Made by a program: the position numbers and the translations under genes | The notes under the pieces: model-generated | Told to the model about the DNA's origin: nothing | The model's input: the letters and a program-made list of their open reading frames with translations, nothing else | Database searches by the model: none | Shown: piece after piece, positions 1-20,183 of the stretch | How the letters are laid out: every line of letters starts with the position of its first letter | How positions within the stretch are numbered: position 1 is the stretch's first letter | IMG/VR virus record: IMGVR_UViG_3300009774_000031 | Location: 1-20,183 of that record | Direction: 5' to 3' (one strand) | DNA from: a virus | Length of the DNA: 20,183 nt

Positions 1-213
1 GCGGGCGGCCGGGCGCTGCCGCCGCTGGACCCGGATGCCGGGCTGCGCCTGGTGTGGCCGCCCTGGTATCCCGCCACCAGCGAGGACCGTGCGCGCGATG
101 CCGCCACCGTGCTGTCCCTGGTGCAAGGCGGCCTGCTCACACGCGCCGCCGCCCGCCGCCTGCTGGCCGCCGACTGGCCCGGCACTGAACTCGATGAGGA
201 GACGCCAGCATGA
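1..213 (+). CDS. Phage portal protein, C-terminal end (partial)
   Basis: The frame starting at base 1 is open to the TGA at 211-213, giving the last 70 residues of a protein whose start lies upstream of the window. It contains a Trp/Pro-rich patch (LVWPPWYPATS) followed by a helical stretch (AATVLSLVQGGLLTRAAARR). That pattern is typical of the C-terminal region of phage portal proteins, where an alpha-helical tail follows the crown. Its position directly before a scaffold-like gene and the capsid gene fits. The portal forms the dodecameric DNA entry ring at one capsid vertex. The stop overlaps the next ATG (ATGA), implying translational coupling. The family assignment rests on a short segment plus context. 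Confidence 0.6.
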   Translation, partial: AGGRALPPLDPDAGLRLVWPPWYPATSEDRARDAATVLSLVQGGLLTRAAARRLLAADWPGTELDEETPA

Positions 214-566
214 CCGACGATACCCAGCCTGATCTCGCCGCCGAGAACGCCGCGTTGCGCGCCCGCCTGCTGCAATCCGAGCTGCGGACCGAGGCCGTGC
301 GCGCCGGCATGGTCGATCTGGACGGCGTGCGCCTAATCGACCCGGCGGCGCTGACCCTGACCGACACGGGCGCGCTGGACGGCGGCCCGGCGCTGATGGC
401 CCGGCTGCGCCAGGACAAGCCCTGGCTGTTCGGCAAGGGGGCCGCCAGCAGCAGCAGCGGCGCCGTCCCTCCCCCCGCCGCGCCCGCCGCGCCGCGCTCG
501 GCGATGGACATGGGCGTGGATGAATGGCGCGCGGCACGGGCCGAGCTGCTGCGGCGTGGCGGGTGA
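210..566 (+). CDS. Probable phage scaffold / head morphogenesis protein
   Basis: A 118-residue acidic protein. Residues 9-35 form a heptad-like helix rich in Ala, Leu, Glu and Arg (AENAALRARLLQSELRTEAV). Next come the motif GMVDLDGVRLIDPAALTL and, near residues 62-76, LMARLRQDKPWLFGK. This arrangement of a helix, a GMVDLDG segment and a Lys-Pro-Trp-Leu-Phe segment is one I associate with short scaffold-like proteins between portal and capsid genes in proteobacterial prophages. A Ser/Pro/Ala-rich linker and a short C-terminal helix follow. Scaffolds guide capsid assembly and leave the mature head. The start overlaps the portal stop (ATGA), and the stop overlaps the GTG start of the next gene (GTGA). 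The scaffold role is inferred from position and composition. Confidence 0.6.
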   Translation: MTDDTQPDLAAENAALRARLLQSELRTEAVRAGMVDLDGVRLIDPAALTLTDTGALDGGPALMARLRQDKPWLFGKGAASSSSGAVPPPAAPAAPRSAMDMGVDEWRAARAELLRRGG

Positions 567-1462
567 TCGCGGTCCGGGGCTTGGCGGAGGTGCTGGCCCG
601 CCTGCGCGCCGCCGACCCGGCCGGCACGATGGCCACCGCGCTGGATGGGCAGGCGCACGCGCTGGCGGCGGGGGTGCGCGACCTGCTCGGCACCCAGCCG
701 GGCGGCGCGCATGGGCAACCCTGGCGTCAGACCGGGGCGTTGCAGGCCAGCATCGGGCATGTGAGCGAGGGCTTGCAGGCCACGGTGGGCAGCAGCGACC
801 CGGCGGCCGCGCCGCAGGAGTTAGGGACGGTGCATGTGCCGCCGCGGCCGTTTCTGGCGCCGGTGGCGGCGGCAGAGGGGGCTGGAACGGCGGAGGCGGT
901 TGGGGCGGCGGTGGCAAAGCGGCTGAGGATGGATGGCGCTGATGCCGGTCGCTCGGCTGGTTCTGATGGTACGCCGCCCGTCATCAGTGTTGGCTTCGCA
1001 GATACGGAAGCCGGCGCCGCTGGCATTTTGCTGGGTCTCGGCCTGATGTATTTAATGGCACGGCAGGCCGACACGCCGCAGCCGGGCCATCGTCCCCGCC
1101 AGACTACGCCGCCGCAGGGTCCGGCTATAGTCGCTGCGGTGCCGTTGCCTCCGCCACGCGAGGGCGAGACACCGGTGGAGGTCTTGAAGCCGGACGGACA
1201 GAGGGTGGGCGAGCCTGGAACAAGCCCTGACATCCGGGTGCTTCCGGGTGGGGACACAGGCGCCCGTGAGCTTTTTGACCGGCTGACCAAAGGTGGTGGA
1301 ACCGACATCACACCGCCTGGCTACAAAGGCAGGATCGTGAGGACGCCGGATGGAAGCGTCATCAACTATCGCCCCTCGTCGAAGAGCGGTCCTCCGACTG
1401 TGGACGTCGTCATATCCGGCGTGAATATCAGGAAGCTCAAGTTCCCGGAGACTGCACGATGA
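563..1462 (+). CDS. HK97 gp10-like phage morphogenesis protein fused to a polymorphic-toxin-like C-terminal domain
   Basis: The preferred start is the GTG at 563, which forms a GTGA overlap with the upstream stop and gives 299 residues. An ATG at 524 would overlap the previous gene by 43 bases. Residues 1-123 look like a complete gp10-type head-tail protein, with PWRQTGALQASIGH (residues 53-66), VGSSDP and QELGTVHVPPRPFLAPV (residues 85-101). The protein does not stop there. A hydrophobic stretch follows at about 150-166 (GAAGILLGLGLMYLMA), then a Pro-rich linker, then IRVLPGGDTGARELFDRLT (residues 224-242) and a 50-residue end with PPGYKGRIVRTPDGS, YRPSSKSGPPTVDVV and RKLKF. The last block resembles C-terminal toxin domains of polymorphic toxins, possibly RNases, though no catalytic residues can be assigned. 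GC content drops visibly after about 935. The stop overlaps the next ATG (ATGA), as expected for a toxin-immunity pair. Confidence 0.72.
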   Translation: MIAVRGLAEVLARLRAADPAGTMATALDGQAHALAAGVRDLLGTQPGGAHGQPWRQTGALQASIGHVSEGLQATVGSSDPAAAPQELGTVHVPPRPFLAPVAAAEGAGTAEAVGAAVAKRLRMDGADAGRSAGSDGTPPVISVGFADTEAGAAGILLGLGLMYLMARQADTPQPGHRPRQTTPPQGPAIVAAVPLPPPREGETPVEVLKPDGQRVGEPGTSPDIRVLPGGDTGARELFDRLTKGGGTDITPPGYKGRIVRTPDGSVINYRPSSKSGPPTVDVVISGVNIRKLKFPETAR

Positions 1463-1812
1463 GAACGCTCACAACGCCGGAGTTCACCCAGATCGTTGAT
1501 GACCTGTATTTGGAGGCTGATGATGACGTTGTCGGCCTTTGGGAAGTCGTGAAACTGGTTGGGGATCAGGTCGGTGAGGGAGGTGCTATCCAGGGAGCCT
1601 GCCTGTCCGTCGTTCAGGCTTTGATGAACAGGGGCCTGCTTGCCGGCGATCCTCCGTTTCATGGCGGTGAGTGGGAGCCGTGGCCCAACCAGGACACGCA
1701 GTATGTCAGCGACCGCATCCGGCGGGAGTGGGAGCGGCTTGGGCACACGCCAAGCATCCCGGACATCGTTTGGTTCGGGCGGCCAAGCCTGGGGGCCAGC
1801 ACCAGCCGGTGA
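1459..1812 (+). CDS. Candidate immunity protein, copy 1
   Basis: A 117-residue acidic protein whose ATG overlaps the stop of the toxin-like fusion (ATGA), so the two are translationally coupled. It contains DVVGLWEVVKLV (residues 23-34), a middle helix ending in MNRGLLAGDPPF, EWEPWPNQ (residues 71-78) and a C-terminal block DRIRREWERLGHTPSIPDIVWF (residues 85-106). Small acidic proteins with a GLW motif and a WxxLGxxPxIxDIxWF ending are familiar next to polymorphic toxins and are treated as immunity proteins. I cannot name the Pfam family with certainty; a DUF596-like assignment is possible. The protein would act in the cytoplasm by binding the toxin domain. It is clearly homologous to the next gene. 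The eleven residues after WF have no counterpart there and may be a frame-altered tail. Confidence 0.6.
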   Translation: MRTLTTPEFTQIVDDLYLEADDDVVGLWEVVKLVGDQVGEGGAIQGACLSVVQALMNRGLLAGDPPFHGGEWEPWPNQDTQYVSDRIRREWERLGHTPSIPDIVWFGRPSLGASTSR

Positions 1813-1847
1813 AGCGGCACGGCCACCGCTGTTCAGGATGCACGTCC

Positions 1848-2159
1848 ATGACCACCCACCTTGCCGACATCGTTGCCGAAGCGCTCCCAGCACCGGATGG
1901 CGACCTGGTTGGCCTGTGGTGGATCGCCAAGCTGGTTGAGGAGAGGGTCGGGAACGGCGAGGCGGCCCAAATACAGACGCTTGAGATCGTCGAAGTTCTC
2001 TTGGCCAAGGGCGTTCGCGCCGGGTCATCCCCTTATGACCCCGAAGGATGGCAGCCCTGGCCGGACCAGGCCTCAGCTGTGCTGGACCGCATACGGGACG
2101 AGTGGCAGGCCCGCGGTCATGCGCCGAACATCCACGACAGCCCCTGGTTCGGTTGGTAG
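1848..2159 (+). CDS. Candidate immunity protein, copy 2 (paralogue of copy 1)
   Basis: A 103-residue protein starting at the ATG at 1848, 35 bases after copy 1 ends; the frame is open further upstream, but homology begins only here. It matches copy 1 along its length: GDLVGLWWIAKLVEERVGNG against DDVVGLWEVVKLVGDQVGEG, GWQPWPDQ against EWEPWPNQ, and DRIRDEWQARGHAPNIHDSPWF against DRIRREWERLGHTPSIPDIVWF. The two are therefore tandem duplicates that have diverged considerably. Extra immunity copies beside a toxin often protect against related toxin variants. The upstream ribosome-binding signal is weak (CAGGAT at 1834-1839). Base composition is less GC-rich than in the flanking phage genes, matching copy 1 and the toxin domain. 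The immunity function is inferred from position and homology. Confidence 0.6.
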   Translation: MTTHLADIVAEALPAPDGDLVGLWWIAKLVEERVGNGEAAQIQTLEIVEVLLAKGVRAGSSPYDPEGWQPWPDQASAVLDRIRDEWQARGHAPNIHDSPWFGW

Positions 2160-2508
2160 GCCGACCCATCCAAACGAGGCTAGGATATTCTTCGCCAACA
2201 ACGAAAATAGTCCTTGCCCACCCGCCCCAACAAATGGACATGACAAACCCATGATGGCGCCGCTGACGTGCAGCGCCATCCGGCTAGAAGGCAAGGGGCA
2301 TCCGTCATCGCGAGCCGCTCTTGCGGCGCGGCGATCCAGGGGCCGCCAGCGCAGGCCCGGCCGCCCCTGGATTGCCGCGGCGCAAGCGCGCCTCGCAATG
2401 ACGGGGGCTGGCTGACAACCCGCCCCAGCCGATAGCACCACCCACCCCATCCAACCCGGCCCGGCACCCGCCGCGCCGGGCGCTTGGCGTTGCACGAAAG
2501 GCATCCCC
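2160..2508 (+). other. Intergenic gap after the immunity genes, with a small hairpin and a repeat
   Basis: No gene is visible. The first 120 bases are AT-richer than the phage genes and seem to be the tail of the toxin-immunity insertion. A 7-bp perfect stem lies at 2254-2260 and 2273-2279 (ATGGCGC / GCGCCAT), with an alternative inner stem CGCTG/CAGCG. There is no T-tract, so it is not a convincing intrinsic terminator. The palindromic repeat at 2303-2403 fills most of the remainder. An AAAGG ribosome-binding site (2498-2502) precedes the capsid start. Confidence 0.5.
2303..2403 (+). repeat. Palindromic interspersed repeat, copy 1
   Basis: The left arm begins CGTCATCGCGAGCCGCTC and reaches the core GATCCAGGGGC. 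The right arm runs from GCCCCTGGATTGCC to CGCCTCGCAATGACG. The arms are imperfectly complementary, so the RNA would fold into a long hairpin. Five further copies occur in this window. Confidence 0.9.
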
Positions 2509-3831
2509 ATGGGCATCCAGAGCTTCCCCGCCATCCTGCAGCCCATCCTGCAGCAGGGCTTCCTGGAGCGTGAGTTCCAGCAGGCCATGCAGTCCCGGCT
2601 GGGCTACCGCGCTTGCGCGGACCGGCAGGATTTCGCGGTCGGCATCGGCGAGACGCTGACCAAGACGCGCGCCGGGCTGAAGCCCAGCGTCACCAGCCCG
2701 GTGCCGCCGCAGACGAACACCAACCTCGACAACGGCCTGGTGCCGACGGGCTGGGGGGTGGAGCAGTTCACCATCACCCTCAACCACTACGCCGCCACCA
2801 CCGACCTCAACGTCGTCACCAGCCGCGTCGGCATCGCCAGCCAGTTCCTGCAGAACGCCGCGATCAATGGGGAGCAGGCGGCGCGCAGCTTGGACGAGCT
2901 GGCACGCAACGCGCTGTTCGCGCCCTATTTCGGCGGCAACACCCGGGTGCGGGTGGCGCTGGGGTCGGCTGGGCCGACGGTGGCGGTCGATGACCTGCGC
3001 GGCTTCACCACGGCCTTCGTGAACGGCGTGCAGTCCCCGGTGGGGGCCACCACCACGCTCACGGCCACCATCGGCGTGGGCGTCTATGTGATCGTCGGCA
3101 CCACGATGGATGCGGTGAACACCAGCACGGCGCCGGGCGGCGTGTCGGGGACACTCACCCTGTCCACCAACGTGAGCGTGGGCGACGGCGCGCTGGGCAG
3201 CCCGGTGCAGGCGGCCAACGCCTCCGTCGTGCTGCGGCCTGGCGGGCGGGCCACCACGGCGGCGTTGCAGGCCGGGGACACCTTGGCGATGGGGCCGCTG
3301 CTGGATGCCGTCGCCAAGCTGCGGATGAACGCCGTTCCGGAAATTGATGGCGCCTACAACTGCTATCTCGATCCGGTGTCGGCCCGGCAGTTGTTCGCCG
3401 ACCAGGATTTCCAGCGGCTGTTCACCGGCGCCACCAGTGCCAACCAGGTGTTCCGCCGTGGCATGGTCAACGACTTCCTGGGCCTGCGCTTCGTGCCCAC
3501 CACCGAGGCCTATGTGCAGCCGCACCCGAGCATCGCGGGCGCCGTGGTGCGCCGGCCCATCGTGGTCGGGCAGGGCGCGCTGATCGAGGGGGACTTCGCC
3601 GGCATGACCGCGCCGGACGTGGCCCCGCCGGATAGCGTCGTCAGCATGGTCGATGGCATCGCTATGGTGACGCGCGAACCCATCGACCGGCTGCAGCAGA
3701 TCATCGCGCAAAGCTGGTACTGGATCGGCGGCTTCTGCGCCCCGTCGGACACCCTGACCAACCCCTCAGTCGTGCCGACCGCCACCAATGCGGCATTCAA
3801 GCGGGCGGCGATCATTGAGCACGTGGGGTGA
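2509..3831 (+). CDS. Major capsid protein
   Basis: A 440-residue protein with an AAAGG ribosome-binding site just upstream of the ATG. It sits where the coat protein belongs, after portal and scaffold and before the connector genes. N-terminal features are FPAILQPILQQGFLEREFQQ and a Thr/Pro-rich stretch (TSPVPPQTNTNLDNG). An E-loop-like segment follows (EQFTITLNHYAATTDLNVVT), then helix-rich regions. Residues 165-255 are Gly/Thr/Val-rich and probably form an inserted beta domain. The C-terminal part carries LYLD-like coat motifs (YNCYLDPVSARQLFAD, FVPTTEAYVQPHP) and ends with a Trp-rich helix (QQIIAQSWYWIGGFCAPSD). It would form the icosahedral shell. Assignment rests on size, position and general resemblance to coat proteins of the N4-gp56/P22-like type; the exact family is uncertain. 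Confidence 0.8.
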   Translation: MGIQSFPAILQPILQQGFLEREFQQAMQSRLGYRACADRQDFAVGIGETLTKTRAGLKPSVTSPVPPQTNTNLDNGLVPTGWGVEQFTITLNHYAATTDLNVVTSRVGIASQFLQNAAINGEQAARSLDELARNALFAPYFGGNTRVRVALGSAGPTVAVDDLRGFTTAFVNGVQSPVGATTTLTATIGVGVYVIVGTTMDAVNTSTAPGGVSGTLTLSTNVSVGDGALGSPVQAANASVVLRPGGRATTAALQAGDTLAMGPLLDAVAKLRMNAVPEIDGAYNCYLDPVSARQLFADQDFQRLFTGATSANQVFRRGMVNDFLGLRFVPTTEAYVQPHPSIAGAVVRRPIVVGQGALIEGDFAGMTAPDVAPPDSVVSMVDGIAMVTREPIDRLQQIIAQSWYWIGGFCAPSDTLTNPSVVPTATNAAFKRAAIIEHVG

Positions 3832-3835
3832 CGCG

Positions 3836-4216
3836 ATGCTGACCGACGCCGAGCTGACGGACTGCCGACGCTACCTCGGCTACGGGGCGTTCGGCGCGGC
3901 GCGGGGCGCGCATGGCGGCTGGTGGTTCTACCAGGCCGCCGCCGCCGTCGATGTGCGGTTGCAGACCCTGTCGGACAGCGAGATCGGCGTGCTGCGCGGC
4001 TACCTCGGCACGCTGACCGCGTTGGAGGCGGCGATCCCCGGCGCGGCGGACGGCCTGGACACCGCCAGCGCCGCCGGCTGGGTCCGCAACCCCGCCGAGC
4101 TGCAGGACCGGGAGCGCCTGTTCGACAGCTGGCGCCGCCGCCTGGCCGGGTTCCTGGGCGTGCAGCCCGGCCCGGACCTGCGCGCCGGCGGCAACACGGT
4201 CGCGCTGGTGGTGTGA
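3836..4216 (+). CDS. Head-tail connector / head completion protein
   Basis: A 126-residue protein starting at the ATG at 3836, four bases after the capsid stop; the frame runs upstream to 3788 but that would overlap the capsid gene. Recognisable features are LTDAELTDCRRYLGYGAFG at the N-terminus, WWFYQAAAAVDVRLQTLSD, a helical middle with YLGTLTALEAAIPGA, and a C-terminal FDSWRRRLAGFLGVQPGP. This pattern recurs in small proteins immediately downstream of capsid genes in proteobacterial prophages. Its position suits a connector or head-completion protein at the portal vertex. The precise structural role is an inference. A palindromic repeat starts 27 bases after the stop. Confidence 0.6.
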   Translation: MLTDAELTDCRRYLGYGAFGAARGAHGGWWFYQAAAAVDVRLQTLSDSEIGVLRGYLGTLTALEAAIPGAADGLDTASAAGWVRNPAELQDRERLFDSWRRRLAGFLGVQPGPDLRAGGNTVALVV

Positions 4217-4242
4217 CCGGGCCGGACTTGGCGAAAGAACCT

Positions 4243-4343
4243 CGTCATTGCGAGCCGCTCTTGCGGCGTGGCAATCCAGGGGCCGTAGGTACGATCCTGA
4301 CCGCCCCTGGATTGCCACGGCGCAAGCGCGCCTCGCAATGACG
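4243..4343 (+). repeat. Palindromic interspersed repeat, copy 2
   Basis: Begins CGTCATTGCGAGCCGCTC and ends CGCCTCGCAATGACG, with the inner pair AATCCAGGGGC / GCCCCTGGATT. Same orientation as copy 1. It ends 24 bases before the ATG at 4368, leaving only an AAGGA ribosome-binding site between hairpin and start. Confidence 0.92.
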
Positions 4344-4367
4344 GAACCCCCTTCCACAAGGACGCAC

Positions 4368-5003
4368 ATGGACGGCACCTTGCTTCAGGACCGGCTCAGC
4401 CGTGGCATGGGCGCCGCGGCGCGGGTGTTCGGCCTGCCCTACGACGCCTACCGCCCCAATGGCAGCACGGCCGGCGCCGACCCGCTGCGGCCCGAGGGGC
4501 GGTTCCTGCGCCTGCCCGCCGCCTTCGACGGTGGGGATCCCGGGTACCGGCGGCCTGCGGGATACGAACGCGCGCTGCGTGCCACCCTCGACAGCGCCTA
4601 CCTGCGCGTCGGCGACATCCTGCGGGGGCCGCGCGGCACCCTGTTCGTGGCGCACCTGCCGCCGCTGTATCGCCCGTTGTGCGTGCTGGCCAATGCGACG
4701 GTCTCCGCCGTGCGCCCTGCCGGGCCGAGGGCGCCGGGCCTGGGCGGCTATGGCGGGGCCGCACCGCCCGACCCAGTACTACAGGGCTGGCCGGCGCAGG
4801 TCACGGCCGGCGGCTCGGGCCGCGGCTTCGGCCTGCCGGCGGACGGCGCGCTGTCCGGCTTCCACATCCTGCTGCCGCTCGGCGCGCCGGCGACGCGCAC
4901 CGGGGACAGCGTGACGGACGACGCCGGGCGCACCTACGTGGTGGGCGCGGCCGAGCTGTCCGAGCTGGGCTGGCGCCTGCACGCCCGCCAGGTGGGCGCG
5001 TGA
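4368..5003 (+). CDS. Phage neck / head-tail joining protein (putative)
   Basis: A 211-residue protein starting at the ATG at 4368, preceded by AAGGA (4358-4362). Homology-like content starts here rather than inside the upstream repeat, through which the frame is also open. It opens with MDGTLLQDRLSRGMG and includes FGLPYDAYRPNG, YLRVGDILRGPRGTLFVAHL, PLYRPLCVLANATVS and a C-terminal TYVVGAAELSELGWRLHAR. This style is typical of uncharacterised proteins between capsid/connector and tail genes of alphaproteobacterial prophages. Its stop codon overlaps the next start (TGATG at 5001-5005), so the two neck genes are coupled. I do not recognise a named family with confidence; the neck role comes from position. 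Confidence 0.5.
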   Translation: MDGTLLQDRLSRGMGAAARVFGLPYDAYRPNGSTAGADPLRPEGRFLRLPAAFDGGDPGYRRPAGYERALRATLDSAYLRVGDILRGPRGTLFVAHLPPLYRPLCVLANATVSAVRPAGPRAPGLGGYGGAAPPDPVLQGWPAQVTAGGSGRGFGLPADGALSGFHILLPLGAPATRTGDSVTDDAGRTYVVGAAELSELGWRLHARQVGA

Positions 5004-5782
5004 TGCCGGACCAGTCGGACATCGAGCAAGCTCTGGCCGCCCTCGCCGCTGCCACCCTGCAGGACGACCCGGCCGACGTCCGCGCCTACCGCGGCTGGCC
5101 CCGCGCCGCGTCGCTGGAGGCCGACCTGGCCGCCGGGCTGGCGCATGTGACGGTGACACCCGGCGGCGCAGCGCGGGACGCCACGCGCTACCCGGCGGAC
5201 TGGACGGGCGTGGTGCCGATGCCCACGCTGAGCGCCGTTGTGGACGACCAGGCCGTGCGCTTCACCGGCGCCGCCGCATCGGGCCAGGTGGCGGGCGTGC
5301 GGGTGGACGGCGTGGCCTATGCCTGCCGGTTGCAGGACGGCGACACGCCCGGCGCCGCGGCGGCGATGCTGGCCGCCCTGGTGCGCGCCGACCGGCCCGC
5401 CGAACTACAGGGCGCAACCATCCTGCTGCCGGACGGGCGCGGCATCCTGGCCCGCGTCGTCGCCGACGGGCATGGCGGCACGGAGTTGCGCCGCCAGGTC
5501 CAGCCGATGCGCCTGACGCTGTGGTGCCCGGCGCCAGACGTGCGCGACCGCCTGGCTGCCGCGCTGGAGGTGGCCCTGGCCGCAACCCCGGTGCTGGACG
5601 TGGGAGGCTGGGCCTGCCGGCTGCGCGCCGCGGGCGGCGTCACGTCCGACGACGGCGCTGCCGCCGGCATATGGCGCCGGGACCTCGTGCAATCCGTCGA
5701 ATACCCGACCGTGCTGACCCAGGACCTGCCCGCGATGCTGTGGGGTACCGCCACGGCCGATGGCCGGGCCGAGACCGGATAG
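5003..5782 (+). CDS. Tail terminator / tail completion-type protein (putative)
   Basis: A 259-residue protein whose ATG overlaps the stop of the preceding gene. The N-terminal helix (DQSDIEQALAALAAATL) is followed by VRAYRGWPRAASLEADLAAG, a beta-rich centre (VRFTGAAASGQVAGVRVDGV) and a segment with LRRQVQPMRLTLWCPAPDVRDRLAAALE. The last region, ending QSVEYPTVLTQDLPAMLWG, resembles tail terminator and completion proteins, which typically contain a line about 'measuring' beta strands followed by a helix. It lies last before the tail operon, as expected for a gateway between neck and tail. Function is inferred from position and general style. A strong inverted repeat begins right after its stop. 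Confidence 0.5.
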   Translation: MPDQSDIEQALAALAAATLQDDPADVRAYRGWPRAASLEADLAAGLAHVTVTPGGAARDATRYPADWTGVVPMPTLSAVVDDQAVRFTGAAASGQVAGVRVDGVAYACRLQDGDTPGAAAAMLAALVRADRPAELQGATILLPDGRGILARVVADGHGGTELRRQVQPMRLTLWCPAPDVRDRLAAALEVALAATPVLDVGGWACRLRAAGGVTSDDGAAAGIWRRDLVQSVEYPTVLTQDLPAMLWGTATADGRAETG

Positions 5783-5790
5783 CGCCGCTT

Positions 5791-5947
5791 CTCCCTCTCT
5801 CTCCGGGAGAGGGTCGGGGTGAGGGGGTCGTTCGGCACCGCCCCCACCCGCGTAAGACGCCACCCAAGACCGGTGCCGACCGGGGCCAACGATGCCCTGC
5901 GCGGCCAAGACCCCCTCACCCCAACCCTCTCCCGGAGGGAGAGGGAG
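5791..5947 (+). repeat. Long inverted repeat with 39-base arms upstream of the tail genes
   Basis: The left arm at 5791-5829 contains CTCCGGGAGAGGGTCGGGGT. The right arm at 5909-5947 contains ACCCCAACCCTCTCCCGGAG. The arms are complementary over 39 bases with about two mismatches and are separated by 79 bases. This is a sequence type (CCCTCACCCCAACCCTCTCCC) known as an interspersed repeat in many proteobacteria, and it is unrelated to the CATTGCGAGCC family. It fills nearly the whole 190-base gap between neck and tail genes. It could act as a transcriptional punctuation point between the head and tail operons, but that is inference. Confidence 0.88.
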
Positions 5948-5972
5948 CAGAACAGAACAGAAGGAGCCGCCC

Positions 5973-6113
5973 ATGCCCCACTTGATCGTCGTGCGCCCGT
6001 TCGGGCCGCACCGGCCCGGCGACACCATCACCGACCCGGACGAGGCCGCCGCCATCCTGGCCGGCGAGCACCGGGACAGCGTCGTCCGCATCCATCCCCC
6101 GCAGGAGATCTGA
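5973..6113 (+). CDS. Small protein preceding the tail sheath gene
   Basis: A 46-residue protein with a good AAGGAG ribosome-binding site (5961-5966) before the ATG at 5973; the frame also runs upstream through the inverted repeat, but that part is not protein-like. It contains HLIVVRPFGPHRPGDTITDP and ends VVRIHPPQEI. Small proteins of this kind, with 'GDxIxDPxExxxIL' text, commonly sit immediately before the sheath gene in Mu-like and P2-like prophages. Their function is not established. It ends three bases before the sheath ATG. Confidence 0.6.
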   Translation: MPHLIVVRPFGPHRPGDTITDPDEAAAILAGEHRDSVVRIHPPQEI

Positions 6114-6116
6114 GCC

Positions 6117-7691
6117 ATGCCGATCGTGCAAGCGGGCACCCTGAACACCACTGCCCTCGTCGTGCCGGACCTGTACGTGCAGATCGTGCCGCCGCAGGGG
6201 TTGGTGCTGAACGGGGTGCCGACCAACGTCATCGGCGTCGTCGGCTCCGCCACCTGGGGGCCGGTGAACCAGCCCGTCACGGTGGGCACCATGGCCGACT
6301 ACGCCCGCAGCTTCGGCCCCATCCAGGCCCGGCGCTTCGACATGGGCACACCCGTCGCCACCGCCGTGCAGCAGGGCGCGCAGGCGTTCCGCTGCGTGCG
6401 CGTGACGGACGGGACGGACGCGGCGGCCAACTACGCGCTGTTCTATGCCAATGGCGGCTACCCCGTGCTGCTGACGGCGCGATACACCGGCAGCACCGGC
6501 AACGGGGTGGCGCTGGCGTTGACGCCGGGTTCGGCGGCGGGGTCCTGGCGGCTGACGCTGGGGCTGCCGGGCCAGGTGGCGGAGACGTTCGACAACCTGG
6601 CCGCGCCGACGCCTGCCGCCCTGTGGCAGAACCTGGTGAACGCCGTGAACCTCGGCACCGGGGCGCTGCGCGGGCCGAGCCAGTTGTGCGTGGCCAGCCT
6701 GGGCAGTGCCACCACGACGGCACCCGCGGTGCTGCAAGGCCAAAGCCTGCTGAACGGCACGGACGGCGCGGCCGGCGTGTCGGCGGCGCTGCTTGTGGGG
6801 CAGGACGGCCTGCCGCGCCGGGGCATGTTCGCGCTGCGCGGCCAGGGGTGCAGCCTGCTGGTGCTGGCCGATGCCGACGACCCGGGCTGGTGGCCCACCC
6901 AGGCCGGGTTTGCGGTGCAGGAGGGGCTGTATGCCATCCTGACCGGCCCCGGCGGGGACGCCATCGGCACGGCGGTCCAGGCGAAGCAGGCGGCGGGGCT
7001 GGACAGCCCGGCGGCCAAGCTGATGTTCGGCGACTGGGTGTACTGGAACGACCCCGTGGCCGGCACCATACGCCTCGTCAGCCCGCAGGGCTTCGTGGCC
7101 GGGCGGCTGGCGAACCTCAGCCCCGAGCAAAGCAGCCTCAACAAGCCGCTGTATGGCGTGGTGGGCACCCAGCGCGCGGGCGTGCCGGGCAGCGCGGCCA
7201 GCACCGGCTACAGCACGGCGGAGCTGGCGGCGCTGCTGGGCGGGGGCCTGGACGTGATCGCCAACCCGCAGCCCGGCGGCAGCTTCTGGGGCGTGCGCGG
7301 CGGGCACAACAGCAGCAGCAATGCGGCCACGAACGGGGACAACTACACGCGGCTGACCAACTACATCGCCCGCACCTTGCAGGCGGGGATGGGCCAGTAT
7401 GTCGGCCAGGTCATCAACGCCGGGCTGTTCCGCCGCATACGCAGCACGCAACTGAGCTTCCTGCAGGCGCTGCTGGGCCAGGGCATCCTGGGGACGGTGG
7501 ACGGGTCCTTGCCGTTCAGCGTGGTGTGCGACGCGAGCAACAACCCGGCGGCGCGCGTGTCGCTCGGCTACGTGCAGTCCGACGCGCAGGTGCAGTACCA
7601 GGCGATCAACGAGCGCTTCATCGTGAACCTGGAGGGCGGGCAGACCGTGCAGGTCACGCGGCAGACCTTGCCCGCCGGGCAAGTGATCTAG
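6117..7691 (+). CDS. Contractile tail sheath protein
   Basis: A 524-residue protein of the usual sheath length, three bases after the small gene, with AGGAGATC before the ATG. The N-terminus includes YVQIVPPQGLVLNGVPTNVI and GVVGSATWGPVNQPVTVGTM, the standard sheath N-terminal pattern. Later come a DGTD(A) segment and TARYTGSTGNGVALAL near residue 120. A long C-terminal region contains NYTRLTNYIARTLQAGMGQY and PGGSFWGVRGGHNSSS. The C-terminus (RFIVNLEGGQTVQVTR) would provide the strand that links neighbouring sheath subunits. The sheath polymerises around the tube and contracts on infection, driving the tube through the envelope. The following gene is the tube, as in all such phages. Confidence 0.92.
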   Translation: MPIVQAGTLNTTALVVPDLYVQIVPPQGLVLNGVPTNVIGVVGSATWGPVNQPVTVGTMADYARSFGPIQARRFDMGTPVATAVQQGAQAFRCVRVTDGTDAAANYALFYANGGYPVLLTARYTGSTGNGVALALTPGSAAGSWRLTLGLPGQVAETFDNLAAPTPAALWQNLVNAVNLGTGALRGPSQLCVASLGSATTTAPAVLQGQSLLNGTDGAAGVSAALLVGQDGLPRRGMFALRGQGCSLLVLADADDPGWWPTQAGFAVQEGLYAILTGPGGDAIGTAVQAKQAAGLDSPAAKLMFGDWVYWNDPVAGTIRLVSPQGFVAGRLANLSPEQSSLNKPLYGVVGTQRAGVPGSAASTGYSTAELAALLGGGLDVIANPQPGGSFWGVRGGHNSSSNAATNGDNYTRLTNYIARTLQAGMGQYVGQVINAGLFRRIRSTQLSFLQALLGQGILGTVDGSLPFSVVCDASNNPAARVSLGYVQSDAQVQYQAINERFIVNLEGGQTVQVTRQTLPAGQVI

Positions 7692-7704
7692 GGAGGGCCA
7701 GGCC

Positions 7705-8151
7705 ATGCCAGCAAACACATTCTCCACTGGGCGCGACTGCCAGCTTGTGGTGATCGGCCCGGCCAATGCCGGCCAGGCCGGCGCGCGCATCGACCTGACG
7801 CACGTGACCGGCTTCGAGAGCCGGCAGATGACCCACCCCGTCCGCATCGACCGGCTGGACGGCGTGCACCTGGCCGCCGAACTGCCGAAGGGCTGGGAGG
7901 GCCATTTCGACCTGGAGCGCGGCAGCCCGGCGGCGGACGACTTCATCGCCGGGATCGAGCAGGCCTGGCACACCCAGGGGCTGATCCAGGGTGCGACGCT
8001 GTATCAGTACATCAGCGAGAGCGACGGCAGCACGAGCACGTACCAGTTCGAGGCGGCGGTGTTCAAGCTGACCAACGCCGGCGCCTGGAAGGGCGACGCG
8101 CCGGTGCGCCAGCGCCTGGACTTCTTCGCCAGCCGGCGCAAGCGGATTTAG
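7705..8151 (+). CDS. Tail tube protein
   Basis: A 148-residue protein directly after the sheath gene, with a strong AGGGAGGG ribosome-binding site. Beta-rich text such as LVVIGPANAGQAGARIDLTH, TGFESRQMTHPVRIDRLDG and GWEGHFDLERGSPAADDFIA, plus a C-terminal strand pair (TYQFEAAVFKLTNAGAWKGD), fits the contractile tail tube (P2 gpFII or Mu gpM-type) fold. Length matches the family. Hexameric rings of this protein stack to form the DNA conduit inside the sheath. A truncated copy of the palindromic repeat follows six bases after the stop. Confidence 0.82.
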   Translation: MPANTFSTGRDCQLVVIGPANAGQAGARIDLTHVTGFESRQMTHPVRIDRLDGVHLAAELPKGWEGHFDLERGSPAADDFIAGIEQAWHTQGLIQGATLYQYISESDGSTSTYQFEAAVFKLTNAGAWKGDAPVRQRLDFFASRRKRI

Positions 8152-8156
8152 CTTCC

Positions 8157-8218
8157 CATCATTGCGAGCCGCTTGCGGCTCCTGGATTGCCGCGGCGCAA
8201 GCGCGCCTCGCAATGACG
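8157..8218 (+). repeat. Palindromic interspersed repeat, copy 3 (internally deleted)
   Basis: Only 62 bases long. The left arm (CATCATTGCGAGCCGCTTGC) joins the right arm (CTGGATTGCC...CTCGCAATGACG) without the centre, so this copy has lost about 37 bases. It starts six bases after the tube stop and ends 22 bases before the ATG at 8241. Confidence 0.88.
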
Positions 8219-8240
8219 GTCCCTTGTTGAAAGGACCCCC

Positions 8241-8552
8241 ATGGACACCCCATCCGACCGCATCATCGCCGAGGCTGGCCGCCCGTTGCAGGCCACCGAC
8301 GCCGCAGGCCGCGTGCTGGAGGTGCGCCGGCCCGGCGCGCTGGACCGGCTGCGGCTGTTCAAGGCGCTCGGCCCCGCGCTGTCGGCCAACGACCGCTATG
8401 TCGGCTATGCCATGCTCGCCTATTGCGTGCAGGCCATCGACGGGGTGCCGGTGCCGGTGGCCGCCACCGAGGCGCAGGTTGAGGCGCTGGTGGCGCGGCT
8501 CGGCGATGCCGGGCTGGCGGCGGTTGGCGAGGCGTTGTCCGACCCAAACTGA
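8241..8552 (+). CDS. Tail assembly chaperone, first frame (gpE-like)
   Basis: A 103-residue protein beginning at the ATG at 8241 with AAAGGA just upstream. It has a short beta-rich N-terminus (GRVLEVRRPGALDRLRLFKA), a middle helix (ANDRYVGYAMLAYCVQAIDG) and a C-terminal helix with EAQVEALVARLGDAGLAAVG. Size, position between tube and tape-measure genes, and the LDRLRLFKALG text match phage tail assembly chaperones of the P2 gpE / Mu gp41 type. These proteins keep the tape measure protein soluble while the tube polymerises on it. The gene ends in a canonical slippery heptamer immediately before the stop, so a fraction of ribosomes should shift into the next frame and make a longer protein of 173 residues. 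Confidence 0.78.
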   Translation: MDTPSDRIIAEAGRPLQATDAAGRVLEVRRPGALDRLRLFKALGPALSANDRYVGYAMLAYCVQAIDGVPVPVAATEAQVEALVARLGDAGLAAVGEALSDPN

Positions 8553-8585
8553 TGCGCGCCGCCGGGGCGCCCGACCCGGCGGCGC
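8543..8585 (+). promoter_or_regulatory. Programmed -1 ribosomal frameshift signal
   Basis: The heptamer C CCA AAC occupies 8543-8549 in the zero frame, followed immediately by the TGA stop at 8550-8552. It fits X XXY YYZ exactly: both tRNAs can re-pair as CCC and AAA after slipping back one base. Six bases further on lies a perfect 11-bp GC stem, GCGCCGCCGGG (8556-8566) pairing with CCCGGCGGCGC (8575-8585) around an 8-base loop. Slippery site, spacer and stem match the textbook arrangement. Slipping leads to CTG (8549) then ATG (8552), entering the second chaperone frame without any intervening stop. Confidence 0.85.
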
Positions 8586-8761
8586 TGCGTGGCCTGGTGG
8601 GGCAGGCGGACCTGGTGGACTGCCTGTTCCTGGTCCGCAACGGGGTACCGCTGGATGTGGCGTTCAGCCTTGAGGCGCAGGAGCGGATGGCATGGGTGAT
8701 CGTGATCGGCCAGATGGACGGGCTGGTGTGGGACTGGGCGGCGATGGCGTGGACGGGGTAG
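8552..8761 (+). CDS. Tail assembly chaperone, frameshift extension (gpE'-like)
   Basis: A 69-residue reading frame (70 when entered by frameshift at 8549) in the -1 frame relative to the first chaperone. It contains AALRGLVGQADLVDCLFLVR, GVPLDVAFSLEAQERMAWVI and a Trp-rich end (WDWAAMAWTG). Known chaperone extensions of P2 (E+E'), lambda (G+T) and Mu-like phages bear similar Leu/Trp-rich helical tails that contact the tape measure. The ATG at 8552 overlaps the previous stop (TGATG), so independent initiation is possible, but no ribosome-binding site is evident and the frameshift signal gives the better explanation. Expected outcome: abundant 103-residue protein and minor 173-residue fusion. 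Confidence 0.75.
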   Translation: MRAAGAPDPAALRGLVGQADLVDCLFLVRNGVPLDVAFSLEAQERMAWVIVIGQMDGLVWDWAAMAWTG

Positions 8762-8868
8762 CGGCGTATGGCGCCGACACCCTGGTGCTGCGGATCGAGC
8801 AGCTTCCCACGCCGCCCCGCCCCGCCCCATGCATGAGCCGATTGCGACCCAGAGAGGACCCGCGATGA
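8692..8868 (+). CDS. Small overlapping reading frame of uncertain reality
   Basis: A 58-residue frame from the ATG at 8692 that overlaps the chaperone extension and fills the otherwise empty 103-base gap before 8865. Its stop overlaps the next start (ATGATC). It reads GVAAYGADTLVLRIEQLP in its middle, which looks protein-like, then becomes Pro/Arg-rich. No ribosome-binding site stands out. It may be a true small protein coupled to the next gene, or chance in GC-rich DNA. Confidence 0.25.
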   Translation: MGDRDRPDGRAGVGLGGDGVDGVAAYGADTLVLRIEQLPTPPRPAPCMSRLRPREDPR

Positions 8869-9839
8869 TCGACGCCTACGAGATCGGCATCAACCTGGCC
8901 TTGCAGGACGGCGTGAGCGCCGGGCTGGAGGTCATCATCCGCGAGCTGTCCGCGCTGGACGCCGCCGTGGCCGCCAGCGCGTCGCGCTTGCAGGCGTTCA
9001 TGGGGCAGGCCCAGGCCGCCGCGGCTGTGGCGGCGCGCACGGCGGGGCCGGTTGCTGTGGCGGCACCGGCGGCGGAAGCCGCCGTGCCGCCTGCGCTGCC
9101 CGGGCTACGCGCCGCCGAAGCGCCTGCTGCGCCTGGTGTTGCCGCGGCGCCCGCGCCCGCCGCACCGGCCAGCATCCCGCCAGTGCGCGTGGCCGCTGCC
9201 GCACCTGCATTGCCGCCCGCCGTGCTGCCCATGCCGCGCGCCGATGCCGCCGCGCCGGCCCCTGCCACGCCGGGCCTGGTCCAGGCCGCACCCGCGCCGC
9301 CTGCCGGGCCGCCATCTGCTGCCCCGGCTCCAGCCCAGGTGGTTCGTATCGCCGCCGCCCCCCCGGCCAGCCCGGCAGCGTCCGTGCCACCCCGGGCGCC
9401 GCCCTCCACCGCCCGCCCGGCCGCGCCGCGCGTCGAGGTCGCGATGCTGCTGCCCCAGCCTGCGCCCAGCCCGGCAGCGCCAGTCCCCGCCGCCCCGATG
9501 CCGCCGGCGCCAACCGCCCCGCTGCCCACCGCGCCGCCCACAGCAATCCGCGCCGCCATGCCGCCCCTGCTGCCCCGCCTTCCGCCCGCTGCGCCCATGG
9601 TTCCCGTCGCGCCCACGCCCGCCATGCCCGCCGCCGCCCCCTTCGCCGCCCGCCCCGCCGCCCCGCCGCCCCCGACACAGGACGGCGGGCAGCGCGGTGG
9701 CGACGTGGTGCTGGACGGCCGCCTCGTGGGCCATTGGCTCGCCGACCGCATGGGCCGCGACGCCGCCCGGCCAGGTGCCGGCACCACCGGCTTCGACCCC
9801 CGCCAGTCCCCGGCCTGGACGCCCGCCGGGTCACAATAG
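8865..9839 (+). CDS. Pro/Ala-rich protein in the tape-measure position
   Basis: Starts at the ATG at 8865, after a strong AGAGAGGA (8851-8858); an ATG at 8829 has no such signal. The 324-residue protein has an ordered N-terminal part (YEIGINLALQDGVSAGLEVI, then a helix DAAVAASASRLQAFMGQAQA). Residues 57-280 are almost wholly Ala, Pro, Val and Met in low-complexity repeats. The compact C-terminus contains VVLDGRLVGHWLADRMGRDA and DPRQSPAW. Contractile phages encode the tape measure protein right after the chaperones, and no other candidate exists here. The DGRxVGxWLAxxM ending is familiar from proteins in this position of alphaproteobacterial prophages. It lacks the long coiled coils and membrane helices of typical tape measures and is very short for that role. 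The function is inferred from position. Confidence 0.6.
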   Translation: MIDAYEIGINLALQDGVSAGLEVIIRELSALDAAVAASASRLQAFMGQAQAAAAVAARTAGPVAVAAPAAEAAVPPALPGLRAAEAPAAPGVAAAPAPAAPASIPPVRVAAAAPALPPAVLPMPRADAAAPAPATPGLVQAAPAPPAGPPSAAPAPAQVVRIAAAPPASPAASVPPRAPPSTARPAAPRVEVAMLLPQPAPSPAAPVPAAPMPPAPTAPLPTAPPTAIRAAMPPLLPRLPPAAPMVPVAPTPAMPAAAPFAARPAAPPPPTQDGGQRGGDVVLDGRLVGHWLADRMGRDAARPGAGTTGFDPRQSPAWTPAGSQ

Positions 9840-9843
9840 AAAC

Positions 9844-9942
9844 CGTCATTGCGAGCCGCTTGCGGCGCGGCAATCCAGGGGCGGCCAGGACCGCGCTTCC
9901 GGCCCCTGGATTGCCACGGCGCAAGCGCGCCTCGCAATGACG
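9844..9942 (+). repeat. Palindromic interspersed repeat, copy 4
   Basis: Begins CGTCATTGCGAGCCGCTTGC and ends CGCCTCGCAATGACG, with the inner pair AATCCAGGGGC / GCCCCTGGATT. It begins four bases after the stop of the Pro/Ala-rich gene and is followed by 43 bases with an AAGGAG site before the next ATG. Confidence 0.92.
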
Positions 9943-9985
9943 GGTGATGGACCGCCGCCGCGTCCACCCACCCAAGGAGCACCCC

Positions 9986-10534
9986 ATGCTCACCCTCGGC
10001 CCCATCCTGTTCCAGTCCTTCGAGGTCCCGCAAAGCATCACCCTCGGCGGCCGCCAGCGCCTGGCCGTGCACCAGTTGCCGGGCGGCGCGCGCGTCGTGG
10101 ACGCCATGGGCGCCGACGATGCGGAGCTGGCGTGGTCCGGCATCCTGTCCGGCCCGGACGCCGCCAGCCGCGCGCGCGCGCTGGACCGGCTGCGCCGCGG
10201 CGGCCTGGCCTGGCCGCTGGCGTGGGACGGCTGGCGCTACACCGCCATCGTCTCCCGCTTCGAGGCCGACAGCACCAACCCCTGGTGGCTGCCCTACCGC
10301 ATCTCGGCGTGCGTGCTGGCCGAGGGCGACCTGGCGGCGCCGGAGCTGCTGCCGCTGGCGCCCACGGCGGAGGAAACCGTGGCCTTGGGCGCCGGGCCGG
10401 GGCTGGAGGACCGCTTGGCCGCTGCCGGCGCCGGGCTGGGTGCGCCGGACCTGGCGGGCGTGCTGGCCGCCGCCGGGCTGGCCGCACGGCTGGCCACCGC
10501 CCGCGCCTTCACCAATGCCCTGGGGGCCGCATGA
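9986..10534 (+). CDS. Baseplate hub-associated protein preceding gpX (putative)
   Basis: A 182-residue protein starting at the ATG at 9986 with a strong AAGGAG site (9974-9979); the frame is open further upstream without a signal. Features are LGPILFQSFEVPQSITLGGR, LAVHQLPGGARVVDAMGADD, AELAWSGILSGPDAASRARA, DGWRYTAIVSRFEADSTN and ISACVLAE, followed by an Ala/Gly/Leu-rich helical C-terminus. The 'GxxxW.G.L.G..A..RA..LD.L' segment resembles proteins that sit between the tape measure and the LysM/gpX gene in Mu-like and P2-like phages, including DNA-circularisation N-terminal-type proteins. It probably joins tape measure and baseplate hub. Its stop overlaps the next start (ATGA). Confidence 0.6.
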   Translation: MLTLGPILFQSFEVPQSITLGGRQRLAVHQLPGGARVVDAMGADDAELAWSGILSGPDAASRARALDRLRRGGLAWPLAWDGWRYTAIVSRFEADSTNPWWLPYRISACVLAEGDLAAPELLPLAPTAEETVALGAGPGLEDRLAAAGAGLGAPDLAGVLAAAGLAARLATARAFTNALGAA

Positions 10535-10713
10535 GGATCATCACGATGGCCGGCGGGGACCTGTTCCGCCTGGCGCTGGAGCAGCTTGGCGACGCCACCC
10601 AATGGAACCGCATCGCCGCCCTGAACGGCCTGGACGACCCGGTGCTGGACGGCTTGCAAACCCTGCGCCTGCCGGAGCGCGACACCAGCGCAGGGGGTGG
10701 CTTTGGAGCTTAG
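10531..10713 (+). CDS. LysM-like tail protein X (gpX)
   Basis: A 60-residue protein translationally coupled by an ATGA overlap to the preceding gene. It reads as a single LysM-type module: GGDLFRLALEQLGDATQWNR, then IAALNGLDDPVL, and GLQTLRLPE. This matches the short tail protein X of P2-like phages, which lies between tape measure and gpD and helps assemble the baseplate hub. The LysM fold may let it bind glycan or act as a connector. Length is close to the family's 60-70 residues. Confidence 0.8.
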   Translation: MRIITMAGGDLFRLALEQLGDATQWNRIAALNGLDDPVLDGLQTLRLPERDTSAGGGFGA

Positions 10714-11665
10714 GCAACCCCGGCTCCGCATCCTGGCGGACGGCGCCGCGCTGCCCGGCGCCCTGTCCGCCGACATCAGCACCAACAACCACCTCGCTGC
10801 CGACCGCTTCCGACTGCGCCTGGCCGCCCGCGGCCTGGATCCGGCGGCGCTGGCCGGGCGGCTGGACATCCAGGTCGGGCTGGACGGCGGCTGGACCAGC
10901 CTGCTGCTCGGCATCGCCGACAGCCTGCACCTGGACCCGATCCGCGGCACCCTGGACGTGGAGGGCCGCGACCTGTCCGCCGCGCTGGTGGAGGCCCGGA
11001 CGGACGAGACGTTCGCCAACCGCACCAGCAGCGAGGTCGCCACCGCCTTCGCCGCCCGGCACGGCCTGGATGCGGACGTGACCACGACCAGCACGCCCAT
11101 CGGCCGCCTGTATGGCAACGAGCGGGACAGGCTGACGGTGGGCCACGCCCGTGCGGCCACGGAATGGGATCTGCTGGCGGCCCTAGCCGGGCAGGAGGGG
11201 TTCGACCTGTTCATGGACGGCCCCCGCCTGCACTTCGGCCCGCCGTCCACCGACGCCCCGGTGCCGCTGCCAGTCGGCGGCTGCGTGGCGCTGGAAGTGG
11301 AGCACTGCCTGGCCCTGGCGGACCTGCGCGTGCAGGTGCGGAGCTGGGGCAGCCGGGGCGCGTCGGCGGTGGAGGCGTCCGCCGGGTCGGGCGCGCGCCT
11401 GCACGGCCTGGTGCGCCCGAACCTATCGGCGGACGAGGCGCAACGCCTGGCCGACCGGACGCTGGCCGACCTGCGCCGCCACGAATGGGCCGCGCACGTG
11501 ACGATGCCCGGCGAGTTGTCCTTGACCGCGCGCAGCCGGGTGGCGCTGCAAGGCGCGGGCGCCGGGTGGGACCGGGTGCTGGCGGTGTCGGACATCAGCC
11601 GGCACCTGGATGCGCGTCGCGGCTTCTCGCAACGTGTCACGCTACAGGGGTTGGCCGATGGATAA
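10697..11665 (+). CDS. Baseplate hub protein gpD (late control protein D family)
   Basis: A 322-residue protein initiated at GTG 10697, overlapping the gpX gene by 17 bases with a G-rich tract just upstream; TTG at 10703 is an alternative. Supporting features are LRILADGAALPGALSADIST, a beta-rich N-terminal half with VQVGLDGGW-like text, VEGRDLSAALVEARTDETFA, SEVATAFAARHGLDADVTTT and EWDLLAALAGQEGFDLFMDG. The YGNERDRL and 'AxExDLLxxLAxxEGFxLxxxG' patterns are characteristic of gpD and VgrG-N-type hub proteins. A trimer forms the baseplate hub connecting tube and spike. It overlaps the next gene by eight bases. Confidence 0.82.
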   Translation: MALELRQPRLRILADGAALPGALSADISTNNHLAADRFRLRLAARGLDPAALAGRLDIQVGLDGGWTSLLLGIADSLHLDPIRGTLDVEGRDLSAALVEARTDETFANRTSSEVATAFAARHGLDADVTTTSTPIGRLYGNERDRLTVGHARAATEWDLLAALAGQEGFDLFMDGPRLHFGPPSTDAPVPLPVGGCVALEVEHCLALADLRVQVRSWGSRGASAVEASAGSGARLHGLVRPNLSADEAQRLADRTLADLRRHEWAAHVTMPGELSLTARSRVALQGAGAGWDRVLAVSDISRHLDARRGFSQRVTLQGLADG

Positions 11666-12173
11666 GCTGATCAACGCCATCAAGGGCCACACCGCGGCGC
11701 AGGACGCCGCCGCCGGGCAGCCGCGGTTCGGGGTTGTCACGTCCGTCGATCCGCAGGCCGGCACGGCGCGGGTGCAGTTGCAGCCGGAGGGCGTGCTGAC
11801 GGGCTGGCTGCCGCTGCTCAGCCCCTGGGTAGGCGCAGGCTGGGGCCTGAGCTGCCCGCCGTCGCCGGGCGACCAGGTGCTGGTATTGGCGCAGGAGGGC
11901 GACGCCGAGCACGGCGTGATCGCCGGCCGCGCGTGGAGCAGCAAGGCCCAGGCGCCGGCCGCCCCGGTGGGGGAGCTGTGGCTGACGCACAAAAGCGGCT
12001 CCTGGCTGCGCCTGCTGAACGACGGCACGGTGTCGGTGCGGGGCGACCTGCACGTCGATGGCGACGTGTATGACCGCACGGGGTCACTGGACCGGCTGCG
12101 CGGGCGCTACAACGCGCACACCCACGCGGACCCGCAGGGCGGCAAGACCTTGGCGGCGGTGCCGCAGGATTAG
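11658..12173 (+). CDS. Baseplate assembly protein V (membrane-piercing spike)
   Basis: A 171-residue protein starting at the ATG at 11658. An OB-fold-like N-terminal domain contains FGVVTSVDPQAGTARVQLQP, WLPLLSPWVGAGWGLSCPPS and GDQVLVLAQEGDAEHGVIAG, the hallmark of Phage_base_V proteins. Next comes a beta-repeat tail (LHVDGDVYDRTGSL) and YNAHTHADPQGG near the end, where the His-x-His pair matches the metal-coordinating tip of P2 gpV spikes. The trimer forms the cell-puncturing needle. It is normally followed immediately by gpW; here the two are separated by about 2.76 kb of cargo. Confidence 0.85.
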   Translation: MDKLINAIKGHTAAQDAAAGQPRFGVVTSVDPQAGTARVQLQPEGVLTGWLPLLSPWVGAGWGLSCPPSPGDQVLVLAQEGDAEHGVIAGRAWSSKAQAPAAPVGELWLTHKSGSWLRLLNDGTVSVRGDLHVDGDVYDRTGSLDRLRGRYNAHTHADPQGGKTLAAVPQD

Positions 12174-12299
12174 GGGTAGCCTGCCAACCTGCCATTCCAT
12201 AGCAACTACTGTGACAGGAACAATTTCCGCTAATAGGCTCTAGTAGGAGACCGTCGTCCGTGTCATGCGGATGGTTCATGTCTGTTGAGTGCTTGCCTG
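12174..12299 (+). promoter_or_regulatory. AT-richer leader of the cargo island, possible promoter (weak)
   Basis: GC content falls abruptly after the gpV stop. GTGACA at 12211-12216 differs from a -35 box at one position. It is followed 17 bases later by TAGGCT (12234-12239), and alternatively TAATAG begins at 12231 with 14-base spacing. Neither is a strong -10 box. The symmetrical GGAACAATTTCC (12217-12228) between them could be an operator half-site pair. A seven-codon frame from the ATG at 12265 ends at 12288, just before the next gene. An independent promoter for the island is plausible but unproven. Confidence 0.22.
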
Positions 12300-13445
12300 A
12301 TGAAGCTCCTCACCGAGCGCCGCCGCCGCTGGTTCGCACGACGCAGACACTATGAGGCGAAACGCAAATCGCGAAAGCTTCACCCGAAGCTGATACAAGT
12401 CCTTGTGGCTGGAAGTTCCTTTGTCGCACCGGCGGGACGTGCAGAGCCTATGCCCGAAGTCCTATGTTTTGACGAGGACTGTCAAGGCACCGTCGAGGCT
12501 CTCGCGCAGGTTCGCAATCGGCTGTTCACGCCGATAAGAGGCGGCACGCAGCTCAGGCTACGTCGAATAGGAAACCGTCGGCAGATTAGCACGGGTAGTT
12601 ACAAAGCACTTGAATGCATCAAGCGGATCACCCCAGCAGCAGCTCTAGTGTTGGCAGCGGAGTACGACCGGGTCGGAGAGATCGCCAAGAAGCCTCAGGC
12701 CCTGGTGAACATACCTGCATGGGATACGTCGGTTCGGACCATGCTGCAGGGAATTGGCTTCTTGGCACTATTTGGCATTGTAGATGGCGATGCTACATCG
12801 ACAGATGTTGGTGGCACGGCTGTGCTGCGCATGAGGACCGGCAGAACTCACGATCCAGTTGCGATCAATGACCTTGTGGAGAGCTTGAAGCTTCTCTTTC
12901 CTGCCTCGGATCACCCTGATCAAGCTAAGACAATGGGCCTATTTGGGGCGCTTACCGAGGCAGTCGGAAACGTTGTCCACCATGCCTATCCTGCAAACGG
13001 AACATACATCGCACCGCACGTTGGGCGCTGGTGGATGACAGGTGCTGTGGATCGCGATGCCGGTTGGACTGCTGCTGCAGTGTATGACCAAGGGACGACG
13101 ATCCCGGTGAGCTTGCCAGACTGGGCGAACTATCCGGGAGTGAAACGCCGCGTTATAGAGATGGCACAGCGGCTACAACTGACCCATGAGGCGGGGTCTC
13201 CACGATGGGATGGACATGCGATTGAGGCTGCGGTGGAGGAGTCTTCCACGTCAACTGGCTTATCCGGTCGTGGACATGGGTTGGCGCAGATGCGAGAGTT
13301 CGTTGACGCCTGCCAGGATGGGCGCCTACGAATCCTAAGCAGATACGGGGAGGTTGTCTTCCGACCCAATCAGAGACCATATGTCAACCATCATCGTGCT
13401 CCTATCTCCGGAACCCTGGTTGAGTGGAGCGTTCTTCTTCGATGA
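12300..13445 (+). CDS. GHKL/HATPase-type ATP-binding protein (cargo island gene 1)
   Basis: Starts at the ATG at 12300 (381 residues); a TTG at 12285 adds five residues. The first 35 residues are very basic (ERRRRWFARRRHYEAKRKSR). Counting from the TTG, the N-terminal 200 residues carry a possible STAS-like or receiver-type region I cannot name, including FDEDCQGTVEALAQVRNRL. The C-terminal half has the GHKL ATP-binding boxes: N box LTEAVGNVVHHAY (E225, N229), G1 box YDQGTTIP (D268, G270), and G2 box GRGHGLAQM (328-336), ending GTLVEWSVLL. Anti-sigma kinases of the SpoIIAB/RsbW type use this domain to bind ATP and phosphorylate STAS partners. The next gene is STAS-like, which fits such a pair. 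Codon use (AGA, ATA, TAT) differs sharply from the phage genes, indicating foreign origin. Confidence 0.82.
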   Translation: MKLLTERRRRWFARRRHYEAKRKSRKLHPKLIQVLVAGSSFVAPAGRAEPMPEVLCFDEDCQGTVEALAQVRNRLFTPIRGGTQLRLRRIGNRRQISTGSYKALECIKRITPAAALVLAAEYDRVGEIAKKPQALVNIPAWDTSVRTMLQGIGFLALFGIVDGDATSTDVGGTAVLRMRTGRTHDPVAINDLVESLKLLFPASDHPDQAKTMGLFGALTEAVGNVVHHAYPANGTYIAPHVGRWWMTGAVDRDAGWTAAAVYDQGTTIPVSLPDWANYPGVKRRVIEMAQRLQLTHEAGSPRWDGHAIEAAVEESSTSTGLSGRGHGLAQMREFVDACQDGRLRILSRYGEVVFRPNQRPYVNHHRAPISGTLVEWSVLLR

Positions 13446-13460
13446 GCAGGACGGTGCGAG

Positions 13461-13805
13461 ATGACGACGTTGCGGGTTAAAGACTATGCGGCCGCGCCTG
13501 GTGGGCGCTACCGCAAGGACGGGCCGTATAGCGGTGAGGAGTTCCGGGACGACATCCTCGTCCCCCGGCTCTTGGATGCTGTGACCCGGAACGAGCAGGT
13601 CGTGGTCGAGCTGGACGGCGTGTCTGGCTACGGCTCGTCGTTCCTGGAGGAGGTCTTCGGAGGCCTCGTTCGCCGCGGCGTGATCGCACAGCAGGACGTT
13701 GCACGGTTGCTGCAGGTGCTTGCTAAGGAACACCTGTTCAAGCCGCAGCAGATGCTTGTCGAACGCTACATGCGGCGCGCGCAGGAGATGATGCCACAAG
13801 GCTAG
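13461..13805 (+). CDS. STAS-like DUF4325 protein (cargo island gene 2)
   Basis: A 114-residue protein 15 bases after the ATPase stop, with GGACGG upstream. The signature GYGSSFLEEVFGGLVRRG (residues 56-73) is the core of DUF4325, a STAS-like domain in which a Ser-Ser-Phe-Leu-Asp/Glu-Glu segment marks the helix that takes phosphate in true STAS antagonists. The preceding strand VVVELDGV (residues 47-54) and N-terminal FRDDILVPRL agree. DUF4325 proteins are commonly encoded next to HATPase proteins, and together they resemble a partner-switching pair. Its role here is probably to bind the ATPase and relay a signal. Composition is between that of the ATPase gene and the phage genes. Confidence 0.82.
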   Translation: MTTLRVKDYAAAPGGRYRKDGPYSGEEFRDDILVPRLLDAVTRNEQVVVELDGVSGYGSSFLEEVFGGLVRRGVIAQQDVARLLQVLAKEHLFKPQQMLVERYMRRAQEMMPQG

Positions 13806-13822
13806 AGGCTCCGTTCAGCGGC

Positions 13823-14317
13823 GTGCTGCCCGTTTGGGTTGTCCCCGTCGTCACCTTCGGGTCCGCAATCCTCGGATCGATGGTGGCGTTTGGCGTCCAG
13901 CGGCGGCGTTACATTACCGACCGCCTGGCTGCTTCCATCGACGGCCTGTGCAGCGAAATCAACAACGCTGCTGACAAGGCGACCTCCTACTGGTTGACGG
14001 AGGGCGACACAGATACGGCCCGCGTTCTGTTGCGCCTGGCCGAATACGAGCTTGTGGGTCGCCAGAGCCGCATCCAGGAACTGATCGGTGCGCTGTATAT
14101 TCAGGATGAGCGGCTGGTCATTGCCGACCTCGACGACCTGATAATCAGCCTTATCGATGCCATGACCGGCGGCGACTTCCGCGTGACAGGCCGCCCGTAT
14201 GACCCGTTTCGTGCCGCCGAGGTGCAGACCGTCGCGGCCCGGCTGAACGGTTGTCTGCGCGCTGGGCTGAGCCGCCATGTCCGCGGCTGGGTTCAGCGTC
14301 CATTCAGATGGCGTTAA
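13823..14317 (+). CDS. Small protein with N-terminal membrane helix (cargo island gene 3, unknown function)
   Basis: A 164-residue protein starting at the GTG at 13823, 17 bases after the DUF4325 stop; no ATG offers a better start and the ribosome-binding signal is weak. Residues 3-24 (PVWVVPVVTFGSAILGSMVA and following) form one clear membrane helix, followed by a basic QRRRY stop-transfer stretch, so the rest lies in the cytoplasm. The cytoplasmic part is helical and includes IDGLCSEINNAADKATSYW, ARVLLRLAEYELVGRQSRIQ, ELIGALYIQ and DLDDLIISLIDAMTGGDF. No family is recognised. As the third gene of the ATPase/STAS-like set it is a candidate membrane effector or anchor, a common architecture in abortive defence systems; this is inference. 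Confidence 0.62.
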   Translation: MLPVWVVPVVTFGSAILGSMVAFGVQRRRYITDRLAASIDGLCSEINNAADKATSYWLTEGDTDTARVLLRLAEYELVGRQSRIQELIGALYIQDERLVIADLDDLIISLIDAMTGGDFRVTGRPYDPFRAAEVQTVAARLNGCLRAGLSRHVRGWVQRPFRWR

Positions 14318-14360
14318 AGACGTAGCCTGCGTGAAGCACATTGCTTTCATGAAAGGCGTC

Positions 14361-14645
14361 ATGCACCCTCTCACCATCCGGCCTAACGTTGCCGACAACG
14401 CCACCCCCCGCGTGGTGAACCCGGCCATCCTGGGCGGCACGCCGGTCGTGGGCGGCACGCGGGTTCCCGCGGCGACTCTGGTGGATTCTCTGCTCCACGG
14501 GTATCCCGACTAGGACATCATGGACGACTACCCCACCCTGCCCGCAGACTGGCGCGGCGCCGTCAAGGCCTGGGCGGATGGCACATTCGGCCCGGGGTGG
14601 CGCCGGCCCGCGACTGCCGCCCATAGGCGCTGCAAAGGCTTTTGA
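14361..14645 (+). pseudogene. Broken DUF433 antitoxin gene (amber codon inside)
   Basis: From the ATG at 14361 (14349 is an in-frame alternative) the protein reads VVNPAILGGTPVVGGTRVPA and SLLHGYPD, the classic DUF433 core (ILGGxPVxxGTRVP...L...GY). A TAG at 14511-14513 interrupts it. The same frame then continues DIMDDYPTLPADW, exactly what should follow in DUF433 (E-E-I-L-x-D-Y-P-x-L), and runs to TGA at 14643-14645. A single base change from GAG to TAG would explain the break. DUF433 proteins are antitoxins for DUF5615-type PIN-like toxins, whose remnant follows directly. Confidence 0.78.
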
Positions 14646-14758
14646 TCGACGAGTGCCTGTCTAAGGCGCTTGTCCAAGTCGCGGTTGGCCGCGGCTACCC
14701 CGCCGACTTCGTGCCGCACATCGGCAAGGCCGGCCTGTCCGACCGTGACCATCCCTTG
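14642..14758 (+). pseudogene. Truncated DUF5615-type PIN-like toxin gene
   Basis: The TTG at 14642 overlaps the antitoxin stop (TTGA), the usual coupling of such pairs. The frame begins LIDECLSKALVQVAVGRGYP and continues ADFVPHIGKAGLSDRD, the N-terminal signature of DUF5615 PIN-like toxins (LLIDECLSPALV...G...H...GKAGLxDWD), including the acidic Asp-Glu pair expected at the nuclease site. After about 39 residues it runs into the palindromic repeat at 14757, and the remaining two thirds are gone. With its antitoxin also broken, this toxin-antitoxin module is dead. Confidence 0.72.
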
Positions 14759-14856
14759 TCGTTGCGAGGCGCGCTTGCGCCGCGGCATGGGGGGGCGGCC
14801 AGGACTGCGATGACGGCCCCTGGACTGCCGCGCCGCCAGAGCGGCTCGCAATGACG
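14757..14856 (-). repeat. Palindromic interspersed repeat, copy 5 (opposite orientation)
   Basis: Begins GTTGCGAGGCGCGCTTGCGC and ends GAGCGGCTCGCAATGACG, which is the reverse complement of the arm order in the other copies. It truncates the DUF5615 remnant, so it arrived after, or together with, the decay of that gene. It is more diverged than the other full-length copies. The 78 bases from here to the ATG at 14935 hold nothing recognised except the GGAG site of the next gene. Confidence 0.88.
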
Positions 14857-14934
14857 ATGCCCTAACACAAGGGTCATAGCGCAAGGCCGCATGACACTGC
14901 GCCCCTGACGCCTCCAGCCCCCGGAGCACCCGCA

Positions 14935-15303
14935 ATGCCAGACCTCCACCACGCCTGGGGCGGCGACCTGCGCGCCTCGCCGACCGGGGACCTCGCCGCC
15001 ACCGCCGGGCCGGCGCTCGGCACCGAGCGGGTGTTGCGCCGCCTGCTCACCAACCCCGGGGACTACCTGTGGCAGCCCGGCTACGGCGCCGGCCTTGCCC
15101 GCTTCGTCGGCCAGCCCGCCGACCCCGCCGCCATACGCGCCCTGGTCCGCCAACAGATGCTCCGCGAAGCTGCCGTGGCGCCCGAGCCGGAGCCGGTCAT
15201 CGACGTGCAGTCCGACCCGGGCGGCACCCTGTCCGTCCAGGTCCGCTATGCCGACGCCGAGACGGCGGAGGCGCGGACCCTCACCCTCCAACTTCCGGGG
15301 TAA
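14935..15303 (+). CDS. Baseplate wedge protein gpW (gp25-like)
   Basis: A 122-residue protein with GGAG at about 14921 and ATG at 14935. It contains LLTNPGDYLWQPGYGAGLAR, the gp25/gpW signature: a Pro-Gly/Asp-(Y) turn followed by x-x-PxYGxGL. The following helix has ALVRQQMLREAAVAPEPEPV and the C-terminal strands are VQVRYADAETAEARTLTLQL. gpW-type proteins start baseplate wedge assembly and contact the sheath. Normally it directly follows gpV; the interruption marks the cargo island's insertion point. The gene is followed by gpJ after six bases. Confidence 0.8.
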   Translation: MPDLHHAWGGDLRASPTGDLAATAGPALGTERVLRRLLTNPGDYLWQPGYGAGLARFVGQPADPAAIRALVRQQMLREAAVAPEPEPVIDVQSDPGGTLSVQVRYADAETAEARTLTLQLPG

Positions 15304-15309
15304 CGCGCC

Positions 15310-16419
15310 ATGCAGCTTCCCTTGCAGGACTTTGCCGCCCTGGTGCGGACCCAGGCGGCGGCGGTGCGCGGCGGGGCCGCCGGGCTGATCGACCTGTCCG
15401 TCGGATCGGTGCTGCGCGCCATCCTGGAGGCCAACGCCTCCGTCGGGCTGTGGGTCCAGTGGCTGATCCTGCAGGTGCTGGCGACCACGCGGGCCTCCAC
15501 CAGCCAGGGGGCGGACCTGGACACCTGGGTCGGCGACTTCGGGTTGCAGCGGCTGGCGGGGGTGGCGGCCTATGGCGCCGTGCGGTTCAGCCGCGGGGTG
15601 CCGGGCCTGGCGGCGTCCGTCCCGGTGGGCGCGCTGGTGCGGACGGCCGGGCCGCAGCCGCTGAGCTTCGCCGTGGCCGCCGACCCGGCCAACCCCGCCT
15701 GGACCGGCGGCGCCTACGCCATGGCGGCCGGCGCCACCGACCTCGCCCTGCCCGTCCGCGCCCTTGCGCCGGGCGCCGCCGGCAACGTGCGGCCCGGCGC
15801 CATCGTGCAGCTCGCCACCGCCATCCCCGGCATCGACGCCGTGCTAAACGACGGACCCTTGCAGGGCGGGCTGGACGCAGAGGCCGACGCCGCCTTACGC
15901 ACCCGGTTCGGCGGCTACATCGACAGCCGCACCCGCGCGACGCCGCAGGCCGTGGCCTGGGCCGTGGGGTCCCTGCGCCAGGGCCTGTCCGTCAGCATCG
16001 CCGAGCGGCTGGACACCGCCGGGGCCGAGCGGCCGGGCCACTTCACCGTCACGCTGGACGACGGCACCGGCGCCCCCGGCGCGGATCTGCTGGCCGCCGC
16101 GGGCGCCGCCATCGAGGCGGTGCGGCCTGTCGGGTCCACCTATTCCGTCCGCGGCCCGCTGGTGCTGCAGACCGACGTGCGGATCACCCTGTCCGGCCCG
16201 GCCACCGGCGCCGCGGTGCAAGCGGCGGTGATCGCCACCCTGGCGGCGCTGCCTACCGGCGCCGGGCTGGCGCGGTCCCGGCTGGTGCAGGTTACCCACG
16301 ACGCCGACCCGGCGGTGGCCAGCGTGCGGGAGGTCCTGCTCAACGGGCTGGCCGCCGACCTGGCGGTGCCGGGCCACGGCCTGATCCGGCCCGGCACCGT
16401 TACGGTGGTGCTGGCATGA
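15310..16419 (+). CDS. Baseplate wedge protein gpJ (baseplate J-like)
   Basis: A 369-residue protein, near the family's usual length. Signature elements are SVGSVLRAILEANASVGLWV (residues 29-48), TSQGADLDTWVGDFGLQRLA, the GAVRFSR / VPVGALVRT beta elements, GAAGNVRPGAIVQLATAIPG, EADAALRTRFGGYIDSRTRA and a C-terminal half with the expected GPATGAAVQAAVIATLAALP. Together these identify the baseplate J-like family (P2 gpJ, T4 gp6, Mu gp47). It forms the wedge ring around the hub and transmits fibre binding to the sheath. It is overlapped by gpI (ATGA). Confidence 0.88.
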   Translation: MQLPLQDFAALVRTQAAAVRGGAAGLIDLSVGSVLRAILEANASVGLWVQWLILQVLATTRASTSQGADLDTWVGDFGLQRLAGVAAYGAVRFSRGVPGLAASVPVGALVRTAGPQPLSFAVAADPANPAWTGGAYAMAAGATDLALPVRALAPGAAGNVRPGAIVQLATAIPGIDAVLNDGPLQGGLDAEADAALRTRFGGYIDSRTRATPQAVAWAVGSLRQGLSVSIAERLDTAGAERPGHFTVTLDDGTGAPGADLLAAAGAAIEAVRPVGSTYSVRGPLVLQTDVRITLSGPATGAAVQAAVIATLAALPTGAGLARSRLVQVTHDADPAVASVREVLLNGLAADLAVPGHGLIRPGTVTVVLA

Positions 16420-16961
16420 GGGGCGACGGGACGGACATCCTCCGCCGCCTGCGCCTGGCGTTGCCCCGGCGCTGGTTCGCCGACGACGCCCCTGTGCTGG
16501 ATGGCTTGCTGTCCGGCCTGGCGTCGCCCTGGTCCGGGTTATACGCCTTGTTGCAGGAAGTGCGCCGGCAATCGCGCATCGCCACCGCGACCGGCGCGTT
16601 CCTGGATGGCGCTGGCGCCGACCTGTTCGGCGGCACCCTGCCGCGCCGCGCGGGGGAGGCCGACGACCCTTACCGCGCCCGTATCGCCCGTGCGCTCCGC
16701 CGCGCCCGCGCCACCCGCGCCGGGCTGCTGGACGCGGCGGCGGAGGCCGGCAGCACCGCCCGGGTGTTCGAGCCGGCGCGGCCCCCCGACACCGGGGTCT
16801 ATAACGGCCCCGGCCTGGCCTGGGGCGTGGCCGGCGGCTGGGGGTCCCTGCAGATGCCGCTGGAGTGCCTGGTGACGCTTCAACCCGACACGCCTGACGC
16901 CCGCGCCGCCCTGGCCGCCGCGCTGCCGGCTGGCGGCGCGGCTTGGGTGCGGGGCGCTTAG
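16416..16961 (+). CDS. Baseplate/tail protein gpI-like
   Basis: A 181-residue protein starting at the ATG at 16416, overlapping the gpJ stop by four bases. Features are LLSGLASPWSGLYALLQEVR, RIATATGAFLDGAGADLFGG, LPRRAGEADDPYRARIARAL and RARATRAGLLDAAAEAGSTA, with a C-terminal VTLQPDTPDARAALAAALPA. The first part resembles the 'LD.iA.D.lG..L.R..gEsD..YR.RI' pattern of gpI-type and Mu gp48-type proteins, which attach tail fibres to the baseplate. Its stop overlaps the stop of the convergent minus-strand gene (TTAG at 16958-16961). The next plus-strand gene is the tail fibre, in keeping with this role. Confidence 0.75.
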   Translation: MRGDGTDILRRLRLALPRRWFADDAPVLDGLLSGLASPWSGLYALLQEVRRQSRIATATGAFLDGAGADLFGGTLPRRAGEADDPYRARIARALRRARATRAGLLDAAAEAGSTARVFEPARPPDTGVYNGPGLAWGVAGGWGSLQMPLECLVTLQPDTPDARAALAAALPAGGAAWVRGA

Positions 16962-17446
16962 CCCCCCTGGCCCCGGCCCGCGCAGGCCCCCAGTGCCTTG
17001 ATCGCTGCGGCCGAGCCGACCAGCGGCTCCTCGTATTCCTTCTCCGCCACCTCCAGCGTCAGCGCGTTGCCGGCGGCGAAGTCGGTGAACACCTTGTTGG
17101 GGTTCTCGACCGGCACGACGACCATGTGGGTGTCCGCCGCGACGCCCTGGCCCAGCACCGCCTTGCCGCCGTCCACCTGGAACCGCACCGGGTAGATCTT
17201 GCCCTCGGTCAGTTTCGCGTCCGGCTCCATCACCAGGAAGAAGGTCTCGCCGGCCTTGGTGGCGGCGAAGCCGACCATGGACTTGTCCTCGTATGTCAGC
17301 GTGGCGATGCAGGACTTGAAGCTGCCGTCGTCGTTGCGGCTATCGACCACCTTCCAGTCGCCGACCTCAATGGTGCCCCCGGCCTTCTGCGCCAGGGCAG
17401 GGGACGCAAACGCGCCCAACAGGGCGGCGGCAAGGATCAGTCGCAT
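16958..17446 (-). CDS. Small exported protein, antisense within the tail module (cargo)
   Basis: A 162-residue protein starting at the ATG complementary to 17444-17446, with GGAGACC upstream. MRLILAAALLGAFASPALA followed by Gln is a typical Sec signal peptide (n, h and c regions with Ala-x-Ala at residues 17-19), so a periplasmic or secreted protein is expected. The mature part has GDWKVVDSRNDDGSFKSCIA, SMVGFAATKAGETFFLVMEP, KIYPVRFQVDGG and two Cys that could form a disulfide. It weakly recalls IalB-type secreted proteins (a GDW start and central Cys), but the match is not firm. It is the only antisense gene here and is convergent with gpI; such genes in phage structural operons are often lysogenic-conversion genes expressed from their own promoter. 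No promoter was identified in the 92 bases upstream. Confidence 0.7.
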   Translation of the reverse strand: MRLILAAALLGAFASPALAQKAGGTIEVGDWKVVDSRNDDGSFKSCIATLTYEDKSMVGFAATKAGETFFLVMEPDAKLTEGKIYPVRFQVDGGKAVLGQGVAADTHMVVVPVENPNKVFTDFAAGNALTLEVAEKEYEEPLVGSAAAIKALGACAGRGQGG

Positions 17447-17538
17447 CGGTGGTCTCCATTGTTCCCGGACCCGTGACGGTAAACCCCCGGCGATCCTACG
17501 CAATCCCCAGTGAACAAATCCCTACACGGAGGCCCCCC

Positions 17539-18783
17539 TTGGACCGACAGATCGTCTATCCCGGCTCCATCCCGCTCGACACCGACCTGCTGCGGGTCCA
17601 GCGCAACACCCTGCTGGCGCTGGGCGCGCTGTCCCGCGCCGTGCTGGGGGAGGGGCCGGTGGCGGACGGCCTGGCCTGCGTGCCAGTGGGCGCGGGCTGG
17701 GCCGTCGTGGTCGGGCCGGGCAGCCTGACCTGGCTCGCCGCCACCGACGCCACGCCCTATGGCGCGCTGGGCGCGGACCCCGTGCCGCTGGTGCAGACCG
17801 GCATCAACCGGGAGTTCGTCACCCTGACCTTCACCGGCCCGCCAGACGGGGACCATGCGCTGACCTGGCTGATCCAGGCCGCGCTGGACCCGCACGACGC
17901 CGGGCCGGTGGCGCTGCCGTACTGGAACGCCGGCAACCCCGCCGTCCCCTGGAGCGGCCCCGGCAACGGCGGCCAGGCGCAGAACACCCAGCGGGTGATG
18001 CGCGTCAAGTTCTCCGCCAAGCCCGGCCAGCCGCAGCCGCTGGGCGACCCGCAGCCGCCGGCCGCCGACCCCGGCTGGGTCGGGCTGCACACCGTCATGA
18101 CCTACTTCGGCCGGCCGCTGACGGTGCCGGTCGATGTGCAGCCCCTGCCCGGCGGCCCCATGCTGCCCTTCACCCTGCCGGGCTTGGCGCCGGGCTTCAG
18201 CCGGCAGGAGGCGTTCGGCACCACCACCGTCTGGCGCGTCCCGCCCTTGGTGCGCCGCGCCCGGGTGCGCGTGGTGGGCGGCGGCGCGGGCGGCGGCGGC
18301 GGCGGGGCGGACTTCGGCGGCGGCGGTGGCGGGGCGGGCGGCTATGCCGAGGGCGTCGTGGCCGTGCAGCCCGGCGCCCTGGTCCCCATCCAGGTCGGCG
18401 CCGGCGGACCCGGCGCCGCGCCGCGCATCAACGGCGTGGTCGGCGGGGCAAGCTGGTTCGGCGGCCAGACGCCCCCGGGCATCGCCGCAGGCGGCGGCAC
18501 GGGCGGGCATTCCGGCAACCCCGACAGCCGCGGCGGCGAGGGCGGGCTGGGCCTGGCCGGGCTGCTGCAAAGCGCGGGCGGCGGCGGCGGGGACGGCGCG
18601 ATCCTGGCCGGCATCCCCGCCGGGCTGGGCGGCGCCAGCGCGCTGGGCGGCGGCGGGCGCGCGGCGCTGGGCGGCGGCCCGCAGAACAGCGCCCGCGGCC
18701 CCGGCGGCGGCGGCGGCGGTGGCTATGGCGACAACTCCCCCGGCGGCAGCGGCGCCGCCGGCGTGGTGATCGTCGAGTACTGA
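17539..18783 (+). CDS. Tail fibre protein with a glycine-rich C-terminal domain
   Basis: The preferred start is the TTG at 17539, preceded by ACGGAGG (17526-17532), giving 414 residues; the frame extends upstream without signals. The N-terminal 200 residues start DRQIVYPGSIPLDTDLLRVQ and appear to be the baseplate-attachment half. From about residue 245 the protein is extremely Gly-rich, with runs of Gly interrupted by YAEGVVAVQPGALVPIQVGA and GGASWFGGQTPPG, ending GVVIVEY. The V-x-V-GGG...GGYAEG...PGxxxxxxVGAGG pattern is that of Gly-rich fibre-tip domains (Gly_rich_2-like), which form sandwiches of polyglycine helices in some phage adhesins. It probably carries host recognition. Confidence 0.78.
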   Translation: MDRQIVYPGSIPLDTDLLRVQRNTLLALGALSRAVLGEGPVADGLACVPVGAGWAVVVGPGSLTWLAATDATPYGALGADPVPLVQTGINREFVTLTFTGPPDGDHALTWLIQAALDPHDAGPVALPYWNAGNPAVPWSGPGNGGQAQNTQRVMRVKFSAKPGQPQPLGDPQPPAADPGWVGLHTVMTYFGRPLTVPVDVQPLPGGPMLPFTLPGLAPGFSRQEAFGTTTVWRVPPLVRRARVRVVGGGAGGGGGGADFGGGGGGAGGYAEGVVAVQPGALVPIQVGAGGPGAAPRINGVVGGASWFGGQTPPGIAAGGGTGGHSGNPDSRGGEGGLGLAGLLQSAGGGGGDGAILAGIPAGLGGASALGGGGRAALGGGPQNSARGPGGGGGGGYGDNSPGGSGAAGVVIVEY

Positions 18784-18797
18784 CCGCCAACGGACTG

Positions 18798-18896
18798 CGT
18801 CATTGCGAGCCACTTGCGGCGTGGCAATCCAGGGGCCGCCAGCGCAAGCCCTTGCCGCCCCTGGATTGCCGCGTCGCTGCGCTCCTCGCAATGACA
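18798..18896 (+). repeat. Palindromic interspersed repeat, copy 6
   Basis: Begins CGTCATTGCGAGCCACTTGC with inner pair AATCCAGGGGC / GCCCCTGGATT (one mismatch). The right arm differs from the other copies (CGTCGCTGCGCTCCTCGCAA), so this copy belongs to a slightly different subtype. It lies 15 bases after the fibre stop and ends 21 bases before the next ATG. Confidence 0.88.
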
Positions 18897-18917
18897 CCCC
18901 TAGCAGGAGCATCCTCC

Positions 18918-19400
18918 ATGCCAACCCCCGCCAACCACCTGTACCGCCCCAGCGCCGCCCGCGTGCTGGTGCTGGACGGCGCCGTGCCGGCCCCCCGCGG
19001 CGCCCGCCCGGTCCCGCGCCCGAGCTGGCCCGTCAAGGACCCGGCCGACGTGCTGGATTACCAGTTCGACATCGCCCCGGCGCTGACCGGCGCGGACGGC
19101 GATGCCGTGGCGACGCTGGACGTGTCCATCATCCCCGCCGACCCCGGCGGCGTCGCGGTCGTGTCGGCCGCCGCCGATGGCGCGCGCGCCGTGCTGTGGC
19201 TGGGCGGCGGCCTTGCCGGCACGACCTACACCGTCACGCTCACCATCGGCACGCAGGCCGGGCGCGTGCTGTCCCGCGCCGTGCTGCTGCCGGTCCAGGC
19301 GCTGTCCGGCGCATTGTCCCAGCCCGGCATCCTGCAGACCGAATCCGGCGCCGCCGTCCAGGACGGCATGGGCCGCCCGCTGCTGACCAAGGGAGCCTGA
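18918..19400 (+). CDS. Phage fibre-tail adaptor-like protein
   Basis: A 160-residue protein starting at the ATG at 18918 with AGGAG (18905-18909). It includes PSWPVKDPADVLDYQFDIAP, LDVSIIPADPGGVAVVSAAA, RAVLWLGGGLAGTTYTVTLT and IGTQAGRVLSRAVLLPVQAL. This Ig-like beta arrangement (DPxExLDY...W.L..G.....Y.V...V.T..GR) is the signature of small 'fibre-tail adaptor' proteins encoded beside fibre genes of proteobacterial prophages. It presumably links or stabilises a fibre on the baseplate. The last 25 residues (ILQTESGAAVQDGMGRPLLT) are extended. It is followed after four bases by the tailspike gene. Confidence 0.7.
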   Translation: MPTPANHLYRPSAARVLVLDGAVPAPRGARPVPRPSWPVKDPADVLDYQFDIAPALTGADGDAVATLDVSIIPADPGGVAVVSAAADGARAVLWLGGGLAGTTYTVTLTIGTQAGRVLSRAVLLPVQALSGALSQPGILQTESGAAVQDGMGRPLLTKGA

Positions 19401-19404
19401 CCCC

Positions 19405-20166
19405 ATGCCCACCATCGACGACCTGGACCCTGCCGCCGCCGCCGCCGACGACGACCTGGTGCCCGTCAGCCGCGGCGGCCGCGTGCTGCGCGCCACCCGC
19501 GCGCAAATGGTCGCCGGCCTGCAACCCGCGCTGTCCCTGCCCGCCGGCACCCTGCTGGGCCGCGCCAGCCCCGGTGTAGGCGCGCCGGAGCGCATCGGCC
19601 TGGGCGCCGGGCTGCGCCTGCAAGGCGGCGTGCTGTCCGGTGCGGCGCCATACGCCGTCGCGGCCCTGCCCGCCGCGGCGCCGCCCGCGCCGACCGACCT
19701 GGTGCCGCTGTCCCAATCCGGCGCCGACGCGGCCCTGCCCTATGCCACGCTGATGGCGGGCCTTGGCGCGCTCCGCGGTATCGACCTGTCCGCCCACCGC
19801 GCCGCCGCTCCCGGTGGCGCCGCGCGGGACCTGTCGGCTTGGCTGGCCGACGCCGTGACGCCCGAGGCCTTCGGCGCCCTGGGCGACGGCGCGCATGACG
19901 ACACCGACGCGCTGGACCGCGCCATCGCGACCGGTCGCCCAGTGCGCCTGGCGCCCCGCGCCTATGCCGTGCGCGCGGGCTGGACCGTGGCGCGCGACGC
20001 CGTGCTGGCGGGCGTGCCGGGCCGCAGCACGCTGCGCCGCCTGCCGACGCCGGGCGTCCCGGCCGGGGGTGCGTTCATCAACGTGACGGGCACCTCCTTC
20101 ACCGCGCTGCACGTAGAGTTCGACGCGGGCGCACCCCCCGGCGACGCCTGGGGCGTGCTGGTGTAG
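19405..20166 (+). CDS. Tailspike N-terminal part with beta-helix start, ended early by amber codon
   Basis: A 253-residue frame. The N-terminal part reads LVPVSRGGRVLRATRAQMVA and QPALSLPAGTLLGRASPG, a head-binding or linker region with two repeats of the 'LVPxSxxGxxxxxPYAxLMAGL' type. At about residue 150 EAFGALGDGAHDDTDALDRA begins a right-handed parallel beta-helix (pectate-lyase-3-like), as in tailspikes that cleave surface polysaccharide. After FDAGAPPGDAWGVLV the frame meets TAG at 20164-20166. The same frame continues PACTR to the window end, the expected next residues in such proteins. The helix as encoded has only one or two coils, far too short. So this is probably the truncated or interrupted front of a longer tailspike; a sequencing error or amber suppression is also possible. 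Confidence 0.68.
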   Translation: MPTIDDLDPAAAAADDDLVPVSRGGRVLRATRAQMVAGLQPALSLPAGTLLGRASPGVGAPERIGLGAGLRLQGGVLSGAAPYAVAALPAAAPPAPTDLVPLSQSGADAALPYATLMAGLGALRGIDLSAHRAAAPGGAARDLSAWLADAVTPEAFGALGDGAHDDTDALDRAIATGRPVRLAPRAYAVRAGWTVARDAVLAGVPGRSTLRRLPTPGVPAGGAFINVTGTSFTALHVEFDAGAPPGDAWGVLV

Positions 20167-20183
20167 CCCGCCTGTACCCGCAC

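What the first reader, a model, noticed from the sequence alone, without database searches (positions are those of the whole stretch)
8543..8585. Textbook -1 frameshift signal in the tail chaperone gene
Seen: C CCA AAC in the correct frame directly before TGA, a 6-base spacer, a perfect 11-bp all-G/C stem with an 8-base loop, and an open -1 frame that encodes a Leu/Trp-rich extension. Known: tail assembly chaperones of many phages are made by frameshifting, but signals vary. CCCAAAC is not the heptamer used by lambda (GGGAAAG) or P2. The stop codon immediately after the heptamer may add a pause.
Basis: partly seen in the sequence, partly recalled or inferred. Interest (0 to 1): 0.68.

Follow-up and report, generated by a model that had tools for sequence, protein, structure and literature searches.

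The report
Frameshift signal in phage tail-chaperone gene
A phage tail-assembly gene carries a built-in slip point that lets some ribosomes back up one base and make a longer protein; over 100 related phages keep the slip point, though its letters and the RNA fold after it change, so it is almost certainly real, but this trick is already well known in tailed phages.

Summary
Confirmed. At 8543-8549, C_CCA_AAC lies in phase, directly before TGA, at the end of a 103-codon gene. Six bases on is a perfect 11-bp G/C hairpin (8556-8585); a 70-codon -1 frame runs to 8760. The gene sits between the tube-like and tape-measure-like genes of a contractile-tail phage (Acetobacteraceae kin). Its predicted fold is nearest HK97 tail assembly chaperone (2OB9).

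All 106 junction clusters keep an in-phase X_XXY_YYZ heptamer and the -1 extension, while the heptamer itself changes (83 GGGAAAC, 19 AAAAAAC, 3 CCCAAAC, 1 GGGAAAT; two betaproteobacterial plasmid loci have AAAAAAC and AAAAAAA). A stop follows directly in 91/106. The downstream stem is kept with compensatory changes, but comes in two forms: a compact hairpin (window clade) and a longer-span stem (the rest). The ATG overlapping the stop, which would permit re-initiation, occurs in the window's own cluster only.

So this is programmed -1 frameshifting making a short and a long tail chaperone, as in lambda gpG/gpGT. Known kind; new protein family; CCCAAAC found in no frameshifting paper searched. 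Expression is not shown; the case is comparative. Interest modest.

The parts
8241..8552 (+). [quoted passage not shown]
   Evidence: ORF; PHROG 20383 'unknown function' E 1.4e-21; AlphaFold2 pLDDT 90.8; best PDB match HK97 tail assembly chaperone 2OB9, Z 5.2, then YqbN 3KLU, Z 5.1; tube-like gene upstream, tape-measure-like gene downstream
8529..8532 (+). GAGG, a Shine-Dalgarno-like motif ending 10 nt before the heptamer; possible upstream stimulator
   Evidence: Sequence; across 106 clusters the anti-SD duplex 3-9 nt upstream is stronger than under synonymous resampling, z -5.6, not corrected for kinship. Inference only
8543..8549 (+). Slippery heptamer C_CCA_AAC in zero-frame phase
   Evidence: Sequence; in-phase X_XXY_YYZ in 106/106 clusters; CCA is 11% of Pro codons in these genes
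8550..8552 (+). Zero-frame stop TGA directly after the heptamer; ATG 8552-8554 overlaps it
   Evidence: Stop adjacent in 91/106 clusters, 83/85 L-S junctions against about 22% expected; TGATG only in the window's own cluster
8556..8585 (+). Stimulatory hairpin: 11-bp G/C stem 8556-8566/8575-8585, 8-nt loop
   Evidence: Fold; z -3.5 against synonymous resampling; 100% paired in the window clade with C-G, G-U and G-C at one pair; 96.4% paired in the compact-hairpin clade
8549..8762 (+). -1 frame extension (70 aa, first codon CTG 8549-8551, stop TAG 8760-8762), fused to the short product after the shift
   Evidence: Homologous -1 frame in 188/190 loci; dN/dS 0.15-0.60 in the -1 frame against >1 in the other two; AlphaFold2 pLDDT 90.6
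6117..7691 (+). Tail sheath (context)
   Evidence: PHROG 23 tail sheath E 6.7e-49
7705..8151 (+). Probable tail tube (context)
   Evidence: PHROG 12993, unknown function, E 1.7e-34; tube named from its place after the sheath gene
8868..9839 (+). Probable short tape measure protein (context)
   Evidence: ORF; MIDAYEIGI... start shared by the gene downstream of the extension in L041, L053, L092, L015 (312-420 aa); a gene annotated tape measure lies downstream in the Paraburkholderia homologue. Inferred from place

Best explanation
A programmed -1 ribosomal frameshift in a tail assembly chaperone gene of a contractile-tail (myovirus-like) phage. Most ribosomes read CCA AAC and stop at TGA, giving a 103-aa chaperone. 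On a minority the two tRNAs slip back from C_CCA_AAC to CCC AAA, helped by the hairpin six bases downstream and perhaps by an SD-like motif upstream; they read on in the -1 frame and make a 173-aa fusion (...SDPN-LMRAAG...WTG). By analogy with lambda gpG/gpGT, many short copies would coat the tape measure protein and a few long copies would recruit tube subunits. Shown by sequence: signal, conservation, selection on the -1 frame, gene order, predicted fold. Inferred: that the slip happens, at what rate, and what each product does.
For: In-phase heptamer in 106/106 junction clusters while its letters change between four forms; base before XX equals X in 106/106, with the codons used (GGA 10% of Gly, AAA 17.5% of Lys, CCA 11% of Pro) being minor ones. 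CCCAAAC is one clade nested in GGGAAAC phages; at least 6 changes of heptamer type on the tree. Extension in the -1 frame in 188/190 loci, dN/dS 0.22 median against 1.2 and 2.0 in the other frames. Stem conserved with compensatory pairs in both forms. Distant betaproteobacterial homologues keep A_AAA_AAC TAG and A_AAA_AAA TAA with a stem. 77/106 clusters have no start codon in the open -1 frame upstream of the heptamer's end. Fold nearest HK97 gp13 chaperone.
Against: No expression data. C_CCA_AAC, G_GGA_AAC and A_AAA_AAC end in AAC, the class that slips poorly in E. coli (PMC4066793), so the rate may be low or may need the host's own tRNAs. The fold match is modest (Z 5.2, Foldseek E 0.29). 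The extension has no recognised fold or family. One outlier, L161, reads GGGAAC, one A short; sequencing error or decay cannot be told apart.
Confidence: 0.95

Rival explanations
1. Termination-reinitiation: ribosomes stop at TGA and restart at the overlapping ATG (8552), making a separate 69-aa protein; heptamer and stem are incidental.
For: TGATG overlap in the window and its near-identical copies.
Against: TGATG is found in 1 of 106 clusters; the close kin L003-L009 have TAGCC, TGATC or TAGGC instead and keep heptamer, stem and extension. The only SD-like motif lies 19 nt before the ATG. An in-phase heptamer in every cluster is unexplained.
Confidence: 0.03
2. Transcriptional slippage: the polymerase inserts or drops a base at the run, and the mixed mRNAs encode both products.
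For: Some relatives have A6 or A7 runs (AAAAAAC, AAAAAAA).
Against: The window and most relatives have only C3A3 or G3A3, too short for polymerase slippage by general knowledge; the downstream RNA stem and the phase of the heptamer would not be needed.
Confidence: 0.01
3. Two separate genes or a decayed gene: the -1 frame is a leftover, or is translated from an internal GTG/TTG.
For: Annotators call the halves separate ORFs in phiKX1/2; in-frame GTG/TTG codons occur inside the extension.
Against: The -1 frame is under purifying selection from its first codon after the heptamer; candidate start codons differ in place among clusters, with conserved residues before them.
Confidence: 0.01

Closest known systems
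Lambda gpG/gpGT tail assembly chaperone -1 frameshift (G_GGA_AAG), and the wider phage set of Xu, Hendrix and Duda 2004
   Same: Place between tube and tape measure genes; short chaperone plus -1 extended form; X_XXY_YYZ heptamer near the end of the first gene (PMC5009743; lambda heptamer from own knowledge)
   Different: No sequence match to a known chaperone family; stop directly after the heptamer; AAC rather than AAG second codon; strong 3' stem
Burkholderia phage KL1 gp18/gp19 (predicted)
   Same: GGGAAAC immediately upstream of TGA, predicted downstream stem-loop, pre-tape-measure gene (PMC3483164), almost the same layout
   Different: Siphovirus; product sizes 142/264 aa; window clade has CCCAAAC
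Caulobacter phages phiCbK (AAAAAAC) and Colossus (GGGAAAC) pre-tape-measure chaperones
   Same: Same heptamers as the window's relatives, alphaproteobacterial hosts (PMC3556154)
   Different: Long-tailed siphoviruses; chaperone sequences were not compared here
[quoted passage not shown]
   Same: Stop codon directly 3' of the slippery site (stated in PMC4373837)
   Different: Eukaryotic RNA viruses; gag-pol or polymerase expression
E. coli dnaX -1 site
   Same: Heptamer flanked by an upstream SD-like motif and a downstream hairpin (from own knowledge)
   Different: A_AAA_AAG; makes a shorter, not a longer, product

Membership tests
Programmed -1 ribosomal frameshift site | X_XXY_YYZ heptamer in zero-frame phase | tested here: met
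   Window and 106/106 clusters
Programmed -1 ribosomal frameshift site | Conserved, selected -1 frame open past the zero-frame stop | tested here: met
   188/190 loci; dN/dS
Programmed -1 ribosomal frameshift site | Downstream stimulatory structure at about 5-9 nt (common, not obligatory) | tested here: met
   6-nt spacer in the window; covariation
Programmed -1 ribosomal frameshift site | Measured frameshift product | not testable with these tools
   Needs a reporter assay or mass spectrometry
Phage tail assembly chaperone (gpG/gpGT type) | Gene just upstream of the tape measure and downstream of the tube | tested here: met
   Sheath by PHROG; tube and tape measure named by place; a gene annotated tape measure lies downstream in the Paraburkholderia homologue
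Phage tail assembly chaperone (gpG/gpGT type) | Two products sharing an N-terminus by frameshift | tested here: inconclusive
   Sequence and conservation fit; the products themselves were not seen
Phage tail assembly chaperone (gpG/gpGT type) | Sequence match to a known chaperone family | tested here: inconclusive
   No convincing Pfam match among 75 members; only PHROG 20383 of unknown function
Phage tail assembly chaperone (gpG/gpGT type) | Chaperone fold (HK97 gp13-like) | tested here: inconclusive
   2OB9 ranks first, Z 5.2 over 97 residues, YqbN 3KLU second, Z 5.1, next row 3.3; Foldseek E 0.29. Suggestive but below a firm threshold
Phage tail assembly chaperone (gpG/gpGT type) | Binds tape measure protein, absent from the virion | not testable with these tools
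   Needs biochemistry

The most novel reading that the evidence does not exclude
The stop codon right after the heptamer is an active, selected part of the signal in this phage lineage: release factor competes with slippage and sets the ratio of short to long chaperone, so the host's termination capacity tunes tail assembly; meanwhile the RNA stimulator was replaced once (long-span stem to compact hairpin) without disturbing the rest.
Probability: 0.25. Interest if true: 0.5.

Novelty: new member of a known kind. Interest (0 to 1): 0.3.

Why it matters
It adds a clean, deeply sampled case of tail-chaperone frameshifting in phages of Acetobacteraceae, with a protein family absent from Pfam and of unknown function in PHROGs, whose second half the phiKX1/2 annotation presents as a separate ORF. 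Because slippery letters, stop and stem vary independently on one tree, the family can serve as a natural experiment on what a bacterial -1 signal must keep. Nearly all members use AAC as second codon, a class that is weak in E. coli, which asks how low a rate suffices or how these hosts differ.

Tried and rejected
Bare-word statistics for CCCAAAC: no excess in the window, so chance had to be judged by phase, place and kin. Genome relatives of the window's own assembly could not be drawn, as it is a virus record. Pfam, PHROG and NCBIfam scans of the extension gave nothing convincing; scattered weak Pfam hits for the short product are chance. Foldseek on the extension against viral models: best E 0.68. 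A tblastn of the extension in the phage collection found nothing at E 0.01, although phiKX1/2 do carry a remote homologue. Paper search for CCCAAAC with frameshift: 13 papers, none about a frameshift site; the library lacks most subscription papers, so CCCAAAC may have been reported elsewhere. Re-initiation, transcriptional slippage and decay considered and rejected as above.

Full report
OBSERVATION. Reading 7800-9400 and the ORF list confirms each stated element. The zero frame ends GAC CCA AAC TGA, so C_CCA_AAC (8543-8549) is in phase with the stop directly after it. The hairpin is 8556-8566/8575-8585, 11 bp, 8-nt loop, and the -1 frame runs to TAG 8760. The RNA folds at -33.1 kcal/mol (51 nt), z -1.8 against dinucleotide shuffles but z -3.5 against resampling synonymous codons of the extension. 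A heptamer directly before a stop has p about 0.007, and such a stem p about 0.02 given protein and codon usage.

RELATIVES. tblastn-confirmed scans gave 11 close loci, then 80 and 80 more in viral contigs and 21 in genomes, most of them Acetobacteraceae or unplaced Proteobacteria, plus Komagataeibacter phages phiKX1/2. In 188 of 190 loci the extension lies in the -1 frame; the other two are L073, where no extension was matched, and L161, where the heptamer is one base short. After collapsing near-copies, 106 of 106 junction clusters have an in-phase X_XXY_YYZ: GGGAAAC 83, AAAAAAC 19, CCCAAAC 3, GGGAAAT 1. The base before XX equals X in all 106, and the codons involved are minor ones in these genes: GGA 10% of Gly, AAA 17.5% of Lys, CCA 11% of Pro. 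Protein conservation alone would not give this. On a tree of the fused proteins CCCAAAC is one clade (100/99) inside GGGAAAC phages, and at least six changes of heptamer type are needed: the letters change, the pattern does not.

Two remote homologues on betaproteobacterial plasmids (Aquitalea, Paraburkholderia) keep A_AAA_AAC TAG and A_AAA_AAA TAA at the same place, each with a downstream stem.

STEM. There are two forms. The window's clade (11 rows on the tree, 100/100) mostly has a compact hairpin inside an inserted stretch of the extension; L010, in that clade, is an exception, with its stop 15 nt on and no such hairpin just after the heptamer. In the CCCAAAC clade the stem is 100% paired, and its one varying pair is C-G, G-U or G-C; over the wider clade 96.4% of cells pair, with G-C, C-G and A-U at that pair. 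The other 95 clusters lack the insertion and form a longer-span stem, GGCACCCCG with CGGGGTGCC, often with an inner helix: outer helix 98.8% paired, changes on both sides at three pairs. With the betaproteobacterial rows one pair shows C-G, U-A, A-U and G-C. Sliding controls for the two helices together fall to 35-50%. Kinship is not corrected, so the covariation is strong support, not proof.

STOP. It follows the heptamer directly in 91/106 clusters, 3 nt on in six, 15 in one, 18 in eight. In L-S junctions 83/85 have it, whereas codon usage given those residues predicts about 22%. So it seems selected, though not essential. Whether it pauses or only competes is open; a stop there lowers -1 shifting in HIV reporters (PMC4373837).

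UPSTREAM. Anti-SD pairing peaks in windows ending 3-9 nt before the heptamer and exceeds synonymous resampling by z -5.6. The window has GAGG at 8529-8532. I treat this as a lead only.

IDENTITY. The window holds neck, major head, sheath, baseplate and fibre genes: a contractile-tail phage. The short product has no Pfam match, only PHROG 20383 of unknown function; its model (pLDDT 90.8) is closest to HK97 tail assembly chaperone 2OB9 (Z 5.2) and YqbN 3KLU (Z 5.1) with the next at 3.3. This is modest alone, persuasive with gene order and the frameshift. The extension folds confidently (pLDDT 90.6) but matches nothing.

MECHANISM AND RIVALS. Programmed -1 frameshifting explains phase, heptamer turnover, stem and selection on the -1 frame. 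Re-initiation fails because TGATG is confined to the window's cluster and 77/106 clusters have no upstream start codon in that frame. Transcriptional slippage does not fit C3A3 or G3A3. All of this is comparative; no product has been measured.

WHAT IS KNOWN. The principle is lambda's gpG/gpGT (PMC5009743). GGGAAAC directly before TGA is predicted in KL1 (PMC3483164); AAAAAAC and GGGAAAC in phiCbK-like phages (PMC3556154). The phiKX1/2 paper does not mention a frameshift (PMC8566455). In E. [quoted passage not shown] I file it as a new member of a known kind.

Noticed in passing
2293-2406, 4240-4353, 8154-8218, 9842-9946, 14749-14857, 18796-18897: Six copies of a roughly 65-110 nt palindromic element (core TGGATTGCC.CGGCGCAAGCGCGCCTCGCAATGACG) in gaps between or at the ends of phage genes, one just before the chaperone gene.
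   Followed up: partly
5788-5950: A 42-nt inverted repeat, 93% complementary, arms 79 nt apart, in the gap before the sheath gene.
   Followed up: no
12285-13445 and 13461-13805: Two ORFs among baseplate genes that by eye look like a histidine-kinase-type ATPase and a STAS/DUF4325-like partner; the first matches PHROG 3364 of unknown function. Possible cargo pair.
   Followed up: no
L161 around the junction: Only locus with a broken heptamer (GGGAAC), which puts the extension in the +1 frame; real deletion or sequencing error.
   Followed up: partly
L190 (Aquitalea plasmid), L191 (Paraburkholderia plasmid): Records filed as non-mobilizable plasmids carry tail genes in the same order with the same frameshift layout; likely phage-plasmids.
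   Followed up: partly
L016: A contig binned as Terriglobia (Acidobacteriota) carries a homologue that groups with proteobacterial ones; misbinning or a wider host range.
   Followed up: no
L012, L013 3351-3530: phiKX1/2 annotation starts the extension at an internal ATG as a separate gene; the A_AAA_AAC TGA site upstream is not annotated.
   Followed up: yes

Follow-up and report, generated by a model that had tools for sequence, protein, structure and literature searches.

A conserved kinase–STAS–membrane protein cassette at a phage baseplate cargo site, a candidate toxin–antitoxin-like alarm of the VapKSC kind

A three-gene insert between gpV and gpW

The window, by which we mean the whole stretch of DNA analysed, is an entire virus record of 20,183 bases, and this record may itself be a fragment of the virus. 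The ORF list and profile searches identify a contractile-tail late operon in the window, in which three ORFs on the same (+) strand lie between a gpV-like spike gene and a gpW-like baseplate gene. The three genes are designated K, S and TM3, and the features of the region are as follows:

11610..12173, + strand: left border, gpV-like baseplate spike gene (Phage_base_V, 1.7e-12)
12300..13445, + strand: K, kinase-like protein with a basic N-terminus, a predicted N-terminal STAS-like domain and a C-terminal SpoIIAB-like GHKL domain
13461..13805, + strand: S, DUF4325 STAS-like protein of 114 aa, ATG start, with Ser59/Ser60 in GYGSSFLEE
13823..14317, + strand: TM3, 164 aa, GTG start, one predicted N-terminal membrane helix and a helical bundle, with YWL and TGGxF motifs
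14277..14720, + strand: decayed DUF433 gene (DUF433 match) with part of a second gene, its likely partner; cargo adjacent to the cassette
14935..15303, + strand: right border, gpW-like baseplate wedge gene (PHROG baseplate protein, 6e-5)

In L172 and L175, the corresponding junction holds relatives of this decayed pair (see below). An earlier reading of the letters alone (hereafter the sequence-only reading) had placed the three genes on one strand between gpV and gpW and described their composition as unlike that of the flanks. Both points are borne out, the first by the ORF coordinates and the profile matches of the flanking genes, the second by the G+C content, which is 57.0% for K, 63.5% for S and 63.0% for TM3 (57–64%) vs 72.7% for gpV, 75.6% for gpW and 77.0% for gpJ (73–77%). 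Scans for promoters and terminators around the cassette did no better than with shuffled sequence, and no clear repeats were found bordering the insert.

The state of this junction was surveyed in related contigs that have gpV as well as gpW, among the matches listed (the best 80 of 144 gpV loci), and five duplicate rows were taken out before counting. Among these matches, the gap between gpV and gpW was 25 bp or less in 57 of 79 contigs, 26–350 bp in 15 and more than 350 bp in seven; because the two genes abut in those 57 contigs, the cassette is an insertion. The seven large inserts include those of L009, a twin of the window with K–S–TM3, and L170, with S–TM3; of the others, named by eye, L171 has an HTH antitoxin-like gene along with a PIN-like protein, L172 and L175 each have a DUF433 pair, L176 has a set of unknown genes and L180 a secreted-like protein. 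Toxin–antitoxin-like cargo, again by eye, is present in three of the six other filled junctions among the matches listed (L171, L172 and L175). The gpV–gpW junction is a cargo site, apparently favouring toxin–antitoxin-like genes. An additional S–TM3 carrier, L013, lies outside the 79 contigs.

Features of K, S and TM3

The K frame can be read from a TTG codon (12285-13445, 386 aa) or from the ATG at 12300, which gives a protein of 381 aa. Since many homologs open with MKKL[TS], the ATG is the better candidate and most likely the start of K, with TTG 12285 as a possible longer start. The GHKL fold and the N, G1 and G2 boxes of SpoIIAB-type anti-sigma kinases are present in K: in the 386-aa numbering, N229, D268, G270, G330 and G332 are conserved in 25 of 25 K sequences, and E225 in 24 of 25, the remaining one having D (E225 and N229 become E220 and N224 when counted from ATG 12300). 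The Pfam families HATPase_c and HATPase_c_2 matched the K of the window only under their gathering scores, and HATPase_c_2 was matched in 18 of the 25 members of the K alignment (E up to 0.1). With the structural model of K (mean pLDDT 87.4), the top three Foldseek matches were SpoIIAB structures, two of them below 0.001; comparison with SpoIIAB (1tid) gave a VIA Z of 14.0 (rmsd 2.5, 132 residues, from residue 172 on), and comparison with RsbW a Z of 13.0. Thus, the assignment of K as a GHKL ATPase with N, G1 and G2 boxes, made in the sequence-only reading, holds. By eye, the order of strands and helices in the N-terminal part of the model appears STAS-like; aligning the K and S profiles with hhalign revealed no similarity. 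No significant match to a solved structure was obtained in sequence searches with profiles of K, S and TM3, the best for K being RsbW (0.13), and Pfam searches at E up to 1 found no HTH in K or S.

S matches DUF4325 at 1e-11, over the cut-off, as had been proposed, and ends directly after the STAS domain; searches for a DNA-binding domain in S gave no match. Residues S60, F61, E64, F66, G68 and R71 are invariant in 28 of 28 S sequences. The predicted fold of K and the family of S are together consistent with a SpoIIAB/SpoIIAA-type pair, in line with the earlier proposal.

The third ORF (13823-14317) agrees with the 164-residue membrane protein described in the sequence-only reading, and its model is all-helical, with four helices and a mean pLDDT of 91.9. 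The first helix, the single N-terminal one of that description, spans residues 6-58 and its early part is hydrophobic by eye; the two motifs listed above are conserved. The start codon of TM3 is uncertain, as ATG, GTG and TTG are missing at that position in the relative L012. Under the positive-inside rule, arginines past a hydrophobic stretch place the part that follows in the cytoplasm, and the arginines behind the hydrophobic stretch of TM3 suggest that its helical part is cytoplasmic. At E up to 1, none of Pfam, NCBIfam, PADLOC and PHROG contains a family that matches TM3. A structural search with the membrane protein, also envisaged in the sequence-only reading, was run against the PDB and returned generic helical bundles only, with Z up to 12.6 against a warning level of ~13 for helical models; these matches were rejected. 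The best match among viral models is an unnamed protein of 159 residues (E 0.008), and no TM3 homolog of known function was found in these searches. AS1_39, the third gene in Marinobacter phage AS1, also has a length of 159 residues.

Gene order, genomic settings and loss of K

The third gene belongs with K and S as a conserved member of the cassette. The close K subfamily is found at six viral loci, including L009, which is identical to the window; S follows K in 6 of 6 and TM3 is present in 5 of 6, L027 stopping after S. Among bacterial genome loci, whose 12 record titles we take to be all of Alphaproteobacteria, the order K–S–TM3 is kept at 11 of 12, the contig of L040 stopping within K. 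In the distant viral K–S pairs L014–L024, a set in which L017 and L020 are near copies, a small ORF comes next in 11 of 11; hydropathy flags this third ORF in 10 of 11 (not L014), and the profile detects it only in L018 and L024.

DUF4325 was found in 16 of 289 alphaproteobacterial genomes, 15 of them above the family cut-off, and in 29 of 398 genomes of the phylum. Both samples were drawn by DUF4325 alone, and a long kinase was defined by an E below 1e-20 together with a separate DUF4325 gene. At the long-kinase loci, the centre genome being excluded, a small third ORF is present by position in 15 of 16 and by profile in 13 of 16. The class sample comprises 18 DUF4325 places, of which eight were counted; those set aside were fusions of DUF4325 to kinase-like or other parts (L051, L052, L054, L056 and L066), a VapK/VapS-like pair (L063), two loci that the profiles did not resolve (L062 and L065), a locus cut by the contig end in which S and TM3 are present (L064), and the centre genome itself (L050, the same locus as L029). 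The third ORF was found at 8/8 of the counted loci and matched the profile at 7/8, the exception being L055, in which its N-terminus is hydrophobic by eye. The phylum sample comprises 31 places, 30 with loci and 29 of those new, and gave eight long-kinase loci, with a third ORF in seven and a profile match in six. The third ORF of L126 was missed by the profile and flagged by hydropathy, and L130, which has the weakest kinase and STAS matches of the set, has a long kinase and no third gene. The contig start cuts the kinase of L122, the matches of L112 and L124 begin at profile position 51, and at L121 S and TM3 are accompanied by a short GHKL protein. The other loci of the phylum sample are fusions, VapS-like or without a profile match, L113 having the VapKSC layout (see below).

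In the reverse direction, strong matches to K (E below 1e-50) in the 289 genomes, centre included, adjoin DUF4325 in 9 of 9 cases, and two weak matches do so inside fused proteins. Six of eight matches to TM3 in the 289 genomes adjoin DUF4325; the other two (L167 and L169) are read as unrelated proteins, one of them being RmuC-like by eye. This count is weak evidence, as the TM3 search is insensitive: third genes picked up by the local profile at L058, L059 and L061 escaped it. In named phage and plasmid records the third gene is present in 5/5 and matches the profile in 4/5 (not L070). The same order extends across Alphaproteobacteria, Gammaproteobacteria and one Leptospira plasmid.

Unrelated prophage contigs hold the cassette at varied positions (gene names by eye): behind an NlpC/P60-like gene in L010, amid prohead protease-like and capsid-like genes in L011, behind a lysozyme-like gene in L026 and close to an integrase-like gene in L028. 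In Marinobacter phage AS1, one gene separates the cassette from a Cro/CI-type regulator. A published table for Francisella phage KIRK has a comparable series past the repressor: a hypothetical protein, whose best phage match is AS1 at 23%, comes first, DUF4325 and transmembrane proteins come next, and three further genes run through the integrase, the likeness being one of listed order (PMC7924643). Plasmids of Vibrio, Leptospira, Acinetobacter and Novosphingobium also carry the cassette, those of Vibrio and Leptospira with toxin–antitoxin genes close by; TM3 is present on the Novosphingobium plasmid (L072) as a gene with no annotation. Thus, both the co-occurrence of the three genes and their presence on other mobile elements, on which the sequence-only reading had made its proposal depend, are found.

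For a test of the neighbourhood, 150 of the 209 genes surrounding 17 loci were compared with 150 of 205 control genes (13 other regions, 10 of the same genomes). At 1e-10, 93 PADLOC families were matched near the loci vs nine in the control, many of the 93 being redundant (Type I specificity models) among the matches listed (25 of 93); the DndA/SspA matches are probably SufS. Phage integrase was matched by 6 of 150 near genes vs at most one in the control (25 of 162 families listed), and a scan for integrase motifs gave one integrase-like frame near the loci and one in the control. The enrichment of defence and integrase genes around the cassette is suggestive only.

In two prophage relatives and one plasmid, K alone has been lost or broken. 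It is reduced to residues 356–386 in L012 (the contig of L170), is not detected by search in L013, where a sequence remnant is seen by eye, and is split by ISAba14 on the Acinetobacter plasmid L071; S and TM3 are open in all three. Among prophages, dN/dS is 0.12-0.14 for S and about 0.10 for TM3, values that average the periods preceding and following the loss of K; they are similar to those of gpW and gpV and lower than that of gpJ, and by this measure S and TM3 are under purifying selection. Losses confined to K are as expected if S restrains TM3: K would be the gene safely lost because S would keep a harmful TM3 in check. The pattern may also be due to chance, with three cases and K the longest gene and largest target, and a function of S and TM3 that does not depend on K would be compatible with their persistence too.

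Relation to known kinase–STAS systems and proposed role

The available portion of a published study (PMC13373217, EMBO J, June 2026) describes VapKSC, an operon for a STAS-GHKL kinase, a STAS antitoxin and a PIN nuclease toxin, where VapS inhibits and so neutralises VapC, the PIN RNase, the phosphorylation mimic S48E abolishes inhibition, and vapKSC gives ~2 log protection vs phage Bas42. The same portion describes CapK, a STAS + GHKL kinase with an HTH that is activated by ssDNA and phosphorylates a serine in CapS, a STAS protein which has a winged HTH and is the repressor of the operon downstream; in that text the word 'transmembrane' is absent, and 'membrane' occurs four times, for blots and compounds (PMC13373217).

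The L113 operon, with kinase, DUF4325 and PIN genes (PIN E 5e-8), has the VapKSC layout. The K profile matches three VapK-like proteins (L113, L063 and L120; named by layout) at E 4e-11 over 266 columns, which cover the N-terminal STAS part too, and the S profile matches VapS-like proteins (named by layout, L113 among them) at E 2e-7. The cassette shares with VapKSC, matched through L113, a three-gene operon with a STAS-GHKL kinase and a small STAS protein. However, the third gene of VapKSC is a PIN RNase, whereas here it is the single-helix membrane protein TM3; K has ~50 extra N-terminal residues, many of them basic, relative to the VapK-like proteins (named by layout); and the invariant serine of S lies one residue downstream of the VapS-like register. 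This register, which derives from a profile alignment of S with VapS-like proteins, falls on S59, a position with Ser/Thr in 19 of 28 S sequences (an attempt with the STAS proteins of eight genomes yielded one usable protein); the phosphoacceptor of S may have shifted or may be S60. A counterpart of the ssDNA residue given in the available text (CapK W68, VapK F54) was not placed in K. As the defining PIN toxin was looked for and is absent, TM3 having no Pfam match and an all-helical model, the cassette is not a member of VapKSC; by analogy, it probably works like it. When the VapS-like protein of L063 served as phmmer query against solved structures, no CapS or VapS entry appeared, and the sole match, 3fPizza6-SH (6ren, E 6e-4), was dismissed as chance.

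With CapK/CapS the cassette shares a STAS + GHKL kinase and a STAS protein as (here presumed) substrate, but those proteins carry HTH and winged HTH domains, whereas S is a protein of 114 aa with DUF4325 only and neither K nor S has an HTH. With SpoIIAB/SpoIIAA and RsbW/RsbV it shares the GHKL serine-kinase fold and a STAS-like partner, and differs in having no recognised sigma gene, an extra, apparently STAS-like N-terminal domain in K and an added membrane protein. PADLOC-DB 2.0.0, searched at E up to 1, matched 0 of 3 proteins of the window, so that an exact match to a named defence system was not found there, and in 10 relatives gave two weak matches only (HEC-01B, 0.003; DrmA, 0.002). The suggestion in the sequence-only reading that the combination may be undescribed is half right: kinase–STAS–effector operons are already published with a PIN nuclease, and the version with a membrane protein as third gene was not found in the open-licence literature, preprints excluded.

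We propose, with a probability of about 0.53, that the cassette is an alarm of the VapKSC kind, toxin–antitoxin-like and of the abortive-infection type, whose effector is a membrane protein. In the resting state, S would be bound to the cytoplasmic helical part of TM3 and keep it harmless. K would be activated by a signal of stress or infection (for CapK, this is ssDNA) and would phosphorylate a serine at the start of the second helix of S; phosphorylated S would free TM3, which would damage or close the inner membrane, so that the cell would be halted before a competing phage is released, presumably to the benefit of the lysogen. The sequence-only reading had similarly suggested that the pair senses an event such as superinfection and releases the membrane protein. 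The kinase–STAS pair, the conserved membrane third gene and the placement as cargo in prophages and plasmids support it in part; superinfection, however, need not be the signal, because the kinase of the VapKSC/CapKS precedent responds to DNA damage in the available part of the study (PMC13373217).

TM3 could instead be a non-toxic membrane block of incoming phage DNA, tuned by K and S, which we regard as rather unlikely. Exclusion of superinfecting phage is a frequent function of single-helix membrane proteins encoded by temperate phages, the cassette of AS1 is one gene away from its Cro/CI-type regulator, and S and TM3 persist without K. The matching gene order between repressor and integrase in the available description of KIRK (PMC7924643) points the same way; however, plasmids also carry the cassette, near toxin–antitoxin genes, and would not need to exclude related phages, and VapS, the published STAS protein from an operon with this layout, is described as an antitoxin (PMC13373217). 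We give somewhat less weight still to a partner switch of the phage's own, with K and S governing a sigma factor or late transcription and TM3 as upstream membrane sensor: although K is structurally closest to SpoIIAB and RsbW, which are anti-sigma kinases, the position of the cassette varies across unrelated prophages and plasmids, 57 of 79 related contigs (among the matches listed) have no room for it at the junction, S has no match to a DNA-binding domain, and no sigma gene was recognised among the neighbouring ORFs, part of which were scanned. That three cargo genes are adjacent by chance, or are decaying remnants, would be in keeping with the decayed DUF433 gene next to them and with the loss of K in relatives, but is contradicted by the K–S–TM3 order at 11 of 12 genome loci and argued against by the low dN/dS and by an order kept in Alphaproteobacteria, Gammaproteobacteria and a Leptospira plasmid; we consider it very improbable.

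The cassette, carried here by a prophage, is real, conserved and more general than first noticed. Beyond the alarm role preferred here, we see about an even chance that it represents an apparently unnamed and widespread third kinase–STAS branch, in which a GHKL kinase sensing ssDNA or infection frees a dedicated single-helix membrane effector from a STAS antitoxin, and which serves as swappable cargo of temperate phages, plasmids and chromosomes in several bacterial classes. If so, the kinase–STAS switch would be a general trigger with exchangeable effectors (until now the repressor CapS and the RNase VapC, here also a membrane protein), and temperate phages would exchange cassettes of this type at set positions for cargo. 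It would also suggest a role for the hypothetical genes that adjoin a 'STAS-like domain-containing protein', including the unannotated one on the Novosphingobium plasmid.

DUF4325 and TM3 beyond the window

At L051, L052, L054, L056 and L066 (L-numbers denote loci in related viral contigs, genomes and plasmids), a frame of 350-470 residues ends in DUF4325, and TM3, the single-helix membrane protein of the cassette, was not seen. Kinase-like matches were found in the frames of L051, L052, L054 and L056, with none in L066, and the L054 frame also gave weak winged-HTH matches; these DUF4325-ended frames are perhaps self-contained regulators. For the VapK/VapS-like pairs L063, L118 and L120, of which L063 and L120 are so named by layout, a downstream nuclease gene was not recognised. 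On a Novosphingobium plasmid, an unannotated TM3 gene (L072, 9117-9689) overlaps the end of the STAS-like gene.

Candidate toxin and immunity genes and a dispersed repeat

524-1462, phage protein with a C-terminus like a polymorphic-toxin domain (by eye)
1459-1812 and about 1700-2159, two small tandem genes, similar to each other, following the 524-1462 gene (ORF listing)
2296-2411, 4242-4342, 9845-9942, 14758-14857 and 18798-18896, copies of a dispersed repeat of ~100 bp

The tandem genes could be immunity genes; a PDB search for this group (524-2159) gave no match. The repeat copies are 80-85% alike on the better strand and, because both strands match, the repeat is palindrome-like.

Other genes in the late region

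16958-17503, minus strand, opposite to the late operon, between the gpI-like and fibre genes; protein with a signal-peptide-like start
14277-14720, plus strand, decayed DUF433 gene (Pfam, 5e-7) and partner fragment

The minus-strand gene, whose product had no Pfam match, looks like another cargo gene. The fragment alongside the decayed DUF433 gene is presumably its PIN-like partner, and relatives of this pair, recognised by eye, also occupy the gpV-gpW junction of L172 and L175.
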